Positions 1-64,000 of a stretch of 64,000 bases of DNA are shown here, piece by piece; within the stretch, counting starts at the first letter, position 1, and the number at the start of each line of letters is the position of its first letter. The stretch spans positions 1 through 64,000 of IMG/VR virus record IMGVR_UViG_3300037076_000045, one strand, 5' to 3'. The position numbers and the translations under genes were made by a program. The notes beneath the pieces are model-generated. The model made no database searches. It had not been told where the DNA came from and worked only from the letters and a program-made list of their open reading frames with translations. Source of the DNA: a virus.

Positions 1-607
1 GCCGCCCGTCATCTACTTCCGCATGTGGAAAAATTGATGAAGCAGCATCAGAAAAAAACAATAAAGGAAAATGAAGTAAACGAGCTTTATAGTGATTCTT
101 TAATTCGTCATCTTGATCGTGATCCAACTCAGAAGGTTCAGGAAGATTCTGAAATCGACGCTGCTTACGAAAACACAAATCCATTGAACGAAAGATCCGA
201 AGTCGATCATCCACTGGCAAAGGAACTCGCAAGTCAAGCTGTTTACAATCACGAGCAGTTCCATCAAGGCAACCACGATGCCCACCACGGCGGTTGGGCA
301 ATGCACGATCTTCATACGTGGGCAAAGAACTATGCCAAGAAAAAGGACAAGGGCATCTATGATAAAGAGAAGGCCGTCAAAGGTCTGACTCATGCCATTA
401 AGAATTCTGAGCCTTCTTACTTCGGAAAGGCTCACCACGAAAAGAGTGGTCAGACTGTATCCGGCGCTACCCGCACGCAAGCCGCCCGTCATCTACTTCC
501 GCATGTGGAAAAATTGATGAAGCAGCATCAGAAAAAAACAATAAAGGAAAATGAAGTAAACGAGCTTTATAGTGATTCTTTAATTCGTCATCTTGATCGT
601 GATCCAA
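1..607 (+). repeat. 127-nt exact direct repeat with 480-nt period
   Basis: Bases 1-127 are identical to 481-607 and diverge at the next base (c versus g). The 480-nt period is exactly 160 codons, so the repeat is in frame. One copy starts at base 1 of the window, so the repeat may extend further upstream. Confidence 0.97.
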
Positions 608-1431
608 GATCATCGGAAACACCAAAACCCAAAACAAACACAACATTAGCAATATTGAAAAAACTTCATGCAGCCAATTATCCAAAGTTTGAAGTTTCAC
701 CAGATATACAAAAAGAAGAAGAATTTAATGAAGCTAGAAAACCTCATAAAAATCCAGGAATGCAAGCACGACTAGCCGATCATGGATTTGAATATAAAGG
801 AACGAATAGTGGATTTCAACATTACAAAAATTCAGAAGGGCACAGAATAAAGCACAAATATCCAACACCGAACGGCAATCATAGTTTTACCCATGAAGAT
901 CCATCTGGAAAAACAGTTTGGAAGAGTCCGTCTGCGAGCGATACAGAAATTCATAAACATCTTGAAAAGCATTTTCCAACAAGCGGTTACAGTGTAAGTA
1001 AAACTGGATATCCACCAAAAGGAAAACTTGGTGAAGCTCGTGATCCATTCGGATTTGGTAAAAAACATTTGGCACAATTAGGTACAATCGACAAAACAAT
1101 CAAGAATCAAGTTGCAGCTACGAAAAAACCAAAGAAGGTTAGCGAAGCCGAGAAAGAGCACCATGCAGCAAGCAAGCCAGCAAGTGATGTTGCGTCTCAC
1201 GATGAAGTAGTCGCTCACGATAAAAGAGCGGCTGCAATTCGTGTCAAGGCCAGCCACGGTCAAGCTGCATTCAATCAGAAGTGGCACTCAGCATCCGATG
1301 AAGAAAAGAAGTCGTTGAAGAAACATGCGTTCCAACACGATCTCGATATTCCGTGGCACGCAGCCGCCGCTCACGTATCGAAGTCTCCTATCCACAGCTT
1401 CGCAGAGCACGTAAAACAGGAAGGAAAGTAA
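1..1431 (+). CDS. Partial His-rich phage protein with repeated N-terminal unit
   Basis: The frame is open to the first base, so the true start lies outside the window; it ends in TAA directly against the next ATG. A His/Lys-rich unit (motif KEKAVKGLTHAIKNSEP) is followed by a second copy of the first 42 codons, because nt 481-607 repeat nt 1-127. The middle carries a roughly 75-residue module (LADHGFEYKG, HKYPTPNGNHSF, IHKHLEKHF) that recurs in the next gene and in the protein at 48211-49491. It lies upstream of the protease-scaffold-capsid genes, where T4 keeps prohead-core genes, so a core or internal-head role is inferred. No enzyme motif was recognised. Confidence 0.75.
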   Translation, partial: AARHLLPHVEKLMKQHQKKTIKENEVNELYSDSLIRHLDRDPTQKVQEDSEIDAAYENTNPLNERSEVDHPLAKELASQAVYNHEQFHQGNHDAHHGGWAMHDLHTWAKNYAKKKDKGIYDKEKAVKGLTHAIKNSEPSYFGKAHHEKSGQTVSGATRTQAARHLLPHVEKLMKQHQKKTIKENEVNELYSDSLIRHLDRDPRSSETPKPKTNTTLAILKKLHAANYPKFEVSPDIQKEEEFNEARKPHKNPGMQARLADHGFEYKGTNSGFQHYKNSEGHRIKHKYPTPNGNHSFTHEDPSGKTVWKSPSASDTEIHKHLEKHFPTSGYSVSKTGYPPKGKLGEARDPFGFGKKHLAQLGTIDKTIKNQVAATKKPKKVSEAEKEHHAASKPASDVASHDEVVAHDKRAAAIRVKASHGQAAFNQKWHSASDEEKKSLKKHAFQHDLDIPWHAAAAHVSKSPIHSFAEHVKQEGK

Positions 1432-2178
1432 ATGGCGATCACAAATCCAAACTCATCCGGGCAGGGACACGATCCTGACCACAAAGACAATCCGCATCAT
1501 GCGACAATGTTGAAGCATGGCTATGTCTACAGCCACTCGACTCCTGTTCACCATCAGAGTGGGATTGTGAATCACCACACCTATACGCACCCCGATTTGA
1601 AAGATCACGTCGCCAGCGTATACAAGCCGTCGAAAATGAATTCTCATGTCTGGTCTACTCACAAGCTAGGTGCCGGTTCGTCACATGAAGGACAGGGCGA
1701 TGCAGACCTAGACAAACATCTGAAAGGTCATATCGCTCGTGCAAAAAAGAAAATGACAATGCAGAAAGATATGGAGCGCTTGAATGCTGTCGAACAGTTG
1801 ATTCGGCAGAAACTCTCAACCGCTCTCAATGAACAACGGAAAAGGATCGCTACAAAACTGTTCACTGAAGTGATTCAACCAGCCGCAACTGCACCAACAA
1901 CACCGGGCGGTAGATCAGCAGTTACCTCAACACCAAAAAATGATCCGTTGGCAAAGACAGCGCCACCCGCACCAAAGCCATCATCGAATGACGATATGGC
2001 GGCAATCGCAAGCAAGAAGAAAGACAAGATGGGCCAGATCACGGCACAACGTCAGAAACTTCAAGCACTCCAAGCAAAAACCTCTTCAGCGAAAGATCCA
2101 AATGCAATGAGGCAGCAAATTCAGGCGCAGCAACAGAAGTTGTCAGCAATGACACAGGAACTCACAGCGATCAAATAA
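1432..2178 (+). CDS. His-rich protein with HGY module
   Basis: A 248-residue protein of unknown function. Residues about 20-105 hold the HGY module (HATMLKHGYVYSHS, HTYTHPDLKDHV, HVWSTHKLG, DLDKHLKGH) shared with the upstream gene and with 48211-49491. The C-terminal half is Gln/Lys-rich and probably coiled-coil (QRQKLQALQAK, QQKLSAMTQEL). Its ATG directly follows the upstream stop, and the next gene starts 4 nt after its own stop, so the three genes form an operon with the prohead protease. A prohead-core role is inferred from position only. Confidence 0.8.
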   Translation: MAITNPNSSGQGHDPDHKDNPHHATMLKHGYVYSHSTPVHHQSGIVNHHTYTHPDLKDHVASVYKPSKMNSHVWSTHKLGAGSSHEGQGDADLDKHLKGHIARAKKKMTMQKDMERLNAVEQLIRQKLSTALNEQRKRIATKLFTEVIQPAATAPTTPGGRSAVTSTPKNDPLAKTAPPAPKPSSNDDMAAIASKKKDKMGQITAQRQKLQALQAKTSSAKDPNAMRQQIQAQQQKLSAMTQELTAIK

Positions 2179-2182
2179 AACT

Positions 2183-2803
2183 ATGCCTTGGACAGTAAAA
2201 GACGTAGAGAGACATAACAAAGGACTGAGCGCACGTGAGAAACGTCAGTGGTGTCACGTTGCGAATGGTGCCTTAGAATCTGGCGATGATGATGGTACTG
2301 CTATCACCAAAGCCAATGGTGTGGTCAAAAAAGGCCGCATCGTTTCTCAAGCCGAAGCACTCCTATACAAAAAGGCCAGCCGGTTGATCGAACTTGTCCG
2401 TATGCAGGAAATAGCTTCGTTGATGGAAGCTGATCCGAGACCCCGTGTTGAATTTGATATCGACGGGAAGTCAGTCCTTCCTACCCGCCAGCAATACACA
2501 CAGTACTTCCAAGACATGCAAGCGAAGTACATCAAAGCTGCCGTGGATCAGGCGCATGACCTATGGAAGAGTGCCAAGGCAGATGAGAAGAAAGCGCTCG
2601 ACCTCGAAATTGAAGTCGGCAACGAAGTCCTGAACACAAAGAGCGTAACTGAAGCCGCCAAAAAGAAGCCAACAAAGAAACCAGTTGAAATCACTCGCAC
2701 CGGCAAAGCATTACATACAGGTGTTGACATTGCAAGCGGCGGCAGTCCAATGGCTAGTATGATTGCTGGACACCTTGCGAAATGGTTGTTCAAAGCTAAA
2801 TAA
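2183..2803 (+). CDS. Conserved phage protein, capsid cassette
   Basis: A 206-residue protein. The N-terminus (MPWTVKDVERHNKGLSAREK, then RQWCHVANGALESG and TAITKANGVVKK) has the form of a short module common at the N-terminus of phage structural or core proteins (K-RQW--VAN-L--G---AI--AN). The rest is charged and helical with a Lys-rich segment. It is the last small gene before the prohead protease, which makes a head-assembly role plausible; this is inference. Confidence 0.8.
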   Translation: MPWTVKDVERHNKGLSAREKRQWCHVANGALESGDDDGTAITKANGVVKKGRIVSQAEALLYKKASRLIELVRMQEIASLMEADPRPRVEFDIDGKSVLPTRQQYTQYFQDMQAKYIKAAVDQAHDLWKSAKADEKKALDLEIEVGNEVLNTKSVTEAAKKKPTKKPVEITRTGKALHTGVDIASGGSPMASMIAGHLAKWLFKAK

Positions 2804-2819
2804 CAGAGGGAGATACGAA

Positions 2820-3482
2820 ATGAAGCTAATTTGTGAACAGAATGACAACGTGATTGTTGAAGCTATTGCCGAAGGATCAGGACCGGGCAAAGCCTATTTC
2901 ATCCAAGGTGTCTTCCTCCAGGCCAACCTCCAGAACAGAAACGGTCGTGTGTATCCCCTAGATATTTTGGAACGTGAAGTGGGTCGCTACAATTCAGCTT
3001 ACGTCGCCCAACACAGAGCGCTTGGTGAATTGGGACACCCAGACGGCCCGACTATCAACTTGGATCGTGCAAGCCACTTGATTGTCGATCTATTCAAGGA
3101 AGGTAATAACTTCATCGGCAAGGCCAAGATCCTCGACACCCCACACGGCAAGATCGTAAAGAACCTCATTGACGAAGGCGTGAAGCTAGGCGTGTCCAGC
3201 CGTGGTATGGGTTCACTGAAAGAAAATAGCCGTGGTATCCAGGAAGTTCAGGATGACTTCTATCTGGCAACCGCAGCCGATATCGTTGCCGATCCTTCCG
3301 CTCCCGCTGCATTCGTGTCTGGAATCATGGAAGGCAAAGAGTGGGTCTGGAACAACGGCCTGCTGACCGAAGCGAAAGTCGAAGACATCAAGCGCACCGT
3401 TGTCCAGAAGAAATTCTCAGAGAAGGCCATGATCGAAGCATTCGACACCTTCCTCAAGAATCTATCTAACTCACAGTTTTAG
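2820..3482 (+). CDS. 21: Prohead core protease (T4 gp21-like)
   Basis: A 220-residue protein of the T4 gp21 / herpesvirus-assemblin serine protease family, which matures the prohead by cutting scaffold and capsid proteins after (L/I)xE. Family features visible are NRNGRVYPLDILEREV, RALGELGHPDGPTINLDR and GVKLGVSSRGMGSL (His and Ser candidates for the catalytic residues). The ATG at 2820 follows the ribosome site GAGGGAG, so a longer upstream reading is rejected. Its last 17 nt overlap the convergent HNH gene. Scaffold and capsid genes follow, and the capsid protein has a fitting LLRE/AAP cleavage site. Confidence 0.93.
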   Translation: MKLICEQNDNVIVEAIAEGSGPGKAYFIQGVFLQANLQNRNGRVYPLDILEREVGRYNSAYVAQHRALGELGHPDGPTINLDRASHLIVDLFKEGNNFIGKAKILDTPHGKIVKNLIDEGVKLGVSSRGMGSLKENSRGIQEVQDDFYLATAADIVADPSAPAAFVSGIMEGKEWVWNNGLLTEAKVEDIKRTVVQKKFSEKAMIEAFDTFLKNLSNSQF

Positions 3483-4101
3483 TCGCCCACTTCTTGAATG
3501 ACGGGATGCCGAGCTTTTCGATTTGGTATGCCGAGACATCGTGACAGATCTGGATGAATTCTGCGTCGGAGAGCTTTGTCTTTACCATCTGCAATTTCTT
3601 GTCGATCCATTGCACATTTCCCTCGGTATAGCCTTTGGATGAATCAATCCTATCAAGAGATGCGTTACCCGCAAGTTTGCCGTCAATCTTGCCCCACATC
3701 GTAAGAGGCTTACCCGATAGGGCGCATTTTCTGTTCTGCTTCAGGAAAAGTTCCCAGACATATTCGATGGTGATCGTAAAATCTAAAGGAGGTCGGGCGA
3801 CTGTGTGTCGTCTGTTTCTTCTTTGATCTGATGCTTCCTTTTTGATGCAATGCCATTGCCGACCGCTGATCTCTCCATAGCCGATCCATCTTGGATTTGT
3901 GTTGCCTCTGAATCTGAGCTTCTTACAGTTAGGACATTTGCTTTTTCTGTCTGTTCTGTTTTGAACCGCAGTCTGCCATTCGTGTTTACAAACGGGACAT
4001 AGCCACCAAGCTCTATATTGACTTCCATGCGTGTAAGCACTGAATTGTTTCTCATTTTTTGTTGGGTGCCATTCTTGGGTCAAAGTATCTAAGAGTTCCA
4101 T
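3466..4101 (-). CDS. HNH homing endonuclease with zinc-ribbon N-terminus
   Basis: A 211-residue freestanding endonuclease inserted antisense between protease and scaffold genes. Residues about 25-60 form a zinc ribbon (WLCPVCKHEW, KCPNCKK). The HNH part has CALSGKPL followed by ASLDRIDSSKGYTEGNVQW. The ATG at 4101 starts MELLDTLTQEWHPTKN, a typical start for this zinc domain; a GTG at 4122 is possible. A TATAGATA box lies 8 nt upstream. Such genes spread by cutting phage genomes that lack them. Confidence 0.85.
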   Translation of the reverse strand: MELLDTLTQEWHPTKNEKQFSAYTHGSQYRAWWLCPVCKHEWQTAVQNRTDRKSKCPNCKKLRFRGNTNPRWIGYGEISGRQWHCIKKEASDQRRNRRHTVARPPLDFTITIEYVWELFLKQNRKCALSGKPLTMWGKIDGKLAGNASLDRIDSSKGYTEGNVQWIDKKLQMVKTKLSDAEFIQICHDVSAYQIEKLGIPSFKKWATKTVS

Positions 4102-4109
4102 GATACTCG

Positions 4110-4117
4110 TATCTATA
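4110..4117 (-). promoter_or_regulatory. Late-type box TATAGATA for HNH gene
   Basis: TATAGATA differs by one base from the T4 late box TATAAATA and ends 8 nt before the ATG at 4101. The same variant precedes the GIY-YIG gene at 56660. Confidence 0.45.
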
Positions 4118-4158
4118 CACACAAAAACTCTAAGCTACTTTCCAAAAACAATGACTTT

Positions 4159-4165
4159 CTAAATA
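4159..4165 (+). promoter_or_regulatory. Late-type promoter box CTAAATA, scaffold gene
   Basis: CTAAATA lies 34 nt before the scaffold ATG, leaving a leader that contains the ribosome site CGGAG. Confidence 0.6.
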
Positions 4166-4199
4166 ATGAACAGATCCCTGTATCACGGAGTCATATAAC

Positions 4200-5663
4200 A
4201 TGGCAAAAAGAATTGAAGACAAGATTCTGGACATCCTCAACAAGACAGAACTTGCTGAAGAAGTTCAGTACGAAATTTTGGGAGGGCCGACGCCCAGTGA
4301 GACCTTAAAAGGCCCCATCGACTACGCAAAGAACGTTCAAAAGGCACACGTACCGCAAGCCCACCCGATTCCGGGCGTAGGTGAAGTTGGTAACGACGAA
4401 GCCGACGACAACGACCCAATCACTGACGTAATTGATAATATGGACGAGTCAGAAGAAGACAAAGAAGACAAAGAAGAAGACGACGATGAGAAGGAGCCAG
4501 ATGGCGACGAAGACGATGAAAAGCTCGAAGAGACTTTCACATCTCTGTTGGCCCGTCTAGCTGAAGAAGAAGTTGACGAAGACGAAGGCGGCGAGACCTC
4601 ATTGAAGGACAAAGACGACGACTTCGGCACACCTGAAGAGACTCTTCCAGATGTTGACTCAAAGTTGGAAACCCCAGAAAAGCTCGTAAGCAAGGCACCT
4701 GGAATTAAGGTAGCCGAGTGCGAATGTGGCAAGCCTGGATGCAAGAAGTGCATGACAGAAGACGAAGGCGAGACTTCATTGAAGGGCGACAATGGCGGAA
4801 CTCCAACCGAGACTCTTCCTGATGTTGACTCAAAGTTGGAAACCCCGGACAAGTTGGTCACACCGGCAGTTGGCGCAAAGGCACCTAATCCGGCATTTGG
4901 AACACACGACACAGACGTGAAGGAAGATCTGGACGCCATTTTTGCTGGCTTCAAGTTGTCAGAGGCAGCAAAGACGAAGGCGGCAACAATTTATAAGGCC
5001 GCTGTTACTCGCCGTGTAAACGAAGAGAAGCAGCGTGTGCAGCAAGTCGCAACGAAGAAACTGAAAGAAGCATTTGCAATTCTGAAGGCACGTTCCGAGC
5101 AGAAGCAGAATGTTTACGAGCAGAATCTTACGAGTCAGGTAGATCGTTACTTGAACTACGTTGTCGAGAACTGGATGGGTGAGAACCGCTTGGCTGTAGA
5201 GAAGGGCATTCGTGCCGAACTTGCAGAGAGCTTTATCACCGGCCTCAAGAATCTCTTTGTGGAACACTACATTGAGGTACCGGAATCCAAGGTTGATGTA
5301 GTTTCGACACTTGGCAAGAAGGTCACAAAGTTGGAATCCAAGTTGAACGAAAGCATCGAGTTGAATACAAAGATGCGCTCTTCGTTGAACGCATATCGCA
5401 AGGAAGAAGTAGTCCGTGCGGTATCTAGTGGATTGGCAGATACACAGCGTGAGAAGTTGGCGAAGCTGGCCGAAGGCGTTGAGTATACTACCCGCAAAGA
5501 TTTCCAGGCAAAGTTGGTGACTATTAAGGAGTCGTTCTTCACAAAGGCTATAAAGCCATTGAAGAAAGAAGAGCAACCTCTTGTAGAATCCGTACAGAAG
5601 CCAAAGAACGATGAAATGTCTGTGTATACGCAAACACTGGCAAAGATGAACAAGCGTGACTAA
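4200..5663 (+). CDS. 22: Prohead scaffold protein (T4 gp22-like)
   Basis: A 487-residue scaffold protein. The N-terminal 200 residues are very acidic (EEDKEDKEEDDDEKEPD) and contain a direct duplication of about 30 residues, each copy holding ETLPDVDSKLETP. The C-terminal half is helical and has the gp22-type segment NWMGENRLAVEKGIRAELAE followed by LKNLFVEHYIEVPESK. Scaffold forms the prohead core and is degraded by the protease encoded just upstream. A short Cys cluster (CECGKPGCKKC) inside the acidic region is unusual. Confidence 0.9.
   Translation: MAKRIEDKILDILNKTELAEEVQYEILGGPTPSETLKGPIDYAKNVQKAHVPQAHPIPGVGEVGNDEADDNDPITDVIDNMDESEEDKEDKEEDDDEKEPDGDEDDEKLEETFTSLLARLAEEEVDEDEGGETSLKDKDDDFGTPEETLPDVDSKLETPEKLVSKAPGIKVAECECGKPGCKKCMTEDEGETSLKGDNGGTPTETLPDVDSKLETPDKLVTPAVGAKAPNPAFGTHDTDVKEDLDAIFAGFKLSEAAKTKAATIYKAAVTRRVNEEKQRVQQVATKKLKEAFAILKARSEQKQNVYEQNLTSQVDRYLNYVVENWMGENRLAVEKGIRAELAESFITGLKNLFVEHYIEVPESKVDVVSTLGKKVTKLESKLNESIELNTKMRSSLNAYRKEEVVRAVSSGLADTQREKLAKLAEGVEYTTRKDFQAKLVTIKESFFTKAIKPLKKEEQPLVESVQKPKNDEMSVYTQTLAKMNKRD
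4635..4860 (+). repeat. Internal duplication within scaffold gene
   Basis: Two near-identical blocks encode GETSLK...ETLPDVDSKLETP(E/D)KLV. The DNA gatgttgactcaaagttgga occurs in both copies, at about 4651 and 4825. Confidence 0.85.
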
Positions 5664-5702
5664 GGATATTGAAGTGGGGGCTAACTGAAAATTAGGTATT
5701 TC

Positions 5703-5709
5703 CTAAATA
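5703..5709 (+). promoter_or_regulatory. Late-type promoter box CTAAATA, capsid gene
   Basis: CTAAATA lies 40 nt before the capsid ATG. The leader carries a strong ribosome site (GGAGAGAGAG). It is the best placed late promoter in the window. Confidence 0.7.
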
Positions 5710-5749
5710 GTAAAGTTAGCCTCAACGGACTAATGGAGAGAGAGACGAC

Positions 5750-7108
5750 ATGAATATTTCTGAGCAATTAAGAAAGAAGTGGGCAGAAGTGATTGACCAC
5801 GACGCTCTTCCCAAGATTGCTGATGCACATCGAAGAGATGTGACGATTCAGATTCTTGAGAATCAGCAAAAGGCAATCAAAGAAGAGAAGGAACAACTTC
5901 TCCGTGAAGCCGCCCCAACTAACAACTACGGTTCAGGTAACATCGGCGCATGGGACCCGATTTTGATTTCCCTCGTGCGTAGAGCGATGCCTAACTTGAT
6001 AGCCTATGATGTATGCGGTGTGCAGCCGATGACAGGTCCGACAGGACTCATCTTTGCGATGCGCTCTAAGTACAGCACAATGGCAGCAACCGGACGTGAT
6101 CCTAACACCGGCTTGTTTGCTGATGGTACTGGCACAGACCCGAACGAAGCATTCTTCAATGAAGCCTCAACTGGCTTCTCTGGTTTGGACCCGACCACAG
6201 GCAATCCTGGACAGCCAATTGGCGCACAGGGCAGTAACCCATTCGCATCGCCTTATCTAACTGGTACGGCAATGACGACTGCGGAAGCTGAAGCATTGGG
6301 AACATTCCCATCTGGTAACTTCCAATTCAATGAAATGGCACTTAGCATTGACAAAGTAACTGTCACCGCTCAGAGCCGTGCATTGAAAGCAGAATACACC
6401 ATGGAACTCGCACAAGACTTGAAAGCAATTCACGGCTTGGATGCAGAGACGGAACTCGCTAACATTCTCAGCACAGAAATTCTTGCTGAAATTAATAGAG
6501 AGATCATCCGTACTTTGTATTTCATTGCAAAAGTGGGTGCTCAGAAGTCTGTTGCGGTCCCAGGAACCTTCAACCTCGACACGGACAGCAATGGTCGTTG
6601 GATGGAAGAAAAGTTCAAGGGTATGTTGTTCCAAGTTGAGCGTGATGCTAACCAGATCGCTCGTGAGACTAGACGTGGTAAGGGCAACTTTATCATTTGC
6701 TCATCTGACGTAGCTTCTGCACTAGCAATGACAGGTATCTTGTCCTATGCCCCGGCGCTGGCAACTAACCTGAACGTTGATGATACCGGCAATACCTTTG
6801 CTGGCGTGTTGAAGAATAACACGAAGGTCTTTATTGATCCGTACTTCAATAACACAGGTGACTTAAACACAGAATTGTTGATGGTAGGATACAAGGGCGC
6901 AAGTCCTTATGATGCTGGCTTCTTCTACTGCCCGTATATTCCATTGCAAATGGTACGTGCAGTTGGTGAGACTAACTTCCAACCAAAGATCGGATTCAAG
7001 ACCCGCTACGGCTTGGTCGCAAATCCGTATTACACCAACGCATCTGGTGCTATCACAGCTACCAGCAACCCGTATTACCGCTTGGTCAAGGTGAAGAACC
7101 TCCAGTAA
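5750..7108 (+). CDS. 23: Major capsid protein (T4 gp23-like)
   Basis: A 452-residue gp23-family capsid protein. The first 52 residues form a helical pro-region ending in EQLLRE, followed by AAPTNNYGSGNIGAWDP; a cut after LRE fits the (L/I)xE rule of the gp21 protease. Family segments include LVRRAMPNLIAYDVCGVQPM, GPTGLIFAMRSKY, ELAQDLKAIHGLDAETELAN and EINREIIRTL. It has its own late box and ends 28 nt before a strong terminator. Length is somewhat shorter than T4 gp23. Confidence 0.96.
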   Translation: MNISEQLRKKWAEVIDHDALPKIADAHRRDVTIQILENQQKAIKEEKEQLLREAAPTNNYGSGNIGAWDPILISLVRRAMPNLIAYDVCGVQPMTGPTGLIFAMRSKYSTMAATGRDPNTGLFADGTGTDPNEAFFNEASTGFSGLDPTTGNPGQPIGAQGSNPFASPYLTGTAMTTAEAEALGTFPSGNFQFNEMALSIDKVTVTAQSRALKAEYTMELAQDLKAIHGLDAETELANILSTEILAEINREIIRTLYFIAKVGAQKSVAVPGTFNLDTDSNGRWMEEKFKGMLFQVERDANQIARETRRGKGNFIICSSDVASALAMTGILSYAPALATNLNVDDTGNTFAGVLKNNTKVFIDPYFNNTGDLNTELLMVGYKGASPYDAGFFYCPYIPLQMVRAVGETNFQPKIGFKTRYGLVANPYYTNASGAITATSNPYYRLVKVKNLQ

Positions 7109-7136
7109 GCAGTAACCCGAACGCAGTAACCTCAGA

Positions 7137-7164
7137 GGGCCACGATGAAAGTCGTGGCCCTTTT
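7137..7164 (+). terminator. Rho-independent terminator after capsid gene
   Basis: Perfect 9-bp stem GGGCCACGA / TCGTGGCCC with loop TGAAAG, followed by TTTTGCTTT. It ends the head operon, and this is why the small downstream gene is started at 7187, not at 7145. Confidence 0.9.
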
Positions 7165-7186
7165 GCTTTGTGGCCTACATATTAGC

Positions 7187-7411
7187 ATGACACTTACTGA
7201 ACTCAAGACAGCGCTGTCGCCGCTCATCAACGACTACAAAATCACTGGTATTCACGGAGTCGGCGTGAGCGATAACCATGTGACAGTCTATTACGAGAAG
7301 CGTGGACCGGGAACACAAGAGGCCGCATTCCAATATGCCAAGATGTTAGGTGGCGAGTCGGTCAAATTTGTAGAGAGTGACATGGCAGATCTTTGTACGG
7401 TCGTGATGTAA
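7187..7411 (+). CDS. Hypothetical protein
   Basis: A 74-residue protein starting MTLTELKTALSPLINDYKIT, then GIHGVGVSDNHVTVYYEKRG. The pattern of a short helix followed by Gly-rich beta strands suggests a small alpha/beta fold. No family was recognised. The start downstream of the terminator is preferred because the earlier in-frame ATG lies inside the hairpin. Confidence 0.6.
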   Translation: MTLTELKTALSPLINDYKITGIHGVGVSDNHVTVYYEKRGPGTQEAAFQYAKMLGGESVKFVESDMADLCTVVM

Positions 7412-7441
7412 GTGTTTTTCACAAGATGTAACTGTTTTTCA
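7405..7441 (+). repeat. Tandem 17-nt repeat before late box
   Basis: GATGTAAGTGTTTTTCA (7405-7421) and GATGTAACTGTTTTTCA (7425-7441) differ at one base with a 20-nt period. The second copy runs into the ATAAATA box of the SprT-like gene. Confidence 0.8.
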
Positions 7442-7447
7442 TAAATA
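7441..7447 (+). promoter_or_regulatory. Late-type box ATAAATA, leaderless spacing
   Basis: ATAAATA is followed by 5 nt (TAGCC) and the ATG at 7453, so a T4-type late start would fall on the A of the start codon. No ribosome site is present. Confidence 0.65.
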
Positions 7448-7452
7448 TAGCC

Positions 7453-8529
7453 ATGCAAGGCTTCCTCCAGTACATCGCCGCTCTCGAAGAGTCATACATC
7501 AATTTTGGCGACTACAATCTGGAGAACAAATTCCATCATTATAACACAGTTCTGTTCGACAATCACGTGCCTGCGTGTCCGGTCGTCTGGACTGAAAATT
7601 TGAAAAACGGATCGAGGTCTGCTGCCGGTCTGACAACATTCAATCACATAGGCCGCAACTTGGTGCCTGGGTCATTGAAGATCCAAATCTCTACTCGTTT
7701 CAAACGTTCAGAGCAGGATCTTGACGCCACACTTGTACACGAAATGATTCATGCGTTTTTGGTAGTGCAAGGTTTCCCGGAAGAGAATCACGGATTTCGT
7801 TTCTTGGCGCAGGCGCACAGAGTCGAGCAGATGCTTGGACTCAAGATTCCGGTCACTGACGATTTGAGTGCTCTTGAACTTACCAATGACGCATTCACGA
7901 CTACGACAGTTCTTCTCAAGACTTATCGTCAATCCTGGGACGCCATTTTCTATAGTGGGACGATGTTTGACGATCCACGGAAGCAGGATGAACTCAAAGC
8001 CTTTTGGGGAGTGCCAGGAAGGTTGTCGGCGCACGAAGAGATACGAGTAATCAAGATTCAGAGCAATTTATTGATGAAGTACGGTGGCGCACGAACAGTA
8101 AAGCAAACCAAGTGGCACATCATTAGTCCGACAGAAATTGCCGACATCATGCAGCGTGGTCAGATCATGTTTACGATTACGCCGGGATCGGTCTCGCACG
8201 AATTTGCTGCTGCCAACTTGCCGACGAAAGAGGCGCTGGTGGTCACACGCACGAACACACGCACGCATGAGATCGCCGTTGCCTTCTACTTGCCGGGGAT
8301 CGCACGTGATACTCTGAAGATGCAAATTTTGAAAGAGAAGTGGCACTCCTGGTACGCAGCCGGGTACGACGTAGACATTTTCCTTACGACTACGACGGCA
8401 TTGAATCGTGGCTTTGTGATGCAGCGAGATCCATCGAAGGGATCGTATTACATCATGCGACCGAATAATTTGGGCACGGTCGATGAGCTTCGCCGGAACG
8501 CTAATTATCTGGAGCGCTGGCACCAATAG
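7453..8529 (+). CDS. SprT-like zinc metalloprotein
   Basis: A 358-residue protein. Residues about 25-130 form a SprT-like domain: ATLVHEMIHAFLVVQG (HExxH) followed 10 residues later by NHGFRFLAQAHR, which provides the third zinc ligand. SprT/SPRTN proteins cut proteins crosslinked to DNA; whether this one does so is unknown. The remaining 220 residues (KWHIISPTEIADIMQRGQI and others) are an extension not recognised. Expressed from a leaderless-type late box. Its end overlaps the convergent gene by 29 nt. Confidence 0.8.
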   Translation: MQGFLQYIAALEESYINFGDYNLENKFHHYNTVLFDNHVPACPVVWTENLKNGSRSAAGLTTFNHIGRNLVPGSLKIQISTRFKRSEQDLDATLVHEMIHAFLVVQGFPEENHGFRFLAQAHRVEQMLGLKIPVTDDLSALELTNDAFTTTTVLLKTYRQSWDAIFYSGTMFDDPRKQDELKAFWGVPGRLSAHEEIRVIKIQSNLLMKYGGARTVKQTKWHIISPTEIADIMQRGQIMFTITPGSVSHEFAAANLPTKEALVVTRTNTRTHEIAVAFYLPGIARDTLKMQILKEKWHSWYAAGYDVDIFLTTTTALNRGFVMQRDPSKGSYYIMRPNNLGTVDELRRNANYLERWHQ

Positions 8530-8788
8530 GGCGAGAGCAAGACATCAACATGTCATCACGCCAATCTTCGTATGTAACTGTCGTATCGCCCTTGCACATG
8601 CCGCACGTTACCCAATCGTCATGTAAGAACGAAGTGCGAGGATAGCCGCCATTACCTTTGCAGACCGGGCACGTGACTAACCTCACAGGCGAAGAAAAAC
8701 CTATTCCATTGCAGTTTGGGCACTTCACCAGTCTGGGCACTTCACTTACAGTTTTTTGACGATCCACCCGCAAATACAGTTTGGGCAC
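8501..8788 (-). CDS. Small DnaJ-type zinc-finger protein
   Basis: A 95-residue protein with three Cys pairs: CPNCNGIGF, CPVCKGNGGY and CGMCKGD, the CxxCxGxG pattern of DnaJ zinc centres. It starts at a GTG 4 nt after the upstream stop. Its function is unknown; small zinc proteins of this kind are frequent in this genome. Confidence 0.65.
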   Translation of the reverse strand: MPKLYLRVDRQKTVSEVPRLVKCPNCNGIGFSSPVRLVTCPVCKGNGGYPRTSFLHDDWVTCGMCKGDTTVTYEDWRDDMLMSCSRPIGASAPDN

Positions 8789-8792
8789 GACA

Positions 8793-9014
8793 CTAACAGT
8801 GGAACAGATAGTGCTTGTGTGTCGTCGGATGAGTGTTGCACGGGCATGGATGTGGTTGACCTTTGCTGAACGTTGTTGATTCCGAAAGCTCCCATTGGTT
8901 TTTGAGTCCTGTGGGCTGTGCTGTGTTCAGTCTGTTGGCTGCTTCTTCCGGTGTAAGTGATGTGCAGACACTCGCATTGCAGATGCCGATGCTGTATACT
9001 TCAAAGTCTTTCAT
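8793..9014 (-). CDS. Hypothetical protein
   Basis: A 73-residue protein starting MKDFEVYSIGICNASVCTSL, with a Cys/His-rich end (HPCPCNTHPTTHKH). Its ATG overlaps the upstream stop (GTATGA), with ribosome site AAAGGGG, so it is translationally coupled. Function is not recognised. Confidence 0.6.
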   Translation of the reverse strand: MKDFEVYSIGICNASVCTSLTPEEAANRLNTAQPTGLKNQWELSESTTFSKGQPHPCPCNTHPTTHKHYLFHC

Positions 9015-9193
9015 ACAGTTGCCCCTTTCATTTTCATTGGCGTTGGAGCTTCTTCTTCGGTGATTAGGCCCTGTTCGATCATACGGGCACGAATCAGATT
9101 CGCCAGCGCACAGTAACCCAACGTCTTAGATGCCGGGTCGGAGTAAACTTCGCTTCGCACACGTAGATAGTCCGGGTGGGTGAAAATGTTCAT
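9011..9193 (-). CDS. Hypothetical protein
   Basis: A 60-residue protein (MNIFTHPDYLRVRSEVYSDP), probably helical, with no recognised family. It overlaps both neighbours by 4 nt (ATGA type) and has an AAAAGG ribosome site, so it is part of a four-gene coupled operon starting at 9671. Confidence 0.65.
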   Translation of the reverse strand: MNIFTHPDYLRVRSEVYSDPASKTLGYCALANLIRARMIEQGLITEEEAPTPMKMKGATV

Positions 9194-9393
9194 AAACCTT
9201 TTCCACTCTTTAACTCCAGGAGTTGCCGGATGGCCCGGACGATATCATCCTCGGTCCAGCCGGGGTTAGAAGGTACGCCATTTTCGTACAAGATTTGACG
9301 GAGGTCTTGCCGGAACTTAGCGAAGGAGGATTCGAGATGCTGAATCCATTCGAGTCGAGCCTGAGATGCAGAGTATGGATCATGGGCGCTCAT
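9190..9393 (-). CDS. Hypothetical helical protein
   Basis: A 67-residue protein (MSAHDPYSASQARLEWIQHL) with helical N-terminus and NPGWTEDDIVRAIRQLLEL. The ATG at 9393 follows AAAGGA and overlaps the upstream stop; the longer reading from 9462 lacks a ribosome site. Function unknown. Confidence 0.65.
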   Translation of the reverse strand: MSAHDPYSASQARLEWIQHLESSFAKFRQDLRQILYENGVPSNPGWTEDDIVRAIRQLLELKSGKGL

Positions 9394-9671
9394 ATTAGTC
9401 CTTTCATGATCGGCGCAAGCTCGTATGGGATTGGGTTGTGGTAATCGCAACATTCCCACCACTCATCCATTCCGTGTTTGACGGAGACACTTATGTTGAA
9501 CCCGGCATTAGATCTGACCACGGTGATGCCATAGATTGGCCAGTCGCCGTCTGTTGGTTGATAGAAGTGCTCTGTCTCTTTAACCGGCAGATTTTCAGTC
9601 GCCAAAACTTTCAAGTACGGATGTTCGTGTCGAAGTTCAAGGAATTCTTCTACAAAGGCGTCAGCACTCAT
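9390..9671 (-). CDS. Hypothetical protein, leaderless start
   Basis: A 93-residue protein (MSADAFVEEFLELRHEHPYL) with Trp/Cys-rich centre (DEWWECCDYHNP). No family recognised. No ribosome site precedes the ATG; instead a TATTCT -10 hexamer ends exactly 6 nt upstream, so the mRNA would begin at the start codon. Confidence 0.7.
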   Translation of the reverse strand: MSADAFVEEFLELRHEHPYLKVLATENLPVKETEHFYQPTDGDWPIYGITVVRSNAGFNISVSVKHGMDEWWECCDYHNPIPYELAPIMKGLI

Positions 9672-9677
9672 GTTTTG

Positions 9678-9706
9678 AGAATAGCAGATTTACGAAGCGT
9701 AAGCAA
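9678..9706 (-). promoter_or_regulatory. Sigma70-like promoter, leaderless
   Basis: TTGCTT, 17 nt, TATTCT (preceded by CTGC), then 6 nt to the ATG at 9671. Confidence 0.6.
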
Positions 9707-10283
9707 CAATCTCGTACTTGCCGGTGACATCCATTTTGTACCACGTCACCGTAACGAAAATGCCGTTGCCGATAGCGATGTGCTTGCGGCCTTCGTTGCC
9801 GTTCACTTTCCCGGCCACGGTGTCGTCTTCAAACTCGTGCCAGTCGAAGCCGCACGAAGCGATTGCATCTTGGATGACGCCGAATGCTTGCGCCTTGCCG
9901 GTGTAGCGAGTCTTGTTGACAGGCTCCAGGAGACCGTTCAGCTTCTTGGTTGCCTTGCGCTTGCTGGTCGAATCCATGACGGTGGTGTAAGGGTCACGGT
10001 GGTCATCGTGTGCGCTGGAAGCGTATGCGACGATTTCGTACCGGCCAGACCCCAGGCGGTACCACGTCATCGTAAGCCACATTTCCGGGCCAACCTGGAC
10101 GTGTAGACGGCCCTCGTCGCCATGCAGATGCTCTTGGACTTTGCTAGGGTCTAGGTCGTGTTTCGTCAGCACCAGCGTGATTTCCCGGAGGGGCATTCCG
10201 GTGTGCTTTTGAGCGTTAATAGGCTCCAGGTCTGCGTTCACCTTTTTGGTGAGAGCTTGGGTTTCAGCCGGTGAGAGTTTCAT
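9690..10283 (-). CDS. Internally duplicated hypothetical protein
   Basis: A 197-residue protein built from two copies of a unit of about 85 residues. Both copies have L(L/E)EP(I/V)N near the start, G(D/N)EGR(L/K)H in the middle, and end in T(M/V)TWY...G(R/K)YEIVAYAS. Function is not recognised; the fold looks alpha/beta. An ATAAATA box lies 5 nt before the ATG (leaderless late spacing). Confidence 0.75.
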   Translation of the reverse strand: MKLSPAETQALTKKVNADLEPINAQKHTGMPLREITLVLTKHDLDPSKVQEHLHGDEGRLHVQVGPEMWLTMTWYRLGSGRYEIVAYASSAHDDHRDPYTTVMDSTSKRKATKKLNGLLEPVNKTRYTGKAQAFGVIQDAIASCGFDWHEFEDDTVAGKVNGNEGRKHIAIGNGIFVTVTWYKMDVTGKYEIVAYAS

Positions 10284-10288
10284 GGCAG

Positions 10289-10295
10289 TATTTAT
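10289..10295 (-). promoter_or_regulatory. Late-type box ATAAATA, leaderless spacing
   Basis: ATAAATA, then 5 nt (CTGCC), then the ATG at 10283; no ribosome site. Confidence 0.6.
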
Positions 10296-10296
10296 C

Positions 10297-10485
10297 CTAA
10301 CCTACCAGTTCTTCCCGGAACTTCCAAACTGCGGCAGCTTCGGTGAATCCCAAACCAGACCACTGGCGGAAGCGCCGGGTAGCCTCTACAGCGTCCAGCA
10401 TGGGACCGCTGTAAACCGTCACGTCATCCCACGTCATTTCCATCTGACCGTCCAGGATCACGACTTGTAATTTGGTGCCGTTCAT
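10297..10485 (-). CDS. Hypothetical protein, leaderless start
   Basis: A 62-residue protein (MNGTKLQVVILDGQMEMTWD, later AVEATRRFRQWSGLGF). No family recognised. The ATG at 10485 is chosen because a full promoter ends 6 nt upstream; a longer frame would read through that promoter. Confidence 0.65.
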   Translation of the reverse strand: MNGTKLQVVILDGQMEMTWDDVTVYSGPMLDAVEATRRFRQWSGLGFTEAAAVWKFREELVG

Positions 10486-10491
10486 GTTCCA

Positions 10492-10532
10492 AGAATAGCA
10501 CGCCCGGACCTGAATGTCAATAGATGTATCTA
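10492..10532 (-). promoter_or_regulatory. Sigma70-like promoter with upstream inverted-repeat box
   Basis: TTGACA (10515-10520), 17 nt ending GTGC, TATTCT (10492-10497), 6 nt, ATG. The box TAGATACATCTA (arms TAGAT/ATCTA, 10521-10532) sits directly upstream of the -35 element and could bind a regulator. Confidence 0.75.
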
Positions 10533-10567
10533 CTTTTCTTCGGCGTATTTTGCCCGGAGAAAAGCCA

Positions 10568-11090
10568 TCAGTTCTCGCCGCCCTCCGGGGATGCGACACG
10601 CTCAATTTCAAACAATTTGTTGTCTACCATATGCTGCCACAGAGCTTTCAATGGAAGGATACGTAACGCATAGTTCGTGCTGTTGCCGTAGTATTCGTCA
10701 CGAGAGTAACTATCCGTCTTCGTCAGACGCATGATTGCTTTGTAACGAATGAACGTGATGTTCGGAGCGAAGTGTTCAAGGATCTTGTCCAGATCGTCCC
10801 ATTGAGGTTCGGTCTCGCCAGTGGAATAGGCGTGGTTTTCTCCACCCCCAACATGAGCCACCACCGATGCCGCCCGTGGTCCAGGACAGAACTAAAGCCG
10901 GTGCCTTTTCCCAAGGCTCTACGGTGTAGTCTTCGCTGTACAAAGAAATTCCACCGTACAGGAAAGAACCGTCGAGATGGCTGGAATAGCCGTAACGCTT
11001 CTTTTCTTTCTTCGCCGGTTCTTTCGGAACGTCGGGAACAGTCAGGCCGATGATCTTCAGTTCTTTTACGAATTTTTCATACGTCCACAT
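10568..11090 (-). pseudogene. Frameshifted conserved phage gene
   Basis: Two overlapping frames together read as one protein. The N-part (from ATG 11090) is MWTYEKFVKELKIIGL ... ALVLSWTTGGIGGGSCW; the C-part is HAYSTGETEPQWDDLDKILE ... SRDEYYGNSTNYALRILPLK. Removing one base from the run of five G (plus-strand C, 10845-10849) joins them. The family, of unknown function, is common in phages. It could be a sequencing error, a real mutation, or programmed +1 frameshifting. Confidence 0.7.
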
Positions 11091-11099
11091 AACAGATCC

Positions 11100-11105
11100 A
11101 TTATA
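11100..11105 (-). promoter_or_regulatory. -10 element TATAAT
   Basis: Consensus TATAAT preceded by GTGC, 9 nt before the ATG at 11090; the -35 is weak. It directly follows the terminator hairpin of the tRNA operon. Confidence 0.6.
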
Positions 11106-11150
11106 GCACAAAACCGCTTGAATCAAGTTGCCATCCCTGATTCAAGCGGT
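11106..11150 (-). terminator. Terminator-like hairpin ending the tRNA operon
   Basis: Perfect 13-bp inverted repeat ACCGCTTGAATCA / TGATTCAAGCGGT (11113-11125, 11138-11150) with a 12-nt loop, followed on the minus strand by TTTTG. Confidence 0.75.
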
Positions 11151-11209
11151 CTTCGCTACTGATGAACTTCTACTGATGAATCACACGCTTACGAAGTTTC
11201 ACTCCTAAG

Positions 11210-11264
11210 AAAATGAGTGCGCTTCCTAAAAGGCGGCAATTCTTAAACCATTGAACTACGGAGA
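11210..11264 (-). other. Possible tRNA remnant
   Basis: The minus strand reads CTCCGTAGTTCAATGGTTTA, like the 5' half of a tRNA (acceptor, TA, D-arm), followed by a CTTTTAG anticodon-loop-like stretch. No matching 3' acceptor or T-arm follows, so it looks degenerate. Confidence 0.3.
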
Positions 11265-11270
11265 GAAAAT

Positions 11271-11351
11271 TGGTGGATTCGGAGGGGATTGAACCCTCAT
11301 CTTTCTGGGTAAGAGCCAGATATTCTGTGTCCTATTTTGAACTACGAATCC
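11271..11351 (-). tRNA. tRNA-Lys(CTT)
   Basis: 81 nt with encoded CCA. Acceptor GGATTCG/CGAATCC, anticodon stem TCTGG/CCAGA with loop CTCTTAC, T-arm GAGGG TTCAATC CCCTC. The D-loop is long (13 nt). Confidence 0.9.
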
Positions 11352-11545
11352 GAAACTTTGTGCGTGTGTTCCTCTTCCAGCCGCCCGCATTGAGCGCAAC
11401 CGACACCTGTGTAAGTGTGATGCTCTCCATACGGATGGTTAGTCGGATGGAACTTGTCTGCCGGTTCCTTAGAATTCGGCAAATCGAAACTTAGTCGATA
11501 TTGATACTGAAGAGTCGAAATGGCACCATTTATAAATATTGACAT
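11342..11545 (-). CDS. Small Cys/His-rich protein ending in a tRNA
   Basis: A 67-residue protein with HPYGEHHTYTGVGCAQCGRL and HTHKV near the C-terminus, a possible zinc site. Its TAG stop is formed by tRNA-Lys positions 8-10, so the coding region overlaps the tRNA by 10 nt. Its start overlaps that of the divergent HNH gene. Real gene status is moderately supported. Confidence 0.5.
   Translation of the reverse strand: MSIFINGAISTLQYQYRLSFDLPNSKEPADKFHPTNHPYGEHHTYTGVGCAQCGRLEEEHTHKVSDS
11531..11538 (+). promoter_or_regulatory. Late box TATAAATA, leaderless spacing
   Basis: An exact T4 late consensus TATAAATA, then 5 nt (TTGAC), then the HNH ATG at 11544. Confidence 0.65.
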
Positions 11546-12059
11546 GTCAATTCAAGTATGCTCATGTGGTGTTTCTACTACCAACCCAAAATATTGCTCA
11601 CGATCTTGCTGTGCAAAGTCAACTAATCGCATACCAAAGCGGAAAAAAACAAAGCTATGTAAATCTTGTACAACTCTCATCTCAAGCAAAAACAAGTATT
11701 GCTCAATCTGCCGTCCAGAAACTAAAAATTGGGACCAATTGACGTTGAATGATGTTGCTTCAATCCCTCGATATCAAATATTCGCAAGAATCCGTCAGAT
11801 TGCTAGAGCGGTCTATAAACAATCCAAACAACCCAAATGTTGCGTTGTGTGTGGATACGACAAGCATTACGAAATTTGTCATCGAACACCAATCAGCACG
11901 TTTTCTCTAAGTACGCTAATCAGTGTCATCAATGCAATCGAGAATCTTATTTCATTGTGCCCAAACCACCATTGGGAATTCGATAACGCAAAGTTGGTAG
12001 TCCCGGTAGGAGTCGAACCTACGGCCACAAGTTTAGGAAACTTGGACTCTATCCGCTGA
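11544..12059 (+). CDS. HNH homing endonuclease in tRNA cluster
   Basis: A 171-residue HNH protein. N-terminal zinc motifs (CSCGVSTTNPKYCSRSC, CKSCTTLISSKNKYCSIC) precede the HNH core CCVVCGYDKHYEICHRTP and LISLCPNHHWEFDN. The last 22 codons are antisense to tRNA-Arg(CCT) (VVPVGVEPTATSLG), so the gene runs into the convergent tRNA and probably lost its original stop. The ATG at 11544 is chosen from the adjacent late box. Confidence 0.85.
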   Translation: MSIQVCSCGVSTTNPKYCSRSCCAKSTNRIPKRKKTKLCKSCTTLISSKNKYCSICRPETKNWDQLTLNDVASIPRYQIFARIRQIARAVYKQSKQPKCCVVCGYDKHYEICHRTPISTFSLSTLISVINAIENLISLCPNHHWEFDNAKLVVPVGVEPTATSLGNLDSIR

Positions 12060-12070
12060 GTTACGGGACC
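11995..12070 (-). tRNA. tRNA-Arg(CCT)
   Basis: 76 nt with CCA. Acceptor GGTCCCG/CGGGACT, anticodon stem CAAGT/ACTTG, loop TTCCTAA, T-loop TTCGACT. Reads AGG. It overlaps protein genes at both ends. Confidence 0.93.
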
Positions 12071-12339
12071 ACATTTTTTAATCGTTGAACTATAAGACCA
12101 GGAACTTTCACTTCAATGCCACGCTTCCATTTACTTTCATCGAACTTACCGAACCTCTCAATGTTCAGTTGGATCGTCCTTTGAAAGCCGATCTTGAAAT
12201 GAAACAACGCTTCTGCTTTGTTGTCGCCTTGGGCGAGGTAATCATACTCGACACCTTCGCACACCCAAAATCTTCCATCACGGATGAACCTTACATTGGT
12301 TCTTCCCAAGCCATCGATGTAAATGTTAATCGTAGTCAT
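12061..12339 (-). CDS. Hypothetical protein between two tRNAs
   Basis: A 92-residue protein (MTTINIYIDGLGRTNVRFIR, DGRFWVCEGVEYDYLAQGDN), probably beta-rich, family not recognised. The ATG lies 5 nt after the CCA of tRNA-Arg(TCT), and the TAA stop is positions 8-10 of tRNA-Arg(CCT). No ribosome site exists, so tRNA processing would give a near-leaderless message. Confidence 0.75.
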   Translation of the reverse strand: MTTINIYIDGLGRTNVRFIRDGRFWVCEGVEYDYLAQGDNKAEALFHFKIGFQRTIQLNIERFGKFDESKWKRGIEVKVPGLIVQRLKNVVP

Positions 12340-12344
12340 AAAAT

Positions 12345-12420
12345 TGGTAGCCCCACAAGGACTCGAACCTTGATTCTCGCTTTAGAAGAGCGAGGCCCTA
12401 TCCCATTGGACGATGGGGCC
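12345..12420 (-). tRNA. tRNA-Arg(TCT)
   Basis: 76 nt with CCA. Acceptor GGCCCCA/TGGGGCT, anticodon stem TCGCT/AGCGA, loop CTTCTAA. Reads AGA. Confidence 0.93.
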
Positions 12421-12427
12421 AAAATTT

Positions 12428-12501
12428 TGGTAGCCACCCGCAGAGTTGAACTGCGATAGCTGGCATGTCATACCAGTGCTCTACCATTGAGCTAGGCGGC
12501 T
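12428..12501 (-). tRNA. tRNA-Val(GAC)
   Basis: 74 nt with CCA. Acceptor AGCCGCC/GGTGGCT, D-arm GCTC/GAGC, anticodon stem CTGGT/GCCAG, loop ATGACAT, T-arm CGCAG/CTGCG. Reads GTC/GTT. Confidence 0.9.
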
Positions 12502-12526
12502 GCGGATTCTGAACATCTTCAGAATC

Positions 12527-12533
12527 ATAAATC
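12527..12533 (+). promoter_or_regulatory. Late-type box variant ATAAATC
   Basis: ATAAATC, then 5 nt (GTAGC), then the HNH ATG at 12539; the same spacing as the other leaderless late boxes. Confidence 0.45.
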
Positions 12534-12538
12534 GTAGC

Positions 12539-12940
12539 ATGACTTGTCAAACCTGCCATGCTCCACTCACAGGAAAGCAAACTAAATTTTGCTCTCGACC
12601 GTGTAAAAATCAAAACTCAAATGCAAACTACAACGTGTATGTTAAACAACAAGAACGTGCTCGTCGTAGAAAGATAGGATTCGTAATGGCAATGGGTGGA
12701 AAATGCACCAAGTGCGGCTACCGAAAAAATTTAGCAGCCTTGACTTTTCACCATAACGATCCTACCCTCAAAGAACTCCAACTAGATCGGAGAATTATGT
12801 CAAACTACAACATGGAAAGATTGATTGCAGAAGTTGCTAAATGCACGCTACTTTGCTCAAATTGCCATGCTGAACATCATAATCCTACCGAAGAATCTTG
12901 GTGGACCGAGTGGGACTTGAACCCACAACCGCCAGATTAA
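12539..12940 (+). CDS. HNH homing endonuclease in tRNA cluster
   Basis: A 133-residue HNH protein. N-terminal zinc motif CQTCHAPL ... FCSRPC, core GGKCTKCGYRKNLAALTFHH and CTLLCSNCHAEHHNP. The last 14 codons (WTEWDLNPQPPD) are antisense to the 3' part of tRNA-Lys(CTT). A late-type box variant lies 5 nt before the ATG. It is the second HNH gene in this cluster whose C-terminus comes from a tRNA. Confidence 0.88.
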   Translation: MTCQTCHAPLTGKQTKFCSRPCKNQNSNANYNVYVKQQERARRRKIGFVMAMGGKCTKCGYRKNLAALTFHHNDPTLKELQLDRRIMSNYNMERLIAEVAKCTLLCSNCHAEHHNPTEESWWTEWDLNPQPPD

Positions 12941-12974
12941 GAGTCTGTTACTCTACCAATTGAGTTACCAGTCC
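12899..12974 (-). tRNA. tRNA-Lys(CTT), second copy
   Basis: 76 nt with CCA. Acceptor GGACTGG/TCGGTCC, loop CTCTTAA, T-arm GTGGG/CCCAC. The anticodon stem has one weak pair. Sequence is clearly different from the first Lys(CTT) gene. Confidence 0.88.
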
Positions 12975-12980
12975 AAAACT

Positions 12981-13160
12981 TTAGGAACCAGCTTGCTTTG
13001 CATGATGCGTCATTTGGAGCGACACTTCTGTCACTTCCTGCACCAGCTTAACTTGCGGTTCTCTCGCATTACTTCTGCAATCTTCTTCCAGGCACACATT
13101 GATGTAACCTGGGTGTTTTCGGGCGGGAGTAAATTCCTCGCCACATATTCGACACTTCAT
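12981..13160 (-). CDS. Small zinc-finger protein
   Basis: A 59-residue protein starting MKCRICGEEFTPARKHPGYI, then CLEEDC: a CxxC...CxxxxC zinc-finger-like pattern. The ATG at 13160 follows the ribosome site AGAGG; a longer frame would start inside tRNA sequence. Target unknown. Confidence 0.7.
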   Translation of the reverse strand: MKCRICGEEFTPARKHPGYINVCLEEDCRSNAREPQVKLVQEVTEVSLQMTHHAKQAGS

Positions 13161-13229
13161 TTTATTACCTCTGCCGCAACCGGCTAAATTCACGGTCAAC
13201 TTCTCAGAATAGCGACAGTGTAAAAACTT

Positions 13230-13305
13230 TGGTAGACCCGGTTGGACTCGAACCAACGATTTCCTCCGTATCAGAGAGGCGTCCTAGCCACTGAACGACG
13301 GGTCT
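13230..13305 (-). tRNA. tRNA-Ile(GAT)
   Basis: 76 nt with CCA. Acceptor AGACCCG/CGGGTCT, anticodon stem CCTCT/GGAGG, loop CTGATAC, T-loop TTCGAGT. Confidence 0.9.
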
Positions 13306-13306
13306 A

Positions 13307-13394
13307 TGGTACTCCTGAGAGGACTCGAACCTCCATTGAGCTTGACGCTCCCACGTTCGTAGCGTGGTGCCTAATCCAATTAGACTACAGGAGC
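13307..13394 (-). tRNA. tRNA-Arg(ACG) with long variable arm
   Basis: 88 nt with CCA. Acceptor GCTCCTG/CAGGAGT, anticodon stem CCACG/CGTGG, loop CTACGAA, T-arm GGAGG/CCTCT. The variable arm is class II sized with a GAGC/GCTC stem, unusual for an Arg anticodon. Confidence 0.85.
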
Positions 13395-13405
13395 ATATTG
13401 AACTT

Positions 13406-13482
13406 TGGTAGCCCCGGTAGGACTCGAACCTACAAGTCTCTGCGTTCGTAGCGCAGCATCCTATCCATTGAACGACGGGGCC
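13406..13482 (-). tRNA. tRNA-Arg(ACG), class I
   Basis: 77 nt with CCA. Acceptor GGCCCCG/CGGGGCT, anticodon stem CTGCG/CGCAG, loop CTACGAA. Normal short variable arm. Confidence 0.92.
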
Positions 13483-13497
13483 ACAACTTAAAAAATT

Positions 13498-13574
13498 TGG
13501 TCGGCCTAGATGGAGTCGAACCATCGACCTCTGTCTTATCAGGACAGCGCTCTAGCCAACTGAGCTACAGGCCG
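13498..13574 (-). tRNA. tRNA-Ile(GAT), second copy
   Basis: 77 nt with CCA. Acceptor CGGCCTG/TAGGCCG, anticodon stem CTGTC/GACAG, loop CTGATAA, T-arm GATGG/CCATC. Confidence 0.92.
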
Positions 13575-13603
13575 TAAAACTTGCTTGCCCTGATTGTGTA
13601 TGA

Positions 13604-13680
13604 TGGTGAGTCCGGTCAGACTTGAACTGACATCCCCCAACTTAAAAGGATGGTGCTCTGCCAGATTGAGCTACAGACCC
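13604..13680 (-). tRNA. tRNA-Lys(TTT)
   Basis: 77 nt with CCA. Acceptor GGGTCTG/CGGACTC, loop CTTTTAA; the anticodon stem CCATC/GTTGG has one T-T mismatch. First tRNA of the operon. Confidence 0.88.
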
Positions 13681-13878
13681 ATGATTGGCGGATCTGCGAT
13701 AACACCACACACAGAGAGGACACTCGAATGCGATGTTATCGCTTTCGTTTATCTCTCCGAATTGTAATTCGACGTGTGCGTGTCATTTTCTGAACTCTTT
13801 CGTATTTATACAGAGAGTGGTGTGGCGAGAAAGCCATGATTACGGGCTTGTTTTTCACACCACTCTCTACTTCATTAA
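13681..13878 (-). other. Structured leader of the tRNA operon
   Basis: No protein gene is convincing here. The minus-strand transcript from the promoter at 13883-13911 would contain a perfect 13-bp inverted repeat (13812-13824 with 13856-13868, inner stem AAGCC/GGCTT) and a 9-bp one (13696-13704 with 13734-13742, GCGATAACA/TGTTATCGC) just before the first tRNA. Roles in processing or stability are possible. Confidence 0.6.
13803..13810 (-). promoter_or_regulatory. Late box TATAAATA before tRNA operon
   Basis: An exact T4 late consensus on the minus strand, adjacent to the large hairpin and 122 nt before the first tRNA. It could give late tRNA transcription. Confidence 0.5.
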
Positions 13879-14085
13879 CTACAGTCTAGCACGACTTCCA
13901 AATCCTGTCAAGTGCCTTTTTTTATTTGACCGATGTGGTGTGCGGCACACCGGCCAACATTCTGAACGGGAAAACACAATTGGATCTTCAACAGGCATCC
14001 ATACTCCGTTCGTAGCATGGAGACCCAATTGTTCCGGCTTGACCGCCCCGGAGTCGCACCCCATTACCGGGTAGAGCCGATTCAC
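13879..14085 (-). CDS. Small hypothetical protein upstream of tRNA operon
   Basis: A 68-residue frame from GTG 14085. The segment GAVKPEQLGLHATNGVWMPV then FSRSECWPVCRTP looks like a real small protein. A sigma70-like promoter lies at 14133-14161. The C-terminus overlaps the tRNA-operon promoter. Confidence 0.5.
   Translation of the reverse strand: MNRLYPVMGCDSGAVKPEQLGLHATNGVWMPVEDPIVFSRSECWPVCRTPHRSNKKRHLTGFGSRARL
13883..13911 (-). promoter_or_regulatory. Sigma70-like promoter of the tRNA operon
   Basis: TTGACA, 17 nt ending GTGC, TAGACT. Transcription would begin near 13876 and run through both leader hairpins into the tRNAs. Confidence 0.75.
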
Positions 14086-14132
14086 GTTGACTCATTCTCT
14101 ACGGTCTGATTTACCGTCAACGCTCAATTATC

Positions 14133-14161
14133 AATTTAGCACAACAACAAAACGTTGTCAA
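14133..14161 (-). promoter_or_regulatory. Sigma70-like promoter
   Basis: TTGACA, 17 nt ending GTGC, TAAATT, upstream of the small gene at 14085. Confidence 0.65.
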
Positions 14162-14344
14162 CTATTGCCCGATCCACTTCACTGCATCGGCCCGCCCGCA
14201 AAACACTTCCCAGGCGTCTTTCAGGCGGCGCATACAGAACCAGGAACCGTGATTGAAAGGCAATGGTCTAGCTGGAACATAGCAGCCATCAACATAGGCT
14301 GCGCTGTGATTAACCCACTTTATCAATTCTTCGATCTTGTACAT
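14162..14344 (-). CDS. Small hypothetical protein
   Basis: A 60-residue protein (MYKIEELIKWVNHSAAYVDG, CYVPARPLPF, RLKDAWEVFCGRADAVKW). The VPARP and FxGRADAxxW pattern looks conserved and non-random. Function unknown. A GGAT ribosome-like site precedes the ATG. Confidence 0.6.
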   Translation of the reverse strand: MYKIEELIKWVNHSAAYVDGCYVPARPLPFNHGSWFCMRRLKDAWEVFCGRADAVKWIGQ

Positions 14345-14507
14345 ATGTCAAATCCAAAAGATGAAAGGCAATCATGATTGGGCCAATCGCAAATCCCCAT
14401 ATACGAATCCGCCTTCCTCGTGCAGTTAGGTTCCGGCAGAACTTATCTGTCGTACCTCTGTAAAATTTTGGTCTATGCGATAGTATGGCTTTGATGTACT
14501 TCCACAT
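14310..14507 (-). CDS. Possible small membrane protein
   Basis: A 65-residue frame (MWKYIKAILSHRPKFYRG) with one hydrophobic stretch (IWGFAIGPIMIAFHLL). It overlaps both neighbours (35 nt each side) in other frames, so it is uncertain; it may have been disturbed by insertion of the HNH gene. Confidence 0.35.
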   Translation of the reverse strand: MWKYIKAILSHRPKFYRGTTDKFCRNLTARGRRIRIWGFAIGPIMIAFHLLDLTYVQDRRIDKVG

Positions 14508-14940
14508 CTTTCAATGCCCTCACTTTCCAATAGCCCACTTGATGCGCTGTTTTTCTGGTGTGACAGTTTGCACATCTAATATCACACTTATCAATTTCTG
14601 CTTTCAGTCTCGACCAAGAAGTATAATGTCGCAACATTTTACTAATCTCTTCAGATTTGTTCTCCCGATGATCGAATTGAAGTACAAGTACATCGGCTTC
14701 TCCACAATCGGCACACGGGTGCTGCATCAAATATTCGAGAACTATTTTACGATTGTGTCGCTGATTCTCCTGGAGCTTTCTTTTCTGCTGCGCTCGTCTT
14801 TCAGACCCATTTTCTTGGTAATAACTTTTACAGCGAAGTCGCCCACACAATTTACATTCCCTTCGCCAACCGGGTTTGCCGTTTTGAGCTTTATAGAATT
14901 CGTCAAGCGACTTCGGTTTATTGCATGTACTACATATCAT
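14473..14940 (-). CDS. HNH homing endonuclease
   Basis: A 155-residue HNH protein: N-terminal zinc ribbon MICSTCNKPKSLDEFYKA and CKLCGRLRC, then the core PCADCGEADVLVLQFDHREN and CDIRCANCHTRKTA. The ATG at 14940 is chosen because CTAAATA ends 5 nt upstream. Unlike the other HNH genes of the cluster it lies on the same strand as the tRNAs. Confidence 0.88.
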   Translation of the reverse strand: MICSTCNKPKSLDEFYKAQNGKPGWRRECKLCGRLRCKSYYQENGSERRAQQKRKLQENQRHNRKIVLEYLMQHPCADCGEADVLVLQFDHRENKSEEISKMLRHYTSWSRLKAEIDKCDIRCANCHTRKTAHQVGYWKVRALKDVEVHQSHTIA

Positions 14941-14945
14941 GAACC

Positions 14946-14952
14946 TATTTAG
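14946..14952 (-). promoter_or_regulatory. Late-type box CTAAATA, leaderless spacing
   Basis: CTAAATA, 5 nt (GGTTC), ATG at 14940. Confidence 0.65.
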
Positions 14953-14972
14953 AGATTCATGATTTCCGCTTC

Positions 14973-15335
14973 TTAATCGCACATTTTAAAAATCATTTCA
15001 CCAATCAAGAAGATCAGGAAGCCAAGTTGCTTGTCAGTACCGCTGGCATTCGGTTCCCGCATCATCTTTTCCTTATACTCAAAGATTTGCTTGTACAGAT
15101 CACGTACAGCATTGACCTTCGCAACGCTCTCTACGTCTGTGCTCTCCGCAATGGTAGCAGCCTCGCTCGACTTGAATGCTTCGATGTTATCAAGTGTGTA
15201 GCGTACCGCACGGCGGATAAATTCAGACCTATTCAGCGATGGGATTTGTTCTTTGAGAACTTGGTCAACCGCCGCAGTAAGAGTGGACGGAAGCCTCAAT
15301 AAAATTTTGTCGTCTTGTACTTTTTCCTTGGACAC
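14973..15335 (-). CDS. Ribbon-helix-helix DNA-binding protein
   Basis: A 120-residue protein. Residues 10-55 (KILLRLPSTLTAAVDQVLKE, LNRSEFIRRAVRYTL) match the Arc/CopG ribbon-helix-helix fold. The C-terminal half is helical, probably for oligomerisation. GTG start with ribosome site AGAGG 7 nt upstream. A perfect inverted repeat ACTTGT/ACAAGT lies 12 nt before the start and suggests autoregulation, also controlling the divergent HNH gene. Confidence 0.8.
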   Translation of the reverse strand: MSKEKVQDDKILLRLPSTLTAAVDQVLKEQIPSLNRSEFIRRAVRYTLDNIEAFKSSEAATIAESTDVESVAKVNAVRDLYKQIFEYKEKMMREPNASGTDKQLGFLIFLIGEMIFKMCD

Positions 15336-15347
15336 AAAAATACCTCT

Positions 15348-15366
15348 ACTTGTATATATAACAAGT
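15348..15366. promoter_or_regulatory. Putative operator of the ribbon-helix-helix protein
   Basis: ACTTGT-TATATAT-ACAAGT, a perfect 6-bp inverted repeat with AT-only centre, in the 34-nt divergent intergenic region between the regulator and the HNH gene. Confidence 0.55.
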
Positions 15367-15369
15367 AAG

Positions 15370-15975
15370 ATGCCAAAAGGAATTTATTGTAGAAAACCAA
15401 CGGCGAGGTACCAAGCCATAAAATCCAACGAGTTATACTATGATGGAAGAGCTTGCAAAAACTGTGGATCTACGACAAAATATGTACACGGGCAACATTG
15501 CGTAGCTTGTAAGAAGATTGCAAATGTTCCGACTGCTCAAAAAAGACAGTATCACAAACAATGGTGCATTAATAATCGAGATCAAGATAGACAGCATAAA
15601 ACTCGTTGGCGCAATGAAAACAGAGAACAAGCAAGAGCCGCTTCTGAGGTATGGAGAAAACGACACCCGGAGAGACACTCTTTTTATCAAGGCACACGGA
15701 GAGCAAAAAAACGAAACGCTCCAGGTACCCACTCATTTGAAGAATGGAGATTGTTAGTTGAAAAATTCGGAACCATTTGCCTCTGTTGCAAAATCTCTGA
15801 ACGTAATCTGATAAAAACCACCGGACGAGCGCTTACAGAAGATCACATAATCCCTTTAAGCAATCCAGCTACCACAAATGATATTACCAACATACAACCA
15901 CTTTGCTTGGAATGTAACATTCGCAACTACCTATTTTACAAAAAGACTGGTTCGCAAAAAGATTTTAGATGGTAG
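15370..15975 (+). CDS. HNH homing endonuclease adjoining a tRNA
   Basis: A 201-residue HNH protein. Zinc motif CKNCGSTTKYVHGQHCVACK, a long basic helical linker, and core CLCCKISERN ... ALTEDHIIPLSNPA ... IQPLCLECNIRNY. The final Trp codon and TAG stop are complementary to the CCA end of tRNA-Arg(CCG), so stop and tRNA overlap by 6 nt. Start at ATG 15370, right after the operator-like repeat. Confidence 0.88.
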   Translation: MPKGIYCRKPTARYQAIKSNELYYDGRACKNCGSTTKYVHGQHCVACKKIANVPTAQKRQYHKQWCINNRDQDRQHKTRWRNENREQARAASEVWRKRHPERHSFYQGTRRAKKRNAPGTHSFEEWRLLVEKFGTICLCCKISERNLIKTTGRALTEDHIIPLSNPATTNDITNIQPLCLECNIRNYLFYKKTGSQKDFRW

Positions 15976-16056
15976 ACCCGGCCAGACTCGAACTGGCGAC
16001 TTTCCGCTTCGGAAGCGGATGTTCTCAAGGCTTTCGCTCCACTGAACTACGGGTCC
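15970..16056 (-). tRNA. tRNA-Arg(CCG) with enlarged D-loop
   Basis: 87 nt with CCA. Acceptor GGACCCG/CGGGTCT, anticodon stem TCCGC/GCGGA, loop TTCCGAA, T-arm GCCAG/CTGGC. The D-loop is about 19 nt and contains GCGAAAGC, a self-complementary mini-hairpin. Confidence 0.88.
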
Positions 16057-16060
16057 AAAT

Positions 16061-16693
16061 TTACAACTTTCCGGCGTAGGACGACTTACTCTTTGCGTTC
16101 TGACCAAACTTGACTGAAAACATGTCGGCATCGTGAACAATTCTAGCTTCAATAGTCTGAGGCTCAACCGGACTGCCCCATTCCTTTCGGCCATGATGCG
16201 CTAGGATTGCGTGTTCAATTCCCAACACAATTTCAGGATGCACTTCTTTGTGCTGGATTTCCATCAGAAAAGCAGCATGACTCCCGGCCACATGACGAAC
16301 CAAGTTGCGGTAGTCCGTCTTCGCAATGTAAGTCGCCGGTTGACCATACGCATCCAAGTAGATTGAATCCGGTGTTGACTTATGTCGAATTTCATACTCG
16401 TTGATCTTCATAAAGTCGTGATAGATCGCTGCCGTAACAACCACGTCTTCGTCGGCGCTGACACCGGCTGTAGCTACAGAGTTAAATGTCTTCGCCTGAT
16501 TAAAAGCAAAGTCTGTAACTTCGGCTGTGTGGATGATTAGTCCACCAGGATATGCATGGTGCTCACCGGCAGATCCAACCTGAGTGAAAAATTTTGGATT
16601 GTCGATGACTTTGAAACATGCATCCTGTAGTGCCGGAATAGTCAATTCGGTCGCATAATGCATCAATAATTCTTTGGCTTGTTTTTCGTTCAT
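16061..16693 (-). CDS. HD-domain phosphohydrolase
   Basis: A 210-residue HD-superfamily metal hydrolase. Ligands visible: GEHHAYPGGLIIHTAEV, the HD pair in AAIYHDFMKI, HVAGSHAAF, ILAHHG and HDADMFS, as in YhaM/HDIG-type nucleases and phosphohydrolases. Substrate unknown (RNA or nucleotide). The ATG lies 5 nt after the CCA of tRNA-Ile(TAT) with no ribosome site, so release of the tRNA would leave a nearly leaderless mRNA. Confidence 0.82.
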   Translation of the reverse strand: MNEKQAKELLMHYATELTIPALQDACFKVIDNPKFFTQVGSAGEHHAYPGGLIIHTAEVTDFAFNQAKTFNSVATAGVSADEDVVVTAAIYHDFMKINEYEIRHKSTPDSIYLDAYGQPATYIAKTDYRNLVRHVAGSHAAFLMEIQHKEVHPEIVLGIEHAILAHHGRKEWGSPVEPQTIEARIVHDADMFSVKFGQNAKSKSSYAGKL

Positions 16694-16698
16694 GAAAT

Positions 16699-16789
16699 TG
16701 GTACCCGGTCGTGGAATCGGACCACGTTCTAGTCGGTAATCTGCCGAGACCGCTTATAAGGCGGCTTGAGAACCATCCTCCCACCGGGC
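16699..16789 (-). tRNA. tRNA with TAT anticodon (Ile) and long variable arm
   Basis: 91 nt with CCA. Acceptor GCCCGGT/ACCGGGT, anticodon stem GCCGC/GCGGT, loop CTTATAA, variable stem TCGG/CCGA, T-arm CGTGG/CCACG. By position the anticodon is TAT (ATA codon), rare in bacteria, and the class II arm is unusual for Ile. Confidence 0.8.
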
Positions 16790-16794
16790 GTGAA

Positions 16795-17016
16795 CTAATT
16801 GCCGATGGTCAGTTGTATGAGATGTTGCCGTCGTTCTTTCTGAACTAAGTCACGAGTACTGTAATTGAAAATGGCACAGACAAAATTGATGAAGAAGGCG
16901 AGAAAATTGATCGTCAATCCACTGGCCGATGTGGAGAACACAAGCAAAACTAGGCTGATGACGCCAAGAGCAGCGCTCAACTTCCAAGCATCGGGATGTG
17001 AAAACCAGTTCATCAT
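16795..17016 (-). CDS. Small two-helix membrane protein
   Basis: A 73-residue protein (MMNWFSHPDAWKLSAALG) with two membrane stretches, VISLVLLVFSTSASG and LTINFLAFFINFVCAIF, and a basic tail (DLVQKERRQH). Function unknown. Start at ATG 17016 or 17013; TATAGT lies 9-12 nt upstream. Confidence 0.65.
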   Translation of the reverse strand: MMNWFSHPDAWKLSAALGVISLVLLVFSTSASGLTINFLAFFINFVCAIFNYSTRDLVQKERRQHLIQLTIGN

Positions 17017-17026
17017 ATTCAGTGTA

Positions 17027-17215
17027 CTATAATTTAGACTCGGAGGCAAATTCCAATTGTTGTGCTGCATTAACAGCATCCATCTGTTTGCGATAACACC
17101 GGACGCAAAGATCGTGATCCTCCCGACTTTTTCTGTGGTTTTTTTGCTTCGGTGTCAAATAATTAGCTGGCCGCCCGCAAATTTGGCAAGGGCGTGTCAC
17201 GATTGCACCGGACAT
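17027..17215 (-). CDS. Small zinc-binding protein
   Basis: A 62-residue protein (MSGAIVTRPCQICGRPANYL, CVRCYRKQMDA) with CxxC...CxxC, likely one zinc. It overlaps the NADAR gene end by 19 nt. Function unknown. Confidence 0.65.
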   Translation of the reverse strand: MSGAIVTRPCQICGRPANYLTPKQKNHRKSREDHDLCVRCYRKQMDAVNAAQQLEFASESKL

Positions 17216-17769
17216 CCAAGACAATATACCTGTGACGGTTTACTAAGCTCCGTGCGAAGGCGCATCAAGAGCATACCGAGAAAATTGGTCTTTTCTTTTT
17301 TGGTACAATCATGACACCGGCAAGCTCCCCAATCATTATCGTGCCATGAATTGCCTTCGATCAATTCCGCCTCGCCGGTCTTCAAGAGTCTTTGACGAAG
17401 ATCCCAATTTTGAGTGAACTTCGCTTTGAGAATGTCGTACATGACATCCAGCCGGGTCGCTTCCCAATCGTCCCGTTTCGTCACAACTTTGCCAGCAGAT
17501 TTTGCTTGTCCTGGCGTTGTGGGCATCTCGTAGCCCGATTCCATGACATAAATCAGGATCGTCTTCTGTTCGGCTGGATCGCTAGTCTTGGCCCATTGGT
17601 AAGCGTGCTCCGATGTGGAGAATTTTTGACCCCTCCAAGTAACCGGAGCGACATAGAAATTGCTTAGGAAGTCGTATTCATTGCGGAAGGCTTCGATGAT
17701 TACTTCACCAAATGAATTGGTTCGTTCTACCGGAAGACTCGTTTGAAGATGTGGTTGCGGCGACTGCAT
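17197..17769 (-). CDS. NADAR-family protein (YbiA-like)
   Basis: A 190-residue NADAR protein: EYDFLSNFYVAPVTWRGQKF, STSEHAYQWAK, and the C-terminal WHDNDWGACRCHDCTKKEKT near the signature NxWG. NADAR proteins are N-glycosidases acting on ADP-ribosyl or ribosyl-amine substrates; some reverse ADP-ribosylation of guanine made by DarT-like toxins. That makes counter-defence or NAD metabolism plausible; the role here is inferred. A promoter ends 6 nt before the ATG (leaderless). Confidence 0.85.
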   Translation of the reverse strand: MQSPQPHLQTSLPVERTNSFGEVIIEAFRNEYDFLSNFYVAPVTWRGQKFSTSEHAYQWAKTSDPAEQKTILIYVMESGYEMPTTPGQAKSAGKVVTKRDDWEATRLDVMYDILKAKFTQNWDLRQRLLKTGEAELIEGNSWHDNDWGACRCHDCTKKEKTNFLGMLLMRLRTELSKPSQVYCLGCPVQS

Positions 17770-17775
17770 GAGATC

Positions 17776-17803
17776 AGTTTACCACACAGTCGCCATTCGT
17801 CAA
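17776..17803 (-). promoter_or_regulatory. Sigma70-like promoter, leaderless
   Basis: TTGACG, 16 nt ending GTGG, TAAACT, 6 nt, ATG of the NADAR gene at 17769. Confidence 0.75.
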
Positions 17804-18358
17804 CTACTGGAAGCCTTCGCCGTAATGATCGGTGTCGCAATCGCCCCGCCCGCAAAGATCACACTTCCAATTTTGATGTTGTTTTTCTGCCTGTTCTTGA
17901 AGTGTCTTGTAATAGGTGAATTCCTTGCGTCCGTAGATTTCGACCAATTCCAGACCACTCTTCGGCACAAAGATGTAGCCCATCAGTTCCATGCTGGTGT
18001 GCCCGTCGTCGCCGTAATTCTCATAGTGCTCGACCATGAAAATTTCTTCACCAAGATCCCAAATTCCGAAACCATGGCCGTGCTCATCGAACGTTCCCCA
18101 CTTCGGGTGTTTGACCGCAACTTCATGGATTTCGGTACGGGTGATAATAAACGGACTGTATCCTTCCCGTAAGTTCTTATTGAGTGCCCATAGGTCGGTC
18201 GGGTAAATGCGTCCTTGCCGTGGCGCAAAGAAGCCGGGTTCGTGCGCAACAAATTCGGTGGCGAGATTGAATGTGGTGTACCGATTCATCAGGTACGGCA
18301 ACCAAGATGGATCAAAGTACTGAGCTTTGTACTGCTCGTAAATGTTGGGTCGTTTCAT
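17804..18358 (-). CDS. Hypothetical protein with C-terminal Cys/His motif
   Basis: A 184-residue protein starting MKRPNIYEQYKAQYFDPSWL. It is rich in aromatic residues, with FVPKSGLELVEIYGRKEF, and ends in WKCDLCGRGDCDTDHYGEG, a probable zinc site. Family unknown. The start overlaps the upstream gene by 47 nt, with GGAAAA as possible ribosome site. Confidence 0.65.
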   Translation of the reverse strand: MKRPNIYEQYKAQYFDPSWLPYLMNRYTTFNLATEFVAHEPGFFAPRQGRIYPTDLWALNKNLREGYSPFIITRTEIHEVAVKHPKWGTFDEHGHGFGIWDLGEEIFMVEHYENYGDDGHTSMELMGYIFVPKSGLELVEIYGRKEFTYYKTLQEQAEKQHQNWKCDLCGRGDCDTDHYGEGFQ

Positions 18359-18539
18359 TGAGCTTTTTTCCACACTTTTCGCAATACGTAGCCGTGCCGC
18401 TACAATATTGTCCACAGGATGAGCATACCTGTTTCACTTCATGTTTCAAAGGTCTTCGTAAGTAAGCGAGTTCTTCAGAAGACAAAATAGAAGGCCCCAA
18501 AACATTCGCATTACTATTTGTGTAAAATTGTGACTCCAT
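18312..18539 (-). CDS. Small zinc-ribbon protein
   Basis: A 75-residue protein (MESQFYTNSNANVLGPSI) with VCSSCGQYCSGTATYCEKCG, a CxxC-CxxC zinc ribbon. A good ribosome site GGAGAAGG precedes ATG 18539. Function unknown. Confidence 0.7.
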   Translation of the reverse strand: MESQFYTNSNANVLGPSILSSEELAYLRRPLKHEVKQVCSSCGQYCSGTATYCEKCGKKLNETTQHLRAVQSSVL

Positions 18540-18726
18540 CGTTTCCTTCTCCAAAATTTAACCACCAGCATTCGGATGCGTTCGGCAACGTTTGTTTCTC
18601 CATCAGTGAGTCGATCATGTCGGCCTTGGTATCGTCGTTGTAGACGTAAACACCGTTGCTCTGACATAAGTCTAGCACAGCGTCAGCCGACATGCTACGA
18701 AGCTCGGTGATGGTGTACTTACGCAT
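18514..18726 (-). CDS. SAP-like small protein
   Basis: A 70-residue protein; residues 1-42 (YTITELRSMSADAVLDLCQS, DTKADMIDSLM) resemble the helix-extended-loop-helix of SAP/HeH nucleic-acid-binding domains. It starts 8 nt inside the upstream gene, so translation is coupled. Confidence 0.65.
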   Translation of the reverse strand: MRKYTITELRSMSADAVLDLCQSNGVYVYNDDTKADMIDSLMEKQTLPNASECWWLNFGEGNDGVTILHK

Positions 18727-18901
18727 TCTCTTGTTCTAACTGCGCCAGCCAAATCAGCCGGTCAATGGCAGCTTTTTGCTCTGCTTCTTTCTGGAGTGCC
18801 TTTGCTGCCATCTTTGAAGCTAGTGAGTTAGTATCTTGACCTACTGGCCCATTAAGACTTCCCCACGCCAGAGGGTGCTTGTTAGACGATGTAACAGGCA
18901 T
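18719..18901 (-). CDS. Hypothetical protein
   Basis: A 60-residue protein (MPVTSSNKHPLAWGSLNGPV) with a helical Lys/Glu/Ala-rich C-terminus (KALQKEAEQKAAIDRLIWLA). AAAGGA ribosome site. Unknown function. Confidence 0.65.
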   Translation of the reverse strand: MPVTSSNKHPLAWGSLNGPVGQDTNSLASKMAAKALQKEAEQKAAIDRLIWLAQLEQENA

Positions 18902-19175
18902 GGTGTCCTTTCGCAGACTTGCGTGGCTTCGGAGATAGCAGCCGCACCTTGATGTCACCGGAAATGCCGTAGATGACTCCAGGAGGGTTCACCACGTTGG
19001 CGTCGAATTTGATGTCGTACTTGATCCGGCGCACGAACTTGCACTGCCAACCAATGAAGTCGGATTCGTCCCGGCGTATCTTGTCGGTCAAGCGTGCCGG
19101 TCCAAACCAGTCAGACGGAATGAAGCTGAACCGTTGTCCAACACGTAGCTGAGATAGCTTGATGACCTTGCTCAT
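18882..19175 (-). CDS. Hypothetical protein
   Basis: A 97-residue protein (MSKVIKLSQLRVGQRFSFIP, GVIYGISGDIKVRLLSPKPR). The beta-rich pattern with LRVGQRF suggests a small barrel. Ribosome site GGAAG; overlaps the next gene by 20 nt. Confidence 0.65.
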   Translation of the reverse strand: MSKVIKLSQLRVGQRFSFIPSDWFGPARLTDKIRRDESDFIGWQCKFVRRIKYDIKFDANVVNPPGVIYGISGDIKVRLLSPKPRKSAKGHHACYIV

Positions 19176-19176
19176 T

Positions 19177-19412
19177 TTATCTTCCGATTGCCAATTTTGC
19201 TTCGTCTTTGATGTCGTTTAAGAGCGTGCCTACCCCCCGTTGCTTCAACTGGACGCAAAAGGAAGCGGGATTTCCGCTACGAAACGGTAACGGGTTCCGG
19301 TCTTCATCGAAACCAGCGTGAAGATGGCTTTGCCCGCCAGCATGAAGTTCTTGGCCGCTTCCGGCGTCTTGATCTGCGCTGCTGCGTGAACTGTGCTTTC
19401 TTCGTGTTCCAT
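19177..19412 (-). pseudogene. Frameshifted small gene with leaderless promoter
   Basis: From ATG 19412 the frame reads MEHEESTVHAAAQIKTPEAA, then FTLVSMKTGTRYRF, and stops at 19245. The next frame continues with ASFCVQLKQRGVGTLLNDIK to a stop at 19177. Phage proteins of this type normally continue in one frame, so one base seems missing near 19250-19290. The promoter 6 nt upstream supports the start. Confidence 0.55.
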
Positions 19413-19581
19413 GATTGAAAGATAGCACACTCTCGCTCGGAATGTCAATAGATGTATCAACTTTTTCGGCTTTTTCTGCCTCAAGTCGATCCAAAATTTG
19501 CAAGATTTCTTCAGTGAATACCGTTGGGGTCATGTTTTCAATAGTTTGGCGGAATTCCTCGATGGACACCGTGTTCGGCAA
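19177..19581 (-). CDS. Doubtful overlapping reading frame
   Basis: The first 40 residues (MPNTVSIEEFRQTIENMTPT, EEILQILDRLEAEKAEK) look protein-like. The frame then runs through the promoter at 19419-19448 and through the leaderless gene in another frame, with low-quality sequence. Probably a short gene whose 3' end is lost, or not a gene. Confidence 0.3.
   Translation of the reverse strand: MPNTVSIEEFRQTIENMTPTVFTEEILQILDRLEAEKAEKVDTSIDIPSESVLSFNHGTRRKHSSRSSADQDAGSGQELHAGGQSHLHAGFDEDRNPLPFRSGNPASFCVQLKQRGVGTLLNDIKDEAKLAIGR
19419..19448 (-). promoter_or_regulatory. Sigma70-like promoter, leaderless, with upstream box
   Basis: TTGACA, 18 nt ending GTGC, TATCTT, 6 nt, ATG at 19412. TGATACATCTA directly upstream matches the inverted-repeat box seen at 10521. 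Confidence 0.72.
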
Positions 19582-19921
19582 AGTAGGCGGCTTCCTGTGC
19601 CTCTCCTAATGCCACGTCATTGGCGCTCAGAAGCCCTCCAAGCGCATCTTCGCCCACAAGGGAGTAATGACCCGCCCCGTGCATTTCAAGCTCGTAGGCG
19701 GCTTCTAAATCGAAATAGTGTGGTGTACCGGCGACATCGAACATCCAGGCCGTTCCGCCAGCTTCGCCGGGAACCTCAATCCACCCGTTGTCGATCAAGT
19801 AGCTCTTCTTTGCGCTCGTTTGCAGGAATTGAATACCCGCAATTTCCTGGTCACTGAGCTTGCAAGATTTTGCTTCTTTGATGACAAGATCGGTCAATTT
19901 GATAGCTTCGGAGAGAGTCAT
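19538..19921 (-). CDS. Hypothetical protein
   Basis: A 127-residue protein (MTLSEAIKLTDLVIKEAKSC) with helical N-terminus and GWIEVPGEAGGTAWMFDVAG, a small alpha/beta pattern. Family not recognised. ATGA overlap with the upstream stop indicates coupled translation. Confidence 0.65.
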   Translation of the reverse strand: MTLSEAIKLTDLVIKEAKSCKLSDQEIAGIQFLQTSAKKSYLIDNGWIEVPGEAGGTAWMFDVAGTPHYFDLEAAYELEMHGAGHYSLVGEDALGGLLSANDVALGEAQEAAYFAEHGVHRGIPPNY

Positions 19922-20325
19922 TTGGCACCATACTTTTCGTGGAGTTTTGTGTAAAGCTCCCGCTCGTGCTCTTCTTGCATCTGTTGGCGTTGCAATTCGG
20001 CTTCGTTTGCCAGCCGCTCACGTTCTTCCCGTTCGGCTTTCAGGTGTGCTTCCCAGGAGACCGTTTCCAGCGCCATGTAATCCGCAGTCCAGAGATAAGA
20101 CAGAGGGAAAGTCACATCTTCGTAGTCGGTGTCGCCCCGGTAGTATTCACTGTAGTGCGCTGTGATAGTTTCGCCATCAACATCAAAATCAAAATCACTG
20201 TAACAGCCGTTATTTGGATTGACAAACAGACCTCGAAAAGTTGCGATTTCACGAGAGATTGCAATGATGCAACTTTCCATCCATTCGTGATTCTTAGCGT
20301 GTTGTCGGATTTCCGGTTCGGTCAT
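19918..20325 (-). CDS. Hypothetical protein with charged coiled-coil tail
   Basis: A 135-residue protein starting MTEPEIRQHAKNHEWMESCI; the centre is beta-rich (DFDFDVDGETITAHYSEYYR) and the tail is a charged helix (EREERERLANEAELQRQQMQ). ATG 20325 overlaps the upstream stop (ATGA); an ATG at 20343 is possible. Confidence 0.65.
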   Translation of the reverse strand: MTEPEIRQHAKNHEWMESCIIAISREIATFRGLFVNPNNGCYSDFDFDVDGETITAHYSEYYRGDTDYEDVTFPLSYLWTADYMALETVSWEAHLKAEREERERLANEAELQRQQMQEEHERELYTKLHEKYGAK

Positions 20326-20675
20326 ACGTTGTGGTTCGCCCATATGAAATGTCTCACATACTCCAAAGTCTCGTCCAGTGTGAGTAGAAGGATGTCTTCA
20401 AAGTTAGGAAGAGATCGTCCTTGAAGAAGGTCACTTACCCACCATATCTTTTCGGATCTGTCGGCGCTGTCATCTGCAAAGCCAGCTACCAGCCCGGAAT
20501 TGAAACACCGAAGTTCGATAGTGCGTGTTTTGTTGAAGCCGTCTTCCCAAAAGATTGAGGAATAGTCGGCTGAGACCGTGGTTCTGTTATGTTCCAGGTC
20601 ATGTTTTTTCATGCACTCAAATACGGCGTTCATGTTTCGTTCCGCAATGGGTGCCTGAGTGAAATGTGGTCGCAT
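20322..20675 (-). CDS. Hypothetical protein
   Basis: A 117-residue protein (MRPHFTQAPIAERNMNAVFE, WEDGFNKTRTIELRCFNSGL). Unknown family. It starts one base after the upstream stop and overlaps the next start, in a run of coupled genes from 22212 downwards. Confidence 0.65.
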   Translation of the reverse strand: MRPHFTQAPIAERNMNAVFECMKKHDLEHNRTTVSADYSSIFWEDGFNKTRTIELRCFNSGLVAGFADDSADRSEKIWWVSDLLQGRSLPNFEDILLLTLDETLEYVRHFIWANHNV

Positions 20676-20676
20676 G

Positions 20677-20883
20677 TTATGTCCAGAAAGTAGTGTCGGG
20701 AACTTCTTGCTTGCCGGTGATCGGATTGATGCGGACTACAACCGCATCGCACTTCTCACACGTTCCCATTGTAACACCGTCGCCACGGGACATGAAAACC
20801 TTCAGTCCACAACACGGCGACAACTTTACTGGTTCTTCGGCTTCGGTCCAGCCTACTTTGGACCACGGATTTGCTTTACTCAT
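20677..20883 (-). CDS. Small zinc protein
   Basis: A 68-residue protein (MSKANPWSKVGWTEAEEPVK) with LSPCCGLKVF and CEKCDAVVVRINP, giving CC...CxxC. ATG 20883 overlaps the upstream stop by 8 nt. Function unknown. Confidence 0.65.
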   Translation of the reverse strand: MSKANPWSKVGWTEAEEPVKLSPCCGLKVFMSRGDGVTMGTCEKCDAVVVRINPITGKQEVPDTTFWT

Positions 20884-21478
20884 CTTCTTCTCCTGCGCCA
20901 GCGGTCTTCGATTTTTCCAGCATGGCGAGAATGTCTTCACTCATTTTCGCACGGGCGTCGTGCATTTCCTTCGCTACTTCAACTTCCAGCGGATCGTCGG
21001 GATTGTACGGCGTCGGATTGGTGATGCTGGCGTACTTGTCCGTTTTCTTTTGCTCTTCGATGCGATCCAGGATGCGGACTTGGGCGGCTACCTTCGGGTC
21101 GCTCTTCGCCTTCTCACGCAAATCGGCCAAGTATTCCCGGTGCTCGGCTTCCCATTTCTCGTGTTGGAAGTAGCGGTTCATTTCTTCACGAATCTTTTTC
21201 AACGCAATGCGACGGCCCTGTTCGACGCAGATCTGAGCCATGCAGCAAAGGATGACTTCGATGGCATCCCGGCCTTGATCGTCCTTGTCGTATGCCAGTG
21301 ACTCCGCAGTGAAGCGCTCTTCCGGCCCGATGCTGCACACACGCTCATCGTGACCAAGCGGAAGACCACGGTACGGAATGTCTTTCTTCTCATTCTTGCG
21401 GCGCATCGAATACGCAAACCGCAGAGCTTTCTTAAACGGGTCCATCAACAGATCGAAAGACGCTGGCTGATCGTCCAT
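20876..21478 (-). CDS. Hypothetical helical protein
   Basis: A 200-residue, charged, mainly helical protein (MDDQPASFDLLMDPFKKALR; ILDRIEEQKKTDKYASITNP) ending in an acidic tail. No family recognised. It overlaps the upstream gene by 34 nt. Confidence 0.65.
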   Translation of the reverse strand: MDDQPASFDLLMDPFKKALRFAYSMRRKNEKKDIPYRGLPLGHDERVCSIGPEERFTAESLAYDKDDQGRDAIEVILCCMAQICVEQGRRIALKKIREEMNRYFQHEKWEAEHREYLADLREKAKSDPKVAAQVRILDRIEEQKKTDKYASITNPTPYNPDDPLEVEVAKEMHDARAKMSEDILAMLEKSKTAGAGEEDE

Positions 21479-22212
21479 CGGCCACGGTGTGATGCCATTT
21501 TTTCAAACGGGCGATTGGCGTCGAACGTGGGAACCGGATTGATCTCGAATTTGTGATTCGGGAACTGTGCCGTCATCTTCTCCAGGGCGACAGCGGCGAT
21601 GTTGTAGATGCGCTGGCGTTCTTCGATTACGTGCTTTCGTGCCTTATCCAGCGCAACTTCAGGAGAGTTCTTCTTCCGGCCAACCACCTTGTAGCCTCGG
21701 TCATCGAAGACTGGCACGTCAAGAAATTGACCGGCAGTGTAAGCCACTGTCTTTTCCAGGTCAACATCCAACGGAGTGTTCACAACAAGCGTAGCGCACT
21801 CGTAAGCAGCATTCAGCCAGTCGGTAGGAGTGTTGTCGGGTAAATTGGTGAGGGAGTTGTACTCCATCGTCATCGGATACCAGTGCGTGTATTCAGTACT
21901 CGCCAAGCGCTCTTCGATGTCGGCTGGAATTTTGTTGCCCGTACAAAGAATACGGCGCTCGAAAAGCTCTTCAGGAATGCAGTCAGTGTCTTCGGCTGCT
22001 TTCTTGTGATTTCCGGCACCGATGTACCGTTCGAGGGCGATCAATTCATTGAGCTTGCCATCATCGTCACCACGTGACTGACGTTCACCATCATCGCCCC
22101 ACGAGTAGCCGCTACCGTTGACACAGAAAAGCTGGTTCAGGACGGCGGCTCGGCTTTTGTATAGCGTGGGAAAGGTTGCGATGCTGTACTTGAGCGTATC
22201 TGCGTAGTTCAT
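21445..22212 (-). CDS. Hypothetical protein, leaderless start
   Basis: A 255-residue protein (MNYADTLKYSIATFPTLYKS; FCVNGSGYSWGDDGERQSRG; LFERRILCTGNKIPADIEER). No family recognised. A full promoter ends 6 nt before the ATG, and no ribosome site exists. It heads an operon of overlapping small genes. Confidence 0.72.
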   Translation of the reverse strand: MNYADTLKYSIATFPTLYKSRAAVLNQLFCVNGSGYSWGDDGERQSRGDDDGKLNELIALERYIGAGNHKKAAEDTDCIPEELFERRILCTGNKIPADIEERLASTEYTHWYPMTMEYNSLTNLPDNTPTDWLNAAYECATLVVNTPLDVDLEKTVAYTAGQFLDVPVFDDRGYKVVGRKKNSPEVALDKARKHVIEERQRIYNIAAVALEKMTAQFPNHKFEINPVPTFDANRPFEKMASHRGRWTISQRLSIC

Positions 22213-22218
22213 ATTCAG

Positions 22219-22259
22219 ATCCTAGCACATCGGGCGGCGAATGTCAACAGGTACATCTA
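22219..22259 (-). promoter_or_regulatory. Sigma70-like promoter, leaderless, with upstream box
   Basis: TTGACA (22242-22247), 17 nt ending GTGC, TAGGAT (22219-22224), 6 nt, ATG 22212. AATAGATGTACCTG just upstream resembles the box at 10521. Confidence 0.75.
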
Positions 22260-22532
22260 TTGACCTTGGAAATGATGGTTGATGTTGTTCCAAACCCCAC
22301 CTGGAATGTCGTCCGTGAAAGTGACGTTGCACGTCCAGCACAGATCCCCGGCGCTGGTAGCAATTTGGAAGTTGACGCTACCACGAAACTTGGCAACCGC
22401 AAACGCTTGGGCAATGCGGTTCATTTCGTTGAGCAGTGCCATATCCGTGTCCGCAGCCGATGCCGTTGAAAGCGGTACATATGCGCCATCGGCCCCGGCC
22501 ACGGACATTGAGTAGCTTACAGGCTTAGTCAT
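22257..22532 (-). CDS. Hypothetical protein
   Basis: A 91-residue protein (MTKPVSYSMSVAGADGAYVP; LCWTCNVTFTDDIPGGVWNN). Unknown family. Its start overlaps the end of the membrane protein gene by 8 nt. Confidence 0.65.
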   Translation of the reverse strand: MTKPVSYSMSVAGADGAYVPLSTASAADTDMALLNEMNRIAQAFAVAKFRGSVNFQIATSAGDLCWTCNVTFTDDIPGGVWNNINHHFQGQ

Positions 22533-23220
22533 CGACCTTTACACCGAAGAGCGCCAGGAGACGAATGAAGATGTTGGCAACGTCGAGGAACACGCTGACA
22601 CCACAGTCCATCGCATTGTCAATCGTCTTCGGCAACTCTTGCGCTCGGTTGAAATCGAAGATGACCCATGCTGAAAAGAGAATGATGCCCACCCAATCCA
22701 GGAGTCGCAACACGCCGGTTAACGGCAGTCCCATTGCGGCATAGATGATCGGAATGAAGATCTGCATGAGGATCAACACGATGAGCAGGACTAAAAGCGA
22801 CAGGCCCCAACTCTTCAAACTGGTCGGCCATAACCAGCCGATTGCGCCAAGCACCACCGTGATAAACACCGTCGCCCCGGCGATCTCCGCTACAGATGCA
22901 ACCTTGAAATGCCCGATGAACGGCCCACATATAGCGCCAAGTCCACCGGCAATCATAGTCAGGCCGAATATCTTGATCGGCGGGAAGTCAGTGGTGGAAA
23001 CATAGCAGCCGATCAACGAAATGCAGAAGATGCCAAGGGTTTCCCACAAGCCCATCTTCGAGTGAATGAACAGCGCTGCGAAGACGCCGTATACCACCAT
23101 TCCGAATGTCGTGGTAAGGGCGAAAATGAGGTTGAAGAGACCTTCAGGAATGTCATCGTAAGTGGTGATTCCACGACGGCTTCTTTGGTCCCATACTTTG
23201 CTTTTTGGCAGAAGTGCCAT
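22525..23220 (-). CDS. Bax-inhibitor-1/YccA-like membrane protein
   Basis: A 231-residue protein with seven hydrophobic segments, for example FALTTTFGMVVYGVFAALFI, LGIFCISLIGCYVSTTDFPP and GIILFSAWVIFDFNRAQ. The size, topology and the late DFNRAQ motif match the Bax inhibitor-1 / YccA family of membrane proteins linked to calcium leak and FtsH regulation. A phage role (membrane integrity or FtsH control) is inference. Ribosome site AGGAG upstream. Confidence 0.82.
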   Translation of the reverse strand: MALLPKSKVWDQRSRRGITTYDDIPEGLFNLIFALTTTFGMVVYGVFAALFIHSKMGLWETLGIFCISLIGCYVSTTDFPPIKIFGLTMIAGGLGAICGPFIGHFKVASVAEIAGATVFITVVLGAIGWLWPTSLKSWGLSLLVLLIVLILMQIFIPIIYAAMGLPLTGVLRLLDWVGIILFSAWVIFDFNRAQELPKTIDNAMDCGVSVFLDVANIFIRLLALFGVKVDD

Positions 23221-23241
23221 ACGTTTGATTTGCTCCTGTTG

Positions 23242-23670
23242 TTAGTTAGACGTAGTGTCTACGATTGTCTCGCCCGGAAAATCCTGAAAACGATCCTGCA
23301 TCTGTTGCACCTTGTCAGCCGGAACGCCGTGTAAGTTACGTGCGGCGGCAATCTTCGGGTCCACTGTCAGGCGAACCACCTTGACCTCGCAGCCGAATCG
23401 AGCAGCCGTTTTCAGGTAGTTCTTCATTTCCCACAGCTTTGTGTTGGTGTTGTCCACGACAATGGTCTCGTCGCCACGCTTCAGCGCTTGGCCGAATTGA
23501 TCGCCGCACCATGCGTGAGCATTGCCCAACTTGGTCGGATCGAATTTGTACACACCGTCCTTGATGAAGAACTTGTCGGCGCTGCACACGGTAGCGTTCG
23601 GAAAATTAGCCTCGGTGTAGGTGCTCTTTCCGGCCCCGGAGATTCCACGAAGAATGATGACTGTGCTCAT
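23242..23670 (-). CDS. P-loop kinase (polynucleotide-kinase-like)
   Basis: A 142-residue P-loop protein. Walker A is GISGAGKST; ETIVVDNTNTKLWEMKNYLK is the substrate/lid region and VKVVRLTVDPKIAAARN matches the AAA_33/PNK-type kinase core (NEDD4BP2-like). It has only the kinase half, with no phosphatase domain as in T4 Pnk. Substrate could be nucleic-acid 5'-OH ends or a small molecule. ATGA overlap with the upstream gene. Confidence 0.82.
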   Translation of the reverse strand: MSTVIILRGISGAGKSTYTEANFPNATVCSADKFFIKDGVYKFDPTKLGNAHAWCGDQFGQALKRGDETIVVDNTNTKLWEMKNYLKTAARFGCEVKVVRLTVDPKIAAARNLHGVPADKVQQMQDRFQDFPGETIVDTTSN

Positions 23671-23882
23671 ATTTTTGCAACTTTACGAATGCCGTCGTAA
23701 ACCTTGCCGCCAATTTCCTTGGCGGTCCAGTCGGTGTTGAATCCATCACGAGCCTTCGGCGGATTCACAACACCCTGCAAGAGAATTGCGGCAAGGCCCT
23801 TGGCTTCTTCCATCGTAAGCTGGATGGTCACACCTTTGATCTCTGCGCCAAATGCGGTTTCGGTACTTTCCTTTACGATCAT
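23667..23882 (-). CDS. Hypothetical protein, leaderless start
   Basis: A 71-residue protein (MIVKESTETAFGAEIKGVTI; QLTMEEAKGLAAILLQGVV). Unknown family; the MEEAxxLAxILLxG helix recurs in many small phage proteins. A promoter with TATGCT ends 6 nt before the ATG. Coupled to the kinase gene. Confidence 0.7.
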   Translation of the reverse strand: MIVKESTETAFGAEIKGVTIQLTMEEAKGLAAILLQGVVNPPKARDGFNTDWTAKEIGGKVYDGIRKVAKI

Positions 23883-23888
23883 GCCTCA

Positions 23889-23918
23889 AGCATAACACAT
23901 ACATCTATTTTTTGTCAA
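23889..23918 (-). promoter_or_regulatory. Sigma70-like promoter, leaderless
   Basis: TTGACA, 18 nt, TATGCT, 6 nt, ATG 23882. The spacer contains AATAGATGTATGTG, related to the box seen at 10521. Confidence 0.7.
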
Positions 23919-24540
23919 CGGGTGCGGCACGCCGAATTTTGCCGAATTCGTGCTGGATGTTAACTTTAGTGCATACGTCCAGGTCGAAGGTGATTTCAAT
24001 GTTTTTGCCGCCCCAAAAGTCGGCCCGATCATGAATGTGGACAAGCTCTTGGTCAGTATCGTGTGTGAAAATCGAAATGCTAGTTTCGTCTTCATCTGCG
24101 GTGAATATCTTACCGCATTGCTTCCACAACATAGATTCGCAGCACCGAATGATACCGGGCATGTACTGGACGCCGGTAGTTTTCGAGAATAGCACTTCGT
24201 ATTCCAGAACGTATGATTCTTTGGTCTGCCGTTTGCTAGTCTGAAAGACTCGACCGTGCTGCCAGACAACTAAGGGAAGTTTGTGTTTTCCTTCAGTCTT
24301 ACTGTTGAGCAATTCTCGGCTGACATGATAGGCACCGGACGATGTAGTCGGGCGCAGTACCGATGACATTCCCTTGTCATTCGGTAAGAGAATGGGGGTT
24401 TCAATTCGGACGAACCTGAAAGCAGGGTTCACCTTACTCAGTTCCATCCCAAGGTAGCGAGTGAAGTAGCGAATTAGATTTTCCCGTGTCTCTAAATGAT
24501 TTTCATTTAGGTACATTAAAGACCGGAAGCCCGTAGCCAT
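23905..24540 (-). CDS. Class II aminoacyl-tRNA-synthetase-like protein
   Basis: A 211-residue protein. SSVLRPTTSSGAYHVSRELL followed by KLPLVVWQHGRVFQTSKRQT and SYVLEYEVLF resembles motif 2 of glycyl-tRNA-synthetase-type enzymes (LRPET..., QIGKSFRNE..., REFxQxE), and ELVHIHDRADF resembles the later 'GIxDRxDYDL' region. The FRNE arginine is not conserved in place and the protein is far shorter than a synthetase, so it may bind tRNA or an aminoacyl-adenylate in another role. Resemblance judged by eye. Confidence 0.5.
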   Translation of the reverse strand: MATGFRSLMYLNENHLETRENLIRYFTRYLGMELSKVNPAFRFVRIETPILLPNDKGMSSVLRPTTSSGAYHVSRELLNSKTEGKHKLPLVVWQHGRVFQTSKRQTKESYVLEYEVLFSKTTGVQYMPGIIRCCESMLWKQCGKIFTADEDETSISIFTHDTDQELVHIHDRADFWGGKNIEITFDLDVCTKVNIQHEFGKIRRAAPVDKK

Positions 24541-24692
24541 ATATCAATCCCACCAGCCAGGATCAATGCTGCGACGATGACAAGCACCCATTGTTTGCCT
24601 GTCAGGATGTATTTGTTAAGGTCGCCGCTGGTGTCTTTCTTGTTGCTCCCGACTGTTGCTGCTAGTTCTGTGAATTCTGTTCCGAAGTTCAT
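24516..24692 (-). CDS. Small single-span membrane protein
   Basis: 58 residues (MNFGTEFTELAATVGSNKKD) with one membrane helix (WVLVIVAALILAGGIDIWL). Ribosome site AGGACA. It overlaps the start of the synthetase-like gene by 25 nt. Its ATG comes 1 nt after the upstream stop. Confidence 0.7.
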   Translation of the reverse strand: MNFGTEFTELAATVGSNKKDTSGDLNKYILTGKQWVLVIVAALILAGGIDIWLRASGL

Positions 24693-24693
24693 G

Positions 24694-24948
24694 TTAGTGT
24701 CCTGTCCAAACGATTACAAAATTGATTCCGACGATTAGGATTATAACACTGAGTGCGATGACAATCACCTTCATAGTGCAACGGTACCGTACTAGTTCCC
24801 ATCTAGTTAATGGACGGAAATAGACGTGGATGCCGCCAACGATCCTGTCAACGACAAGAACCTGTCCATCAATGTCAACATAAGATCCGACAACAAGCCG
24901 TTCGGCGTCCATTACAGCCACACTTCCAAGATCTGCAAATTGTTCCAT
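24694..24948 (-). CDS. Tail-anchored small membrane protein
   Basis: 84 residues (MEQFADLGSVAVMDAERLVV), a soluble beta-rich part (GSYVDIDGQVLVVDRIVGGI) and a C-terminal membrane helix (VIVIALSVIILIVGINFVIV). Stop/start overlap TGATG with the phosphatase-like gene. Function unknown. Confidence 0.68.
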   Translation of the reverse strand: MEQFADLGSVAVMDAERLVVGSYVDIDGQVLVVDRIVGGIHVYFRPLTRWELVRYRCTMKVIVIALSVIILIVGINFVIVWTGH

Positions 24949-25511
24949 CAGAGTATCACCGATCTGTTTTCTGAGTAAGTGATGCGTTCGTACTTCAACA
25001 TCCCTTGCGTAATCTTCCGATAGCTTCCACCAGGATCTTGACGCATTACCTCGTAGAATTCTGGAAGGTCTGCTGGTATGTAGCCTTTGGAGATGTCTTT
25101 GCGATAGGTGTAAAGAATGCCGCCGCCGCTTCCATCCTCCGTAGGAAAGTCTCCGAAGAATTCTTCGGCCACAGACTCAGGCGTAGCGCCCGGTTGCGAT
25201 AGAAGCCAGCAGAACGCCACCATTGGGGATCTGTGCTTGCCAGCGGAACAGCACAAGTACACAAGCGGGTATCCCATATCCAGGCACCAAAAGTCCAAAA
25301 TTTTCTTGGTAGCGTAAAATGGAAGGTAGCCCCACGACTTTGAAATTTCATTGATCGGGAGCCACTTGAACATCGGGTGCTGCATCAGCGACCAATCAAA
25401 GTCATCTGTGACGGAGAGAATTGCTGTCGGATTGTATTTGAGGGCATCCTTTTGTGGTCCAATCTGGATGTTGAACTTTGGGATGCCCCGTGAAACTCGT
25501 ATAAGGCTCAT
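24948..25511 (-). CDS. Dual-specificity-phosphatase-like protein
   Basis: A 187-residue protein with a Cx5R P-loop, LVYLCCSAGKHRSPMVAF (C-S-A-G-K-H-R-S), and an upstream region (AILSVTDDFDWSLM, LPINEI) typical of cysteine-based dual-specificity phosphatases; a general-acid Asp could lie near ILSVTDDFD. Substrate could be phosphoprotein, RNA 5' ends or phosphoinositide-like. A TAAAAT -10 ends 6 nt before the ATG. Phosphatases of this class are unusual in T4-like phages. Confidence 0.75.
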   Translation of the reverse strand: MSLIRVSRGIPKFNIQIGPQKDALKYNPTAILSVTDDFDWSLMQHPMFKWLPINEISKSWGYLPFYATKKILDFWCLDMGYPLVYLCCSAGKHRSPMVAFCWLLSQPGATPESVAEEFFGDFPTEDGSGGGILYTYRKDISKGYIPADLPEFYEVMRQDPGGSYRKITQGMLKYERITYSENRSVIL

Positions 25512-25517
25512 GCCAGT

Positions 25518-25523
25518 ATTTTA
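25518..25523 (-). promoter_or_regulatory. -10 element TAAAAT, leaderless
   Basis: TAAAAT preceded by GTGC, 6 nt before ATG 25511. No clear -35. Confidence 0.5.
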
Positions 25524-25533
25524 GCACACGTCT

Positions 25534-26052
25534 CTAGCTGGCGAGGCCGCACATTGCTTTGCGCTTCAAAAATTCACGCTCCCACGGTGTGTAGTTGCGT
25601 TCCTGTACAGCATCCAACAGTTCGACCGGGATGGAAAGCTGCCAGTTGATTACCGGCTGTTGCGTCATATTGAAATCGGCCTTGACCATCGCCTTGCCAA
25701 CCGCAGTCGCAACGTCATCGTACATGCGATCTGGTAGGATGATGACGACACTGGTAGGCGAACTGTTCAGACCCGGCTCCTGGAACATCGTGAACGGGTA
25801 CGTCTTCTGCCCCGCCATGAACTTGTACAGGTCGAACAGATCTTCACTGCCGCCAGACTTCAGGATGATCCACGTCTTGTGCTTGGCCGAAAATTCCCGG
25901 AGCATGGCGAATTTGGCTTGCGCCACTTTTGTCAGCTTGCCCTTGTATTCGGTGAAGATCGACCACAGATTGTCCAAAGCGTGACCGGCCTGGATTCCGT
26001 TGTGGATTCCATTCAGGTACATGTTGTTGAAAAAATAAGCCCGAAAATTCAT
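25534..26052 (-). CDS. Hypothetical protein, weakly peptidyl-tRNA-hydrolase-2-like
   Basis: A 172-residue protein from ATG 26052 (MNFRAYFFNNMYLNGIHNGI, QAGHALDNLW; HKTWIILKSGGSEDLFDLYK; TSVVIILPDRMYDD). The order of a QAGHA helix, a KxWIILK strand and a later hydrophobic strand loosely recalls PTH2-fold proteins; this is weak. Near-leaderless promoter upstream. Confidence 0.6.
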   Translation of the reverse strand: MNFRAYFFNNMYLNGIHNGIQAGHALDNLWSIFTEYKGKLTKVAQAKFAMLREFSAKHKTWIILKSGGSEDLFDLYKFMAGQKTYPFTMFQEPGLNSSPTSVVIILPDRMYDDVATAVGKAMVKADFNMTQQPVINWQLSIPVELLDAVQERNYTPWEREFLKRKAMCGLAS

Positions 26053-26061
26053 ATCGTCTAC

Positions 26062-26091
26062 ATAATAGCATATGGAACAAGATACTGTCAA
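26062..26091 (-). promoter_or_regulatory. Sigma70-like promoter
   Basis: TTGACA, 18 nt ending ATGC, TATTAT, 9 nt, ATG 26052. It overlaps the start of the divergent GIY-YIG gene. Confidence 0.7.
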
Positions 26092-26638
26092 GGTGGGGTA
26101 CATCTATAAAATTACATGCCTTACGAATGGCAAAGGATATGTCGGCTGGACAAAAAACACACCCAACCGCCGATTCAATACGCATGTGTATCAGGCCACG
26201 CACAACAAAACGAAATATTTGCTACACAAAGCCATCCGAAAATATGGCCGGGATCAGTTCATCATCGAAGTTCTCTATTCATCTACCAATCTAATAGTAT
26301 TAAAAAACTTGGAGTCGCACTATATCAAAGAGCAAAATACATTCTATCAAACTGGTTGTGGGTATAACATGACGGAAGGTGGCGATGGGACTTTGGGTTA
26401 TAGATTTTCTGAAGATGCTAAACGAAGAATTGGGTTGGCACACAAAGGAAAACCAAAATCTCCAGAACAGCGTGAAAAGATGAGTCGTGCCCGTCTTGGA
26501 TGGAAACCATCGGATGAAACACGAGCCAAAATGAGTGTCGCCAAAAAGAAGAAACGATCACCACACACATTGGAGCGACGAATTAAAATAGGTTTGGCAT
26601 TGAAAAAATATTACGCTCAAAAGAGCAAGAACTACTGA
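26072..26638 (+). CDS. GIY-YIG homing endonuclease
   Basis: A 188-residue protein. N-terminal GIY-YIG nuclease (VGYIYKITCLTNGKGYVGWT, HKAIRKYGRDQFIIEVL, YNMTEGGDG) and two or three NUMOD3 DNA-binding repeats (FSEDAKRRIGLAHKGKPKS, SDETRAKMSVAKKKK). Its first codons contain the promoter of the divergent gene, so it probably inserted beside that promoter. The end overlaps the convergent gene by 7 nt. Confidence 0.9.
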   Translation: MEQDTVKVGYIYKITCLTNGKGYVGWTKNTPNRRFNTHVYQATHNKTKYLLHKAIRKYGRDQFIIEVLYSSTNLIVLKNLESHYIKEQNTFYQTGCGYNMTEGGDGTLGYRFSEDAKRRIGLAHKGKPKSPEQREKMSRARLGWKPSDETRAKMSVAKKKKRSPHTLERRIKIGLALKKYYAQKSKNY

Positions 26639-27990
26639 ATTGCGCCTGTTTTTTGGGCAGCGAGTTCGACCAGCGATTTTTTGAAATCCATATCCCGGTC
26701 TGTCTCGAATGCAAATTCCACGCCTTCGTCTACTAGTCGCACGGCTGCTGCATTGACAATAAGATTCATCAAAGCGGCCTGCTTAGGTTCGATCTTGTGA
26801 AACATGGTAACAGCATTTCCTTTCACGGTGAATGCTTCACGTACAGCGGATGATTGCGGCTTATCTTCGGGATGATTTTCTGGACGTTCTGGGGAGAGTT
26901 TAGAATCGCCAGATGGTTGTTCAACGTCCACAATTTTCATTTTGTTTCCGCCATACCCTTTATCGCTTATCCAACGTAGTATGTCGCCCGGACCTTTGCC
27001 ACGATACCGATCAATGGCATGACCATCTTTGTCTTTCACAGCGATTGAATAGTCCTTACCAATTTCAACAGTAAGTCCACGCTTCGGCGTAGCTGTTTGC
27101 TTGATCGGAACTGGATCAGTAGATGCGAATTGTGGATCGTTATTATTGCCCGGTTGTGGAATTTCCGGGTCATCATTCTTTGCATCGCCCATATCACCAG
27201 GAGCTTTACCTTCTGGTGACAGTGGTGTGTTATTCACTGGATTTGGATCATTCTCTTGTTGCTGTGCTTGCGCCTGTACTTGTGCCTGCCCGCCAGTAAC
27301 CGGAGAGGGTTGCCCCGGCGCTGCGTTATCACCTTCTGCCGGTGTGCCAGCTACCGAATGACCGAATGCCGATTCCAGACCAGCCTTTTTGACTTGGAAG
27401 AAAGTACGATAGTGATGTTTGTGGGTCTGTTCGATTTCGTATTCAGGATTAGAAGCAACTACATCCATCGCAACAGAGCGCAAGACCATCTTCAATTTCC
27501 CATTTGCAAGATCGTCTAAGATGAGATTGGCTGGCTTTGCTTTACGAACGAAGTCCACAATACCATGCGTAATTGTTACCCACACAGTTAGTGAGTCTTC
27601 ATGAGACAATGCCGTGTCCCATCGCATGAACTGCTCTGGATGCCGACTGGAAAAGAATGTCGCATAAAAAGTGGCATCTTGTGTCTGATCTGTGTTCGGT
27701 TGTCCTGAAGGTGCGAAGGCTGCTGGATCGGTGGCCGGTGGCATACCCATCTGCATTTGTTGGGCAGCGTCAGCTTGCTTTTCTTGTTCTTTTTCGGCTT
27801 GCTGACCTTCGACATCACCGACTTGGTGAAATGTAACTCGTACTTCAGCACCATCAGGAGCCATAAATCCAAGTTTCCAGACAGAAGATGATTTACCATC
27901 ATTGGCTTGGCGTTGGGCGATCCACGACCATTGCAGTGGTATAGGTGCCTGTACCGCTGGCTGCGCTGTTTGCTGATTAAGGTCTGCCAT
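26632..27990 (-). CDS. Hypothetical protein with Pro/Gln-rich linkers
   Basis: A 452-residue protein. Folded parts include IPLQWSWIAQRQANDGKSSS, FYATFFSSRHPEQFMRWDTA and GLTVEIGKDYSIAVKDKDGH, separated by Gln/Pro/Asn-rich linkers (QAQVQAQAQQQENDPNPVNN). The composition and late box suggest a virion component, but this is inference. Confidence 0.7.
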   Translation of the reverse strand: MADLNQQTAQPAVQAPIPLQWSWIAQRQANDGKSSSVWKLGFMAPDGAEVRVTFHQVGDVEGQQAEKEQEKQADAAQQMQMGMPPATDPAAFAPSGQPNTDQTQDATFYATFFSSRHPEQFMRWDTALSHEDSLTVWVTITHGIVDFVRKAKPANLILDDLANGKLKMVLRSVAMDVVASNPEYEIEQTHKHHYRTFFQVKKAGLESAFGHSVAGTPAEGDNAAPGQPSPVTGGQAQVQAQAQQQENDPNPVNNTPLSPEGKAPGDMGDAKNDDPEIPQPGNNNDPQFASTDPVPIKQTATPKRGLTVEIGKDYSIAVKDKDGHAIDRYRGKGPGDILRWISDKGYGGNKMKIVDVEQPSGDSKLSPERPENHPEDKPQSSAVREAFTVKGNAVTMFHKIEPKQAALMNLIVNAAAVRLVDEGVEFAFETDRDMDFKKSLVELAAQKTGAIQ

Positions 27991-27997
27991 TATACTC

Positions 27998-28474
27998 TTA
28001 TTTAGTTGTTTTCACTTTGACTTGCGGCATTGGACCCCAAAACTTTGTTCGGGCACGAAGATGTCCGTTTTGGAGTTGTTTGATAACGCAGATTGCCATG
28101 ATGTGCCCACCAACTAGTCCTTCCCAATCTGTCTCGCTTGGACTGGTGTCTGTGTTTTTGCAATTCTTTTTATACGGGTGACTGTGGATGTCGCCGACGA
28201 TGATTAGCTCAGTGCGTTTTGCTTCACGTTTGGCTTCGTACCACCATTCGTGTTGGACATCAACTTGACCGGGTGAGCAATAGTAATCGACATCAGTTGG
28301 ATAGAACAAGCTATCTATGATGATTTTTTCACAATCGGTGTGTCCCAAAAGATAAGCATAAGCCTCGTTTGGAAAACTCTTCTTGGCTTTCTTCTTAAAA
28401 TCTTCTGTAAGTCGTTTTGATACTTGGATAACTACAGATCCGATAAGTGCTGTCGCTGCGGCTTGGCTCCCCAT
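27998..28474 (-). CDS. JAMM/MPN+ metallopeptidase-like protein
   Basis: A 158-residue protein with a complete JAMM signature: Glu in NEAYAYLLGH, VGDIHSHPY (HxH) and TSPSETDWEGL (SxxD). JAMM enzymes are zinc isopeptidases that remove ubiquitin-like modifiers; phage versions occur in tail assembly. Here it could process a virion protein or strip a bacterial ubiquitin-like conjugate. A late box and strong ribosome site (GGAGGG) precede the ATG. Confidence 0.82.
   Translation of the reverse strand: MGSQAAATALIGSVVIQVSKRLTEDFKKKAKKSFPNEAYAYLLGHTDCEKIIIDSLFYPTDVDYYCSPGQVDVQHEWWYEAKREAKRTELIIVGDIHSHPYKKNCKNTDTSPSETDWEGLVGGHIMAICVIKQLQNGHLRARTKFWGPMPQVKVKTTK
27999..28005 (-). promoter_or_regulatory. 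Late-type box CTAAATA
   Basis: CTAAATA, 8 nt, ATG 27990; it overlaps the stop of the JAMM gene. Confidence 0.55.
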
Positions 28475-28497
28475 TCCCTACCCTCCAGTTGCACGGA

Positions 28498-28504
28498 TAT
28501 TTAG
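28498..28504 (-). promoter_or_regulatory. Late-type box CTAAATA
   Basis: CTAAATA 23 nt before the JAMM gene ATG, leaving room for GGAGGGTAGGG. Confidence 0.6.
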
Positions 28505-28552
28505 GGTTTAGGGAGCCAGTTTTGTGCTTTCAACGACTTGAGAGAGATATAC

Positions 28553-29236
28553 TTACTTTTCGTCTTCGCTGTCGATAAGTGCTTGCTGACGTTGATACTT
28601 CACATCAGCCCACTCGTTGCCGCTTTGCCCAAGAACTTCCCATATGTCTTCCAGAGCCTTTTTCATCTGGAAAAAGATGTAGCCCTGACCTTTGGCATCT
28701 TCAAGAGCGTTGTGCGTGTGCTTCAGCGCCGGGTTGAACCATTTTCGTGGGAAGCGTTTCTTTGCAGAGTCATGATAAGTCGCCTGGAGTAGACACATTG
28801 CCATCGACTTCATATCAATCGCACTGAATCCGACACACGACTGTCCAAGGAACTTGCAAAGATACCAGTACGTGTAAGTGAAGTCATAGCCAGCCGGGTA
28901 CGCAACTACGACCGGCGACGTTTTGGTTTCACGTGCAATTCTACGGACGATGGTTTGGAACCGTTCCATCGCTACCTTCGCCATGACACGATCCGTCATC
29001 ATGCTGTCCCACAGACCAGGATTCTTCTCTTCCTGTTTCTGCCACCAATCCATTGTGTCGGGATCTTGTATGGCCCCTTCGATTGGATAGATGTTGGCGC
29101 TGTATTCTTCTAGGACTTTGCCGTCAGCATCGTAGAACACAGCGCCGAATTGCAGCATGGAGTTAACGCCGGGGCACGGTCCATCTGCCTCAACGTCCAC
29201 CGAGATGTAAAATTCTTTGATTCGTTTTCCCATCAT
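28553..29236 (-). CDS. DnaQ-like 3'-5' exonuclease
   Basis: A 227-residue DEDD-family exonuclease: motif I FYISVDVEADGP, motif II region VAYPAGYDFTYTYWYL, motif III THNALEDAKGQG (HxxxxxD). It is paralogous to the exonuclease at 44495-45100 (HNALDDAREQG). Likely role: degradation of single strands or RNA, or primer processing. Start at ATG 29236 or the adjacent 29233, overlapping TAAATGATG. Confidence 0.85.
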   Translation of the reverse strand: MMGKRIKEFYISVDVEADGPCPGVNSMLQFGAVFYDADGKVLEEYSANIYPIEGAIQDPDTMDWWQKQEEKNPGLWDSMMTDRVMAKVAMERFQTIVRRIARETKTSPVVVAYPAGYDFTYTYWYLCKFLGQSCVGFSAIDMKSMAMCLLQATYHDSAKKRFPRKWFNPALKHTHNALEDAKGQGYIFFQMKKALEDIWEVLGQSGNEWADVKYQRQQALIDSEDEK

Positions 29237-29671
29237 TTACCACGGTACCGACGTATCGTCTTCGTCTTCTTCGTCGTCGTCATCTTCTTCGTCTTCGTCG
29301 TCGTCTTCTTCCTCATCTTCGAGGTCTTCGTATTCGTCTTCACGAGGGATCGCAAAGAAGCCTTCTTCGATGATGAAGCGAGTTTCATCGTAGCCGGGGC
29401 GAATCTTCGCACGTTTGAACACGTCGATGAGAGTGGCGGCTTCGGCATCGGTGAGTTCAGTCGCAGTGAACGCACGTGACCAATCCTCGAACGAACTGTA
29501 TTCGATCTGCTCGTTCGTGCCTACGCCGTATTCCCATGAAAATTTCTTGCCCAGGAATTCCCGGACTTCTTCTTTCATGGTTTCCCAATTCTCTTTGGTG
29601 ATGATAACGAAGCCGGTGATGTCCATTTCATCGGCCCAATTGTCGTTGTACTTCACGAAAAGTTTGCTCAT
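29237..29671 (-). CDS. Hypothetical protein with very acidic tail
   Basis: A 144-residue protein (MSKLFVKYNDNWADEMDITG) with a folded part (ITKENWETMKEEVREFLGKK) and a tail of about 35 residues that is almost only Asp/Glu. Acidic tails often mimic nucleic acid. TACAAT (after GTGG) ends 7 nt before the ATG. Confidence 0.72.
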   Translation of the reverse strand: MSKLFVKYNDNWADEMDITGFVIITKENWETMKEEVREFLGKKFSWEYGVGTNEQIEYSSFEDWSRAFTATELTDAEAATLIDVFKRAKIRPGYDETRFIIEEGFFAIPREDEYEDLEDEEEDDDEDEEDDDDEEDEDDTSVPW

Positions 29672-29674
29672 ATT

Positions 29675-29998
29675 TTACATTGTACCACTTTGGCACATCA
29701 GATGAAACGTGGCGGCTTCCACGGTCATACCAGTCTTTTCGATAAGCTGGTAAATTTCTCCTACGACGTTTCCAAATTCGCAAGAGTGGTTTTCATCGCC
29801 GCTCATGTATTGCAAAAGCTCCACCACAATTGCGTTGTGAAGCTGCATGTCGGTGCCTTCCATTTCGCACATGTCCAAAAGCCGGGACCGGCGCTCTTCG
29901 TAAGTTGGTTCTTCTAGGATCACGTCTTTATCCATTCCGAAAGCTGTCATCACTTGCTCTCTGCTTATCATACCAGCACGATAAGCCATCAGAAGCAT
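29675..29998 (-). CDS. Hypothetical protein, paralogue of neighbour
   Basis: About 107 residues from ATG 29998 (MLLMAYRAGMISREQVMTAF); an ATG at 30064 would add 22 residues and overlap the next gene by 53 nt. Residues from PTYEERRSRLLDM to MTVEAATFHLM align with the whole protein at 30430-30681, so the two are paralogues. Function unknown. Confidence 0.65.
   Translation of the reverse strand: MLLMAYRAGMISREQVMTAFGMDKDVILEEPTYEERRSRLLDMCEMEGTDMQLHNAIVVELLQYMSGDENHSCEFGNVVGEIYQLIEKTGMTVEAATFHLMCQSGTM
29679..29684 (-). promoter_or_regulatory. -10 element TACAAT, near-leaderless
   Basis: TACAAT after GTGG, 7 nt before ATG 29671, inside the end of the upstream gene. No clear -35. Confidence 0.4.
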
Positions 29999-30011
29999 TT
30001 GATAGTCTGGC

Positions 30012-30422
30012 TTATTTGACGAGTCCTGGGAAGGCTGCGTTGACAAGTTCCTTAGTGATGCCATATGACGACAAATCCTTCTTGATGATGTTAATCAAGG
30101 CCACGGCGTCAGATGGATCAATTGACTCCAAAATTTGCCCCAACAGAGCAGACTTACGTTGTGGCGACACTTGCCGGTACGAATCCATGAAGACGTACAG
30201 CCGACGATGTTCGATGTAAAGCGTATTCGATGCGTAGCCATCTGGTTCATCGTTCTCTTTGTAAGAAGGAACGATCACATCAAATTTGACATTGGGATCG
30301 AGTGCGGCCAGCAACAGTTGACGGACAACCGGCTGGTTGTTGTTTTGGAGTATCATCACCTTATCTTCAAAGTCAGGTGCTTCCGATACATCCTTGAGTA
30401 TTTCTGCGAACATTTTTCTCAT
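30012..30422 (-). CDS. T4-like conserved protein (DUF6433-type)
   Basis: A 136-residue protein starting MRKMFAEILKDVSEAPDFED, with MILQNNNQPVVRQLLLAALD, FDVIVPSYKEN, ALLGQILESIDPSDAVAL and SYGITKELVNAAFPG. This pattern is a conserved family of unknown function in T4-like phages of aquatic bacteria. Ribosome site AGGAA before ATG 30422. Confidence 0.78.
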   Translation of the reverse strand: MRKMFAEILKDVSEAPDFEDKVMILQNNNQPVVRQLLLAALDPNVKFDVIVPSYKENDEPDGYASNTLYIEHRRLYVFMDSYRQVSPQRKSALLGQILESIDPSDAVALINIIKKDLSSYGITKELVNAAFPGLVK

Positions 30423-30429
30423 AGTATTC

Positions 30430-30681
30430 CTACTTATAAAACTCATCTGGGTAGATGACCATTCGGACTCCCGTTTCGACGCTGCAACCATTGTCTTCGA
30501 TGTTTTGCATGGCTGCTTTCAGTGTGGTATTGTATCCAGGCGTATCTTCAAACATGTACTTCACAAGTTCTTCTTTCACGTCGTACTGCAACTGATTACG
30601 CCACAATTGCAGTATGGTGGTACGACCATCTCTTCCTGAGAGATCTAACAACATCGCTCTGGTTTCTTCATATGTCGGCAT
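30430..30681 (-). CDS. Hypothetical protein, paralogue of neighbour
   Basis: An 83-residue protein (MPTYEETRAMLLDLSGRDGR; YDVKEELVKYMFEDTPGYNT; GCSVETGVRMVI). Aligns along its length with the C-terminal part of 29675-29998. ATG 30681 overlaps the RNase H stop (TGATG). Confidence 0.7.
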   Translation of the reverse strand: MPTYEETRAMLLDLSGRDGRTTILQLWRNQLQYDVKEELVKYMFEDTPGYNTTLKAAMQNIEDNGCSVETGVRMVIYPDEFYK

Positions 30682-31604
30682 CAAAACTCCCGAATTGACT
30701 CCAACAGATTTCGCATTCTACTTCTGACTAGGTAGCCGAAGATCTTTTCACTTGCGCCCACAGGCGGCACATTAAATTCTGTGAGAATGGCAGCTTCGAC
30801 CTCCACTGGAATTTCGGTCAGGTCAACCATTTTCTTGTTCCTATAGTAGTTGACAAGCATCTTTTCGTTGCCATCGCAGAATATTTCTGGCGGCTGGCCG
30901 TACCATGCGTCAATCTTCACTTGATAAACCGGAGACTGCCGCACACCCGTAACAAGGCAATCATCGGGACTCAAAAAGTTAGGAACCCCATCGCCCTTGT
31001 CACCATGTAGTATGTGTTCAAACAGGAATTTCGCCGGATCTTCTGTCACCAGCATCTTGTCCTGGACCGGGCCGTATTGAGAAACGCCTTCATATCTCTG
31101 AAGCTGTTGGAAGTCTTTGTCGCCGGATACGATGAGAATATTTTCGTTGTCGTGGAAGTGCTTTGCGATGACACCAATTACATCATCCGCTTCGGCACCG
31201 GGCACGTCCATGACTTTGTACGGAAAGTTTTCTTTGATTTCGTCACGGAGATCATTCAAGATACTGAATACCAGCGGCCAGTCAATACCGGAATCGTCAC
31301 GATCTTTCTTGCGGTTGGCTTTGTAGTATTGGAATGCTGACTTACGCCAGTAGTTGTGGTTGTCTGTAGCTATAACAAGCCGCCCGAATCTTTTCCGGTA
31401 ACTTTTGTTGATCCTGCGAATTGAATTGAGGATCATGTGCCGAAGCATGGACGGGTTGACTTCCCCGTTGTCTTCTTCCTCTTCAACGTCGTTCTGTTGT
31501 GCAAGCCAGCGGCGCTCGACAATTCTAGCGGGGTCTTTTTTGCTCTGTTTGAGTTGTTGATGCAGATTGCTGATCGCTACCTGCGAGAAGTCTAAAAGAA
31601 TCAC
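30681..31604 (-). CDS. rnh: RNase H / 5'-3' exonuclease (T4 rnh-like)
   Basis: A 307-residue FEN-family nuclease that removes RNA primers during lagging-strand synthesis. Acidic metal sites visible: MILLDFSQVAISNL, RLVIATDNHNYWRK, DVPGAEADDVIGVIAKHF, ILIVSGDKDFQQL and HGDKGDGVPN. Length matches T4 RNase H (305). It starts with GTG; a GATAAT element ends exactly 6 nt upstream, suggesting a leaderless GTG message. Confidence 0.92.
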   Translation of the reverse strand: MILLDFSQVAISNLHQQLKQSKKDPARIVERRWLAQQNDVEEEEDNGEVNPSMLRHMILNSIRRINKSYRKRFGRLVIATDNHNYWRKSAFQYYKANRKKDRDDSGIDWPLVFSILNDLRDEIKENFPYKVMDVPGAEADDVIGVIAKHFHDNENILIVSGDKDFQQLQRYEGVSQYGPVQDKMLVTEDPAKFLFEHILHGDKGDGVPNFLSPDDCLVTGVRQSPVYQVKIDAWYGQPPEIFCDGNEKMLVNYYRNKKMVDLTEIPVEVEAAILTEFNVPPVGASEKIFGYLVRSRMRNLLESIREF

Positions 31605-31610
31605 GGTCCT

Positions 31611-31638
31611 ATTATCACACAGATTTTGATTTTGTCTA
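31611..31638 (-). promoter_or_regulatory. Sigma70-like promoter, leaderless GTG
   Basis: TAGACA, 16 nt ending GTGT, GATAAT, 6 nt (AGGACC), GTG 31604. Confidence 0.6.
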
Positions 31639-31646
31639 GTGGCGCA

Positions 31647-31793
31647 TCAACGTCCCAACCACCGTAAAGCCACAAGCAGCCCAAGCAGTGCCAGTACGTA
31701 CCACAAAATAACAATGGGTCCATACTTAGTCTCCAGCCATGCGCCAATGAATCCACCAATGAGACCGCCCAAACCAGCTACTAAAATGGTCAT
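31647..31793 (-). CDS. Small hydrophobic membrane protein
   Basis: 48 residues (MTILVAGLGGLIGGFIGAWL; IVILWYVLALLGLLVALRW), two membrane segments separated by ETKYGP. Function unknown. Start overlaps the previous stop (ATGA). Confidence 0.68.
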   Translation of the reverse strand: MTILVAGLGGLIGGFIGAWLETKYGPIVILWYVLALLGLLVALRWLGR

Positions 31794-31903
31794 CTCGGAT
31801 CAATCCTCATTGCACGTAAAAATTCGTCGTCGCACCAGGACTCGTGCCATTTCCTGATTAACCTACCTGTGGCAGCACACAGGATCAGCAAAACCAATTG
31901 CAT
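31790..31903 (-). CDS. Very small membrane-anchored protein
   Basis: 37 residues (MQLVLLILCAATGRLIRKWH) with one short N-terminal hydrophobic segment. Its ATG follows directly on the upstream TAG, and its stop overlaps the next start. Spanin-like or lipoprotein roles are possible but unsupported. Confidence 0.55.
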   Translation of the reverse strand: MQLVLLILCAATGRLIRKWHESWCDDEFLRAMRIDPR

Positions 31904-32239
31904 CTACGACTCTCCGTGTGTTCCGTTCATGCAGACCGCTTGTAAAGTGCGTTCCTTGGGCACTACGAAGGGCTTAATTGGCACGTAGACTTCACTCTCG
32001 ATCTTGGACATGTCGGCCCACGGCACGGCGTACTTGCGGCCACAGGCGGGGCAGATGTAGAAATGGTCGCCCTGTCGATATTTTGGTTTTGCGTGCATGA
32101 AGATGCAAATGTAAACCAGAATTTTGTCGTGTGCATCTCGCCACCAAGAGGTTTTCTTGGGCACGATGGAGATCGGTTCTAGGGAATCGTCAAAGTGTTC
32201 CGATAGATGGGCAATAGCCAGATCTCGCTCCAGTGTCAT
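31904..32239 (-). CDS. Zinc-motif hypothetical protein
   Basis: A 111-residue protein (MTLERDLAIAHLSEHFDDSL) with FYICPACGRKYAVPWADM, a CxxC centre, and near the end VPKERTLQAVCMNG. Start uncertain: ATG 32239 or 32269. Function unknown. Confidence 0.6.
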   Translation of the reverse strand: MTLERDLAIAHLSEHFDDSLEPISIVPKKTSWWRDAHDKILVYICIFMHAKPKYRQGDHFYICPACGRKYAVPWADMSKIESEVYVPIKPFVVPKERTLQAVCMNGTHGES

Positions 32240-32350
32240 TTGATGCACGATTAGGCGAGTGTGGCCCATCGTTCACGCACTTTTGCTGCCGGGGTCTCAC
32301 GTACCGTATACTGCCCATCTTCGACGCTCGTGTTTGTCATAGATGTACCT

Positions 32351-32379
32351 ATCGTAGCATGTGCCGTTATGAATGTCAA
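32351..32379 (-). promoter_or_regulatory. Sigma70-like promoter
   Basis: TTGACA, 17 nt ending ATGC, TACGAT, followed by GGTACATCTATGAC, which again resembles the TAGATGTA box and contains an ATG (32340) of a doubtful 29-codon frame. Confidence 0.65.
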
Positions 32380-33143
32380 ATCCTCGGCAGCGCCCGTAAA
32401 ATCAACGTGTCCCGGCTAGTGCGTGGAGTGATCGCCTGGGGCACTGCTCGTATGGCGTCCCAATATCGGTGCATTTCGGACGGCGATTTTGAAATGAAGT
32501 CGTGGATCTGCTGCTTGGGTTTGCGAATGGTTTTGGTGGTTGACCGCTTTTCGTTGTAACTAAGAATCGTCGTTCCTTTGGCTGACAATCCAGATTCACT
32601 CTTTGCGTAGTAGCAACCGAGTTTCCGGGTCTTCGTGTTGTAGACCCACAATTCTTTGGCTCCAACTAACTCTACCCGATTCAAACTGGATATTCCGGTC
32701 TCTTTGTCTTTTTCTAAGAAGAGCACTTTCTTGACGATCTCTTCTGGCGGCTTTTGTTTCTTTTTTCGTGGGTTGTGATTGCCGATTCGTAATTTGCCGG
32801 TGGCCGCATCATCATGCTTGAGCGACCGGAGTTCTCGAAACATCGCCATTGCCACTTTCAGACTTGGCTTGTCCCAATTCGAGTAAGCCTCAATAAAAAA
32901 CTCATCGCCACCGAGCGCCGCCTTTATGTCTTCTTGACTGCGGTTATATTGCGCTTTGAGATTCTTCAATTCCACTTTGGTGAGCTTGCGTAGTTGTTCG
33001 AGAAGAGAAGACTCGAACGCCTTCAACTTGCGGTTGCGAATGCGTTCGAGCAAAGCATCTACATGGGTGAGAGCAAGAGTCAACGGGCTATTTTCCGCAC
33101 GAAACGGCCATTCTTGCTGCTTCGACTTTTTTATACGTGGCAT
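32376..33143 (-). CDS. Conserved phage hypothetical protein
   Basis: A 255-residue protein (MPRIKKSKQQEWPFRAENSP). The N-terminal half is helical (LEQLRKLTKVELKNLKAQYN); the C-terminal part VELVGAKELWVYNTKTRKLG, GLSAKGTTILSYNEKRSTTK is a beta-rich module that I associate with T4-like phages of aquatic bacteria. Function unknown. Confidence 0.72.
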   Translation of the reverse strand: MPRIKKSKQQEWPFRAENSPLTLALTHVDALLERIRNRKLKAFESSLLEQLRKLTKVELKNLKAQYNRSQEDIKAALGGDEFFIEAYSNWDKPSLKVAMAMFRELRSLKHDDAATGKLRIGNHNPRKKKQKPPEEIVKKVLFLEKDKETGISSLNRVELVGAKELWVYNTKTRKLGCYYAKSESGLSAKGTTILSYNEKRSTTKTIRKPKQQIHDFISKSPSEMHRYWDAIRAVPQAITPRTSRDTLILRALPRI

Positions 33144-33161
33144 TTCCAGGTGTGAACTTTC

Positions 33162-33189
33162 ATAGTACAGGACTTTTGAAATCTGTCAA
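33162..33189 (-). promoter_or_regulatory. Sigma70-like promoter
   Basis: TTGACA, 16 nt, TACTAT, 18 nt, ATG 33143. Confidence 0.65.
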
Positions 33190-33195
33190 CTCTAC

Positions 33196-33825
33196 CTATA
33201 CTTCGACCGTATTCAGCCAGTTCATCACCTGATCCGCAAGGCTGCGATATCGTGCATGGATGTTGTACACACGAATCTTTTGTGTCGGCGTCTTCCCCTT
33301 GTACGGTCCTAATGTCAAGGCTCTACCAACGTGGCGGATTCCCGCTTCAATTGTCTTAAATCTGGCTCTACCCGAATCCCATCCGAAGATGTTATTGTTG
33401 ACGTGTGCCTTCCCTCCTGCTGATTCTATAAAAGCAAATGTGGGAAGTAAGCGCCAGTCCAGATCGTTTTCGTCTGCAACTTGCACAAATAATTTTGCAT
33501 ATTTGGCGGCAGGAGACTTATACTTGGCAAAGAATCGACGGATCTTTTCTTCACGTGGGTCGGCATCCCCAAAGTCAAGTTTTGTCTTGACTTTTGCCGT
33601 AATAGGCTCGATATGTGCTGCTGCGTGTGTTTTTATTACACACACTAATGCGGTCTCATAACAGATCGTGTCTTCAAGAGAGTGCTGTGGGGCAGCGACC
33701 TCCAATCGCTGTTGGTCACTATTCCCCGCACAAACTTCATAATCATTATGAGCACCAGCAGTGATCGTGCTGTACAAACCTATGAACAACAAGGCTAATA
33801 CAGCACGAAGCATCGTTCGTGTCAT
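33196..33825 (-). CDS. Secreted glucosaminidase-like murein hydrolase
   Basis: A 209-residue protein with an N-terminal signal peptide (MTRTMLRAVLALLFIGLYST, cleavage near AGA). The C-terminal domain (KYAKLFVQVADENDLDWRLL, AFIESAGGK, NNNIFGWDSGRARFKTIEAG) matches the FlgJ/glucosaminidase-type fold with catalytic Glu in FIESAGG. Likely function: peptidoglycan cleavage at lysis or as an exported lysin. CTAAATA ends 5 nt before the ATG, so the late mRNA would be leaderless. Confidence 0.82.
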   Translation of the reverse strand: MTRTMLRAVLALLFIGLYSTITAGAHNDYEVCAGNSDQQRLEVAAPQHSLEDTICYETALVCVIKTHAAAHIEPITAKVKTKLDFGDADPREEKIRRFFAKYKSPAAKYAKLFVQVADENDLDWRLLPTFAFIESAGGKAHVNNNIFGWDSGRARFKTIEAGIRHVGRALTLGPYKGKTPTQKIRVYNIHARYRSLADQVMNWLNTVEV

Positions 33826-33830
33826 AGGTG

Positions 33831-33837
33831 TATTTAG
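33831..33837 (-). promoter_or_regulatory. Late-type box CTAAATA, leaderless spacing
   Basis: CTAAATA, 5 nt (CACCT), ATG 33825. Confidence 0.68.
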
Positions 33838-33854
33838 TCCTTTTTGATCGAGAA

Positions 33855-34019
33855 TTATTCACCTTTCTCTTCAAAGTGCTCGTATAACTTTTCGAGCGCA
33901 TCACAGAGAAGAGAGAAGTTTGAACGGGCTTTATACACATCCCTGGCTAAGTTCTGAATCGCCAGTAATTCGTTGTAAGTTCCTGTAGAGATGACAGGCG
34001 GCAAAGTGTCTGTTAACAT
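33855..34019 (-). CDS. Small helical protein
   Basis: 54 residues (MLTDTLPPVISTGTYNELLA; LCDALEKLYEHFEEKGE). Strong ribosome site GGAAAGGAAAC before the ATG. Function unknown. Confidence 0.7.
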   Translation of the reverse strand: MLTDTLPPVISTGTYNELLAIQNLARDVYKARSNFSLLCDALEKLYEHFEEKGE

Positions 34020-34079
34020 GTTTCCTTTCCTTTCAGTCTAGTTCCATGAACATACGCCCCTGTTCATCAAACTTGGGGA

Positions 34080-34352
34080 TTAAAGTACTTCTATGATTCG
34101 GTCGGTGCGGATGGAACGCCAGTCGTTCTCTTCCACGTCCCATACCGTCACAATGTTGTCCGGGAGATCTTCAACTAGATCATCCGGGGTGATGCCCTCC
34201 TTCCTAAATTTCTCAGGAAGGTACTCATCTTGTAACGTGCCACGCAATACACGGAGCGTTCCGTCCGTCTTGCGAAATTTCACTTCTACTACTCGACATT
34301 TCAGCATTTCCAACAGAGTATCCCTGTTGTAGCCGATGGTTTCTGTATTCAT
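34080..34352 (-). CDS. SH3-like beta-barrel phage protein
   Basis: A 90-residue protein: VVEVKFRKTDGTLRVLRGTL, DNIVTVWDVEENDWRSIRTD. The pattern VxFxKxDGTxRxxxxTL ... VWDxExxxWRSxRxD is a small beta-barrel protein common in phages, of unknown function, perhaps nucleic-acid binding. Leaderless promoter. Confidence 0.75.
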   Translation of the reverse strand: MNTETIGYNRDTLLEMLKCRVVEVKFRKTDGTLRVLRGTLQDEYLPEKFRKEGITPDDLVEDLPDNIVTVWDVEENDWRSIRTDRIIEVL

Positions 34353-34358
34353 GGAACC

Positions 34359-34386
34359 ATTGTCCCACGGAAACAGAATTCGTCAA
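34359..34386 (-). promoter_or_regulatory. Sigma70-like promoter, leaderless
   Basis: TTGACG, 16 nt ending GTGG, GACAAT, 6 nt, ATG 34352. Confidence 0.65.
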
Positions 34387-34547
34387 GTCATTAGCGGCTT
34401 TCCCTTCTCGGTCAGTACCTTCCAAAGTTTCAATTTTTCTGGCGGCGTCTGATGGTGGTATTCCCGGTGATGCTCTTCGATTTCTGCGACGGCATCACGC
34501 AGAGATGTCACTAGTATTTCATACTCAAAGTCTTCTAGTACTACCAT
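34383..34547 (-). CDS. Small helical protein, leaderless start
   Basis: 54 residues (MVVLEDFEYEILVTSLRDAV; AEIEEHHREYHHQTPPEKLK). ATG 34547 is preferred because a promoter ends 6 nt upstream. Function unknown. Confidence 0.68.
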   Translation of the reverse strand: MVVLEDFEYEILVTSLRDAVAEIEEHHREYHHQTPPEKLKLWKVLTEKGKPLMT

Positions 34548-34723
34548 ACTTTGAGTGTAGCACAAACCTCTAACAAGTACAATCGAATGAACTCGTAGTC
34601 AGCCTTTCCTGTGCCATCGCAATCAGGGCAATCAACCATTACCTCAATCGGTGGACCTCCGTAGCAAACCATGCCCATTCCTCGACCTTCGCCGTCACAT
34701 GTTTCGCATACAGGAGGTTTCAT
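34541..34723 (-). CDS. Small DnaJ-type zinc protein
   Basis: 60 residues: CETCDGEGRGMGMVCYGG and CPDCDGTGKADYEF, two CxxCxGxG motifs. ATGA overlap with the upstream gene. Similar in kind to 8501-8788. Confidence 0.75.
   Translation of the reverse strand: MKPPVCETCDGEGRGMGMVCYGGPPIEVMVDCPDCDGTGKADYEFIRLYLLEVCATLKVW
34554..34582 (-). promoter_or_regulatory. Sigma70-like promoter, leaderless
   Basis: TTGTAC, 17 nt ending GTGC, TACACT, 6 nt, ATG 34547. Confidence 0.62.
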
Positions 34724-35037
34724 TGAAGCAGCCGGATGATTTCTAAGGCTTCTTCGGGGTAGCCACCATGCCAAGCGCAGCGAGTGAAGAAATCGCTGTT
34801 GTCGGTCTTCTCCGGGTCGCCGCACAGCCAGTAGAGTGGCGTCTGATCGCAATCCCGGCCTCTGTAGACGACGAATAGGCGTGCGCCGTCCATTAGATGC
34901 GGATGCTTGTCGTCACCCACAATTTCGACCAGTGCGCCCATTGGAATTTGGTGGGTCAGAGTCGCATTGATCTGCCGGTACGTGCGGCCCTGCGTGTCGT
35001 TCGGGTCAACAATATCTGCAATCATAATAAGTGGCAT
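34720..35037 (-). CDS. Hypothetical protein
   Basis: A 105-residue protein (MPLIMIADIVDPNDTQGRTY; MGALVEIVGDDKHPHLMDGA; RLFVVYRGRDCDQTPLYWLC), beta-rich, probably a small barrel. Ribosome site GGAGC. Its ATG comes one base after the upstream stop. Confidence 0.7.
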   Translation of the reverse strand: MPLIMIADIVDPNDTQGRTYRQINATLTHQIPMGALVEIVGDDKHPHLMDGARLFVVYRGRDCDQTPLYWLCGDPEKTDNSDFFTRCAWHGGYPEEALEIIRLLQ

Positions 35038-35038
35038 G

Positions 35039-35500
35039 TTAGCTCCAATATGAGACCAGAAGCCACTTCGGGTCGCTGTATGGAAGCCCCATCAGTTCGC
35101 AGTAATCTTGAAGCTGCTGCTTCCAATTCGGCTCAAAGTGTAAGCCGTTCGGAATTTCAGTTTCATCACCACGATAGACCATGTAGTGACCGGCCTTTAC
35201 GCAGACGAAGTACATCGGGTAGTCGCCGGAACAGTATCTACCCACTTCACAGCCGCCCTTTTCGTTGATTTCTCGCTTCGCAGTCCAGTAAGCGACGTAC
35301 TTGTCTTGGATGGCTTTGTCATCTCTGGAGTATTCTTCGGTAGGACTAAGAACGCCCATCTTATTGGCATACAGCGTCTCGAAATCGCCATCAAAACCTT
35401 CATCTGGATCGTATCCGTGAAACTTTGCGATTTCATCCATCTGCAAATTTTCGCCGTAAGCGATGCCATAAAACAAAATACCGTTAGTGCTTTGTCCCAT
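35039..35500 (-). CDS. Hypothetical protein
   Basis: A 153-residue protein (MGQSTNGILFYGIAYGENLQ; KFHGYDPDEGFDG; VCVKAGHYMVYRGDETEIPN; FEPNWKQQLQDYCELMG). It looks like a conserved single-domain phage protein; family not named. AAAGG ribosome site. Confidence 0.7.
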   Translation of the reverse strand: MGQSTNGILFYGIAYGENLQMDEIAKFHGYDPDEGFDGDFETLYANKMGVLSPTEEYSRDDKAIQDKYVAYWTAKREINEKGGCEVGRYCSGDYPMYFVCVKAGHYMVYRGDETEIPNGLHFEPNWKQQLQDYCELMGLPYSDPKWLLVSYWS

Positions 35501-35514
35501 GAGTAGGGCCTTTC

Positions 35515-36285
35515 TTAAAACGGAACGTTGCGGGTAAACTTACCACCCGTCGAATCGTTGGCTGGATCGACTTTCTTGGTGCCAGCCACGATGGTGTCTT
35601 TCAGCAGACGCACGCTGCGAAAGATCGTGTGCTTCTCGCCGTTTTCTGCCGGTGCATGACGAGTCGGAGTTGCGTGAATGGCAAAGCAGTCACCAAGCTG
35701 GACGAGCGATTCCCACTTTGCTGGCGCATCGTAAAAGAAGCCGATGTTGGAACTGCGATCATTGACCACGAACATCGTGTCGCCCCGTGTTGCGTCATGA
35801 TCGCCCACCCGCACGAGCTTGACGAAGAAGCGATCTTCTTTGTTCAAGGCACCCATAAATTCACCGGGCTTGATGATTTTGGCTTCGCTCTTCAGGGCAT
35901 TCAGCGTTTTCGGTTTTTGCGGCTTGAGCTTGCTGTACAGGTTCGGCATTGCCACTGCATACGGGAATGTCAGCGGTGTGACCGTTTCCGCTTTTGCCGT
36001 GTCAACACACGTTTTGTACATCGCCCCATCCGGCATGGATTGAACGTTTTTGAATTCCGGCATCGTGTCGAAGATGCGAAAGAACCCGATCATTTCGTCC
36101 GCAAGATGCCAATATTCAGGATCTAACGTTGGGTTCGGATCTCTGGTCAGAGTTGCCAGAACCTTCGTCTGCGTGTTGGTATCAGCATTTCGGGTTGGCG
36201 CAATATAACCGTTGTCGGTATGAATCATGTCCAACGTTGTTGCAACCACCGTCCGCAGTGGACTGTTTGTGCCCTTAGTCGCCAT
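35515..36285 (-). CDS. Hypothetical protein, possible OB-like domain
   Basis: A 256-residue protein (MATKGTNSPLRTVVATTLDM). Residues about 140-225 (GEFMGALNKEDRFFVKLVRV; RGDTMFVVNDRSSNIGFFYD; LVQLGDCFAIHATPTRHA) look like a beta-barrel of OB type. A replication or single-strand-binding role is possible but unsupported. Start overlaps the metallophosphatase stop by 11 nt. Confidence 0.65.
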   Translation of the reverse strand: MATKGTNSPLRTVVATTLDMIHTDNGYIAPTRNADTNTQTKVLATLTRDPNPTLDPEYWHLADEMIGFFRIFDTMPEFKNVQSMPDGAMYKTCVDTAKAETVTPLTFPYAVAMPNLYSKLKPQKPKTLNALKSEAKIIKPGEFMGALNKEDRFFVKLVRVGDHDATRGDTMFVVNDRSSNIGFFYDAPAKWESLVQLGDCFAIHATPTRHAPAENGEKHTIFRSVRLLKDTIVAGTKKVDPANDSTGGKFTRNVPF

Positions 36286-37066
36286 TTGCTTTCGTCACCT
36301 TTACAATCTGCAAACTACCGTCTTCCTTTACTTCTACCACATGGCGTAGGGCAGTGTCAACACACCAGTTGAGGCTGTCGTGCGCCTTCTTCACTCGTAC
36401 ATCTTCCCGGAAGGAATGCCCAACCAGTTGATTCAAACCAGGAATCGGAACGAATTCTCGATTCCAGTCCAGCCACACGACACCACCGACACATGCGTTT
36501 CCGCCCCGGCCCCGGCCACAAGCCAACCATGAGGAAACCATGTTGACGTAGCGAAGTTTGTACATCGCCTCATCCGCCAGATCTTCAATGGATCGCTTGT
36601 CGAGACCCAAAATTGGGTTCAGCATGGATGGGTGAATACCGGCGTGCGAGACCAGCCATTCGTTCGATGGCACATTGCCTCGTTCTTCATCGCTGGCAGG
36701 GGTTCCGATCCAGTGGATGAGCTTAAAACGCTTCCAATGGTCATTGTCGTTTAGGTGCTTCTGCACGATCTCCAATTTGTTCTTGTCGAAACCAGGGCAA
36801 TCGTAAAATGGAAAAGCGTAACCAAGATCGTGGTTGCCCCACAGAAAAACATACTTCGGGTTTCTGACATTTTCAGCCAGCCATTTCACCATCATATGCG
36901 TCTGCCAAGTTAGACCGTTCCAGGTATCCATGAAGTCGCCAAGAAAGACAACCCAATCGACATCTTTGTAATGATGTAGGATTGACTTTAACTTCACAAC
37001 CTGCTCATGCACATCCGGGACGATCAAACCAACAGTTCTTAGTTTCGGCTTCGACAATTTGGGCAT
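36275..37066 (-). CDS. Calcineurin-like metallophosphoesterase
   Basis: A 263-residue protein with the full motif series: IVPDVHEQ, VVFLGDFMDTW, LWGNHDLGY, WLVSHAGIHP and VGHSFRED. Two-metal phosphoesterases of this type act on nucleotides, phosphoproteins or nucleic acid (lambda phosphatase-like). Starts inside the preceding zinc gene (28-nt overlap). Confidence 0.88.
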   Translation of the reverse strand: MPKLSKPKLRTVGLIVPDVHEQVVKLKSILHHYKDVDWVVFLGDFMDTWNGLTWQTHMMVKWLAENVRNPKYVFLWGNHDLGYAFPFYDCPGFDKNKLEIVQKHLNDNDHWKRFKLIHWIGTPASDEERGNVPSNEWLVSHAGIHPSMLNPILGLDKRSIEDLADEAMYKLRYVNMVSSWLACGRGRGGNACVGGVVWLDWNREFVPIPGLNQLVGHSFREDVRVKKAHDSLNWCVDTALRHVVEVKEDGSLQIVKVTKANGD

Positions 37067-37224
37067 TTTACTTTCAAAACGTTGTATACCATGTCACACC
37101 GGCTGCAACGCCGATGCCAGACTGGTGGATGCGGACGCTCTACAACCTCCCCATCTCCCTCATCAAGCGGTTCAACTTCTGTTTTTTCGATACTGCTGAT
37201 CTCCACAGGGCGTCTCTTTCGCAT
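37039..37224 (-). CDS. Small zinc-ribbon protein
   Basis: 61 residues (MRKRRPVEISSIEKTEVEPL) ending in RRCSRCDMVYNVLKVKCPNC, a CxxC-x11-CxxC ribbon. It overlaps both neighbours. Start at ATG 37224; GTG 37263 is possible. Confidence 0.6.
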   Translation of the reverse strand: MRKRRPVEISSIEKTEVEPLDEGDGEVVERPHPPVWHRRCSRCDMVYNVLKVKCPNCRSRN

Positions 37225-37400
37225 TCGAGCCTCTTTAATGCTGGTGTCACCTGATCGTACCACGTGTTGTATTCTTTCACTCGGCCAACATCATGACCGT
37301 GCCACGCACCTAAACCGTAGCCCACCAGAATGGGCCAGCAAAGCCACACGTAGTCCAGAATGAACTTCAGTATAGCATGAATTGACAAATATGCAAACAT
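37140..37400 (-). CDS. Membrane-anchored small protein
   Basis: An 86-residue protein (MFAYLSIHAILKFILDYVWL; CWPILVGYGLGAWHG) with an N-terminal membrane region and a helical charged tail (RLECERDALWRSAVSKKQKL). Its ATG lies inside the promoter of the divergent gene. Confidence 0.65.
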   Translation of the reverse strand: MFAYLSIHAILKFILDYVWLCWPILVGYGLGAWHGHDVGRVKEYNTWYDQVTPALKRLECERDALWRSAVSKKQKLNRLMREMGRL

Positions 37401-37410
37401 GTGCTATTAT
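37382..37410 (+). promoter_or_regulatory. Sigma70-like promoter on plus strand
   Basis: TTGACA, 17 nt ending GTGC, TATTAT. Drives the two small plus-strand genes. Confidence 0.72.
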
Positions 37411-37424
37411 CTATATGGCGTACA

Positions 37425-37649
37425 ATGCTTTATACAAAACTGACCTACCAGGACATTGCAGACGAACTCAACTACGATTTTCGCACGGTGCTGCACGCAA
37501 CGGCGACGGATTTTGGTGTCTCGATTGTGCCCATATGTCGTTTGAACATGTACCGCCTTGCTGCTAACATCGAAGTTAGCCGTGTGATTACGTCCCGGCC
37601 AAATTTGACTATCACCAACACCGATAGCGGAATCATCTGCATTCGGTGA
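37425..37649 (+). CDS. Small HTH-like protein
   Basis: A 74-residue protein (MLYTKLTYQDIADELNYDFR, TVLHATATDFGV). The N-terminal TYQDIADELNYDFRTV looks like a helix-turn-helix. ATG 37425 lies 14 nt after the -10; a competing ATG at 37415 gives a less protein-like frame. Confidence 0.55.
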   Translation: MLYTKLTYQDIADELNYDFRTVLHATATDFGVSIVPICRLNMYRLAANIEVSRVITSRPNLTITNTDSGIICIR

Positions 37650-37659
37650 TTCTATATAT

Positions 37660-37675
37660 GGGAGAGGACACTCCC
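37660..37675 (+). promoter_or_regulatory. Hairpin enclosing a ribosome site
   Basis: GGGAG-AGGACA-CTCCC; the ribosome site GGGAGAGG is in stem and loop, and the hairpin ends directly before ATG 37676. Confidence 0.55.
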
Positions 37676-37849
37676 ATGACAGTCACAGTTGTATTCAAAG
37701 CAGATGCCAAGTCACACAAAGGCCAATCGTTCAATGTAACCACCTATGAAGCTCACAACACATTCGGATTTTTGGAACTCGGATTAGAAGATGGTAGTGA
37801 AATGTACATCAACCTTGCTGATATTTTCACATTCCAAGTAGTGAAGTAG
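37676..37849 (+). CDS. Small beta-rich protein
   Basis: A 57-residue protein (MTVTVVFKADAKSHKGQSFN; FGFLELGLEDGSEMYINLAD), probably a small beta barrel. The ribosome site lies in a hairpin. Function unknown. Confidence 0.65.
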   Translation: MTVTVVFKADAKSHKGQSFNVTTYEAHNTFGFLELGLEDGSEMYINLADIFTFQVVK

Positions 37850-37851
37850 GT

Positions 37852-38718
37852 TTACTTCTTATCGTGTTTCGGGCAGGGGCCGCTGCTCTTGCGCCACAAG
37901 CAAGTTCTGTGATGGCAGTATTTTTCAGGATGCTTGTCCTTGCTGGCTCTTACGCTGGCGGCAACTTGCCCGTGACTTGCTTCGTCAACCGGCGCTGGCG
38001 CTTCGGCTGGTTTTTCCGGTTCGGCTCCAGGCATCAATTTTGCAATGCGTGGCTTGAAGATTTTCTGTTCGCCGTGATTCGTGTCGGCTGTCGGCTGATT
38101 ATGTTCGTCGGTGCCAAATCCCTTGATCTCGGCCTTGCGATTTTTGAACTTGCCTACTAACAACGTGTCGCCAGTTTTCAAATCAGGAAGTTTCAGAGTT
38201 TCGTCATCTTCACCTTCTTTGACAATTTTGGCTTTTTCACGGGCTGCTTTACGGCGTATGTCAGCCTGTTTAGCTTCTTCACCAGAGATTCTAGTGCCGT
38301 TAGTGGTTCCTTTTGTTACTCGCATTCGTTCCTGTTGGGCCGCAGTCATCCACTCCACGAGCTTTTTGTTTTTCTTCGGATCGGCTAGAACCTTCTTCAA
38401 ATTCTCAACCATCTTCGTCTTCGGATAGACCATCTCCACGACCAGCTTTCCAGCCTTTTGGTTGTAGTGCTCTGCGGCCATCGTCACTAACGTGCTCAGT
38501 GATTCCATACGCTTTGGATCTACCAGGGCAGTATTCTCATTCAGACGAGCTTTGAGCATCGTCACCGTGACATTGCCCTTTCCGTAGGTCTGTTCTTGTT
38601 CGTTGATAGTCTTGGCGATGTGTTCTAGCATCGTCCCGATTCTAGCACCAGAGACGGATTGCGTCACAATGCGTTTGCCGTTCACATTCAAGTCGTATAG
38701 AAATCCGAAGTCGCTCAT
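37852..38718 (-). CDS. Conserved T4-like phage protein
   Basis: A 288-residue protein (MSDFGFLYDLNVNGKRIVTQ). A central Lys-rich helical part (EEAKQADIRRKAAREKAKIV) is followed by GDTLLVGKFKNRKAEIKGFG and KIFKPRIAKLMPG, a conserved phage motif of unknown role. The C-terminus has CHHRTCLWRKSSGPCPKHDK, a possible zinc site. Late box upstream suggests a late or structural role. Confidence 0.7.
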   Translation of the reverse strand: MSDFGFLYDLNVNGKRIVTQSVSGARIGTMLEHIAKTINEQEQTYGKGNVTVTMLKARLNENTALVDPKRMESLSTLVTMAAEHYNQKAGKLVVEMVYPKTKMVENLKKVLADPKKNKKLVEWMTAAQQERMRVTKGTTNGTRISGEEAKQADIRRKAAREKAKIVKEGEDDETLKLPDLKTGDTLLVGKFKNRKAEIKGFGTDEHNQPTADTNHGEQKIFKPRIAKLMPGAEPEKPAEAPAPVDEASHGQVAASVRASKDKHPEKYCHHRTCLWRKSSGPCPKHDKK

Positions 38719-38729
38719 GAGTTTAGCCC

Positions 38730-39461
38730 TTAGCTGTATTTAGCTCGTTCTGCACCACGCAATCTACAAGTTATTGGTTCAATTCCTTTAGCTTTCAGTG
38801 TTTCTGATATTTTGGCTCGTTGTTCAGGTGACTTAGATACACCTTTGGGACCGCCGACTCCGGTTTGAAGACCTTTGTTCCAGGGTTCAGTTCCCATTTT
38901 GGCTTCGGACATGTGTTGGCAATGTTCCTCTGTGCGTGGTGGTTTTGAAACGCCAGTTAGAGTTGCACTTATCTTGGCACGAGTTTCTTCAGTTACCACA
39001 CGCCCACGAAATGAATCTGACATGCGGCGTCTAGTTTCTTCTGAGACAACATCGGGTCGCACGAAAAATTTATTGAGGATATTTCGATTGTAGAACGCTG
39101 GTCGCCCATCAAGCATCTTAGCTTTAAGCACATCGTTTTTGATTTGATGCTCCATCTCACCGAAAGTCAATTCACCTTTAGTGGAATAGATAGTAACAAT
39201 TTCACGAGAGAATGCGGATTCCCCAAGACATTGAAAATCTTCTTTTAACTCTCCACAAGAACTCCAATATTTCTTCCAATCCGATTCTTTCTTGTAATGA
39301 ACTCTGTTTTTCCTGCCTTCCACTTTCTTGGTTAGGAGTGACCAGAATTGCTTCTTACCGATGTACTTTTGTCCGGTATGTGTGTTTGTGATGAGATAAA
39401 CGAAACCAAAGGCATCTTCCGGCGCAGTAGTGAATGGTTGCTCATTGTAAATCCAGTCCAT
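38730..39461 (-). CDS. GIY-YIG homing endonuclease with NUMOD3 repeats
   Basis: A 243-residue protein. GIY-YIG domain (GFVYLITNTHTGQKYIGKKQ; YWSSCGELKEDFQCLGES; VLKAKMLDGRPAFYNRNI) and C-terminal NUMOD3 repeats (SEETRRRMSDSFRGR, TEETRAKISATLTG, SPEQRAKISETLK). A CTATATA box ends 5 nt before the ATG. Confidence 0.9.
   Translation of the reverse strand: MDWIYNEQPFTTAPEDAFGFVYLITNTHTGQKYIGKKQFWSLLTKKVEGRKNRVHYKKESDWKKYWSSCGELKEDFQCLGESAFSREIVTIYSTKGELTFGEMEHQIKNDVLKAKMLDGRPAFYNRNILNKFFVRPDVVSEETRRRMSDSFRGRVVTEETRAKISATLTGVSKPPRTEEHCQHMSEAKMGTEPWNKGLQTGVGGPKGVSKSPEQRAKISETLKAKGIEPITCRLRGAERAKYS
38737..38743 (-). promoter_or_regulatory. Late-type box CTAAATA
   Basis: CTAAATA 18 nt before ATG 38718. 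Confidence 0.6.
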
Positions 39462-39466
39462 GCACC

Positions 39467-39473
39467 TATATAG
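39467..39473 (-). promoter_or_regulatory. Late-type box variant CTATATA
   Basis: CTATATA, 5 nt (GGTGC), ATG 39461; compare CTAAATA-GGTTC-ATG at 14940. Confidence 0.45.
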
Positions 39474-39496
39474 ATGAGACTCTTGTTAGAAGATGC

Positions 39497-39691
39497 CTAA
39501 AATTCTATTTCTCTTTCTTCGTCGCTGTAATCCAAATCTCCGTCGTCCTCTTCATCTTCTACTTCATCTTCCTCTTCAAAGGTCTCCCCACAAAAAGCAC
39601 AAAACTGCGGAGCAAGTAGATCCTCCGAAAATTTGATGTGGTAAGCCGCTCCACAGTAATCGCACCCAACGTTTTTTCTCACATCAGACAT
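39497..39691 (-). CDS. Small zinc-ribbon protein with acidic tail
   Basis: 64 residues: VGCDYCGAAYHIKF, QFCAFCGETF (CxxC pair) and a 28-residue acidic tail (EEEDEVEDEEDDGDLDYSDE). AGGAG ribosome site. Confidence 0.72.
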   Translation of the reverse strand: MSDVRKNVGCDYCGAAYHIKFSEDLLAPQFCAFCGETFEEEDEVEDEEDDGDLDYSDEEREIEF

Positions 39692-39796
39692 GGCTGGTAT
39701 GTTCTCCTGCTGGTAATTTATTCAGATGTGATTTTTGAAACACAAATGGTCAGGCGATGATAAGTCACCTGACCATTATGGGGGATTTATTGCTAT

Positions 39797-42085
39797 TTAC
39801 TTTCTACCGGAGTTGAAGTCCACCGGGCAAGCGCCGTTGTCGCATCCTACGTGCTCCCGGCCTATCTCTTCAGCCAAGGCAACCCGTTCGATTTTCTTTA
39901 CGATTTCGGCGTAAGTTTCAAAATCGACCGACTCTTCCGGCTGATATTCGTAACTTGCCGTATCTTCCTGTGGCATGACAGCGCAGCAACGAACCTGCGA
40001 TTGATACTTCAGAATCATTTTCTTGAAGTGATCGAAATCAACCAAGCTAGGCTTATATTTGAGAGTGTAACTGATTTGATTGCCATTCTCTTCTTCTACT
40101 GGTTTGCCTTCCGGGGTGACACCGTGAATCCAGTATTTCTCGCCAAGCATGAGCCATTTGAATTGCTCTTCTGGTGTGGCGTTGGCCGCTGTGACCAACT
40201 TGTCGCCCATACCAAGCGTCGTAATCGTCGGCTCCGTGGGGAAGCCTACAATCGTCGTGCCTGTGTAATGAACGAGCTTCCGTACTGGATATCCAGCTTT
40301 CTTGTAGTCCTGGACAAGCGGATCGTCGTGACGGAACTGGACCCATCGCAGGAAATACTCCATTGTGGGCAGATGCCAGCCTTCAGTCAGCAGAAACAGC
40401 TTAGAGGTAGTTCCGGCTGGCTTGATGGTGGTTTCGGTGTGCGGCGGCTTTACGCCCAATTCTTTGGCATATGTAATTGCCTCTTCATGGACGATGTTAT
40501 TGAACTTCGCCATCTGCATCCAGAACGGCTTTGACTTCTCTTCATCAATCAAGTCCCTAAAGCCGAAGCCAAAGAACTTATAAGCAAATTCGTGGACGCC
40601 GGTCATACCAACACCGATACGATTTGTGCGTTGGACTTCTTTGCTGTAGATCGAATCCATGAGGTTCACACGCATAAGCGCACGAGTCACTACACGAAAG
40701 CACTCTTCAGCTTCTTCCAAGTCGTTACAATGAAACGGAACTACATCAGCGATGACACAGAAGCCACCAAGCACATTCAAAGCGATCTCACCGCATGGAT
40801 TAGTAATCGTATGAAACTTCTTCTTCTTAGCACGCTTCGCCAACCGAGACATCAAGATTTGAGTGTCATCGTTGATCTGATACTTCTTCGACCCAACATA
40901 GTCGCCACGATTCAAATCAAGCCAGCCATCATCTTTCTGGACGAGTTTGTGAGAGTTAATGAAGCCGGGTTCGCCAGTTCCATCTGCATAAGCCGCCGTG
41001 CAGACCATCTTGAAAACTTTCTTGGCGTGTTTGGCACGGGGAGACTTATCACGTGGATTGCGAACGAGTGCCCAAAATTCATCGTCAACCGTCACTGAAT
41101 TGTTGGATGACCACAGGAATGCGTTCGGCTTGTTTCCTTTGGCATTTTCTGTGGTGCGAAATTCGATGATTTCCGGCGCATTTTTGCCGTGAAATTCTAG
41201 CGGGCGCTTAATCGTGATGAAATCGAAGATGGTCGGGTCTGACCAGTGCTTTGTAGACATCCGTGCTGCCCTTCTAGCGCCGCCTACAAGCACGCATTCG
41301 GCAAAGTAGTGGTCTAGGTAGATCGCCTGTCTCCAGGGCGCTAGACCGGCTCCCTTGAGCTTTGCGGCCTTCTCAAACGCATCCATGAGAGCGACTGGAC
41401 CCGAAGCTGGCCGATTCTGCATTCCTTTGATGGGAAGCCCTTTGGCACGTACTTTCGAGAAGTCGAGAATCAGCATCTTACCGGAGTGAATTTTCTCCCA
41501 TGCCGCATTCTCCCAAATCTCAAGAGCTTTGGCCCAACCTTCTCGGCTGTCAGGCACTTCATACCACATTACGTTCGGACCTTCTTTACCGTACTTGTGA
41601 ATAGCATCACGAACGGATTCATGTGCGCTGTAGTTGAAGTCCGGGTGATTGGAATCAAGTACACAGCGAAGGCTCGGGACATAATCCCAGTTGATTAGGA
41701 TCATGTCGTCGTCATAGCAACGGCCCACGCCGCTACCGTTAAGTAAAAGATAGAAAAGCAAAAAAGAGGTACTGCTAGTAGCACAGTTGGTAAAGACTTC
41801 CATATTTCTGGTAGGCTGGAGATCGTCTCCATGTTGTAAATGTCTGCCAGACATAAGCGTGTTGCCGTTGGCGATATGCTTACGAAGTAAATGGTATTCT
41901 GATTCCGATGAGTGAATTGGTCCGTCGAAAAGATTTGCATTCCCACGTGCTACACGATTGGCTACATCTCCCCAATCTTCATAATCTCCGTTCTCTTTTT
42001 TCCTCAAGATAGTTCTTTCTGCAACTGCTTGTCCCATACCCGGCGAAATAGGTCTGAATGTCAATTGTGGTTTCGTTTGTGTCAT
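39797..42085 (-). CDS. nrdJ: Class II (B12-dependent) ribonucleotide reductase
   Basis: A 762-residue monomeric-type RNR reducing ribonucleotides to deoxyribonucleotides. Key parts: FTNCATSSTSF and TNPCGEIAL (paired active-site cysteines, with the catalytic Asn/Cys/Glu in NPCGE), GNQISYTL, KPAGTTSKLFLLTEGWHLP, and a C-terminal CDNGACPVDF Cys pair for re-reduction. No small subunit is present, as expected for class II, so no oxygen is needed. It follows ThyX and an inserted HNH gene. Confidence 0.92.
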   Translation of the reverse strand: MTQTKPQLTFRPISPGMGQAVAERTILRKKENGDYEDWGDVANRVARGNANLFDGPIHSSESEYHLLRKHIANGNTLMSGRHLQHGDDLQPTRNMEVFTNCATSSTSFLLFYLLLNGSGVGRCYDDDMILINWDYVPSLRCVLDSNHPDFNYSAHESVRDAIHKYGKEGPNVMWYEVPDSREGWAKALEIWENAAWEKIHSGKMLILDFSKVRAKGLPIKGMQNRPASGPVALMDAFEKAAKLKGAGLAPWRQAIYLDHYFAECVLVGGARRAARMSTKHWSDPTIFDFITIKRPLEFHGKNAPEIIEFRTTENAKGNKPNAFLWSSNNSVTVDDEFWALVRNPRDKSPRAKHAKKVFKMVCTAAYADGTGEPGFINSHKLVQKDDGWLDLNRGDYVGSKKYQINDDTQILMSRLAKRAKKKKFHTITNPCGEIALNVLGGFCVIADVVPFHCNDLEEAEECFRVVTRALMRVNLMDSIYSKEVQRTNRIGVGMTGVHEFAYKFFGFGFRDLIDEEKSKPFWMQMAKFNNIVHEEAITYAKELGVKPPHTETTIKPAGTTSKLFLLTEGWHLPTMEYFLRWVQFRHDDPLVQDYKKAGYPVRKLVHYTGTTIVGFPTEPTITTLGMGDKLVTAANATPEEQFKWLMLGEKYWIHGVTPEGKPVEEENGNQISYTLKYKPSLVDFDHFKKMILKYQSQVRCCAVMPQEDTASYEYQPEESVDFETYAEIVKKIERVALAEEIGREHVGCDNGACPVDFNSGRK

Positions 42086-42087
42086 TT

Positions 42088-42522
42088 TTATTTTTCTTCC
42101 AGATAACTAATTGCATTCCGTAGCACATCTATGCTCTCATGGAAGAGACCCAATGCACGATTACAGGAGCCACACAACAAACCTCTCACCAGTCCAGTTC
42201 GATGACTATGATCGACATGCGGAATCAATAGCGGCTTCATGCAGATTGGACAAGTATTATTTTGGTTCTGTATTAAACGATCAAAATCTTCCTTGGTCAA
42301 ATCATACTTTCGAGAAAGATCATATCGCTTCTGATTATCACGGAATTTTACTGTTTGCTTATGCTTGCGGACGGAGGATTTTTGTCGGTCTGTTGAATTT
42401 CGTAGCCGACTGTCTTTGAGTTTGCATCCTACACATTGATTATTACTTACATACCGATACGAAGAATCGCATCGAACACAAGTATCGCTAACATACTTCG
42501 ACCCTCTAATAGACACAAGCAT
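42088..42522 (-). CDS. HNH endonuclease VII-type homing protein
   Basis: A 144-residue protein: CVRCDSSYRYVSNNQCVGCK, then the recombination-endonuclease-VII-like core CPICMKPLLIPHVDHSHRTG and VRGLLCGSCNRALGLFHES. It lies between thyX and nrdJ. The leader from the late box at 42575 contains a 7-bp hairpin (42541-42564). Stop to nrdJ start is 2 nt. Confidence 0.88.
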   Translation of the reverse strand: MLVSIRGSKYVSDTCVRCDSSYRYVSNNQCVGCKLKDSRLRNSTDRQKSSVRKHKQTVKFRDNQKRYDLSRKYDLTKEDFDRLIQNQNNTCPICMKPLLIPHVDHSHRTGLVRGLLCGSCNRALGLFHESIDVLRNAISYLEEK

Positions 42523-42540
42523 TCTCCATAAAATGAAATG

Positions 42541-42564
42541 GTGAGCGTCAAATTTGGCGCTCAC
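42541..42564 (-). other. Hairpin between thyX and HNH gene
   Basis: Perfect stem GTGAGCG/CGCTCAC with a 10-nt loop. It may end thyX transcription or fold in the HNH leader. Confidence 0.6.
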
Positions 42565-42574
42565 GAGGCTTTGG

Positions 42575-42581
42575 TATTTAG
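42575..42581 (-). promoter_or_regulatory. Late-type box CTAAATA
   Basis: CTAAATA inside the 3' end of thyX, 52 nt before the HNH ATG. Confidence 0.5.
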
Positions 42582-43501
42582 GTCTTGTTGAGCTTCCAGG
42601 AATGCAACGCTTTTGGACTAAAGAAATCAACAAATTCGCTGTATTCTCTCTTGCTCATGCCGTAGTTCGCCGGGTCAGATACAAACTCACCATCCAACAT
42701 ATCTTTGATCGCAAGGATATCCATTCGAGACAACGTGCGTGCATACAGCACATAGTCTTCAAAGGCTTCCATTGAGAGCGGAAAATATGGCTTGGCGAAG
42801 TCGTACATTGCCTGTGCGAAGTCCCGAATTTCACGTTGAGCGTGTGCATCCAGGCGCAGACGGCAGAAGTGGAAAAAATTGTGGAGATCAATTTTCCAAT
42901 AGCATTCTGTGTAGTTGGCGACCGGCAGAACCATGCGGGACAGTTCCTTCGCCATACCAGGGAAATCTTCACTGAAGATCTCACTACGAGTCATTGTCGA
43001 AACTGTCACTTCTTCGTTCAACATTTCCTGATAGTTGGCGTAAGAAGTGTCGTAGCATTCTTCAAGAAGGTCTTTGATTACCTTCTTGTCTTCGTCGTTG
43101 ATTGTACCGGCACGTCCCTGCTTGTTAGTTGTGGACTGCGCTTCCATGTAATCAAAATCGGGTAGGTAAAACTCATCCGACATTTCTGAATAACGCCCGG
43201 AGTATTCGTTTACATTGGCGGTGCGGTGGCGTATCAGTTGCCGCATTACGAATATCGGCAATTTGAGATGGAACTTCACTTCCGCCATCTCGAACGGGCT
43301 GGTGTGCTTCTGGCGCATCATGTACCGTAGGAGGTTGCGGGTTTCGCTAGTAGTTCGATTTTCGCCATTGCCACCATACGAGACACGGGCGGCTTGGGCA
43401 ATCTCTTCGTCACTGCCCATCGTGTCGATCAGGCCAACAAAGCCGTGGTTGTGAATGGGTTTGTAATTTGGGTCGTTGAGGATCAGTTCTTGTTTTGTCA
43501 T
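42578..43501 (-). CDS. thyX: Flavin-dependent thymidylate synthase
   Basis: A 307-residue ThyX, making dTMP from dUMP with FAD and methylene-tetrahydrofolate. The signature RHRTANVNEYSGRYSEM matches RHRxxSxNExSxRY with Ala in the first Ser position. Also AQAARVSYGG, HTSPFEMAEVKFHLKLPIFV and a C-terminal EIRDFAQAMYDF. It pairs with the class II RNR for dNTP supply. Confidence 0.95.
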   Translation of the reverse strand: MTKQELILNDPNYKPIHNHGFVGLIDTMGSDEEIAQAARVSYGGNGENRTTSETRNLLRYMMRQKHTSPFEMAEVKFHLKLPIFVMRQLIRHRTANVNEYSGRYSEMSDEFYLPDFDYMEAQSTTNKQGRAGTINDEDKKVIKDLLEECYDTSYANYQEMLNEEVTVSTMTRSEIFSEDFPGMAKELSRMVLPVANYTECYWKIDLHNFFHFCRLRLDAHAQREIRDFAQAMYDFAKPYFPLSMEAFEDYVLYARTLSRMDILAIKDMLDGEFVSDPANYGMSKREYSEFVDFFSPKALHSWKLNKT

Positions 43502-43521
43502 TTCCTTTCTATGTAGAAATG

Positions 43522-43549
43522 GGGAGTCCCACGGGAATGAGACTCCCCA
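43522..43549 (-). terminator. Hairpin upstream of thyX
   Basis: 8-bp stem GGGGAGTC/GACTCCCC with a 12-nt loop, between the HNH-like gene and thyX; a weak T stretch follows (ATTTCT). Confidence 0.55.
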
Positions 43550-43578
43550 TCGCCTTGCAAATTTTGGTTACGAGCGAG

Positions 43579-43959
43579 TTACGCCAACTGTGCTTCACGC
43601 TGACGGCGGCGCAGGGCCTTTGCTGCTTCCCGGTTGTAGACCAATTGAAGATTGGTGCTGCGGTTGTCGAACTTATTGCCGTTCTTATGGCGAACTGAGA
43701 CGCCACGACGAAGAGCTTCGGGTCCGTAAGATACGAATGCCACTACCTTATTAAGTCTGGCATTGTACTTTTTGCCCTCCAAGTGTACAGTTACACGAGG
43801 TTCGTAGGTTGTTCCGCCGATTTCTTGGCCGTCACGATTGTAAATGCGGCCTGTCCGGGGATTGATGCGGCAATTTTTTACTACCTTTTGCACCGCACGG
43901 AAATGAGTACTCCGTGGGCGTCCATTCATGTACGTTGTTTGTGACGTGATTTGCTTCAT
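43579..43959 (-). CDS. HNH-type endonuclease-like protein
   Basis: A 126-residue protein: VVKNCRINPRTGRIYNRDGQ, RVTVHLEGKKYNARLNKVVA and VRHKNGNKFDNRSTNLQLV, the HNH_3 pattern (xRHxNGxxxDNRxxNL). It starts at an ATGA overlap with the upstream gene. Confidence 0.78.
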   Translation of the reverse strand: MKQITSQTTYMNGRPRSTHFRAVQKVVKNCRINPRTGRIYNRDGQEIGGTTYEPRVTVHLEGKKYNARLNKVVAFVSYGPEALRRGVSVRHKNGNKFDNRSTNLQLVYNREAAKALRRRQREAQLA

Positions 43960-44189
43960 ATGAACTTCTTATCTTCAATGTTGCGGTATGGAGTACGACT
44001 TACATAAACGTCTACCTTAGCCATTGCTTCCTCTTCGGTATCAGCACGAGTATACAAAGTTTTATATGATGGTTGACCATCGGGTAGAACCGTCAGGACT
44101 AACCTTTCAGGATCGAAATCCTTTTGCTCTTGGAGAGCCTGTAGTTCGGCTTCAGACGAGTAGGCGATGCGGAAAGAGTAGACGTTCAT
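43956..44189 (-). CDS. Hypothetical protein
   Basis: A 77-residue protein (MNVYSFRIAYSSEAELQALQ; LPDGQPSYKTLYTRADTEEE), probable small alpha/beta fold. Unknown function. Confidence 0.65.
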   Translation of the reverse strand: MNVYSFRIAYSSEAELQALQEQKDFDPERLVLTVLPDGQPSYKTLYTRADTEEEAMAKVDVYVSRTPYRNIEDKKFI

Positions 44190-44216
44190 GTGTTGAGTCG
44201 TTCACAACTTCTATTA

Positions 44217-44495
44217 CTAGACTACCACCGAATTTGAATCTGTCAAGCGCTCCCACGCAGTCACCTGTGCTATAATCTCTGCGGGCAGCACGACGGTACG
44301 CTTCTTCTTGCACAGATTCAATTCTTCCTGAAGAGCATCGACCATAGCGTCAATTTCATCACGCCGGTCCTCGAAGACCTCTTTCAAAATTTCCATCTCC
44401 AAGGATGAAAGATCAGCGAAAGAGACACCTAAAAGTTCGGGAGTATCCATTTCGTAAAAATGGATGTACAATGCTTCTTCGTCAAGTGGCATCAT
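44217..44495 (-). CDS. Hypothetical protein
   Basis: A 92-residue protein (MMPLDEEALYIHFYEMDTPE; EILKEVFEDRRDEIDAMVDA) with a helical middle. Its end contains the promoter of the next gene; its start overlaps the exonuclease stop. Confidence 0.65.
   Translation of the reverse strand: MMPLDEEALYIHFYEMDTPELLGVSFADLSSLEMEILKEVFEDRRDEIDAMVDALQEELNLCKKKRTVVLPAEIIAQVTAWERLTDSNSVVV
44219..44246 (-). promoter_or_regulatory. Sigma70-like promoter
   Basis: TTGACA, 16 nt ending GTGG, TAGTCT, 29-nt leader, ATG 44189. Confidence 0.7.
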
Positions 44496-45100
44496 TAGGC
44501 ACCTACTTCAAGTTCAAGTTCACCGGCGCAGGCTTGCAGAAGATGCACGAGCATAGTTCCTTGCTCACGGGCATCATCCAAAGCGTTGTGGGTGATTTCA
44601 AAACCTTCGCTCCATTCCTTTGGAACCAAGGATCGCTCGGCTTCAGAATACGGCACTGCGAAGAGCGCCGAAATGAAGGTGCGGATGTCCAGCGCTCGGT
44701 TGCGCTTGAACAGATCGTTGACGGCATCTTCCGCAATAAACTTGTAGAGATACCAGAACAAGAATGCAGCATCAAAAGCTGATGGGTTTGCAGCCAGGAT
44801 GCGTGGTTGCGGCAGTGCGATGCACCAGTCATAAAACTCTCTCATGACTTGCGCCGGGTCACGACGTTCCTTACGAATGCGTTTCCATTCGTCAAGATTT
44901 TTCATCCAGAATGCCATCGTGCCTTCACTGCGCTCGGCACCATCCCATTCATTTAATGCGGCGTAAAAATGGCCGATTTCTTTTCCATCCCTGTAGGCGA
45001 CTGCCCCTAGAGCAATCATGGAGTGGATTCCTGCGGTGAGACCTGTAGTCTCAATGTCAAAACTAACTATTGTATCCTTGCTGAGTAGACGATGCGACAT
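44495..45100 (-). CDS. DnaQ-like 3'-5' exonuclease
   Basis: A 201-residue DEDD exonuclease: IVSFDIETTGLTAGIHSMIA (motif I), LAANPSAFDAAFLFWYLYKF (motif II), ITHNALDDAREQGTML (motif III). Paralogue of 28553-29236. ATG 45100 has a good ribosome site (GGGAAAGGAA) and lies inside the primase 3' end. Confidence 0.87.
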   Translation of the reverse strand: MSHRLLSKDTIVSFDIETTGLTAGIHSMIALGAVAYRDGKEIGHFYAALNEWDGAERSEGTMAFWMKNLDEWKRIRKERRDPAQVMREFYDWCIALPQPRILAANPSAFDAAFLFWYLYKFIAEDAVNDLFKRNRALDIRTFISALFAVPYSEAERSLVPKEWSEGFEITHNALDDAREQGTMLVHLLQACAGELELEVGA

Positions 45101-46175
45101 TTCCTTTCCCGACAAACCCTTTCGGATTTGCCCAATGTTGTAGTTGAATTTTTGCCTGCAAACCGCTATAGAGATTCATGTCAATGATGTCACGAATTTT
45201 CTCTGACTTGTACCCAGCTAATATCATCAAATTGATATCCTTCTCTTTGATGTTATCGGGCCAAATACAGACAGTGTAGCCGTTTTCAATGGCCTTAGCG
45301 ATCTTTTTAACTGTGTCTGTTTTGTGTCTCTCGTTGTCGTAAACCACTACTGTTCGATCATGCGGAAACCCGGTTGGAATATCACTTCCTGCCATCGCCA
45401 CACAATTGGGCAAAAACAGGCTGTCGAACGGACCTTCTACGATGTAGATTCGCTTTGATATCTTGTCGAGCTTATTCATGCCAAAAACCCGTGGGGCGTC
45501 TTTATCGGCCTTTATGGTGATGTAGCGGACTGCGCCGGGGTAATCCATCCATTTATCCTTTCTGGCGTCGTAGCGAGGCTGTGAACGCCCCTGGAGGGCA
45601 ATCAGTTGATGGTTGGCATCGTAGAATGGGATAATGATCCGGCCTTCTTCGATTAGGGCGTATTGATGGGTAGGCAAAAACTTGTCCACAACTGCCGGAA
45701 AGCTGTCAGCCCAATAAAGTTCGTCCAAATGTGGGAGTTTGCGCCAGTCCAAGTACGCACGGGCGGGGTGATCCGGTCCAAGTGAAGATATTGCAGGACA
45801 ACCAATCAGCGCCGTAGCCTTTGCTGGCTTGTAGTCTTTCTTTTGCTTGAATGGTGACGGTTTCTTTTCTTCCGGTTCTTTCGGCGGTGCTTGCTGGCCC
45901 TTTTCCAAATACGTATCGAAGATGTACTCTTTGTAAATGCCGTCGTCCAGGTGCTTAATCAGTTCCCCTAACGCCATCGTCTCGCCGCAATTGTGACACT
46001 TGAATCTTAGGGAGTCACGATATCGGTAGACGTAACCTCTGGCTCGGATTTTCTTTTTTCGAGAGTCACCGCAGACAGGACAAGAGAAATTCCAGAGGTA
46101 GTCCTGCTTCTTCCTGAAGTTCCGCAGAAGATGCCCGATGCTGTTGAGGAATTTTTCGTCAATGTAGAGAGACAT
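45063..46175 (-). CDS. 61: DNA primase (T4 gp61-like)
   Basis: A 370-residue DnaG-family primase. The N-terminal zinc domain is FSCPVCGDSRKKKIRARGYV followed by LRFKCHNCGETMALGELIKH. The Toprim part has KRIYIVEGPFDSLFLPNCVA and TVVVYDNERHKTDTVKKIAK (acidic metal site). It lays RNA primers with the helicase encoded at 57303. Own promoter and ribosome site (AAGAGA). Confidence 0.92.
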   Translation of the reverse strand: MSLYIDEKFLNSIGHLLRNFRKKQDYLWNFSCPVCGDSRKKKIRARGYVYRYRDSLRFKCHNCGETMALGELIKHLDDGIYKEYIFDTYLEKGQQAPPKEPEEKKPSPFKQKKDYKPAKATALIGCPAISSLGPDHPARAYLDWRKLPHLDELYWADSFPAVVDKFLPTHQYALIEEGRIIIPFYDANHQLIALQGRSQPRYDARKDKWMDYPGAVRYITIKADKDAPRVFGMNKLDKISKRIYIVEGPFDSLFLPNCVAMAGSDIPTGFPHDRTVVVYDNERHKTDTVKKIAKAIENGYTVCIWPDNIKEKDINLMILAGYKSEKIRDIIDMNLYSGLQAKIQLQHWANPKGFVGKGNVASSTQQGYNS

Positions 46176-46384
46176 TTGGTCTCTTCTATTACACCACGTA
46201 ATGCGGATCTGTCAAGTTCTTCAAAACCCCAACAGTCGCAATCCTCATGGGTGCATGGGTCGCCAAAACATCCCCACCCGCCATCCGGCCTATGTTCATT
46301 GCTCTGATGGCCGCACCTACATGGGAATTTTGGATCTTCTGATTTCTTCAGCGCCGCTCGAAACGATTCAACTGTGAATGCCAT
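46007..46384 (-). CDS. Small Cys/His zinc-domain protein overlapping primase
   Basis: The first 60 residues hold a clear zinc domain (CRCGHQSNEHRPDGGWGCFG, CTHEDCDCWGFEEL), a known small phage motif. The frame then runs about 170 nt into the primase in another frame; whether that tail is real is doubtful. The box GTAGATACATCT lies immediately before the ATG, in place of a ribosome site. Confidence 0.6.
   Translation of the reverse strand: MAFTVESFRAALKKSEDPKFPCRCGHQSNEHRPDGGWGCFGDPCTHEDCDCWGFEELDRSALRGVIEETKCLSTLTKNSSTASGIFCGTSGRSRTTSGISLVLSAVTLEKRKSEPEVTSTDIVTP
46188..46215 (-). promoter_or_regulatory. Sigma70-like promoter of primase
   Basis: TTGACA, 16 nt ending GTGG, TGTAAT, leader with AAGAGA, ATG 46175. 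Confidence 0.7.
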
Positions 46385-46397
46385 AGATGTATCTACT
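46385..46397 (-). promoter_or_regulatory. TAGATACATCTA-type box at a start codon
   Basis: GTAGATACATCT directly before ATG 46384; same box as at 10521 and 19449. It also supplies the TAG stop of the upstream gene. Confidence 0.5.
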
Positions 46398-46965
46398 TTT
46401 TCGGTTTGGGAGAGTTTTTGCCGTGATTGAAAATTTTATTTGCGAACATTCTAGGGTCCACTGCTGGTGGGCCGACAAGCTCTAATTGATGCCGTTTCCG
46501 CTGGTATTCTGGATGCACGCCGGGTTCGCCTTGCGGCCCGACTCCGATACCGGCGATGTTGCCGCTGCCAGCGTTGTTCGTAGGTGCAGCGCCGCCTTCA
46601 TCTTCTTCAAACTCATCCTCTTTTACGACTTTCTTCTTTTTTGGTTGTAAAGCAGGATTCCACACTTGCTTACAATTTCCGCATTCCCGAAATGGCCCCG
46701 ATGGTTTCACCTGTCCACTAACTTTACACATAGGACATGTTTCTTCTGTGATGCGCCAGTTATCCGACGCCTGTCCGCAATCCACACATTCTTTGAAGCC
46801 AGGATCGGGCGGCATCGCTTCCTGCAAATTTGGAGATCCACAATACGGGCACTGTCCTATTGTACCATCCCGGACGCCTTCGTGGTACGCTTGAAGGCAT
46901 TCGGCTCTGGTAAGGAACCTTTCGTTCAACTGTGCGTCTTTTCTAAACTTCTCGAATGTCTTCAC
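46393..46965 (-). CDS. T4-like zinc-ribbon protein with virion-type motif
   Basis: A 190-residue protein. Two zinc ribbons (CPYCGSPNLQEAMP, CVDCGQ; CPMCKVSG, CGNCKQVW), an acidic linker (KEDEFEEDEGG), then APTNNAGSGNIAGIGVGPQG EPGV and VDPRMFANKIFNHG. The motif APTNNxGSGNI also follows the cleavage site of the capsid protein here, and the GVGPQGEPGV part is typical of T4-like phages of aquatic bacteria. A packaged or assembly role is inferred. Confidence 0.75.
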   Translation of the reverse strand: MKTFEKFRKDAQLNERFLTRAECLQAYHEGVRDGTIGQCPYCGSPNLQEAMPPDPGFKECVDCGQASDNWRITEETCPMCKVSGQVKPSGPFRECGNCKQVWNPALQPKKKKVVKEDEFEEDEGGAAPTNNAGSGNIAGIGVGPQGEPGVHPEYQRKRHQLELVGPPAVDPRMFANKIFNHGKNSPKPKK

Positions 46966-47524
46966 GGCTCACCACCACTACCTTTTTGGGGTAATTTTGA
47001 ACTATCAGTTGGAACACTTCGATGCCCAAGATCTTCGTAATTGGCTTCAGATTCTTGGTTGCGATAACAATGGTTCCCTTTCGTAACTCGTCGCCCTTTG
47101 TGTCCAACATGTTATTTATGAGCTTGTACTTACCTTGCGATAGCATACTTTCTTCAAGGTATTGTTCTTCCAGGTATGTACTCTCCAATGCGTCGTTATC
47201 TTTCAAGTAACTCATAAAACTTCGTTCCATAATCAGTATGCCCTCTTCATCACCCATCTGCTCTCGTAGCAAAAACAATGCGGCTGCGTATGTTCCAATT
47301 TTTGATTTGCCACCAGGAATCTTCTCGATCAGGCGCTTGATATTGAAGACCAGCCGGTAAAACAGCGTGTATGCTTTCTGCTGTTCATCAGTCAGTTTGT
47401 CTGTGTGAATCTTCAGTTTGCCACTGGCATCAATCACACCCAGTTTGAACGCATCCGTTTCATCCCACGGCGTCACCAAAGTTCTGACGAAGCGGTAAAC
47501 AATCCAAGCATCAAGCGGTCCCAT
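46943..47524 (-). CDS. T4-like conserved, probable structural protein
   Basis: A 193-residue protein (MGPLDAWIVYRFVRTLVTPW; DAFKLGVIDASGKLKI; FYRLVFNIKRLIEKIPGGKS; YAAALFLLREQM). This is a conserved family in marine T4-like phages, always near virion genes. Exact role unknown. Confidence 0.78.
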   Translation of the reverse strand: MGPLDAWIVYRFVRTLVTPWDETDAFKLGVIDASGKLKIHTDKLTDEQQKAYTLFYRLVFNIKRLIEKIPGGKSKIGTYAAALFLLREQMGDEEGILIMERSFMSYLKDNDALESTYLEEQYLEESMLSQGKYKLINNMLDTKGDELRKGTIVIATKNLKPITKILGIEVFQLIVQNYPKKVVVVSREDIREV

Positions 47525-47917
47525 TTAGATACTCCGTAGCACTGCGATCAACCGTGCGTCGAGTGCGATGTCAGCCGATATAATATCAGCACCTTCGATC
47601 CCAATCACACGATCCGGCATGAAATTGAGAAATACAAGAAACGTCTTCAGAACCACCCACAAATCCAATTCCAATCTCAGGAACAAAATCCTAGTGGCCG
47701 CTTCGACCCCGAATACGTTGTACAAGATGATAATGTGGTTCAGGATCAACCGTTCTTTCAATACGCCTTTCGTTTGGTAACGCTTAAACAAGCGCTTGAT
47801 GTACTTGATCCTATCCAGATCTTCATTGAATTCTTGTACGCCACGACACGCCGGGTTGTCGTAATGCTTGATGGCATACAGAATTACGTTGTCGTTTGTG
47901 AGGTTGATGAACTCCAT
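47525..47917 (-). CDS. T4-like conserved protein
   Basis: A 130-residue protein (MEFINLTNDNVILYAIKHYD; EEFNEDL-like EFNEDLDRIKYIKRLFKRY; LKERLILNHIIILYNVFGVE). Helical, conserved in T4-like phages beside the previous gene; probably virion or assembly related. Confidence 0.78.
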   Translation of the reverse strand: MEFINLTNDNVILYAIKHYDNPACRGVQEFNEDLDRIKYIKRLFKRYQTKGVLKERLILNHIIILYNVFGVEAATRILFLRLELDLWVVLKTFLVFLNFMPDRVIGIEGADIISADIALDARLIAVLRSI

Positions 47918-48247
47918 TTAGTTTGTGTAAAGGCGTCCGCTCACTGCCATATCGGAAGGCACTATCTTATCGTTTACGTCATCATCTACTTCTGTGAAGA
48001 GACGATCATCTATTCCAATCTGAGGTACTACGTCTTTTTCTGTCATGTCATAATCCGGTACTGCGTTAGGGATACCTGCTGTATCTATATCCTCTTTCTT
48101 TGACAGTTTCTTACGTAGCTTAGAAAAGGTAGGTTGCGTCTCAATAATTTTGTGAGGCTTGAGTTGAGGTAGGCGGCGAGTCATACCAGCCGAAATTTCA
48201 TTCTCAGTGGTTACTTTTTTTTTACGTCTGGCCGTGCCACTCTCCAT
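47918..48247 (-). CDS. Hypothetical charged protein
   Basis: A 109-residue low-complexity, charged protein (MESGTARRKKKVTTENEISA; KIIETQPTFSKLRKKLSKKE). Likely disordered. It overlaps the previous gene by 37 nt and lies in the structural operon from 49491. Confidence 0.65.
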   Translation of the reverse strand: MESGTARRKKKVTTENEISAGMTRRLPQLKPHKIIETQPTFSKLRKKLSKKEDIDTAGIPNAVPDYDMTEKDVVPQIGIDDRLFTEVDDDVNDKIVPSDMAVSGRLYTN

Positions 48248-49491
48248 TTCTTAGCATCATCAGAGGAAAGCGAATTCACGTCTTTGATGTGTTTGGAAAG
48301 CGAAGAAGCACTGTTGCCATTACTTTGTTCAGATCCCCATGCTGGCGACCCGGCTGTAGAACCAACCGAGATTACATGCTGAGTCTTTGGGTGAACGTAT
48401 GTGTGAACTCTTCCTCTTGGATCTTGATCGTGACTGGATTCGTGTTCGTAACCATGCTTTGTGAGAGTCGTGTGAAATGGATGGTTTGTATACGATCCAG
48501 TGCTATGGAATTCTTTGGCTTCAGCTACTTTTTTTTTAGGTTCCTCTGATTCACCAAAGCCGATTGCGCCCGGAGTTGTACCACGTTCGATAGTTGCATC
48601 AAGTGTGTAGACGCCACCAGTCTTTTGGTATGTGACTACGAGATTTAGGCCACCAGGAACACGATCTTTGACACCATCATCCTGACTGATAAATGTGCCA
48701 GGATCGCCAAGCGCACCGAAGCGCCCACCAAACATGTTGATTGGAACTTCTGTTCTGCCTTGCTCACCTATTAGCATAATCTTCTTCAAGTCGAAGTTTA
48801 CGCCGATCATCATGAGCTTCTTCCAAAGCGCATTCAACGGGTAATATGGATTGATGTACTGGTGATTAGCAATGTCGTGGCAGTAAGCATTCAGCTTCTC
48901 CAAGATCTCTGGCTTCTCTACGGAGAATGCGGCAGAATCAACGTCATCTACTGCTTGTGGTGTTGCGATAGGAGCGACCTCTGGCGTGTTCCAGCCAACC
49001 CACTCCGTAATGTCCCTGTAAGTCTTCATTTTCTTCTCCGTAATTACCGCCCCTTGTGGCTCATAGTGCTGAACTGTCAATCGTGTCTGATCTGGATGAT
49101 TGTAGAAATGATTTACACGCATGACGGTTTTGGCAATCATTTCCAATTCATGCTTTTCTCTGTTCCACACAACTACAACAGGAGAATTTACCTTGGTCGA
49201 GAGATCCGTAAGTACCGAATCAAATTTCTTCTCTGTGTCGGGAGTTACTTTCTTAGAAATCATGGCACCGTATTTCTTGTAGACATCAGTAAAAATCTTG
49301 ACAAGCTCGGTGGCCTGAATCTGTTTGCCGTTGCGTGGATCATTGACTCGTTCAAAAAAATGCTTGGTGAACTCGAAATCAATTCCCAGGTGTTCCCATA
49401 CACCATTCAGATACTTCTCCACATGCCGAAGCTCTCCAGTCGATATCGGTTGGTCGCCCTCTTCCCGTAGTAATTGCCTGAATAGTTTCAT
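48211..49491 (-). CDS. Probable internal-head/structural protein with HGY module
   Basis: A 426-residue protein from ATG 49491. The N-terminus MKLFRQLLREEGD ends in a possible (L/I)xE protease site and resembles capsid-targeting sequences. The middle (ELVKIFTDVYKKYGAMISKK; WNREKHELEMIAKTVMRVNH; LKKIMLIGEQGRTEVPINMF) is a conserved T4-like family. The C-terminal 90 residues (HTTLTKHGYEHESSHDQ, HTYVHPKTQHVISV, LSKHIKDV) are the HGY module found at 0.7-1.7 kb. A TTG start at 49509 is unlikely. Confidence 0.72.
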   Translation of the reverse strand: MKLFRQLLREEGDQPISTGELRHVEKYLNGVWEHLGIDFEFTKHFFERVNDPRNGKQIQATELVKIFTDVYKKYGAMISKKVTPDTEKKFDSVLTDLSTKVNSPVVVVWNREKHELEMIAKTVMRVNHFYNHPDQTRLTVQHYEPQGAVITEKKMKTYRDITEWVGWNTPEVAPIATPQAVDDVDSAAFSVEKPEILEKLNAYCHDIANHQYINPYYPLNALWKKLMMIGVNFDLKKIMLIGEQGRTEVPINMFGGRFGALGDPGTFISQDDGVKDRVPGGLNLVVTYQKTGGVYTLDATIERGTTPGAIGFGESEEPKKKVAEAKEFHSTGSYTNHPFHTTLTKHGYEHESSHDQDPRGRVHTYVHPKTQHVISVGSTAGSPAWGSEQSNGNSASSLSKHIKDVNSLSSDDAKKWRVARPDVKKK

Positions 49492-49498
49492 TCTCACA

Positions 49499-49505
49499 TA
49501 TTTAG
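49499..49505 (-). promoter_or_regulatory. Late-type box CTAAATA
   Basis: CTAAATA, 7 nt (TGTGAGA), ATG 49491. Confidence 0.6.
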
Positions 49506-49570
49506 ACAAAAAAGAAGGGCGTCCTAAAACTTCATGGACGCCCCGAAAGCATGTGCTTGTTGTACTTGTG

Positions 49571-52500
49571 TTAGTTGATTGTTATGCCTGTAGTGGTTGG
49601 CGCAGAGAATGTCAGCGTCAACGGGTTGCCAGCAGCATCTTTGATGGTCGTACCGGCAGCGAGAACAATCGGTGAGGTAACACTGAATGTCGTCGGAGCG
49701 GAAACGTCGGTCGAAGCAACTTGATAAGCAAAATGCAGCTTATTTGTGCCGCTTCCGCTAAAGTATCTTGCGGTGCCGCCAAGAACTGCGGTAAGTGTAC
49801 GAGATCCGATACTAGCAATCGTCATCGTAGGAGCAGATGTGTATCCAGATCCCACGTTGGTGACAACGACTCCGGTGATATCGCCGCTGCCGTCTACCGT
49901 GACTATTGCTGCAAAGCCAGTTCCACCATGACCAGCATTGGTGACTGTGACAGGACCAGCAACGACTCCAGTGGTTGCCGATCCACCGATAGTTACTTCG
50001 GAGACGCTGCCACTGCTTGTCATTACCAACGGAACCGTAGCGCCGCTGCCATTGACTACAAATACCGGCTTCGACGTGTTGAGTGTCAACGTGAAGAAAT
50101 CTCCAGTATTGAAGGTTGTCTGCGTGATTACATCACCAAAACGATCATGCGTGATGTCGGCTGAAGAAACAGTCGGAGCCACACCGTCTACAGTGCAGCT
50201 TCCAGCAATTGCGCTGCCCATTACAGCAGTCAATGTGTTGTCTGTCAGTGCCGTCCAGAACGTAGTTGCTGTATCTGGCTGTTCGTTGAAGTTGGTTACG
50301 CCGCCGATCTTTACTTTGTATCTGGTGCCAGAATACAGAACAACTTGGCCAAGAGCGTAATTAGAAGCGCTACCAGACCATGTTGGTGGTGGGGCTACCA
50401 CAATGGTTGGAGGGGTGGTATAAGAACCGGCATTGGTCAGAACTACTCCAATGATGTTTCCTGCGTTGTTTGCTCGGATTGTTCCGACTGCTACATTCCC
50501 ACCCACCGCAGCGCCCGTGAATACGAGTGCTTGGCCGGTTTCATATCCAGTGCCAGTACTTCCAACTGTCACGCCGGATACAAATTGCGAAGTATCAAAT
50601 GTGAGAACTGGTGTCTCTGTTGCTGGAGTGAATGAAACCACAGCAGCACTGTAGATTGGAGTTGCAGGAGCTATCGGCAAAGTTGCAGTGTAACCGGAAC
50701 CAGCCGATGTACCGGCAACAACAGCAGTGAAGGTCAATCCAGCGCCTCTACTTGGGCGAGGATATTTCACAACCGGGACACTATTGTAACCAGTGCCAGG
50801 GTCATCAATCACAGCAGTGACGGTCTGTGCCGTAATCGTTTCAAAGCCGTTGGCCGAATTAGTTGTGACGGTATTGACAACATGAATGTGTGCCTTTGCA
50901 TTACCCGTCAAACTGAGTTTTTCGCCTTCAATGTAGTTGTTGTTAGAAGTACCACTTACATTGATAGCTGATACGTAGCCGTTCGTTGTGACCGCAATGA
51001 CATGACCACGATCATCAATCGTTGCCGTTGCCAATGCGCCAGTTCCATCACCAGCGCCGACTGTTACAGTTGGGGCGACAGTGTAGCCGCTTCCTGGATT
51101 GGTTACTACGAAAGTGCCAAGTGCGCCGCTAAAAACTGCTGTTGCTGCTGCGAGTGTTCCGCCGTTCACCGGAGTGAAGACTACTGTTGCATCAGAATAG
51201 CCAGAACCTTCAGATTCTACCTGAACTGACTTGACAGTTTGCAAAGTGTAAATGGTTGCCGTTGCGGTTGCCGTTGTTCTAACCACTACGCCAGCGCCCA
51301 AAGTCGTAGAGACAGCAGTGGTAGCTGGATTACCAATTACAAGGCCAGGAGCAGCAGTGTAACCAGTGTTAGTTCCTGCGACCGTATAAGAAGCAATCGG
51401 GAATCCAAGAACTGCGGTAAGAGTTCTATTTGTGAGACCAGCAATCGTCAAACCTGGAGCCGATGTATAACCCGATCCAACGTTTGTGATTGTGATTCCG
51501 GTAATATCGCCACCAGCGCCAGTAACACTTGCTGCGAAGCCGGTGCCGCCATGACCTGTATTGTCAACAGTGACAGAACCAGGAGTTACCGTTGTATCTG
51601 CTGTTCCGCCAATAGTCACGTCGCAGACAATACCAGCAGTACCCAAAACCGGAGTGATGGTTGCATTGGTGCTTCCACCACCGGATTGAGTAACCGAAGG
51701 TACCGATCTGTAGCCAACACCAGCAAGAACTGGAGTGACTGTGTTAACGGCATTGTCGAGTACTGCGAGTGCAGTTGCTCCCGTGCCTGTAGTGCTAGTG
51801 ATAGAAACCAACGGAGCAGCCACATAGCCGGAACCGTTGTTGGTCATTGTGTAGCTTGTAACACCACTTGATACGACGCCGCTTGCTGCTGCGCTAGTAC
51901 CAGTGCCGCTATCTACAGAAGTCCACGTTGCACCGCCACCAATCGGACTAGTGAATGTGATCTGCGATGATGTTGCCACCAAGTTAGAAGCAACTTGATA
52001 ACGGAACAAAATACGATTCGTTCCCTTGCCATTGGCCGGAATTCCAAGAACTGCGGTCAAAGATGCCGGGGTTGCTGCGCCATAGGAAGCTACTGGTGTA
52101 AATGTGTTGCCAGAGCCATGTGAGGTTGCTGTTGCTGCGGTCGGTGCGCTGGTATAACCTGTGCCACGATTTGTAAGAACAGCCTTGGTTACGTTGCCAG
52201 CAGCATTGACTACGATGTATCCGGCTGCGCCTGTACCACCGCCGCCGCCGAAGACCAATCTGTCACCATTGAGATAGCCTGTACCAGAGCCACCAACTGT
52301 GACACTGACAACATGGCCGGTGTCTACAGTGACGGTCGGGGCAGAAGCATAGCTTGAGCCACCGGATGTCAATACGATGCCTGTGATTGCATTGCTTGCG
52401 CCAACGGCAGAAACATAGCCGCTTGCGAGACCAGGAACGTCATCATAGACGCCTGAAAGATTTGCATCGTTTGGAAATGTCTGATTTCCTTGTTGTCCGC

Positions 52501-52942
52501 TGCCACCAAAAATTAGCTTGTCGCCAACTTGATAATGCTGACCGCCGCCGCCAATCGTAATTGACGTGACCTTACCAGCAGAAGCGGACAGTTGATCTGT
52601 CGTATCTTGAAAGTAAGCAAAGGTAACGGGTGTGGTATTGATAGTTCCTGAAATTGATGGCGGGCCACCAGACCATGTTACAGCTTCGCTGAACACAGCT
52701 TCCAGAACAATGTAATCACCAGCGGCATACGTAATGTCATGCCCAAGTTCTTGACTTGTGGTGAATTGACTCTTGTTGTTGTAAATTCCTAGTTTGACCA
52801 ATTCTGAGGCTGCGCCTTTGAAGGTAGACAATCCTGTGACGGCAACATAAAGTTCGCCCGTTACTGGATCTGCCCAACCTGCTTCGGTTGCAACCGCATT
52901 AGGATAAAGAACTGGCGGTTGTTGATCGGTCCAAAGTGACAT
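49571..52942 (-). CDS. Giant beta-repeat virion protein
   Basis: A 1123-residue protein. The N-terminus (MSLWTDQQPPVLYPNAVATE AGW, then GELYVAVTGL) is typical of T4-like structural proteins. Residues from about 120 onward are a chain of short Gly/Thr/Val-rich beta repeats with the core (N/D)xGSGYTSAPTxT, suggesting a beta-helix or Ig-like stalk. Two 75-residue blocks (HGGTGFAA, DITG, NVGSGYTSAP, TLTAVLG) are near duplicates. Likely a fibre or surface decoration; exposed adhesin role is inferred. No chaperone or catalytic domain seen. Confidence 0.85.
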   Translation of the reverse strand: MSLWTDQQPPVLYPNAVATEAGWADPVTGELYVAVTGLSTFKGAASELVKLGIYNNKSQFTTSQELGHDITYAAGDYIVLEAVFSEAVTWSGGPPSISGTINTTPVTFAYFQDTTDQLSASAGKVTSITIGGGGQHYQVGDKLIFGGSGQQGNQTFPNDANLSGVYDDVPGLASGYVSAVGASNAITGIVLTSGGSSYASAPTVTVDTGHVVSVTVGGSGTGYLNGDRLVFGGGGGTGAAGYIVVNAAGNVTKAVLTNRGTGYTSAPTAATATSHGSGNTFTPVASYGAATPASLTAVLGIPANGKGTNRILFRYQVASNLVATSSQITFTSPIGGGATWTSVDSGTGTSAAASGVVSSGVTSYTMTNNGSGYVAAPLVSITSTTGTGATALAVLDNAVNTVTPVLAGVGYRSVPSVTQSGGGSTNATITPVLGTAGIVCDVTIGGTADTTVTPGSVTVDNTGHGGTGFAASVTGAGGDITGITITNVGSGYTSAPGLTIAGLTNRTLTAVLGFPIASYTVAGTNTGYTAAPGLVIGNPATTAVSTTLGAGVVVRTTATATATIYTLQTVKSVQVESEGSGYSDATVVFTPVNGGTLAAATAVFSGALGTFVVTNPGSGYTVAPTVTVGAGDGTGALATATIDDRGHVIAVTTNGYVSAINVSGTSNNNYIEGEKLSLTGNAKAHIHVVNTVTTNSANGFETITAQTVTAVIDDPGTGYNSVPVVKYPRPSRGAGLTFTAVVAGTSAGSGYTATLPIAPATPIYSAAVVSFTPATETPVLTFDTSQFVSGVTVGSTGTGYETGQALVFTGAAVGGNVAVGTIRANNAGNIIGVVLTNAGSYTTPPTIVVAPPPTWSGSASNYALGQVVLYSGTRYKVKIGGVTNFNEQPDTATTFWTALTDNTLTAVMGSAIAGSCTVDGVAPTVSSADITHDRFGDVITQTTFNTGDFFTLTLNTSKPVFVVNGSGATVPLVMTSSGSVSEVTIGGSATTGVVAGPVTVTNAGHGGTGFAAIVTVDGSGDITGVVVTNVGSGYTSAPTMTIASIGSRTLTAVLGGTARYFSGSGTNKLHFAYQVASTDVSAPTTFSVTSPIVLAAGTTIKDAAGNPLTLTFSAPTTTGITIN
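49780..51560 (-). repeat. Degenerate repeats within the beta-repeat gene
   Basis: Two homologous blocks of about 230 nt (around 49795-50010 and 51410-51625) encode nearly the same 75 residues, embedded among shorter units of about 25 codons with GSGYTSAP cores. Confidence 0.75.
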
Positions 52943-52964
52943 GTGTTTTTCTCCCTTTTACTTT

Positions 52965-53231
52965 TTACGGACGACGTGTCGTGAAAGTTTTGTATTCAGG
53001 GTTGATTACGATTTCCTCTTTCTTCCCTGACAGTTTCTCTTCCGGCTCATCTTCATCTGGTAAATTCATCGCTGATACAGAATCTTCAGCCACCAGATCT
53101 TCCTGACCTTCTGTATGAAAACAGCTACCTACAACTGCGCCACACGACGGACAGGACTCAAGAACATCTTGTGTCTCCACAATTTTCTTCGTTGCTTGTA
53201 AAAGCGATGTTGGTAAATCTTGGATGTTCAT
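52965..53231 (-). CDS. Small Cys-motif acidic protein
   Basis: An 88-residue protein (MNIQDLPTSLLQATKKIVET) with ESCPSCGAVVGSCFHTEG and an acidic middle (NLPDEDEPEEKLSGKKEE). TATAAATA ends 6 nt before the ATG. It precedes the giant structural gene in the same transcript. Confidence 0.68.
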   Translation of the reverse strand: MNIQDLPTSLLQATKKIVETQDVLESCPSCGAVVGSCFHTEGQEDLVAEDSVSAMNLPDEDEPEEKLSGKKEEIVINPEYKTFTTRRP

Positions 53232-53237
53232 GAAAGT

Positions 53238-53245
53238 TATTTATA
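53238..53245 (-). promoter_or_regulatory. Late box TATAAATA, leaderless spacing
   Basis: Exact T4 late consensus; 6 nt, ATG 53231. Confidence 0.68.
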
Positions 53246-53294
53246 ATCAAAGAAAAGTCGGGTTGCATCACCGTGGTGCATACATAGGATGTAA

Positions 53295-53735
53295 ATGCCT
53301 GATAAACTTCAGCAATACCGAAAAAAGGTGGCACAAAAACGCCATCTGTCGCCGCACTATAGAGCACAGACTTTATTTTGGGCCGCACAACGAGCAGCCA
53401 AAAAGAACAACGAGCAATTCGATCTGGATGTACCCTGGATCGAGAAAAAGCTCGTTGCCGGGATCTGTGAAGTCTCCGGGATTCCGTTCGCCTTCAAATC
53501 TCTAAACACTAAACGGGGCGGCGCTGGCAGTCAGAATCCATTCGGGCCTACACTCGACCGCACGATGCCACACAAAGGATTTTTGAAGTCAAACGTGAAA
53601 GTGGTGATATGGATGTATCACGCCGGAAAGCAGAACGTTTCTCATGAGACGTTTATGCAGCTTTGTAGAGCCTTGGTACGAAAGGAAATAAATACAACCG
53701 ATGACCGCACAAATTCCACTTCAACCGTGGCCTGA
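53295..53735 (+). CDS. HNH-like homing endonuclease
   Basis: A 146-residue protein (MPDKLQQYRKKVAQKRHLSP) with GICEVSGIPFAFKSLN, GAGSQNPFGPTLDRT and FLKSNVKVVIWMYHAGKQ. It is clearly related to 59790-60269 (GAGSQQPFAPSLDRT). Such C-x-S-G ... SLDR ... N proteins are HNH variants. Its end overlaps the RelA/SpoT-like gene by 35 nt. Confidence 0.8.
   Translation: MPDKLQQYRKKVAQKRHLSPHYRAQTLFWAAQRAAKKNNEQFDLDVPWIEKKLVAGICEVSGIPFAFKSLNTKRGGAGSQNPFGPTLDRTMPHKGFLKSNVKVVIWMYHAGKQNVSHETFMQLCRALVRKEINTTDDRTNSTSTVA
53688..53694 (+). promoter_or_regulatory. Late-type box ATAAATA, leaderless spacing
   Basis: ATAAATA, 6 nt (CAACCG), ATG 53701, located inside the end of the HNH gene. AAAGGA just upstream could also act as a ribosome site. 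Confidence 0.55.
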
Positions 53736-54243
53736 AGCAGCAGAAGATCTGTCTATCGAGAAGATCTATCAGAAAGCACACCAGCGTGCCAAAGAGCTTC
53801 TACCACGCTTCAAATCGCTCCTGGAACCCCACGTTCCAGCGGACAGCCGTCTCCTAACGAATATCAAAAGCCAGTCTTCATTCGTCCGCAAAGCGAAGCG
53901 TAAGCCGGTACAAAAAATTCATGATGTTCTCCGGGCGGCGATTCTCACTCAAACCAAAGAGGAAGCCAAAGCGACGGCCCAAGCTCTGAAAAGATCTTTG
54001 AAGGTTGTCGAATTTGATTTCAAGAATCAGCCGGATAATGTTGCATCCGGCTACCACGGCGCTTACCACATCAAGATTTTGTTGGCCGACATGGTTTGCG
54101 AAATCCAAGTGATGACAGAAACTTTATGGGTGTACAAAGAACGCAATCACTCATCTTATACGAATGACGAAGCAGAACACGATTCTTCTGTCAAGTCATT
54201 CAGTCATTGGTTGTACGATACCGCTAACAAAGAGAGCGCCTAA
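53701..54243 (+). CDS. RelA/SpoT-like nucleotidyltransferase-fold protein
   Basis: A 180-residue protein. NIKSQSSFVRKAKRKPVQKI HDVLRAAIL (substrate loop, then (D)xxR), and SGYHGAYHIKI ... CEIQVMTETLWVYKERNHSSY match the RelA_SpoT order RxKxxxSxxxKxxRK - D-R - GYxxxH - EIQxxT - H. Proteins with only this domain are (p)ppGpp synthetases or pyrophosphotransferase toxins; some modify tRNA. Which applies is unknown. The first catalytic Asp/Gly region is weakly conserved. Converges with the 2H/ParB gene (4-nt overlap). Confidence 0.68.
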   Translation: MTAQIPLQPWPEAAEDLSIEKIYQKAHQRAKELLPRFKSLLEPHVPADSRLLTNIKSQSSFVRKAKRKPVQKIHDVLRAAILTQTKEEAKATAQALKRSLKVVEFDFKNQPDNVASGYHGAYHIKILLADMVCEIQVMTETLWVYKERNHSSYTNDEAEHDSSVKSFSHWLYDTANKESA

Positions 54244-55133
54244 GCTACGTACATCGCTTTGCCAAATTTTCCGGCCATTGCCAGCAGATCTTTGATCGGC
54301 AAGTTCACTCGATATGTGTCTACTGAATAGTGCGGGTCACGATTCAACAGCGCCAGCCAACGATGATGTCCGTCAAAGACGTAATTGTCCTTTGAAACGA
54401 TGAACGGCTTCGTAGATATCGTTTGAGAATTTTGCAAAGCAGAAACCTTCTTCGGGTCCACCTGATCGTTACCTTGAGCGCAGCGTAGCAAAGCGACCGG
54501 CATAGAAAGGAACTGCACTGTGATGCCCTGCCCTTCAAGCCAGTCGATAAACTCCATCGTGTTGGCCGCTGTGATCTGTGGCATCTGTTCACGTGTCATG
54601 TTTAGACTAGTCTGTGGCACGTAGACCGGCCCGCCGCCAAGCGTTATGTCGCCTATTGTGTATTCGTTGATCGACGTGTTTCCATTGGCTTTCACTTTCG
54701 TTTCCTCGCCCTGGAGAACAAGAAATGATGGTGGCGGCTTCAACTCATCGTAGTCGTAATGTTCAGGAACTTGATACGACAGACTGATGTGCGGAATGAA
54801 CGTAGGAAATTCACTCTTCCCGCCAAGGTTCATTGCTTTCTGCCATTGCTCTACAAGGGGGTCGGACTTGAACTGAACCACCAATGCTTGGTTCATCATG
54901 GCGATTCGATACGTCGCCGGATTGAGCATCACCAATGCAGGATCGACAGAATAACCAGGAATCTCCACCATTGACGCAATAACAGTGCAATGCAGTTCAC
55001 TCGGTGGGATTGGATTTGGCACCCGATTCTCTTTCATCCACTCGTATAGGAATTCAGAGCTTTGTGGATTCAGCCTTCGGAATGTGTATAAGCCGGTGAC
55101 AGATTCGGATATGAATTGAAGGTAAGTCTTCAT
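54240..55133 (-). CDS. 2H phosphoesterase - ParB-like fusion with capsid-targeting-like N-terminus
   Basis: A 297-residue protein in three parts. Residues 1-10 (MKTYLQFISE) closely resemble T4 internal-protein targeting sequences (MKTYQEFIAE), with an IxE protease site. Residues about 12-150 form a 2H phosphoesterase: SELHCTVIAS and FIPHISLSYQ (two HxT/S motifs), like T4 Acb1, which cuts CBASS cyclic nucleotides. Residues about 185-297 carry a ParB-like part (KPFIVSKDNYVFDGHHRWLA). Packaging and injection as an anti-defence effector is inference. Confidence 0.72.
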   Translation of the reverse strand: MKTYLQFISESVTGLYTFRRLNPQSSEFLYEWMKENRVPNPIPPSELHCTVIASMVEIPGYSVDPALVMLNPATYRIAMMNQALVVQFKSDPLVEQWQKAMNLGGKSEFPTFIPHISLSYQVPEHYDYDELKPPPSFLVLQGEETKVKANGNTSINEYTIGDITLGGGPVYVPQTSLNMTREQMPQITAANTMEFIDWLEGQGITVQFLSMPVALLRCAQGNDQVDPKKVSALQNSQTISTKPFIVSKDNYVFDGHHRWLALLNRDPHYSVDTYRVNLPIKDLLAMAGKFGKAMYVA

Positions 55134-55147
55134 CGTGGAGCCTACAA

Positions 55148-55639
55148 CTATTTAGTTGCGACTTCATCCTTTCCCCATCCTGGAAGGGAGCGGTATTTCA
55201 CTGGAATGTTTTTGCTGTGCGAATGGTCGATTCCCAACTGCATACCAGGACTGATCCCCAAGTCATTATAGACCACAGTGTAGTCACTCACTTTCCTGAA
55301 AGCGAATCCAGCTTGAATACCATTTGTTCTCTCTTCTGGGTTAGTATCATCCAACACTTGAGTGTAGATGGCATGGCTGGCGAATGGCGCTTCACCACGC
55401 AACAGGCAGTCTCGTAGGGCCGCACGCAGGTACTTGAGGTTCCGGTCGAGATCTTCGTAGTTGTTGCCCTTGTACGGGCTCTCTACGATGACGATTGGGA
55501 CGTACCGAAGAGGAAATGTTTGAGGCTTTGAGAGTGGATCTTGTCCATTCAAATAACGCCATAGATTTTCCATCTCTTCACATTCGGCGTCCCCGCATGT
55601 GCCTTTACAGCGGGGACGGATTGGTTGTTCGTTGCTCAT
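55148..55639 (-). CDS. Deoxyribosyltransferase-like phage protein (DUF7768-type)
   Basis: A 163-residue protein. IVIVESPYKGNNYEDLDRNL, RDCLLRGEAPFASHAIYTQV and ERTNGIQAGFAFRKVSDYTV, then GISPGMQLGIDHS, match the phage family related to nucleoside 2-deoxyribosyltransferases. A nucleotide or base-exchange role is inferred. An N-terminal CKGTCGDAECEE motif may bind metal. Confidence 0.75.
   Translation of the reverse strand: MSNEQPIRPRCKGTCGDAECEEMENLWRYLNGQDPLSKPQTFPLRYVPIVIVESPYKGNNYEDLDRNLKYLRAALRDCLLRGEAPFASHAIYTQVLDDTNPEERTNGIQAGFAFRKVSDYTVVYNDLGISPGMQLGIDHSHSKNIPVKYRSLPGWGKDEVATK
55149..55155 (-). promoter_or_regulatory. Late-type box CTAAATA
   Basis: CTAAATA 15 nt before ATG 55133, at the stop of the upstream gene. 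Confidence 0.6.
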
Positions 55640-55641
55640 AC

Positions 55642-55887
55642 TTAAATTTTTCTATTTCGGTCCAAATACGAAGCCAGAAGCTCTTCGTGTATGTCAACTA
55701 AACGGTTCATAATCGGACTATTCTTAAATTGTGCCCGCATCTCTTTGAAATATTTCTTGGCTTCGTCCAATGTCTGTTCCCACGTGCCGGATCGTTTTGC
55801 AATTTCTAGGCAATCACCATCTGGAAACACGTACCCATCAACAAAAACCTCACTCCACAATTTGTGTGCAATATCCTCTGTGTTCAT
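55642..55887 (-). CDS. Hypothetical protein
   Basis: An 81-residue protein (MNTEDIAHKLWSEVFVDGYV; WEQTLDEAKKYFKEMRAQFK). ATG 55887 overlaps the GIY-YIG stop by 4 nt. Helical; function unknown. Confidence 0.65.
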   Translation of the reverse strand: MNTEDIAHKLWSEVFVDGYVFPDGDCLEIAKRSGTWEQTLDEAKKYFKEMRAQFKNSPIMNRLVDIHEELLASYLDRNRKI

Positions 55888-56660
55888 ATCAACTGCGCCA
55901 TCCATCCTTTATGCGGACCTGACGTGATCGGGGTGCCACGACTTACTGTATTTGCCATGCTTTGTACATTCAAATTGTGTGCCACACAGAAGTGCCGCAA
56001 TGACTTCACAATGTACTCCAATCCGTCAGGCGACGTGACTTTATATGACTTGGCATTCGGATGTAAATCGCCAGTCATCTTCTGAACCCGTTTCGCTATT
56101 GTCTCTGCGGATTGTTTTCTGCCTTTGCTTGCTGCTGCCATTCTCTGTCTAGTCTCTTCAGTAATCTGTTTCCCAGTGCTCCAATGGTGGTCACCGCAAA
56201 TGTGGTTGTGGCTGGCACGCATCTTAGTTCGTGTTACTTCGGAGTGCTGCTTGCCAAACATAGGATGTTGATTTCCAGTTTTTCCATACATAGGATTAAG
56301 GTCGCCAGCCACTAAATGACCTTTACCCCACATACCATGTCGTTCACCACGAAGACCAACAACCCCGCCACCACCTTCTGTCATGTTGTATCCGTTACCG
56401 AATGTTCCCAATTTGGCAATCCATTCCATTTCTTTTCGATTCAATTCTTCGAGCGTTTCTGCGAGGTCAAGTTGTTCAATCAAAAACATTCGTTTTCCGT
56501 GTTTCCGAATCGCTTGATAAAGCACATAATGTTTTGGAGTTTTTCGATTATGTGCTGCCCACAAATGGCTGCGCCATCTCTTTTGAATGTTGGTGACTGT
56601 TTGTCCAATGTACTTCTTTCCATTCACAATATTTGTAATCTGATAGATGATGCCATACAT
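55884..56660 (-). CDS. GIY-YIG homing endonuclease
   Basis: A 258-residue protein: GIY-YIG domain (GIIYQITNIVNGKKYIGQTV; LYQAIRKHGKRMFLIEQL; NGYNMTEGGGG), NUMOD3 repeats (SEVTRTKMRASHNH, TEETRQRMAAASKGRKQS) and a C-terminal NUMOD1-like HTH (RHFCVAHNLNVQSMANTVSR). Seg-family architecture. TATAGATA ends 6 nt before the ATG. Confidence 0.92.
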   Translation of the reverse strand: MYGIIYQITNIVNGKKYIGQTVTNIQKRWRSHLWAAHNRKTPKHYVLYQAIRKHGKRMFLIEQLDLAETLEELNRKEMEWIAKLGTFGNGYNMTEGGGGVVGLRGERHGMWGKGHLVAGDLNPMYGKTGNQHPMFGKQHSEVTRTKMRASHNHICGDHHWSTGKQITEETRQRMAAASKGRKQSAETIAKRVQKMTGDLHPNAKSYKVTSPDGLEYIVKSLRHFCVAHNLNVQSMANTVSRGTPITSGPHKGWMAQLI

Positions 56661-56666
56661 ACAAAC

Positions 56667-56674
56667 TATCTATA
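56667..56674 (-). promoter_or_regulatory. Late-type box variant TATAGATA
   Basis: TATAGATA, 6 nt (GTTTGT), ATG 56660. Confidence 0.5.
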
Positions 56675-56719
56675 CAAATTACAAACATTGTCTGTAACTT
56701 ATTGAAAAAAAAAGACTTA

Positions 56720-57298
56720 CTAAAGGTAATGCAGGTAAGTCCTCAGTACGTACTTGTCGCCTGATTGCGGATGCTCTTCGGAGTGCGGCCACGCCCACAG
56801 CGAAGGATACATTGCCAAGCGGCCTTTCTTCGGCTTGATACGAACGTTCGGGTGTGGGAAGAACGTCTCACCGCCCGTCTCCACATCGTTGAGATACCAG
56901 CACAGAGCCAAATACCGGCGTGCGCTGGAGTGCGAGTTGACATCTACATGGTAGGCAAAGTAGTCTTTCGATTCCGGCCCACCACGATACTTCTTCACAC
57001 GAAAAACTTCGCAGCCAATTTCCTTGGGGAACGTGCGTACCGGAAGCTCCGACTGATACTTGCCGACAGCAAGCTCAGTAATCTTCATCAGGACAGGTTG
57101 AATCTGTTGAGCAAAACCTTCTAGCAACGTGAGGTTTAATTCCTGGTTGCTTCGCACCGTCAACTTATCGTCGGTAGCTGCGGTCTCTAGCTCTTCAGTC
57201 ACCAGTCCCGGAACCATTTCAAATTGTGCTATGAGTCCGGTACATAGATCTTCCGGCATTGCATTCTCATAGACTTTGATGTAGTCAGTAATGAACAT
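56720..57298 (-). CDS. 2OG-Fe(II) oxygenase (prolyl-hydroxylase-like)
   Basis: A 192-residue protein. Iron ligands: YHVDVNSHSSARRYLALCWY (HxD) and WPHSEEHPQSGDKYVLRTYL (His, then the 2-oxoglutarate-binding Arg). GGETFFPHPNVRIKPKKGRL is typical of phage prolyl-4-hydroxylase-like proteins. Common in T4-like phages of aquatic bacteria; substrate unknown. ATG 57298 follows the helicase stop; CTAAATT lies upstream. Confidence 0.88.
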   Translation of the reverse strand: MFITDYIKVYENAMPEDLCTGLIAQFEMVPGLVTEELETAATDDKLTVRSNQELNLTLLEGFAQQIQPVLMKITELAVGKYQSELPVRTFPKEIGCEVFRVKKYRGGPESKDYFAYHVDVNSHSSARRYLALCWYLNDVETGGETFFPHPNVRIKPKKGRLAMYPSLWAWPHSEEHPQSGDKYVLRTYLHYL

Positions 57299-57302
57299 AG
57301 GT

Positions 57303-58952
57303 TTATGTCTGTAATTTAGCCCTTGGTTTCTGCCCTGCTGAGTATGCGCTTTGTGAAATCTGTTTTGGCCTATACGATACCGTCTCATTCTTAGCACTAC
57401 TACGGCGGCGGTCAGCTTCTTCGTCGGCAGAGTTGAATGGCCGGTCTGCGGATGGAATGTCGATGTCGAACACAGGCTCGGTTATTTCAGCTTCCATCAT
57501 TCCCGATGGACCGGAAGATGGCATTGGAGCATCGTCTTCCAACAAACTAGAAACATCAACAGCATCATCGTCGTCAGAAAGCGGAGATGCCTTTGGTGTG
57601 GTCAACGGCCCGTTGTCATCTTGTCCTTTCTGCGCCGATTCTTCCACATTGAATAATTTCTGTTTGCTGCGATCCACACCGATAATGAACTTAGACATGA
57701 TCTTGCCGGTTTCCTTGTTCCGCATGTGAATGTCGCCGTATCGGTTCTTGAGGATCTTAACCATAAACTGATTCATGTTAGCCAACTCTTCGTTGCTGAT
57801 AATGGAGAACATGAAATCCGCTGTCATCGGCAGACCAAATGACTCGCTTGTGTTGGTCAAGTCCGGGTCGCTGTTGTTAAAGCCCGCCCGATTTGTTTGT
57901 GTAGCGCTCCAAACCGGCACACAGAATTCGACGGCCAGACCACGAAGTTCTTCCGCAATGCTCTTCACAAGCTGATACATGTCTGTGCTGGCCTTCACCC
58001 GGAATGAAGAGCAAATGTTCAAATAGTCGATGAAAATTGCATCTGGTTTGAACTGCTTCTTCATTTGAAGCTCATTCAGCAAGTGCCGGAAGTGGCCCAC
58101 GTGTGCGGATGCTGTCGGGTATTCTTTGATGATGAGCTTGCCTTTGGTCTTGTCGTTGATCTTTTCGATCTGCTTCAAGTACAGTTCTTTGGACATGAAG
58201 GTAAGATCGTCCACAGGCCGGTTCATCAAGTTAGCGTCGATACGTTCGGCAATCCGCTCTTCCGCCATTTCAAGCGTGATGTACAAAACGTTCTTGCCCA
58301 TCTTGAGATAGTTCGCTGACATATCACACATGAAGAGCGACTTACCAACGTTAGTTCCAGCAAGGCAAATGTTCAGTGTCTTATTCGGGACACCGTTCTT
58401 TGTGATCTTGTTGAAGTAATCGAGATGGAATGGAATGCGGCTGTCGGCTTTGTGATAAAACTCGAATCGCTCTTCGGCGTCTTCAAGAAAGTCGTGGCCT
58501 ACATGCGGGTCGAACGAGACAGCGAGGGCGTCCTGAAACATCTTCGGAATCATGCCCCTATTCCGCTTCTTGTCTTTGCCGTCCAGAATGAGAACGACTT
58601 CCGTGGCTGCGATGTAGAAGGCTTGCGTCTGGCACCATTCTTCCGTGCGCTCGATCAGCCAATTGATGTCTGGCTTGTCGTCCTTCTCTGCTTCCAGGCT
58701 GTTGAGGTAATTTACGTACTTGTCCAAATCATCTTGGTCGATGCCGGGAGTGTCGGTTAGATCAATGATGATGGCTTCCTTCGTCGGCAGCGTGTTGTAC
58801 TTTTCGATGAATTCCTTGATACGGATGAAGATCGTGCGCTCTACTCGGTCGTTCAACGTAAAGTATTCTTCGAGGATGAACGGAAGAACCCGGCGCATGT
58901 AGTCGTCATCGTACATGAGACCACGTAGTATGATTGATTCAACTCTATCCAT
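57303..58952 (-). CDS. 41: Replicative helicase (T4 gp41-like)
   Basis: A 549-residue DnaB-family helicase. Walker A LAGTNVGKSLF, NVLYITLEMAEERIAERIDA, Walker B DAIFIDYLNICSS, VWSATQTNRAGF. The N-terminal helical domain precedes. An acidic, probably disordered tail of about 110 residues (DDDDAVDVSSLLEDDAPMPS) exceeds the usual gp41 length and may recruit partners. Works with primase and polymerase of this window. Confidence 0.94.
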   Translation of the reverse strand: MDRVESIILRGLMYDDDYMRRVLPFILEEYFTLNDRVERTIFIRIKEFIEKYNTLPTKEAIIIDLTDTPGIDQDDLDKYVNYLNSLEAEKDDKPDINWLIERTEEWCQTQAFYIAATEVVLILDGKDKKRNRGMIPKMFQDALAVSFDPHVGHDFLEDAEERFEFYHKADSRIPFHLDYFNKITKNGVPNKTLNICLAGTNVGKSLFMCDMSANYLKMGKNVLYITLEMAEERIAERIDANLMNRPVDDLTFMSKELYLKQIEKINDKTKGKLIIKEYPTASAHVGHFRHLLNELQMKKQFKPDAIFIDYLNICSSFRVKASTDMYQLVKSIAEELRGLAVEFCVPVWSATQTNRAGFNNSDPDLTNTSESFGLPMTADFMFSIISNEELANMNQFMVKILKNRYGDIHMRNKETGKIMSKFIIGVDRSKQKLFNVEESAQKGQDDNGPLTTPKASPLSDDDDAVDVSSLLEDDAPMPSSGPSGMMEAEITEPVFDIDIPSADRPFNSADEEADRRRSSAKNETVSYRPKQISQSAYSAGQKPRAKLQT

Positions 58953-58955
58953 TTG

Positions 58956-59471
58956 CTATGCTCGTTGCCAAACACCATTTTGCAAAATGTAGAACTTGCA
59001 CAAGCTCTTTTCTACTTTGAAGAACGGTTCTTGTCGTGTTCCAAACCTCGTGTCTTTTGGCTTTGTTCCTGCGGCAAGTACATTCTTCATCGCTGTCATA
59101 CAGATAGCATCATATGTGCAGTTACACATAATGAACAGATCGGCTTTGCTCTTTTTCTTACGTTTGGAAACATCTACCGTGTTATAGATTCGGCCTTCTG
59201 GACAGTTTTTAGACACAACTAAAAACGTTCCGTCTGTTGAAATCCACCCGATTTTGCGTTCCGCTTCGACAGCCAACGTCTTGTCTTCATACTGAATAAG
59301 ATAATCCCAATCACCAAAACGATTTGGTTGTTCATCAATCGGCACATCAAGATGACACTTATGGTCAATTTGTAGCAAAAATTCTGCCGAAATTTGCTTA
59401 CTCAGGGGATCGTTCTCATTGTTATCTTTTTCTGAGTAATCTTTATGTTGTCCTTCTTCGTAGTAACTCAC
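58956..59471 (-). CDS. Hypothetical protein, possible PD-(D/E)XK nuclease fold
   Basis: A 171-residue protein (MSYYEEGQHKDYSEKDNNEN). FGDWDYLIQYEDKTLAVEAE RK followed by KADLFIMCNCTYDAICMTAM gives D-x(n)-E-x-E-x-K spacing reminiscent of PD-(D/E)XK nucleases. Weak evidence. Between helicase and a small conserved gene. Confidence 0.6.
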   Translation of the reverse strand: MSYYEEGQHKDYSEKDNNENDPLSKQISAEFLLQIDHKCHLDVPIDEQPNRFGDWDYLIQYEDKTLAVEAERKIGWISTDGTFLVVSKNCPEGRIYNTVDVSKRKKKSKADLFIMCNCTYDAICMTAMKNVLAAGTKPKDTRFGTRQEPFFKVEKSLCKFYILQNGVWQRA

Positions 59472-59779
59472 TCTCCCTTCTCCTGGTCGGCCTTCACGAA
59501 CACCGGCCCCTTCTGTAGTTCCTTCTCTAAAATCGCCATGAAGACATTCCGCAGAACGCCTATGAAATCTTCTGTCTCGGTAAGCGCCCGGTCGAAGCCT
59601 TCCGGGATGTCGGTCACTTGATAATCAAACTTGATCTCTTGCTGGCCGTTGTTGTCAACGATCTGAAATTGTTTGGCGATGATGGCTTCGACGCCGCCAT
59701 ACTGCGGATGAATCAACCGGACCTTGCAATACGGTTCACTGTCCACATATTCAAACGTGGAAAAATACTGTTCGTACAT
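59468..59779 (-). CDS. Hypothetical protein of the replication region
   Basis: A 103-residue protein (MYEQYFSTFEYVDSEPYCKV; EIKFDYQVTDIPEGFDRALT; GVLRNVFMAILEKELQKG). Function unknown; ATGA overlap with the next gene and own promoter. GAGG upstream of the ATG may serve as ribosome site. Confidence 0.68.
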   Translation of the reverse strand: MYEQYFSTFEYVDSEPYCKVRLIHPQYGGVEAIIAKQFQIVDNNGQQEIKFDYQVTDIPEGFDRALTETEDFIGVLRNVFMAILEKELQKGPVFVKADQEKGE

Positions 59780-59788
59780 TGCTACCTC

Positions 59789-59816
59789 ATTAGACCACGG
59801 AACTGGATTTTGTCAA
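59789..59816 (-). promoter_or_regulatory. Sigma70-like promoter, near-leaderless
   Basis: TTGACA, 16 nt ending GTGG, TCTAAT, 9 nt, ATG 59779. Confidence 0.68.
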
Positions 59817-60269
59817 TGCTTGTGCTAAACGCAGCACATCTGCGTGCGTTGAATCTTGTTTGGCCCGGTTGTAAATCCACACAACCAATTTCACATTTTC
59901 TTTCGTGTATCCTTGAACCGGGTCTGTTCGATCTAAGGAAGGTGCAAATGGTTGTTGACTTCCTGCTCCCCATTTTCCGGTATTACGGCTTTCTAACACA
60001 AATGGAATCTTGCTTATCTCACATGTACCTCGTTCCAACTTTTCTTGTATCCATTCTTGCGTGATCGTCAACTTTAGATTCTTTTTTCTGGCAGATTGTC
60101 GGGCGGAATTCAATAGTGTATGAGCACGATATGGTATGGTACTCCGTTTCTTTCGATTTTTAGCAGCATGATAATCACTAAACCTGCGCCGCTCATCTTC
60201 CGTCATCGGCAACTTCAATTTCTGTTTTCTAAAAATACTCAACTCTTGAGGGTCTTTTCTTCTTCCCAT
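59790..60269 (-). CDS. HNH-like homing endonuclease
   Basis: A 159-residue protein (MGRRKDPQELSIFRKQKLKL) with GTCEISKIPFVLESRN, GAGSQQPFAPSLDRTDPVQG and ENVKLVVWIYNRAK; same family as 53295-53735. It overlaps the promoter of the next gene by 27 nt. A perfect 9-bp hairpin holds its ribosome site and ends at the ATG. Confidence 0.82.
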   Translation of the reverse strand: MGRRKDPQELSIFRKQKLKLPMTEDERRRFSDYHAAKNRKKRSTIPYRAHTLLNSARQSARKKNLKLTITQEWIQEKLERGTCEISKIPFVLESRNTGKWGAGSQQPFAPSLDRTDPVQGYTKENVKLVVWIYNRAKQDSTHADVLRLAQALTKSSSVV

Positions 60270-60294
60270 GATTGAATCTCCTGATGATTCAATC
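60270..60294 (-). promoter_or_regulatory. Hairpin sequestering the HNH ribosome site
   Basis: GATTGAATC-ATCAGGA-GATTCAATC, 9-bp perfect stem; AGGAG spans loop and stem, and ATG 60269 follows at once. Confidence 0.7.
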
Positions 60295-60295
60295 G

Positions 60296-60302
60296 TATTT
60301 AG
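60296..60302 (-). promoter_or_regulatory. Late-type box CTAAATA
   Basis: CTAAATA at the stop of the polymerase gene; its transcript would start near the sequestering hairpin of the HNH gene. Confidence 0.58.
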
Positions 60303-62959
60303 TCAAACCACTTCGACAACGATGCTCTCGGCTGAGTATCCCATCCAATAGCCGACAAAATCAATTGAAGAGGTTCAATAAAACTTTTGTCGAATTGGGT
60401 TTCCCAATCAATATACTGGTGCATTCCAAATTCCTGTGGCATCGCCGTAAGGAAGGCCATTGCGTTCGTGCCCACCGGATTTGGTTCCAGAAGGTAGAAG
60501 AATTTCATCTTCTCGCCGTCTTTGATTTTGGGGTATTTACTCTCCAGGCCCATCGTGTCGATCAGATGGTTATAGACCAAAACTCCCCTGGTATGGAACG
60601 GCGTACCCTTAATGTAGATAGTCTTCTTGTTGCCGTACTTTTCCAACCCATTGACACCACGAGGAAAACTGACAAGTTCAATTGGCTGTTGTTTGAATTT
60701 CAGCTTGGTATCGGCCACGAACTTGAACAACGTCTCCTGGTCCTTCTCCATGACAATGGCGACGGCTTCCTTCATCGCTTCCCTACAGAACTTCGGCACG
60801 GATGACTTGGCGATTTCTACACCCATGTATTTCAACTTCGCCACTTCAAAATACGAGACGCCCGTAACTGGATCGGAGCGTATTCCTTCTGAGTCACGAA
60901 CGTTGATAAGGTAACGCTTCTTAGCCGTCCAGATACCCTTATCACCAATGACTTCACGGTTCATAAGAAGGTATGTTCCGACGCCATTTAAGTACTGCTC
61001 TGTTATAACCCGGAATAGACGATTGATTTCCTTCTGGATGGACTCCTTACAAAGATTGTCAACGAAGTCAACTTTCTCTGCCATCGTACCGTTCGAGCAG
61101 AAACGGTCCACCACCGTCTTGAGTGTGACATACACCGAATCTGTATCGCTGTAGACCACCCAACGTTGATCGGTCTTCAGTCTCCGATTCAAGTAAGAGT
61201 CGATTCCACGAGCGATGTATTGAATGATGAACTGACCAGTGGTAGTTACAGCTTCCGCATTTTTCACGTCGAAGAAACGGAAGTATTGGTTGCCCATAGC
61301 GCCGTACAAACTATTCAACATGATCTTAGTAGCGTGTTGTTTCAGATCGTAGATGGAGACTTGTGTCTCTAGCTCTGCTTTCTGAACAGCATAGTTCGCT
61401 TCGTGTTCATGCTCGTTCAGTGCAGACAGAGCCTTCTTCGCCTTCTTCATCTTGTCTTTGTAGTCCAGGCGATTGTTAAACAGTTCTTCAATCATGACCG
61501 AATAGAACGACTTCGGTTCACGCCGGTAGAAGACCGCATTTGCACCAACGGCAATATCTTCATCATAAAAGTGCTGAATCAAATCGCCGGTCAGTGCTGT
61601 TGTAATGACATCCGGGTTGACGTTGAGCTTGCCTTCTTCGTCGGCCACCATCAGATTGGAATTGATGAAGTTCTGATAGTTCCGCATTTGCGGCGTCATC
61701 TCATTGTGTGTGAGCTTGGTCTCCATGCCCATGTTCAAAGTACGCATGATGGTCGGATACAGAGATTGCACATCGAACGATACGACCCATTCAAACAGTC
61801 CTGGCGTCGGCTTCATGACGAATGCGCCCGTGAACTGTGCATCTTTGTCCACGTCGGTCTTCTGCGGAACTACCACACCTTGCGCCAACAGGTGATTGCA
61901 AATGAGTGTGTCCCACGTGCGTACCTGCGAGAGCACGTCCACATAGTTGACATGAGCATGGTAGGCCACGATCATTTGAAGTTCGATCAATTTGCGCTTG
62001 GCGTCAATGCGATCCACTAATCTAACGTCGTGGATGTTATACTCGATAAATTTCTTGAAGTCGTTTTCATACAGCGCTTGTAAGCTGCCATGTTCGCTGT
62101 AATCGAGCTTACGTTCCTTCAATTCCACTTCAGCGATGTAATCGAGCCTATAGCTTTCTCGTGGTTCCAAGACGTTCTTGCGATAGATCAGCAAGTAGTC
62201 GAGCACGGAAAGACCGGCCACATCGTAGACCACTTCAGCTTTATTGAAGATATTCACCGTGGATTCTCTGATTGTGTTCCACGGGGAAAGACGGTTGGCG
62301 TCGTCTGGCGTCATAATCCTGGAGATGCGATTGATGAGGTATGGAATATCGTACATGCGAATATTCCAGCCGGTGACAATATCCGGCTCCAGGGTCTCCC
62401 ACAGGTCCAAAAATTTGTCAAACAGTTCAAGCTCGTCGGCACACTGATGGTAAACAATGACCGTATCTTTGTGCTCTTCGTTGTAGGCGAAATCATCGAA
62501 TGGCTGGCACGCAAAGACGTGGAAGATGCCATCGACAGAGTTCTTAATCGTGATGGCCTGGACTTCATTTAGAGCGTCTTTAGCTTCGGAGAATCCCTGT
62601 TTAGATTCTACTTCGATGTCAAGATTGACGAGTACAATCTCGTTAGACTTATACTCGATATGTGTGGGATATGTTTCGTTGATGTAGGCGTATTCGTAAG
62701 CGGTGTTGCCGTAAACACGAAAGTTATCTACCCCTTTGTACTTCTGGAGGAACTGATAGCAATCCTGCATGTTCCCCGGCTGAGTTGGTTCTACTGCTGT
62801 GCCGTCAGGGGCGTGCAGCGTAGATTGTCTGGTTGTGGTAGTATAAAGAGTGGGTTTGTACTCGGTTTTGAATTTTCGGCGTTTGCCATCTCGGACTTCT
62901 CTTACATAGAGGAACTTTCCTGCTCTGTAAACGTTTGTGTAGTATTTGCGAACATCCAT
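60299..62959 (-). CDS. 43: Family B DNA polymerase (T4 gp43-like)
   Basis: An 886-residue replicative polymerase, near T4 gp43 in length (898). Exonuclease motifs: LVNLDIEVESKQGF, IVTGWNIRMYDIPYLINRIS, EYNIHDVRLVDRID. Polymerase motifs: A FDVQSLYPTIMRTLNMGMET, B KIMLNSLYGAMGN, C WVVYSDTDSVYVTL. Apparently uninterrupted. A sigma70-like promoter with a 26-nt leader precedes it, divergent from the HAD nucleotidase promoter. Confidence 0.97.
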   Translation of the reverse strand: MDVRKYYTNVYRAGKFLYVREVRDGKRRKFKTEYKPTLYTTTTRQSTLHAPDGTAVEPTQPGNMQDCYQFLQKYKGVDNFRVYGNTAYEYAYINETYPTHIEYKSNEIVLVNLDIEVESKQGFSEAKDALNEVQAITIKNSVDGIFHVFACQPFDDFAYNEEHKDTVIVYHQCADELELFDKFLDLWETLEPDIVTGWNIRMYDIPYLINRISRIMTPDDANRLSPWNTIRESTVNIFNKAEVVYDVAGLSVLDYLLIYRKNVLEPRESYRLDYIAEVELKERKLDYSEHGSLQALYENDFKKFIEYNIHDVRLVDRIDAKRKLIELQMIVAYHAHVNYVDVLSQVRTWDTLICNHLLAQGVVVPQKTDVDKDAQFTGAFVMKPTPGLFEWVVSFDVQSLYPTIMRTLNMGMETKLTHNEMTPQMRNYQNFINSNLMVADEEGKLNVNPDVITTALTGDLIQHFYDEDIAVGANAVFYRREPKSFYSVMIEELFNNRLDYKDKMKKAKKALSALNEHEHEANYAVQKAELETQVSIYDLKQHATKIMLNSLYGAMGNQYFRFFDVKNAEAVTTTGQFIIQYIARGIDSYLNRRLKTDQRWVVYSDTDSVYVTLKTVVDRFCSNGTMAEKVDFVDNLCKESIQKEINRLFRVITEQYLNGVGTYLLMNREVIGDKGIWTAKKRYLINVRDSEGIRSDPVTGVSYFEVAKLKYMGVEIAKSSVPKFCREAMKEAVAIVMEKDQETLFKFVADTKLKFKQQPIELVSFPRGVNGLEKYGNKKTIYIKGTPFHTRGVLVYNHLIDTMGLESKYPKIKDGEKMKFFYLLEPNPVGTNAMAFLTAMPQEFGMHQYIDWETQFDKSFIEPLQLILSAIGWDTQPRASLSKWFD

Positions 62960-62985
62960 GAGGTCTCGTTGAAACTTTGATTACC

Positions 62986-63013
62986 AGTCTACCACCGATC
63001 CCGAATCCGTCAA
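62986..63013 (-). promoter_or_regulatory. Sigma70-like promoter of DNA polymerase
   Basis: TTGACG, 16 nt ending GTGG, TAGACT; leader of 26 nt to ATG 62959. Confidence 0.72.
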
Positions 63014-63024
63014 GTCGGACGGAC

Positions 63025-63052
63025 TTGCCAAAATCCAAAGGTGTGATAGGCT
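63025..63052 (+). promoter_or_regulatory. Sigma70-like promoter, leaderless GTG
   Basis: TTGCCA, 16 nt, TAGGCT, 6 nt (AGTAAC), GTG 63059. Confidence 0.62.
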
Positions 63053-63058
63053 AGTAAC

Positions 63059-63544
63059 GTGCTGGAAATCGGTTCTATTTATTGTGACATGGATCAGGTG
63101 CTTGTCAACTTCCTTGGCGGTGGCCGCAAGGCTCTTGGCCGGGAAATCAACGACCTTGGCCTGGACAACGACAGGTGGCCGATTCTCATTAACGAGTTCC
63201 CTACATTCTGGTTGGATTTGGAATGGATGCCGAATGCCCAAAAAATTTGGGAGCGCATTCACAAAAAAGACGTGTTCATTTTGACGGCGTGCCCGCCCGT
63301 AGATCTAAACCCCGTCGCCGGTCCACAGAAAAAGCAGTGGTGTGAACGTGAGCTTGGTATTTCACCGAATCGGGTCATCACGGTTCAAGATCGAAAAGGA
63401 AAATTGAAATATTCCGGCAATGGAAATCTCATTATTGATGACCACCTTGCGACCATTATGGATTGGTGCGCCATTGGTGGGCAAGCGATCCATCACCATA
63501 CAGTTCCCGAAACGATTATGCAGCTACGACAGTTTGGATTATAG
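63059..63544 (+). CDS. HAD-family 5'(3')-deoxyribonucleotidase-like protein
   Basis: A 161-residue HAD protein: IYCDMDQVLVNFLGGG (DxD nucleophile), FILTACPPVDL (motif II Thr), KKQWCERELG (Lys) and LIIDDHLATI (motif IV). This is the NT5C-type that dephosphorylates deoxynucleotides, balancing dNTP pools. GTG start fixed by the promoter 6 nt upstream. Converges with the Nudix gene (29-nt overlap). Confidence 0.82.
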   Translation: MLEIGSIYCDMDQVLVNFLGGGRKALGREINDLGLDNDRWPILINEFPTFWLDLEWMPNAQKIWERIHKKDVFILTACPPVDLNPVAGPQKKQWCERELGISPNRVITVQDRKGKLKYSGNGNLIIDDHLATIMDWCAIGGQAIHHHTVPETIMQLRQFGL

Positions 63545-63950
63545 AATCCGATTCTCGGAGCAATTGCAACAGCCCTTTGTGAAACTTCGATGACCGATTT
63601 TGAACGATGGTTTGGATCTGTTCGTAAGGCATCCACTCCAGGTAGCTGGTTTCCCAGGCAAACTCTTCGGGTGGATCGAACGTAAAGGCCGTAGGAACGA
63701 TTCCAATGAAGTTGTGGTACTGGAAGCCTCGGAGACGGCAAACGAAGGCTTGGTGAAGCTCTATTGGCCCGGAGTAGCCAGTTTCTTCGGCAAGCTCCAG
63801 TAGTGCGCTGTCTTCCGGCGACCTACCGGCCTTGCACATACCGCCAATGACACCCCAACGGTTGCCTTCTCGCACTTTCGGGGAGCGCCACGCCAAGCAA
63901 ATTTTTCGGGTGTCGGCTGCGATGGGGAGAATGCCGCTGGCTAGATTCAT
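63516..63950 (-). CDS. Nudix hydrolase
   Basis: A 144-residue Nudix protein: GGMCKAGRSPEDSALLELAE ETGY matches Gx5Ex7REUxEExGU, with Leu at the usual Arg. WGVIGG and FQYHNFIGIVP flank it. Likely hydrolyses nucleotide diphosphate derivatives. ATGA overlap with the upstream partial gene. Confidence 0.82.
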   Translation of the reverse strand: MNLASGILPIAADTRKICLAWRSPKVREGNRWGVIGGMCKAGRSPEDSALLELAEETGYSGPIELHQAFVCRLRGFQYHNFIGIVPTAFTFDPPEEFAWETSYLEWMPYEQIQTIVQNRSSKFHKGLLQLLRESDSIIQTVVAA

Positions 63951-64000
63951 CGGTCAAACCGCTTCTTCATTTCAGCATCAATTTGGACAATATCGAATAC
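63947..64000 (-). CDS. Partial gene, C-terminus only
   Basis: The last 17 codons (VFDIVQIDAEMKKRFDR, stop TGA overlapping the Nudix ATG) of a gene that continues past the window edge. Not identifiable. Confidence 0.5.
   Translation of the reverse strand, partial: VFDIVQIDAEMKKRFDR

Follow-up and report, generated by a model that had tools for sequence, protein, structure and literature searches.

Free-standing HNH genes flush to tRNA genes in phage tRNA arrays: probable homing endonuclease genes

HNH genes in phage tRNA arrays adjoin tRNA genes, and HNH clades follow the tRNA isotype (Met-CAT, Arg-TCT). In the phage DNA analysed here (the window: a stretch of 64,000 nucleotides, positions 1 to 64,000 of IMG/VR record IMGVR_UViG_3300037076_000045), three HNH genes run into tRNA genes. 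We consider it likely that these three are free-standing homing endonuclease genes in a phage of the T4 superfamily and that each targets a single tRNA gene. Why phages have large and fast-changing tRNA sets is an open question, for which codon usage or the evasion of tRNA-cutting defences are the usual answers. If HNH enzymes target single tRNA genes and carry protected tRNAs of the same anticodon, selfish gene conversion would be part of this turnover.

HNH and tRNA genes of the window

Three plus-strand HNH genes, termed HNH1 to HNH3, run into the minus-strand genes for tRNA-Arg(CCT), tRNA-Lys(CTT) and tRNA-Arg(CCG) and overlap them by 65, 42 and 6 nt, respectively. Coordinates and reading frames were rechecked and agree with the first-pass annotation, as does the antisense-tRNA origin of the C-terminal residues GVEPTATSLG and WDLNPQPPD, which was confirmed from the sequence. 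The features are as follows.

11544..12059, plus strand: HNH1, open reading frame; Pfam HNH_2 (1.6e-7), relatives in IMG/VR
11995..12070, minus strand: tRNA-Arg(CCT); ARAGORN, Rfam (63.4 bits); 3' end overlapped by HNH1
12539..12940, plus strand: HNH2, open reading frame; last 42 nt antisense to tRNA-Lys(CTT)
12899..12974, minus strand: tRNA-Lys(CTT); ARAGORN, Rfam; carries an HNH gene in the window
13406..13482, minus strand: tRNA-Arg(ACG); ARAGORN; site without HNH gene in the window
14473-14982: HNH4
15370..15975, plus strand: HNH3, open reading frame; Pfam HNH (PF01844, 1.9e-6)
15970..16056 including the encoded CCA, minus strand: tRNA-Arg(CCG); Rfam (15973-16056, 59.4 bits), fold
16699..16789, minus strand: tRNA-Ile(TAT); ARAGORN; site without HNH gene in the window

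An HNH nuclease domain with an intact Cys/His/Asn motif is present in HNH1 and HNH3 according to Pfam, and in HNH2 according to the family alignment: HNH2 matches Pfam HNH weakly and under the cut-off (0.079), yet it is a clear member of a large HNH family. HNH1, for which an alternative ATG start lies upstream at 11520, belongs to the HNH_2 family (group W, motif 'CHxxPIS..LCPNxHWEFDN'). HNH2 belongs to group M; its relatives are 46-53% identical and mostly adjoin tRNA-Met(CAT) or tRNA-Ile(TAT). Pfam matches of the window genes are confined to HNH families, and a GIY-YIG domain is absent from them. The HNH genes sit between tRNA genes, outside introns and inteins, and Rfam detected no group I intron in the 9-18.5 kb region of the window, including the window tRNAs. 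The tRNA-Arg(CCG) has an enlarged D-loop; it was missed by ARAGORN and detected by Rfam.

Each HNH gene terminates at the earliest stop codon in the respective tRNA antisense frame. The last 65 nt of HNH1 are antisense to tRNA-Arg(CCT), and the TAG stop codon of HNH3 is complementary to the CTA of ...CTACCA, the 3' end of tRNA-Arg(CCG). The overlap lengths are uninformative in themselves, since they are set by these first stops, and a special meaning of the lengths or of the antisense C-termini was rejected on the same grounds. The tRNA-derived C-termini are read-through without selection, which explains a common annotation puzzle, namely HNH proteins with tRNA-antisense tails such as GVEPT or DLNPQPPD. 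The information lies in the adjacency of HNH and tRNA genes, not in the length of their overlap.

Adjacency and isotype preference in IMG/VR

The adjacency was surveyed in a sample of IMG/VR HNH loci not conditioned on tRNAs, with random placement in the same loci as the null. The HNH 3' end lies at most 75 nt from a tRNA in 58 of 128 tRNA-bearing loci, compared with 7.5 expected, within HNH families that were seeded from tRNA-flush cases. The gap between HNH motif and tRNA peaks at 20-39 nt, which accounts for 16 of the 18 convergent flush cases. Of 118 junctions between HNH and tRNA genes, 57 are at a tRNA 3' end and 61 at a 5' end, in both orientations, and related arrays (L264 vs L245, also L276/L244) differ in the side of a given tRNA-Arg(TCT) on which the HNH gene lies. 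A rule that HNH genes lie at tRNA 3' ends or are convergent was therefore rejected. Of the earlier proposal that HNH genes insert beside tRNA 3' ends, the location at tRNA ends is supported, while a privileged role for 3' ends or convergence is not.

Individual HNH clades adjoin particular tRNAs. Group M adjoins tRNA-Met(CAT) in 27 of 54 cases, as opposed to 19 of 322 for other tRNAs of the same loci (Fisher p = 1.5e-14), and group R adjoins tRNA-Arg(TCT) in 22 of 46. When each HNH was compared with its nearest HNH with independent flanks, the flush isotype was the same in 50 of 116 cases, against 11.7 upon shuffling (0/5000). The tRNA on the other side also tracks the HNH phylogeny weakly (12/81 vs 3.0), so array context may still contribute. 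The first-pass annotation had suggested the tRNA T-arm/acceptor as a homing site: a tRNA target is in line with the isotype preference and has a precedent in SegB, which cuts inside tRNA genes, whereas no such preference would be expected if the T-arm were the target throughout. Judged from these patterns, an isotype-specific feature (anticodon arm, acceptor) would fit better.

HNH-free alleles in related phages

Phage records held no near matches to the 9-20 kb region of the window, and IMG/VR scans with the HD protein or HNH2 alone yielded no confirmed relative. A gp23 scan of IMG/VR retrieved the relative G001 (locus L389), whose gp23 is 94% identical to that of the window phage and whose tRNA array is largely colinear with the window array. 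HNH-free alleles of the same sites exist in relatives, namely at Lys(CTT), Arg(ACG) and Ile(TAT) in the G001/window pair and at Felixounavirus sites. At Lys(CTT) the HNH gene is present in the window only; homology to G001 begins 5 nt outside the tRNA 3' (CCA) end, and the HNH-free G001 tRNA (L389 18403-18478) is 84% identical to its window counterpart. At Arg(ACG) and Ile(TAT) the HNH gene is present in G001 only, and homology begins 2 nt outside and 0 nt from the tRNA 3' end, respectively. The G001 gene at Arg(ACG) is convergent, its reading frame passing through the homologous tRNA; the one at Ile(TAT), where the tRNAs are 91% identical, belongs to group M and is flush to the tRNA 3' end. 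An HNH-free tRNA-Arg(CCG) is found in G001 at a different array position (66% identical). HNH1 at Arg(CCT) lacks an empty allele, because G001 has a different HNH gene against its own tRNA-Arg(CCT). All these HNH differences are unpolarised and may be gains or losses either way. The comparison with HNH-lacking relatives, which had been recommended as a check, thus places the insertion points at tRNA termini in G001 and Felixounavirus at the testable tRNA sites; since the breaks fall there, insertion points away from the tRNAs are absent from these sites.

Of the six HNH sites in Felixounavirus arrays, five have a tRNA that is diverged in sequence but shares the anticodon of the resident allele. 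For these HNH-flush tRNAs (Glu, Trp, Arg, Ile and Asp), identity to that allele is 59-70%, as against a median of ~100% for the remaining tRNAs. A further point in favour of homing is FelixO1 ORF47, which occupies a 6-nt spacer between tRNA-Gly and tRNA-Thr. The tRNA that would be the donor target differs at the five sites and is little changed at Lys(CTT) and Ile(TAT) of the window/G001 pair. As these two HNH-bearing tRNAs are the most conserved of that pair, divergence to a resistant allele is not a general feature, and a rule to this effect was rejected for the pair.

Such patterns might also arise if varied HNH genes gathered in insert-tolerant array spacers and were flush only since the spacers are short, with no tRNA being recognised. 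The arrays are indeed dense, HNH genes occur on both sides and in both orientations and are known array inhabitants (PMC5966550, PMC6409571), the other-side tRNA is weakly associated as well, and FelixO1 ORF47 sits in its 6-nt spacer with both tRNAs unchanged. We nevertheless regard this account as unlikely, given that clades retain their isotype preference (for Met and Arg(TCT), as above) while the non-flush side varies, that the gap peak survives the same-locus null, and that same-anticodon tRNAs are replaced at most Felixounavirus HNH sites.

Several observations count against homing to tRNA genes. The empty site of HNH4 in G001 is not near any recognised tRNA. HNH2 is located at Lys(CTT), yet it stems from the mostly Met-associated clade, and its orthologue elsewhere in G001 (62% amino acid identity over 101 residues) has no neighbouring tRNA. 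Same-anticodon swaps in Felixounavirus are also seen where no HNH gene is present (Ile, Thr, Leu, Tyr, Ala), and the Arg allele is found both with and without one. The swaps would likewise be expected if recombination through microhomology between encoded CCA ends shuffled HNH-tRNA segments, without any need for nuclease action on tRNAs. Two further details favour such shuffling: HNH2 homology and tRNA homology meet at the CCA end, with TTGGTGG common to both, and the G001 orthologue of HNH2 ends in ~10 bp of a tRNA 3' end, the remainder of the tRNA being missing. Yet more than half of the surveyed junctions (61/118) lie at tRNA 5' ends, where there is no CCA, and CCA-end recombination does not predict an isotype preference; we consider it quite improbable.

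Some HNH genes are flush to tRNAs whose anticodon region contains a group I intron, e.g., Leu(UAA); loci with an intron in the HNH-adjoining tRNA include L009, L019, L076 and L268. Introns occur in 12 of 216 HNH-flush tRNAs vs 9 of 1491 overall (p = 1.3e-6), but 10 of the 12 come from a tRNA-conditioned pattern set. Taken by itself, the unconditioned set (2 flush, 8 not) gives no support for an enrichment, which is a lead only. ARAGORN intron calls in L034, L046 and L344 were unconfirmed by Rfam at E 0.001, and the call in L023 scored under the gathering cut-off.

A model for homing to tRNA genes

From placement and isotype preference we infer that the HNH enzymes would cut tRNA DNA. An HNH enzyme would cut or nick the HNH-free tRNA allele in a co-infecting phage, and donor-templated repair would copy the HNH gene into the recipient, often along with its own cut-resistant tRNA, while the antisense tRNA would supply an HNH stop codon at no cost. 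Co-conversion becomes rarer farther from the break, which would favour HNH genes directly beside their target and make side and orientation of little importance. HNH domains have other functions too, which weighs against the homing interpretation.

More tentatively, tRNA-homing HNHs with an isotype preference may form a large class in phages. Each clade might recognise a single tRNA gene, probably in the region of the anticodon arm, and form a mobile unit together with a protected version of that tRNA (diverged or with a group I intron). If so, phage tRNA repertoires would be shaped partly by selfish same-anticodon replacement and not only by selection for codon usage or anti-defence. If HNH enzymes do aim at single tRNA genes, there would also be a set of candidate nucleases with one predicted target each, which can be tested in laboratory coliphages of the Felixounavirus group.

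Comparison with known systems

SegB of T4/T6 is a free-standing GIY-YIG homing endonuclease that cuts inside tRNA genes (PMC13096335, PMC2988022). Its cleavage motif is RAWTSGAAC (PMC13096335), which by our reading would be the antisense of the tRNA T-loop. Like the window HNHs, SegB is encoded by a free-standing gene among phage tRNA genes, and it promotes inheritance of the tRNA region, as proposed for the window HNHs. It differs in its GIY-YIG domain and in having no reported isotype preference, whereas separate clades of window-type HNHs favour separate isotypes; moreover, the HNH genes lie flush to a tRNA, often with the stop codon inside it. Array-adjacent SegB amplifies tRNA-Tyr and thereby evades Septu (PMC13096335). 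By analogy with SegB in T6, the HNHs might serve the phage, either by raising the copy number of its tRNA genes as a counter to tRNA-cleaving defences or by cleaving tRNA genes of the host. We find such domestication very improbable, since the patchy presence of HNH genes among close relatives looks selfish rather than conserved and since SegB is a GIY-YIG enzyme for which no isotype preference was reported.

An intron-encoded homing endonuclease is reportedly specific for one tRNA gene via the anticodon region; it shares single-tRNA specificity with the proposed HNHs and differs in being intron-encoded. The F-Tfl enzymes are HNH enzymes of T5.

Intronless homing by SegF, SegG and MobE (PMC2988022) likewise involves a nuclease gene beside a conserved target, HNH-free alleles in relatives and expected co-conversion of the flanks. 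The free-standing enzymes known so far act at a distance, with cuts hundreds to thousands of bp away from the gene that encodes them; the presumed target of the HNHs adjoins the HNH gene itself. In collaborative or trans homing, a free-standing enzyme and an ORF-less group I intron share one target (PMC3984707, PMC2988022), a situation resembled by the several related loci where an HNH gene adjoins an intron-bearing tRNA. The targets here are tRNA genes rather than protein genes, and the window tRNAs are intron-free.

HNH genes in the tRNA arrays of mycobacteriophages, plasmids and Felix O1 resemble those in the window array. Among the protein genes of mycobacterial tRNA arrays, those for HNH endonucleases are the most widespread, and they have been proposed to shape the tRNA repertoire (PMC5966550, PMC6409571; Pope et al. 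2014, cited therein). In their accessible portions, the texts of these two papers do not report flush insertion, isotype preference or same-anticodon replacement.

HNH genes in the tRNA array of the window phage

The window stems from a 64.9-kb IMG/VR fragment of a T4-superfamily phage, which carries several HNH genes in a tRNA array.

Main features of the window
5750-7108: major head protein, whose nearest relatives are gp23-type proteins from phages of Pelagibacter, Methylophilales and cyanobacteria
11.2-16.8 kb, minus strand: tRNA array of at least 12 tRNA genes
11544-12059, plus strand: HNH1
12539-12940, plus strand: HNH2
14473-14982, minus strand: fourth HNH gene, related to HNH2, with no recognised tRNA adjoining
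15370-15975, plus strand: HNH3
15970-16056, minus strand: tRNA-Arg(CCG), Rfam 59.4 bits, missed by ARAGORN

As the first-pass annotation had described, each plus-strand HNH gene runs into the 3' end of a tRNA gene: HNH1 overlaps tRNA-Arg(CCT) by 65 nt, HNH2 overlaps tRNA-Lys(CTT) by 42 nt and HNH3 overlaps tRNA-Arg(CCG) by 6 nt. These lengths are set by the first stop codon in each antisense frame, and the tRNA-derived C-termini therefore require only read-through in the absence of an own stop.

The D-loop of tRNA-Arg(CCG) spans approximately 19 nt and includes GCGAAAGC, a small hairpin; this enlargement is probably the reason why ARAGORN misses the gene. tRNA-Ile(TAT) (16699-16789, minus strand), called by ARAGORN and not by Rfam, is unusually long (91 nt) and possibly non-canonical. 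It is 91% identical between the window and the related phage G001 and is better conserved than the other shared tRNAs. Beside the array, a palindrome (11103-11158, gcttgaatca...tgattcaagc) matches on both strands and is probably a bidirectional terminator.

HNH-free sites in a related phage

G001 (166.6 kb; gp23 94% identical to that of the window) harbours a related, largely colinear array, in which HNH-occupied and HNH-free versions of the same sites can be compared. At Lys(CTT), HNH2 is present in the window and no HNH gene in G001, and homology begins 5 nt beyond the 3' end of the tRNA. Convergent HNH genes at Arg(ACG) and Ile(TAT) are found in G001 and not in the window, and homology begins 2 nt beyond the tRNA at the former site and directly at its end (0 nt) at the latter. 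The proposed insertion next to tRNA ends is thus borne out at all three sites.

tRNA-Arg(CCG) of G001 is HNH-free, 66% identical and differently placed in the array. At Arg(CCT) both phages carry HNH genes, which differ, lie on opposite sides and accompany strongly different tRNA-Arg(CCT) genes. The G001 orthologue of HNH2 is located outside the array and ends in the terminal 3' stretch of a tRNA (approximately 10 bp), the remainder of which is absent. For the fourth HNH gene, G001 shows an apparent empty site (approximately 17 bp, L473 5944-5961) with no recognised tRNA nearby, a counter-example to the tRNA rule.

Adjacency, orientation and isotype preference

An initial IMG/VR search combined a tRNA T-arm and a convergent HNH C-terminal motif in one pattern; among the matches listed, 57 of 80 loci carry an ARAGORN tRNA at that position, and most of these 57 contain a real HNH ORF. 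Since this search was conditioned on tRNAs, alignments of the HNH2-like (A1), HNH1-like (A2) and Arg-associated (A3) families were built and used in protein-only scans, yielding 170 nonredundant HNH ORFs. A tRNA lies within 75 nt of 95 of them and anywhere in the locus for 128. Convergent tRNAs cluster 20-39 nt away from the HNH motif (16 of 18 cases). In 58 of the 128 tRNA-bearing loci the HNH 3' end is flush with a tRNA, compared to 7.5 expected under random placement in the same loci, figures that cover these three families rather than HNH genes generally, because the families were picked from tRNA-flush examples.

The abutting tRNA end is the 3' end in 57 cases and the 5' end in 61, with HNH gene and tRNA in the same or the opposite direction. 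In related arrays, one and the same tRNA-Arg(TCT) has its HNH gene on one side in L264/L276 and on the other side in L245/L244. The convergent 3'-end overlap of the window genes is one of four arrangements.

In the HNH2-like group, 27 of the 54 flush tRNAs are tRNA-Met(CAT), versus 19 of the 322 remaining tRNAs of these loci (Fisher p = 1.5e-14), and in the third scan Arg(TCT) accounts for 22 of 46. HNH2 itself is an exception, as it resides at Lys(CTT), and its relatives mostly at Met(CAT) or Ile(TAT). The flush isotype matches that of the nearest relative with unrelated flanks for 50 of 116 HNH genes, compared to 11.7 after shuffling (reached in 0 of 5000 shuffles). The tRNA on the other side gives a weaker signal (12 of 81 versus 3.0), and therefore array context is not entirely removed.

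Same-anticodon replacement in Felixounavirus

A second, closer comparison comprised 17 arrays of cultured phages from Felixounavirus and one related genus. FelixO1 ORF47 lies between tRNA-Gly and tRNA-Thr; in relatives, whose flanks are 98-99% identical, these two tRNAs are separated by a 6-nt spacer. Five further HNH sites show exchange of the flush tRNA for a diverged tRNA of the same anticodon, 59-70% identical to the resident allele (remaining tRNAs: median approximately 100%).

Same-anticodon replacements at HNH sites
Glu: Meda, nataliec
Trp: wV8
Arg: Alf5
Ile: FelixO1
Asp: Andreotti, phiST56, SPJ41

Such swaps also occur at sites without HNH genes, and the Arg allele is found both with and without one; HNH genes may thus have been lost later, or other routes may exist. 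ARAGORN misses the HNH-adjoining tRNA-Arg(TCT) of two Felixounavirus loci (L294 1734-1823; L292 approximately 1828-1913), which looks rearranged, with no normal D-arm and a long variable region, and may be non-functional.

Group I introns in flush tRNAs

Several HNH genes abut tRNAs that ARAGORN misses because of a group I intron. Rfam RF00028 scores above gathering in L009, L019, L047, L070, L073, L076, L104, L107, L119 and L268, uncultured viral contigs in which the introns lie directly beside or near HNH genes. The tRNAs include Leu(UAA), Gln(CTG) and Arg(TCT) by ARAGORN reading, some anticodons being uncertain. Intron enrichment at HNH-flush tRNAs found no support in the unconditioned set alone. 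Complete tmRNA genes (Rfam RF00023) are present in three array-bearing viral contigs (L046, L073, L107).

Mechanism and comparison with known systems

These observations fit free-standing homing best. The HNH enzyme would cut or nick the tRNA gene in a co-infecting phage where no HNH gene adjoins it; templated by the HNH-bearing phage, repair would then copy the HNH gene, often along with its own tRNA; a flush position would maximise co-inheritance with the target. Sequence comparison shows the insertion at tRNA ends, the isotype preference and the replacement by same-anticodon tRNAs; from these we infer that the enzyme cuts tRNA genes, that the donor tRNA is resistant and that inheritance is biased.

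Phage tRNA arrays are already known to contain HNH genes, with a possible part in the tRNA repertoire (PMC5966550, PMC6409571). A search of open-access papers turned up no account of flush insertion, isotype-preferring HNH clades or same-anticodon tRNA replacement. HNH genes abutting intron-bearing tRNAs resemble collaborative homing, in which one target serves both a free-standing enzyme and an intron (PMC3984707); the cut would then fall in the anticodon region. SegB provides the experimental precedent: this phage homing enzyme cleaves within tRNA genes (PMC13096335). Unlike the HNH clades described here, SegB was reported to lack isotype preference (PMC13096335), and in our own reading its motif RAWTSGAAC (PMC13096335) matches the antisense tRNA T-loop.
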